Shown here in pieces: positions 1 to 7,103 of a DNA stretch of 7,103 nt; positions within the stretch are counted from its first letter, which is position 1, and each line of letters begins with the position of its first letter. Origin of the DNA: JBHIER01 sp046760705 [NCBI: bacterium] (lineage in GTDB: Bacteria > JBHIER01 > G020348925); assembly GCA_046760705.1 (NCBI GenBank), contig JBHIER010000176.1, positions 1 through 7,103 of the forward strand, written 5' to 3'. The notes beneath the pieces were generated by a model. That model had not been told where the DNA came from, did not search any database, and saw only the letters and a program-made list of their open reading frames with translations. The translations under genes were made by a program, and so were the position numbers.

Positions 1-1
1 A

Positions 2-727
2 ATACTCCTGGACCATTTTGGGCAGGGTGTGGAGGTGAGGAGCAAAAGCTCGGAGATCGATCTGGTGACGGAGGCCGACCTGGCCTCCGAACGGTTCATT
101 GTTAAGACTATCCGAAGCCGATATCCTGAGCACAGCGTCCTGTCCGAGGAGAAGGTAGGGGAGGAACGGGGCAGCGATTATGTCTGGCTCGTCGATCCTC
201 TGGACGGAACGGTCAATTACGCCCACCGGTTTCCTGCCTTCTGTGTGACCGTCGCTCTGCAGTACAGAGGCGATCCGATTTTAGGGGTGACGTACGATCC
301 ACTGAGGGGTGAGCTGTTCGCCGTCGAAAAGGGTCGGGGCGTAACTCTCAATGATCGTTCCCTCAGGGTTTCGGAGACGGAGCGTCTGGTCCAGGCCCTT
401 GTAGCCACGGGTTTCCCCTATAAGCGGGCGACCATCCCTGACAACAACCTGGCTGAATTCAATCGCGTTCTGCCGAAGGTTCAGGGGGTACGACGGGGTG
501 GCTCAGCGGCGCTGGATCTGGCCTACGTTGCAGCCGGACGCTTGGACGGCTACTGGGAATCCCACCTCTCCCCCTGGGATTGGGCCGCAGGTGCCTTAAT
601 GGTTCAGGAGGCCGGCGGCAAGGTTACAGATAGAAATGGCCAACTGTGGACCTTTGACAGTAAAGGGATGGTAGCGACAAATGGTTTGATTCATCAAGAG
701 CTGTGGGAAGTGGTCAGTGGTCGGTGA
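2..727 (+). CDS. Inositol-1-monophosphatase family phosphatase (5' end off the window)
   Basis: This protein belongs to the Mg2+-dependent IMPase/SuhB/FBPase-like sugar phosphatases, which hydrolyse inositol monophosphate or related phosphate monoesters in the cytosol. A GTG at 29 could be read as a start, but the frame stays open to the left edge. It reads ILLDHFGQG immediately before VEVRSKSSEIDLVTEAD, a typical stretch of the family's first helix. I therefore treat it as partial, probably lacking about 20 residues. Counting from the codon at 29, the metal-binding signatures are all present: the acidic pair in LSEE (E40-E41), WLVDPLDGT (residues 53-61, with D56, D59, G60 and T61), and the C-terminal WDWAAG with D184. 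Nothing in the core is missing. The exact substrate cannot be told from sequence, and fructose-1,6-bisphosphate or another sugar phosphate is possible. A REP-like hairpin begins 17 bp after the stop. Confidence 0.93.
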   Translation: MLLDHFGQGVEVRSKSSEIDLVTEADLASERFIVKTIRSRYPEHSVLSEEKVGEERGSDYVWLVDPLDGTVNYAHRFPAFCVTVALQYRGDPILGVTYDPLRGELFAVEKGRGVTLNDRSLRVSETERLVQALVATGFPYKRATIPDNNLAEFNRVLPKVQGVRRGGSAALDLAYVAAGRLDGYWESHLSPWDWAAGALMVQEAGGKVTDRNGQLWTFDSKGMVATNGLIHQELWEVVSGR

Positions 728-743
728 ATGGTAGGTAGTGGAA

Positions 744-767
744 GTAGCCGCACTTTCCAAAGTGCGG
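744..767 (+). repeat. REP-like unit 1 (GTAG foot plus perfect hairpin)
   Basis: The 24-bp unit starts GTAGCC and continues as a perfect inverted repeat, CCGCACTTT / AAAGTGCGG around a CC centre. It is the same unit type as the five copies at 5263-5488, and like them it follows a G-rich leader (gtagtggaa). It stands alone: no facing partner unit follows. The downstream sequence keeps a short stretch (gtaaagag, 791-798) that also occurs in the linker of the pair at 5263-5329, so this may be a decayed pair. It lies in the 107-bp gap between the phosphatase and TtcA-like genes and could form a hairpin in the transcript. No T-run follows, so it is not a standard intrinsic terminator. Confidence 0.75.
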
Positions 768-790
768 TCTGAAGTCTTGTGGCAAAGGGC

Positions 791-810
791 GTAAAGAGAA
801 GTAAAGAGAA
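791..810 (+). repeat. Tandem 10-bp duplication before the TtcA-like gene
   Basis: GTAAAGAGAA occurs twice in a row, 25 bp upstream of the next gene's ATG. It may be remains of the REP-pair linker, which has gtaaagag at 5299-5306. No function is implied. Confidence 0.6.
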
Positions 811-834
811 GTTCAAAAATCAGGGTGACGGTTA

Positions 835-1587
835 ATGGAAGACAGGTTAGCTTTTTACCTCCTCAAAAAGATCAACAAGGCACTTCGCCACTATAGCATG
901 ATTGAGGATGGGGACCGGATTGTGGTAGCGGTGTCGGGTGGGAAGGATAGCTTGTCTTTGCTAAAGTTGCTGCAATTGAGAAAACGCACCGATTCACAAA
1001 AATACGATCTTGTCGCCGTCCACGTCCAGTCGGACTACCGCTGCGCCGGATGTGCCCACCGTGAGACGCTGGAGCGGATCTTTGAGGAGTACGGTATTCA
1101 ATTCGCCTTTGAACAGATTCGAGTGACGGTAACTGAAGACGGCACGAGGCGCGCCCCCACATGCTTCTGGTGTTCGTGGAACCGGAGAAAGGCGCTCTTT
1201 CTGACCGCTCAGCGTCTGGGGTGCAACAAAGTGGCCTTCGGCCATCACGCTGACGACGTGGCCCAGACGACTCTGTTGAACCTCTTTTATCATGGCCGGT
1301 TGGAGACAATGGAGCCGAAGGTGGTGTTTTTTGATGGAAAGATCACCGTCATCCGGCCATTGGTCTACGTGCCTGAGCGCGAGGTTATTCGGTTTGCTAA
1401 AGCAAACAATTTCCCGTCCCAGTTGTGTCGATGCCCGAACAGTTTCACCTCGAAGCGCACTCGAATGAAGGAGGTTTTGAGGACCGTCGAAAAGGAGTGC
1501 CCGAAAGTGAAGATCAACCTGAGTAAAGCCATCGAGAACTGTACGAGAGGGGTTAGCAACCCAGAGGTGGGGCAGAGAGAATTGTAA
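835..1587 (+). CDS. TtcA-like tRNA 2-thiocytidine synthetase (PP-loop ATPase)
   Basis: The 250-residue protein is a PP-loop (adenine nucleotide alpha hydrolase) enzyme. Family members adenylate C32 of tRNA and replace its oxygen with sulfur, using a [4Fe-4S] cluster. The P-loop motif SGGKDS is at residues 34-39. A CxxC (C110, C113) sits just before the LG..KVAFGHHADD segment (128-141), and a third cysteine region, CRC, is at 198-200. This matches the two-plus-one cysteine layout of E. coli TtcA. IRPL at 173-176 and the LFY.G.LETM stretch at 150-159 are also typical. An additional CxxC (C70, C73) directly follows the HVQSDY segment and could bind a second metal. The protein is shorter than E. 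coli TtcA (about 310 residues). The ATG at 835 has a modest Shine-Dalgarno (agggtga, 822-828). A different PP-loop tRNA thiolase subfamily remains possible, so no symbol is given. Confidence 0.85.
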   Translation: MEDRLAFYLLKKINKALRHYSMIEDGDRIVVAVSGGKDSLSLLKLLQLRKRTDSQKYDLVAVHVQSDYRCAGCAHRETLERIFEEYGIQFAFEQIRVTVTEDGTRRAPTCFWCSWNRRKALFLTAQRLGCNKVAFGHHADDVAQTTLLNLFYHGRLETMEPKVVFFDGKITVIRPLVYVPEREVIRFAKANNFPSQLCRCPNSFTSKRTRMKEVLRTVEKECPKVKINLSKAIENCTRGVSNPEVGQREL

Positions 1588-1594
1588 AATTAAA

Positions 1595-1746
1595 GTAACT
1601 ATTCAGCTTACCTCATTGGATAACCTCATTCCACCTGTCATTCCGGTTCCGGCGAAGGAGGATACCGGAATCTCCCTATTGAATGCGGAGATCCCTCCAT
1701 TCCGCTCTGCTTCAGCCGCAATGACAGTGCATAGCTGAATAGTCAC
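1595..1746. mobile_element. MITE-like nested inverted-repeat element
   Basis: This 152-bp non-coding element fills most of the gap between the TtcA-like gene and the cupin gene. Its ends are a 14-bp terminal inverted repeat with one mismatch: GTAACTATTCAGCT at 1595-1608 against AGCTGAATAGTCAC at 1733-1746. Inside lies a second, larger palindrome of two 41-bp arms (1635-1675ish and 1687-1727), starting CTGTCATT and ending AATGACAG, with about 27 of 41 positions matching. Local hairpins also occur, for example ATTCCGG (1640-1646) with CCGGAAT (1665-1671). AAA flanks both ends, which could be a 3-bp target duplication or chance. No open reading frame is credible here. The inner part resembles the GTCATTCC/GGAATGAC interspersed palindromes seen in many bacterial genomes. 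That comparison is from memory. Confidence 0.65.
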
Positions 1747-1804
1747 AAATGAAAAATAAGCGAACACATGTTCTATTCACATCACATTTTTTGGAGGTGA
1801 ACAG

Positions 1805-2128
1805 ATGCTCGCGCGTGTTGATATCAAGAAGGTCCAGAAGGGGTTGAAAGAGCCGTGGATGCCTGTGGATGTAGCCAGGGTGAACAATTTTGCTGTGCGG
1901 TGCGTCAAGATTAAAGGCGAATATCACTGGCACACGCATCGGAACGAGGACGAGTTCTTTCTCGTGCAGGACGGCAAAATGGTTATCCAAACGACGGAAG
2001 GCGATGTCTCCTTGGGGACTGGTCAGGGGGTGGTGGTTCCGAAAGGGATGAGGCACTGCTCGAAGTCGGATAGGGGGGCTGTTGTCCTGGTCTTTGAGCG
2101 GCAGACGACGCGAAAAGAGGGCGACTGA
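1805..2128 (+). CDS. Single-domain cupin protein
   Basis: The 107-residue protein is one conserved beta-barrel cupin domain. Both cupin motifs are intact. Motif 1 is H43-x-H45-x4-E50-x6-G57, and motif 2 is G73-x5-P79-x-G81-x2-H84. Together these give the usual three-His/one-Glu metal site, so it should bind a divalent metal. Small cupins of this kind act as enzymes, small-molecule binders or sensors, and sequence alone does not say which. The start at 1805 is well supported by a strong Shine-Dalgarno, GGAGGTGA at 1793-1800, four bases upstream. Its TGA overlaps the ATG of the AlaX gene (TGATG, 2126-2130), so the two are expected to be co-translated. The C-terminal tail (RQTTRKEGD) is short and charged. 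The inverted-repeat element ends 58 bp upstream of the start and may sit close to or within its promoter. Confidence 0.9.
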   Translation: MLARVDIKKVQKGLKEPWMPVDVARVNNFAVRCVKIKGEYHWHTHRNEDEFFLVQDGKMVIQTTEGDVSLGTGQGVVVPKGMRHCSKSDRGAVVLVFERQTTRKEGD

Positions 2129-3324
2129 TGACCGAGCGATTGTACTTCGATGATCCATATCGGATCGATTTCGTCGCCACGGTGGTCGGCAGAGTCGAGG
2201 TGGACGGAAGGCCTGGTCTGATCCTGGATCAGACCTGCTTCTATCCCAGGGCCGGAGGACAGGGGTGCGATCGCGGGTTTTTGAACGACGTTCCGGTCAT
2301 CGATGTCCTTGAACGCGAGGGCGAGATTCTTCATCTCATGGGTGACGAAATAACCGCAGACAGCGTCGGCGGCAGGATCGATTGGAAGCGGCGGTTCGAT
2401 TTTATGCAGCAGCATTCGGGTCAACATGTGTTGTCCCAGAGTTTTCTTCGCGTGCTCGGGGCCGATACCGTGTCGGCCCATCTGGGCGAGGAGACCTCAA
2501 CCATAGAGATAGCTCGGGAAGACCTGACCATTGAAGAGGCCCACTCCGTGGAACAGTTCGCAAACGGGGTCCTCTTCGAGAATCGACCGATCAAAACCTA
2601 TTTCGTATCGGAAGATGAAATCAGTAAGATTCCTCTGAGGAAAGTTCCCCCGCAGAAGGGAAATTTCAGGATCGTGGAGGTTGAGGCTTTCGACCATTCT
2701 GCCTGCGGCGGGACCCACTGTCACTGCACCGGAGAGATCGGGCTCATCAAGGTGGGTCGATGGGAGAGGATCAGAAAGAACATCCGTCTCCAGTTTCTGT
2801 GCGGAGGCAGGGCCCTATCGGATTACAGATGGAAGAGCCAAGTGGTTGAGGAGCTCGCTGAGCGATATTCGGCCAGAGGTTCCGATGTGATCGCTCTGGT
2901 TACGAAGCAGGCCGAGGAGAACAAGGAACTCCGCAGGAATCTGAGGAGCCTGTCGGAGCGGGCGATGGAATTTGAAGCCCACGAACTGCTCTCGAAGGCT
3001 GTGGTGTTGGGGGAGATCAGAGTGGTCAAGGCCGTCTTTGACCGTCGGCCCTTTGAAGAGATCAAATCACTGGCCTCAAAGATTGTCGATTGTGAGAAGG
3101 CCCTCGTCCTCTTCGGCAACCGGGGGGAGAAAGGACAGTTGCTCTTTTCCTGTTCCGAGGGACTTCCGTACAAGATGAACGACCTCATAGGCGATGCCTG
3201 TGCCAGGCTTGGCGGACGCGGCGGCGGGTCTCCGAGACTTGCTTTCGGTGGCGGTCCGGGGACAGAGAAAGTCGAAGAGGCGGTTATGAGCGTTTGTGAG
3301 CATATTCTGAAAGGGCAGGGCTGA
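2128..3324 (+). CDS. Alanyl-tRNA editing protein, long AlaX type with DHHA1 domain
   Basis: The 398-residue protein resembles the C-terminal half of alanyl-tRNA synthetase without its catalytic core. Free-standing AlaX proteins of this layout hydrolyse mischarged Ser- or Gly-tRNA(Ala) in the cytosol. The N-terminal barrel contains FYPRAGGQ (residues 38-45), equivalent to the family's glycine-rich FYPxGGGQ but with Ala at one Gly position. The zinc-binding editing core follows: H96-x3-H100 (HSGQH) and C193-x3-H197 in ACGGTH. Residues about 255-295 are charged and helical, a likely coiled coil. The C-terminal DHHA1 domain ends in the glycine-rich loop GGRGGGSPRLAFGGG (362-376). The extra cysteines C198 and C200 beside the zinc site are notable. 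The ATG overlaps the cupin stop codon, and no separate Shine-Dalgarno is obvious, consistent with translational coupling. Confidence 0.92.
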   Translation: MTERLYFDDPYRIDFVATVVGRVEVDGRPGLILDQTCFYPRAGGQGCDRGFLNDVPVIDVLEREGEILHLMGDEITADSVGGRIDWKRRFDFMQQHSGQHVLSQSFLRVLGADTVSAHLGEETSTIEIAREDLTIEEAHSVEQFANGVLFENRPIKTYFVSEDEISKIPLRKVPPQKGNFRIVEVEAFDHSACGGTHCHCTGEIGLIKVGRWERIRKNIRLQFLCGGRALSDYRWKSQVVEELAERYSARGSDVIALVTKQAEENKELRRNLRSLSERAMEFEAHELLSKAVVLGEIRVVKAVFDRRPFEEIKSLASKIVDCEKALVLFGNRGEKGQLLFSCSEGLPYKMNDLIGDACARLGGRGGGSPRLAFGGGPGTEKVEEAVMSVCEHILKGQG

Positions 3325-3616
3325 AGTACAAGATTGTATTGCTGGGATCGTCAAATCATAAACCATTCCAAATGCAATTTCTCCACGGAATGACTTACAT
3401 AATGTGAGCTATTTGATGGACTTCTAAGTTCATGACAGATATATTTGTTAATCATCAGAAAATCGCGCTTTAGCATGTCTGGGGAGCCTCTTGTGGGCGT
3501 GAATGATACGGGGACAAGCCCCTACACTACAAATTGCTGCAACCGATCAAGAATTCTGAAGGGTGGAACGCATGTTACGAATTCCGAACTTGGTACTATT
3601 TGCAAAGGAGACAAAA
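3325..3616. other. Gene-free gap upstream of the peptidase-like lipoprotein
   Basis: I see no convincing gene in these 292 bases. The left two thirds are visibly richer in A and T than the flanking genes. Small structures are present. CTTACAT-A-ATGTGAG (3394-3408) is a near-perfect 15-bp palindrome that could be a regulator site. CATTCC (3364-3369) faces GGAATG (3387-3392). GGGG-ACAAG-CCCC (3510-3522) is a short hairpin followed by tacactac. No intrinsic terminator with a T-run follows the AlaX gene. A promoter for the downstream gene is expected here, but no clear -35/-10 pair can be defended. A reading frame from 3445 runs into the peptidase gene in another frame and has no family features. 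Confidence 0.5.
3604..3610 (+). promoter_or_regulatory. Shine-Dalgarno site deciding the lipoprotein start
   Basis: AAAGGAG is followed by a six-base spacer and the GTG at 3617. This is better than the weak match (aagggtgg, 3559-3566) in front of the ATG at 3572, and the start it selects gives a short, classical lipoprotein signal. Confidence 0.65.
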
Positions 3617-5266
3617 GTGCGACCCCTCGTCATGATCACCGCGCTGCTGATGGGTGCCTCTCTCTGGGGATGCCAGAAGCTGCCCGAGAAGGAGGAGGAG
3701 ATCAAGACTGAGAAGGACGTGGCGAAATTTTTGGATCGATTGGAGAAAGGCTACGAAACTTCTTGTATCCGGATGGGTCAGGCCACTTGGAACCTCTATT
3801 CCGGCGAAGGAGGGGCCGACCTGAACTCCGTGAGGGCCGAGTTCGCGGATATTTTTCTCAATAGTGTATACCGCAAGATCGTCACTCACTGGAGATATTC
3901 CGCTGATAAGGAGATCGATGGTGAGCTCAAGAGACGCCTCGACGTCTGGAGCCAGTCTTTTTTAGGGGCCTACGTGGAGGAGGACGAAGAGATCTATACT
4001 CTGGAGACTTCGTTGGAGGAACGAAACCATCAGTTCCCGTTTTCTATGGATGGGAGGGTGATCTCTCGGGCCGAGCTGAACCGTATTGTCCGCACCGATC
4101 CGGACCCCGAGAGACGCCGTAGGGCGTGGGAGGCTTTCGGTCTCCTTTCGGAGGCCATGGAGAGCGATCTGCTCCGGTTAATGCGGAAGAGAAACGAGAA
4201 TGTGGAGCTTCTGGGCAGGCAGATAGATTATGGAACCTTTTCGTTAATGGTTCAGGCCATCAACGCCGGGTGGCTGCGAGGGCTCATCGATAGGCTGGAA
4301 GAGCGAACGCGGCAGCCGTACCGGGAGTTCGTCAACTCTTTGAGGGAGGGGTTAGGGATGAAGACCCTTCGCCCCTGGGACATCCAGTATGCGATGCGCC
4401 AGGCGGCCTCCCTTCCGGATGAATACTTTCCCAGAGATCGAGCCCTGCCGACCCTTTTTGAGTTCGTGAGGGCCATCGGGTTTCAGGCCGATAAACTGCC
4501 CATCCGGATCGTTGAGGGCAACGTTGCTTACAGATGCCTCGGGCTGGCGGTCCGTATCCCGAGCGACTTCCGGCTTTTGGTCAACCTGAGTCAGGGCCAC
4601 CGTTTCTATTCGACTCTCTTCCACGAATACGGGCGCGGACTGTACGCCGTTCATATCCAGGCAGAGCTGCCCATTTTGAAGGGATACGATTGGGTCTTGG
4701 GGGCCAGCAGTTCTGCTTACACCGAGGGTATGGCCGAGGTGATGGCCGAGTTCACGAGGGATCCGCTGTGGCTCAAAAAGTACACCCACCTTCCTGAAGA
4801 GCAGATCGAATTGTATGCCAGCGCCCGGGCCAGATTGGAATTGTACACTATCCGATCGCTCATGAGCACCATCTCCTTTGAGCTTCGGGCTTACGAGAAT
4901 CTGGAACAGAACCTGGACCGGCTTCAGAAGGAGTTGGAGCGAAAGTTCCTGTTGGTGGATACTCCTGAGGATACGCCATCTCGCTGGGCGTCAATGACGT
5001 CTTTGGTCACTTCTCCGATCTACTATCAGAATTACCTCCTGGCGGCGGTGGTCTCTGCCCAGATCCATCAGGCTCTCAAAGAGCAGTTCGGTGATCGGAT
5101 GATCGATAGTCCCGAGGTGGGGAGGTGGCTCATCGAAAATCTCTATACACCGGGGGAGACGCTCCCATGGCGGGAGCGCATCCGCCAGGCTACTGGCAAG
5201 TGGCCGGATATCGATGCTTATGTTGACAGGCTTGTTGGGGCGACGACGGCTGCGTGGTGGAGGTAG
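3617..5266 (+). CDS. M2/M3-like metallopeptidase homologue, predicted lipoprotein, zinc motif altered to HEYGR
   Basis: From the GTG at 3617 the product is 549 residues. It begins with Arg-2, a hydrophobic core (LVMITALLMGAS) and LWGC, a plausible lipobox that would make Cys-21 the lipidated first residue. The rest is helical and resembles gluzincin peptidases of the ACE-like M2 and oligopeptidase M3 families. DPDPERRRRAWEAF and NENVELLGRQIDYGTF match their N-terminal helices, and the C-terminal W..RIRQATGKWP is M2-like. The expected FHExxH reads FHEYGRGLYAVH, so H336 and E337 are kept but the second zinc ligand is R340 (codon CGC at 4634-4636; CAC would be His). A candidate third ligand is E370 in YTEGMAEVM. 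The protein may thus be catalytically dead, use another ligand, or carry a sequence error. Starts at 3563 or 3572 would add a long hydrophilic leader. Its TAG stop lies inside a repeat foot. Confidence 0.8.
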   Translation: MRPLVMITALLMGASLWGCQKLPEKEEEIKTEKDVAKFLDRLEKGYETSCIRMGQATWNLYSGEGGADLNSVRAEFADIFLNSVYRKIVTHWRYSADKEIDGELKRRLDVWSQSFLGAYVEEDEEIYTLETSLEERNHQFPFSMDGRVISRAELNRIVRTDPDPERRRRAWEAFGLLSEAMESDLLRLMRKRNENVELLGRQIDYGTFSLMVQAINAGWLRGLIDRLEERTRQPYREFVNSLREGLGMKTLRPWDIQYAMRQAASLPDEYFPRDRALPTLFEFVRAIGFQADKLPIRIVEGNVAYRCLGLAVRIPSDFRLLVNLSQGHRFYSTLFHEYGRGLYAVHIQAELPILKGYDWVLGASSSAYTEGMAEVMAEFTRDPLWLKKYTHLPEEQIELYASARARLELYTIRSLMSTISFELRAYENLEQNLDRLQKELERKFLLVDTPEDTPSRWASMTSLVTSPIYYQNYLLAAVVSAQIHQALKEQFGDRMIDSPEVGRWLIENLYTPGETLPWRERIRQATGKWPDIDAYVDRLVGATTAAWWR

Positions 5267-5329
5267 CCGCGCTTTCCATAGCGCGCAAGGTGTGGGGGGT
5301 AAAGAGTGCGGAATGGAATCCGCGGCTAC
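5263..5329. repeat. REP-like inverted pair A (BIME-like)
   Basis: Two 24-bp units face each other: plus orientation at 5263-5286 and minus orientation at 5306-5329. Both have GTAGCC at their outer edge, so the element begins GTAGCCGCG and ends CGCGGCTAC. Each unit folds on itself, GCGCT/AGCGC in the left and GCGGA/TCCGC in the right. A 19-bp G-rich linker (aaggtgtggggggtaaaga) joins them. The stop codon of the peptidase-like gene (TAG, 5264-5266) is part of the left GTAG foot. Confidence 0.8.
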
Positions 5330-5343
5330 GAATCCGCGGCTAC
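5330..5343 (-). repeat. Tandem duplication of the REP pair A right end
   Basis: GAATCCGCGGCTAC at 5330-5343 is an exact, directly adjacent copy of the last 14 bases of pair A (5316-5329). It is only part of a unit, so it looks like a local duplication rather than a separate insertion. Confidence 0.85.
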
Positions 5344-5363
5344 GTTGGCCTGAGAGGTGGTGT

Positions 5364-5433
5364 GTAGCCGAGCTTTCCAAAGCTCGCAGGGGTTGGGGGT
5401 GGGCCAAGAGCGCGGAATAGAATCCGCGGCTAC
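5364..5433. repeat. REP-like inverted pair B (BIME-like)
   Basis: The architecture is that of pair A: a plus unit at 5364-5387 and a minus unit at 5410-5433. The left stem is CGAGCTTT/AAAGCTCG around CC, a perfect inverted repeat that differs from pair A on both sides of the stem, so pairing is kept. The 22-bp linker is rich in G-runs (aggggttgggggtgggccaaga). Confidence 0.8.
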
Positions 5434-5464
5434 AGAGGATTGGACGTGCGAGGAGGTGGTGGAA

Positions 5465-5488
5465 GTAGCCGCGCCTTCCATAGCGCGC
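5465..5488 (+). repeat. REP-like single unit C
   Basis: A lone 24-bp plus unit starts GTAGCC, with stem CGCGC/GCGCG. It is preceded by the leader ggtggtggaa shared in part with the other plus units, and it ends 11 bp before the Shine-Dalgarno of the next gene. In an mRNA the hairpin would sit just ahead of the ribosome site, so it could affect translation. That is inference. Confidence 0.75.
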
Positions 5489-5499
5489 AAATTTAAGAC

Positions 5500-5506
5500 G
5501 GAGGAG
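5500..5506 (+). promoter_or_regulatory. Shine-Dalgarno site deciding the start of the small protein
   Basis: GGAGGAG lies directly upstream of the ATG at 5510. It supports that start over an upstream in-frame ATG at 5357, whose extra sequence is only translated REP repeat. Confidence 0.75.
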
Positions 5507-5509
5507 ATT

Positions 5510-5767
5510 ATGAAGAGGAAATTCAACAGAAAGCTTTGTGTGCCCGACGGAAAGGGCGGGTGGAAACTGCGGGTCTATCATAGAAGTGGAACAGGGAAGA
5601 TGTCTCCCCGTTACCTTTTCAAATGCGGAGACTGCGACGAACGTCTGGAGGTCTATTACGACGAGGAGTTTCTCGAAATAGGCGGAGTCAATGCTTCTAT
5701 TGAGGAGTGGCAGAGTTATTTGCTCCCCCTGCTAAAGGCGGTGCCAGAGAAGTCTGAAAAGAGATGA
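5510..5767 (+). CDS. Small conserved-looking protein of unknown function, one CxxC
   Basis: The protein has 85 residues and I do not recognise the family with certainty. It begins with a basic stretch (MKRKFNRK), then a GGWKLRVYHRSG segment (16-27), then YLFKCGDCDERLEVYYDEEFLEIGGV (35-60) with C39-x2-C42, and an amphipathic C-terminal part (IEEWQSYLLPLLKAV). A third cysteine is C10. There is no signal peptide or membrane segment, so it is probably cytosolic. A single CxxC with one further Cys might bind a metal, perhaps across a dimer, but this is a guess. A good ribosome site and ordinary codon use argue that it is a real gene. It stands alone between the REP cluster and a convergent dehydrogenase gene, so the context offers no functional clue. 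Confidence 0.75.
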   Translation: MKRKFNRKLCVPDGKGGWKLRVYHRSGTGKMSPRYLFKCGDCDERLEVYYDEEFLEIGGVNASIEEWQSYLLPLLKAVPEKSEKR

Positions 5768-5810
5768 TTTTGTCGGTCGAGATACCCGGCCAAAAGTATC
5801 GCGCTCCGTA

Positions 5811-5857
5811 CTTTCTAAAAGTGGAGTGCGTCCCGGAGGATTGGGCACTTTAGAAAG
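5811..5857. repeat. Inverted repeat after the small protein gene
   Basis: CTTTCTAAAAGTG (5811-5823) faces CACTTTAGAAAG (5846-5857) across 22 bases, with a single extra A in the left arm. The left arm also lies in a local hairpin, ACTTT-CTA-AAAGT, with CTCC/GGAG outside it (5804-5826 region). It sits in the gap between two convergent genes, where a terminator is expected, but no T-run follows on the plus strand. It may be a short palindromic element rather than a terminator. Confidence 0.55.
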
Positions 5858-5915
5858 CCAAACCAAGGTTTCGCAATCGAAGCACTGTCACCCATCGACT
5901 CCTTACGAAGTGCGG

Positions 5916-5974
5916 AAAAAAAATTGTACGTAGGGACAACTTGAGGCGAAAACTGCTTTGACCTAAAACGCCTC
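5916..5974 (-). terminator. Possible weak terminator of the dehydrogenase gene
   Basis: Reading the minus strand away from the dehydrogenase stop, a 6-bp stem GAGGCG/CGCCTC (plus coordinates 5943-5948 and 5969-5974) is followed, after about 19 bases, by an eight-T run (5916-5923). A short TTGT/ACAA stem lies directly before the T-run. The stem and T-run are too far apart for a standard intrinsic terminator, so this is tentative. Confidence 0.25.
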
Positions 5975-5978
5975 CTGC

Positions 5979-7001
5979 CTATCTCTGTGGTTCGATGATG
6001 ACTTTGATGGAGCCCTGGGCCTTGGCCACGAGCTGAAAGCCGAGGCCCGTCTCGGCCAGGCTCAGCCGGTGGGTGATCATCTCCCGCACCCTCACCCTGC
6101 CGACTCGGATCAATTCTATCGCCTCGGCGATGTCCCTGGGACTGCCAGCATAGGTGGAGACCATCGTAATTTGGTCGTGCCAGAGGTCCCACAGCGGAAT
6201 TGAGACGTCAACCCCCGGCTCTGTCGGGGCGAAAAAGAGAATCGTTCCCCCGCGCTCCGCCGATTGAAAGGCCTGGGCAATGGCTGAGGTGGCTGCTGTA
6301 CAGACTATCACTAAGTCGGCCAGCCGGCCGTCGTTGACCTCGCGCAAACGGTTCGGCACGTCTTCTTGGGCGTGAATTGTAGCATCAGCCCCAAACTGGC
6401 TGGCTGCCTTCAGTCGATATTCATTGATGTCTGTGGCCACTATTCGACCTGCCCCCAGGGCGCGGGCCAGTTTGATGTGGAGCAACCCGGAGATGCCGCT
6501 GCCCAAAACGAGCACGCTCTGCCCTGGCCGAAGCCCCGCCCGCCTCTGACCGCGAACGGTACAAGCCAGCGGTTCGATGAACGTCCCCTCTTCGAAGGAG
6601 ATCTCGTCAGGAAGCAGAAAGGTGCCCCGGTCAACGTTGATGGGCGGCACGCGGATATACTCGGCAAAGCCGCCGGGATCGAAATTGGTCGTCCTCAGAG
6701 TTTGGCAGACCGTGTGATGGCCATTGAGGCAATAGCGGCAGGTATTACACGGGACGTGATGGGAGACGAAGACCCGATCGCCGATTTTGTAGCCCACCCC
6801 CTCTCCAACTTGGACGATCTCTCCCGCGATCTCATGGCCCAGTACCAGGGGCGCTTTCTTGATGCGATACCACTCCATCACATCGCTGCCGCAGATGCCA
6901 CTGGCCATCACTTTTACCAACAGTTCACCGGGACCGATCTTAGGCTTTGGCATCTCCTCCAGCCGCACGTCCCGGTTGTTGTAATACATAGCTACGCGCA
7001 T
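5979..7001 (-). CDS. Zinc-dependent medium-chain alcohol/polyol dehydrogenase
   Basis: The 340-residue product is a complete MDR-superfamily enzyme that should oxidise an alcohol or polyol to the ketone or aldehyde. Catalytic zinc ligands are C37 (GICGSD), H56-E57 (GHE) and E143 (FIEPLAC). The structural zinc lobe has all four cysteines, C85, C88, C91 and C99. The Rossmann motif GSGISG is at 167-172, and D191 at the end of the next strand favours NAD(H) over NADP(H). The closest types are sorbitol/threonine dehydrogenase-like proteins, and the substrate is not determinable. The N-terminus MRVAMYYNN fits the family, and a stop codon lies seven codons upstream in frame, so the start is M1 or less likely M5. 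No Shine-Dalgarno precedes it, only an A-run on the coding strand. It is convergent with the small protein gene and faces a possible divergent gene off the right edge. Confidence 0.92.
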   Translation of the reverse strand: MRVAMYYNNRDVRLEEMPKPKIGPGELLVKVMASGICGSDVMEWYRIKKAPLVLGHEIAGEIVQVGEGVGYKIGDRVFVSHHVPCNTCRYCLNGHHTVCQTLRTTNFDPGGFAEYIRVPPINVDRGTFLLPDEISFEEGTFIEPLACTVRGQRRAGLRPGQSVLVLGSGISGLLHIKLARALGAGRIVATDINEYRLKAASQFGADATIHAQEDVPNRLREVNDGRLADLVIVCTAATSAIAQAFQSAERGGTILFFAPTEPGVDVSIPLWDLWHDQITMVSTYAGSPRDIAEAIELIRVGRVRVREMITHRLSLAETGLGFQLVAKAQGSIKVIIEPQR

Positions 7002-7008
7002 ATTTTTT

Positions 7009-7055
7009 TCGTCGTACGGTTACGGTGACGAGGCCCGTATCGTCATACGGTTACG
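7009..7055. promoter_or_regulatory. Repeated motif upstream of the dehydrogenase, candidate operator
   Basis: TCGTCGTACGGTTACG at 7009-7024 recurs as TCGTCATACGGTTACG at 7040-7055, 15 of 16 bases identical, with a period of 31 bp, close to three DNA turns. The second copy overlaps a perfect palindrome, CCGTATCGTCATACGG (7035-7050, 6-bp arms, 4-bp centre). It lies 8 to 54 bp upstream of the dehydrogenase start, where a promoter and its regulator would sit. A simple tandem duplication is the alternative. Confidence 0.4.
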
Positions 7056-7103
7056 TTGTTCGCTGTTTGATCGAAAATGTCGCATGCCTCATCCACTGTG
7101 GCA

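What the first reader, a model, noticed from the sequence alone, without database searches (positions are those of the whole stretch)
3617..5266. Peptidase homologue with HEYGR in place of the zinc motif HEXXH
The surrounding sequence (STLFHEYGRGLYAVH, then YTEGMAEVM 34 residues on) aligns by eye with M2/M3 gluzincins, where the pattern is HExGH. The second zinc-binding histidine is Arg-340, one base from His (CGC versus CAC). The rest of the reading frame is intact over 549 residues and has a lipoprotein signal, so the gene does not look decayed. Either this is a surface pseudo-enzyme with a binding or scaffold role, or an unusual active site, or a single-base error.
Basis: partly seen in the sequence, partly recalled or inferred. 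Interest (0 to 1): 0.6.

Follow-up and report, generated by a model that had tools for sequence, protein, structure and literature searches.

The report
Dead-site relative of bacterial ACE peptidases
An environmental bacterium carries an intact, probably exported relative of ACE-type zinc peptidases in which an arginine replaces one zinc-holding histidine and other active-site parts are also changed, so it most likely binds something rather than cutting it.

Summary
Window 3617-5266 (+) encodes 549 residues with H336-E-Y-G-R340 where relatives have HExxH; R340 is CGC at 4634-4636, and the third-ligand Glu aligns with E370. Its nearest relatives are bacterial M2-like (ACE-like) peptidases: a profile of 16 HExxH-bearing relatives, built without it, scores it at 183.5 bits; the best of 200 shuffles has 2.4. 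All 28 other rows aligned at the motif have His.

R340 is not alone. A K-x-H pair is M-x-S, the KNPHAF segment holding the ACE-type substrate-site His is gone or rewritten, and five residues (net) are added between motif and third ligand. A syntenic orthologue in Gemmatimonadota bin29 (63% over 324 codons, dN/dS about 0.14) shares all 17 of P0001's 17 losses at family-invariant columns up to residue 322, but its contig ends just before the motif.

Best reading: an old pseudo-peptidase clade under purifying selection, not a lone base error. What it binds is unknown, and R340 itself rests on one sequence. Inactive M2 relatives are known from animals; my limited searches of an open-licence library showed no bacterial one.

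The parts
3617..5266 (+). CDS of the pseudo-peptidase, 549 aa, GTG start
   Evidence: open frame; family profile match 183.5 bits
3604..3610 (+). Shine-Dalgarno-like AAAGGAG, 6 nt before GTG 3617
   Evidence: read from sequence
3617..3673 (+). hydrophobic signal-like segment ending in L-W-G-C19 (possible lipobox)
   Evidence: 12 of the 16 relatives in A1 also have a hydrophobic start ending in Cys; the orthologue has L-F-H-C, which is atypical; no predictor was run
4532..4537 (+). R306-C307: place where the family's KNPHAF segment (ACE substrate-site His-Ala) is missing or rewritten
   Evidence: MAFFT puts a 7-residue deletion between R306 and C307; HMMER instead spreads gaps and puts R306 at the His column; either way P0001 has no His there
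4622..4636 (+). H336-E337-Y338-G339-R340 in place of HExxH; Arg codon CGC 4634-4636
4679..4693 (+). 5 extra residues (K355-W359 in MAFFT) between the motif helix and the third-ligand Glu
   Evidence: HMMER gives 6 in and 1 out, net 5
4724..4726 (+). E370, retained third zinc-ligand position
4982..5002 (+). R456-W-A-S-M460-T-S462 in place of DWAAKIH: K-x-H lost
   Evidence: MAFFT, HMMER and hhalign agree; decayed copy L083 also has Ser at the His position
5021..5035 (+). Y469-Y470-Q-N-Y473: tyrosines of the site retained

Best explanation
The gene encodes an inactive homologue of the bacterial M2-like (ACE-like) gluzincins: an exported, possibly lipid-anchored protein that keeps the family's overall sequence frame but cannot assemble the usual catalytic zinc site. 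Shown: Arg at the second zinc His, loss of K-x-H, loss or rewriting of the KNPHAF segment, a longer loop before the third ligand, retained H336/E337/E370/Y470/Y473, and in the orthologue the same losses at family-invariant columns up to residue 322 with purifying selection. Inferred: the R340 guanidinium sits where zinc would and pairs with E337 and E370, holding the two helices together without metal, and the remodelled cleft binds a peptide or a partner protein without cutting it. The HELGH paralogue found in the related genome is one candidate partner.
For: Homology: 183.5 bits to a profile of 16 HExxH-bearing relatives built without it; hhalign 99.9%. Second zinc His in 28 of 28 other rows aligned there, third-ligand Glu in 27 of 27. 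Distance alone does not explain the loss: four long-aligned relatives at least as far from the family (L099, L101, L102, L103: mean identity 20.2-24.0%, P0001 24.5%) keep both. Further losses: the K-x-H Lys is in 16 of 16 family rows, its His in 26 of 27 rows aligned there; P0001 has neither. The syntenic orthologue in bin29 (IMPase-, TtcA- and cupin-like genes, AlaX, then this gene): of 27 family-invariant columns in residues 2-322 P0001 has lost 17, and the orthologue has lost the same 17 (10 with the same letter). dN/dS 0.138 over 324 codons, AlaX 0.113. The pair is a clade at 100/100 on a stem of 2.61 changes per site with end branches of 0.3 and 0.21: fast change, then constraint. In ACE relatives the zinc ligands are His, His, Glu, and lisinopril contacts are His, Ala, Glu, Lys, His, Tyr, Tyr (PMC3235092, passages).
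Against: R340 is seen in one sequence only; the orthologue stops before the motif. H336, the catalytic-base E337, E370 and both tyrosines are kept, which a long-dead site need not do. The KNPHAF His is missing in 2 of 16 relatives that keep HExxH (L086, L100), so that loss alone does not mean inactivity; the gap placement there depends on the aligner, and the orthologue has a His two residues upstream of P0001's R306, so its loss of that His is not certain. The K-x-H Lys is absent from the 10 more distant HExxH controls with a letter there, so it is a group feature, not a universal one. The equivalence of K-x-H to the ACE K-x-H is by motif; HMMER places it two residues off. L099, with HExxH, also lacks the His of K-x-H. 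The tree does not resolve where the pair joins and warns of long branches. The structure model was unusable (mean pLDDT 39.5). dS is near saturation, and selection on residues after 324 was not measured. There is no ligand or partner evidence.
Confidence: 0.75

Rival explanations
1. A sequencing error or a mutation private to this strain at 4635, in a gene whose clade otherwise carries His and is made of ordinary peptidases.
For: Single-base distance; no second sequence covers R340; H336, E337, E370 and both Tyr are intact.
Against: Independent of that base: K-x-H to M-x-S, the changed KNPHAF segment, the longer loop. The orthologue shares 17 of 17 losses up to residue 322, and a decayed copy also has Ser at the K-x-H His position.
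Confidence: 0.1
2. A divergent but active hydrolase: metal held by H336, E370 and another residue, or a reaction that needs no zinc.
For: E337, H336, E370 and Y473 are retained; some proteins called pseudoenzymes later proved active (Introduction of PMC11266112).
Against: The nearest following His is H346, ten residues after H336 (sequence), badly placed on a helix to replace residue 340 (inference). K-x-H is lost too. No model of useful quality exists to test other residues.
Confidence: 0.12
3. A young pseudogene that has not yet gained stops.
For: A decayed relative with two stops exists in the bin29 genome.
Against: Open over 549 codons with a Shine-Dalgarno-like site; dN/dS 0.138 with the orthologue over 324 codons, AlaX 0.113; place next to AlaX kept in both genomes.
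Confidence: 0.03

Closest known systems
Bacterial M2 family metallopeptidases such as Priestia WP_207372572.1 (H1, L100), and the bin29 paralogue L082
   Same: Alignable over most of the length; first zinc His, catalytic Glu, third-ligand Glu and last Tyr kept
   Different: They have HExxH and K-x-H, and L082 the KNPHAF-type segment (14 of the 16 relatives have its His); P0001 has none of these
Animal inactive ACE relatives: C. elegans ACN-1, Drosophila Ance-2 to -5, mammalian ACE3
   Same: M2-family proteins lacking zinc or catalytic residues and predicted not to be peptidases (PMC9518657, PMC1325048, PMC1925091; passages)
   Different: Eukaryotic; ACE3 changes the Glu (HQMGH), Ance-3 the downstream Glu; their sequences were not aligned here
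alpha-MPP, the non-catalytic subunit of mitochondrial processing peptidase (M16)
   Same: HxxDR: Arg in place of a zinc His; works with an active homologue; prokaryotic alpha/beta gene pairs are reported (PMC11266112, Introduction and section '4 Other pseudometallopeptidases')
   Different: Another family; partnership of P0001 with a paralogue is only a conjecture
M3 and M32 peptidases (PF01432, PF02074)
   Same: Pfam matches above cut-off
   Different: The M3- and M32-like rows aligned at the motif keep HExxH

Membership tests
M2 (ACE) peptidase family, PF01401 | Pfam gathering score of 23 bits | tested here: not met
   18.8 bits; relatives L082, L085, L093, L100 pass with 37.7-99 bits
M2 (ACE) peptidase family, PF01401 | HExxH plus downstream Glu as zinc ligands | tested here: not met
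   HEYGR; first His and downstream Glu kept, second His replaced
M2 (ACE) peptidase family, PF01401 | substrate-site Lys and His (K-x-H) | tested here: not met
   M-x-S
M2 (ACE) peptidase family, PF01401 | substrate-site His-Ala segment | tested here: not met
   deleted in MAFFT, R306-C307 in HMMER; also without the His in 2 of 16 relatives
Bacterial M2-like group as an evolutionary group (inactive homologue) | whole-length profile similarity | tested here: met
   183.5 bits, best of 200 shuffles 2.4; hhalign 99.9%
M3 peptidases, PF01432 | Pfam gathering score of 27 bits | tested here: met
   43.9 bits
M3 peptidases, PF01432 | HExGH zinc motif | tested here: not met
   HEYGR
M32 carboxypeptidases, PF02074 | Pfam gathering score of 25.1 bits | tested here: met
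   30.2 bits; best stretch only residues 469-539
M32 carboxypeptidases, PF02074 | HExxH zinc motif (recalled as defining) | tested here: not met
   HEYGR
Pseudo-metallopeptidases (a functional kind) | no metal binding and no catalysis in the purified protein | not testable with these tools
   needs protein
Bacterial lipoproteins | lipobox before a Cys, and lipidation | tested here: inconclusive
   LWGC in P0001, LFHC in the orthologue, read by eye; no predictor run

The most novel reading that the evidence does not exclude
R340 acts as a built-in cation that replaces the zinc ion, locking the gluzincin fold without metal, and the protein serves as the non-catalytic partner or peptide-capture subunit of an active HExxH paralogue: a bacterial ACE-fold parallel to alpha-MPP.
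Probability: 0.15. Interest if true: 0.6.

Novelty: new variant of a known kind. Interest (0 to 1): 0.4.

Why it matters
Inactive ACE relatives are documented in animals, where loss of acn-1 is lethal (PMC9518657, passage). A bacterial lineage that made the same kind of change, in a probably exported protein kept next to AlaX in two genomes, would let the question of what a metal-free ACE fold is good for be tested with a simple purified protein. It is also a caution for annotation: Pfam calls it Peptidase_M3, yet it should not be counted as a peptidase.

Tried and rejected
The genome-contig scan with P0001 found no relative; the second and last scan went to the AlaX neighbour and gave L001. 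Viral-contig scans with P0001, A1 and A2 found none. phmmer of P0001 alone against PDB gave nothing significant (best E 0.056); the family profile, with P0001 in it, reached ACE chains at 1.5e-30. A first ORF extraction read the + strand only and missed most loci; one search replaced it. The AlphaFold2 job on P0001 plus the truncated orthologue gave mean pLDDT 39.5 and was discarded without a fold search. Proteins of genome-search loci were not sent to the folding tool, because its stated rule does not list that source; the second folding job was not used.

Rejected: 'M3 enzyme with one odd residue' (further site residues are lost); 'plain divergence' (equally distant relatives keep the motif). 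'Another His completes the site' is thought unlikely from sequence spacing only. The leave-one-out count (P0001 keeps 36 of 77 columns invariant in the 16; each of the others keeps 89-100%) is not used as proof, because P0001 is also the most distant row there. A cleaner test of shared loss (17 of 17) was added.

Rows dropped: of 19 places, 15 went into A1; left out were L081 (truncated orthologue), L083 (decayed), L098 (truncated, no motif) and L099 (distant; a control). Of 12 plasmid hits, 3 were fetched (H1, H2, H5), 1 used in A1. The tree used 27 of 33 rows (the L083 fragment, L098, L101, L102, L110 and L112 were left out).

Full report
What is there. The + strand frame 3617-5266 is open for 549 codons. 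It has AAAGGAG six bases before GTG 3617 and a hydrophobic start ending in L-W-G-C19. HEYGR is residues 336-340 and the Arg codon is CGC at 4634-4636; the family's third-ligand Glu aligns with E370. Reads could not be checked.

What family it comes from. Pfam gives Peptidase_M3 (43.9 bits, cut-off 27), Peptidase_M32 (30.2, cut-off 25.1, best stretch 469-539) and Peptidase_M2 below cut-off (18.8 against 23). The best plasmid hit is a Priestia gene annotated 'M2 family metallopeptidase' (5e-28 over 93% of the query). No genome is held for the window. A scan with the AlaX neighbour led to Gemmatimonadota bin29 (L001; AlaX 64%). P0001 was searched in 50 of the 80 genomes reached through AlaX loci (16 of 50 with a match at 1e-6), and the A1 profile in the other 30 (8 of 30; nine of ten places partial). 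Fifteen loci and the Priestia gene made a set of 16 HExxH-bearing relatives (A1 with P0001). Pfam, run on four of the 16, scores M2 at 37.7-99 bits. The profile of A1 finds ACE and ACE2 chains in the PDB, best 1.5e-30 (60 of 188 hits shown). A profile of the 16 alone scores P0001 at 183.5 bits, the best of 200 shuffles at 2.4; hhalign of nine relatives against P0001 gives 99.9% over 512 columns.

The site. At the second zinc His, 28 of 28 other rows aligned there have His, M32-, M3- and Vibrio-type relatives included; L109 did not align there but has HEGGH in its sequence, and L098 is truncated. The third-ligand Glu is present in 27 of 27, the last Tyr of the Y-x-x-Y in 27 of 27. P0001 keeps the first His, the Glu base, the third-ligand Glu and the tyrosines, but has Arg at the second His. 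It has M-x-S for K-x-H, on which MAFFT, HMMER and hhalign agree; the Lys is in 16 of 16 family rows, the His in 26 of 27 rows aligned there. Five residues net are added between motif and third ligand. The KNPHAF segment, whose His-Ala aligns with CHASAWDF of ACE, is missing (MAFFT: 7-residue deletion between R306 and C307) or rewritten (HMMER: R306 at the His column).

Set against ACE. In the oyster ACE paper (PMC3235092, passages) the zinc ligands are H/H/E and the lisinopril contacts H, A, E, K, H, Y, Y; P0001 lacks one zinc His, the first H-A pair, and the K and second H of that list. Caveats: two of the 16 relatives with HExxH also lack the KNPHAF His (L086, L100), L099 with HExxH lacks the His of K-x-H, the Lys is not found in the 10 more distant controls with a letter there, and HMMER puts K-x-H two residues from the ACE K-x-H, so that equivalence is by motif.

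Not plain divergence. Mean identity of P0001 to the 16 is 24.5%; that of L099, L101, L102 and L103 is 20.2-24.0%, and all four keep HExxH and the Glu.

An old, constrained clade. In bin29 the order IMPase-like, TtcA-like, cupin-like, AlaX and this gene is kept. The orthologue is 63% identical over 324 codons and aligns without a gap over residues 2-322. Its contig ends at a 100-N run at L001 10237, twelve bases after the last aligned codon and before the motif, so it says nothing on R340. Of 27 columns invariant in the 16 relatives and lying in residues 2-322, P0001 has lost 17 and the orthologue has lost the same 17, 10 with the same letter. One doubt: it has a His two residues before P0001's R306, which another alignment might match to the KNPHAF His. 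dN/dS is 0.138, AlaX 0.113 (dS about 2, so rough). In the tree the pair has 100/100 support, a stem of 2.61 and end branches of 0.3 and 0.21; its place among the M2-like rows is unresolved and the program warns of long branches. bin29 also has a HELGH paralogue (L082) and a decayed fragment with two stops, 49% identical over 63 residues, with Ser at the K-x-H His position as in P0001.

How it most likely works. The zinc site cannot form in the usual way. By charge and position R340 could fill the zinc pocket and pair with E337 and E370; this is inference. The kept frame and the remodelled cleft suggest binding without cutting: peptide capture, as has been speculated for ACN-1 (PMC9518657, passages), or a partner role, as for alpha-MPP with its HxxDR (PMC11266112, two sections). 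Nothing here chooses between these. The structure job gave mean pLDDT 39.5 and says nothing.

Known or new. Inactive M2 proteins are known in worm, fly and mammals (PMC9518657, PMC1325048, PMC1925091; passages, and one section of the last). Bacterial pseudo-metallopeptidases of other families are in print: prokaryotic MPP-like pairs (PMC11266112), and perhaps a C. difficile Pro-Pro endopeptidase relative (PMC11460543, seen only in the listing, where it holds the word 'pseudoprotease'). For a bacterial M2 case, the searches (open-licence PMC papers; lists capped at 15 of 212, 10 of 17 and 10 of 51) showed none that I recognised from titles and abstract starts. I rate it a new variant of a known kind. 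By the membership rows it is filed not as an M2, M3 or M32 peptidase but as an inactive homologue of the bacterial M2-like group.

The odds of the best reading stay at 0.75, since one weakens and the other strengthens it; for the same shared-loss result the young-pseudogene rival was lowered to 0.03.

Noticed in passing
L083 1501-1713 (bin29 genome, G001:C1:2907777-2907989): Decayed fragment related to P0001 with two stops inside, in the middle of a contig; the rest of that gene was not recognisable by tblastn of P0001 against L083.
   Followed up: partly
window 29-3324 and L001 5626-9188: Gene order IMPase-like, TtcA-like (tRNA thiolation type, with CxxC pairs), cupin-like and AlaX-like alanyl-tRNA editing protein is kept between the window and bin29 (64-76% identity); the cupin-like and AlaX frames share one base at 2128. 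The cupin label is mine.
   Followed up: partly
L001 10237-10336 and L083 30-129: The bin29 'chromosome' CP070758 holds runs of exactly 100 N that look like contig joins, so genes near them are cut.
   Followed up: no
window 5357-5767: Open frame after the peptidase gene with a CGDC motif; not run through a protein-family library, only by tblastn against L001 (no hit at 1e-3).
   Followed up: no
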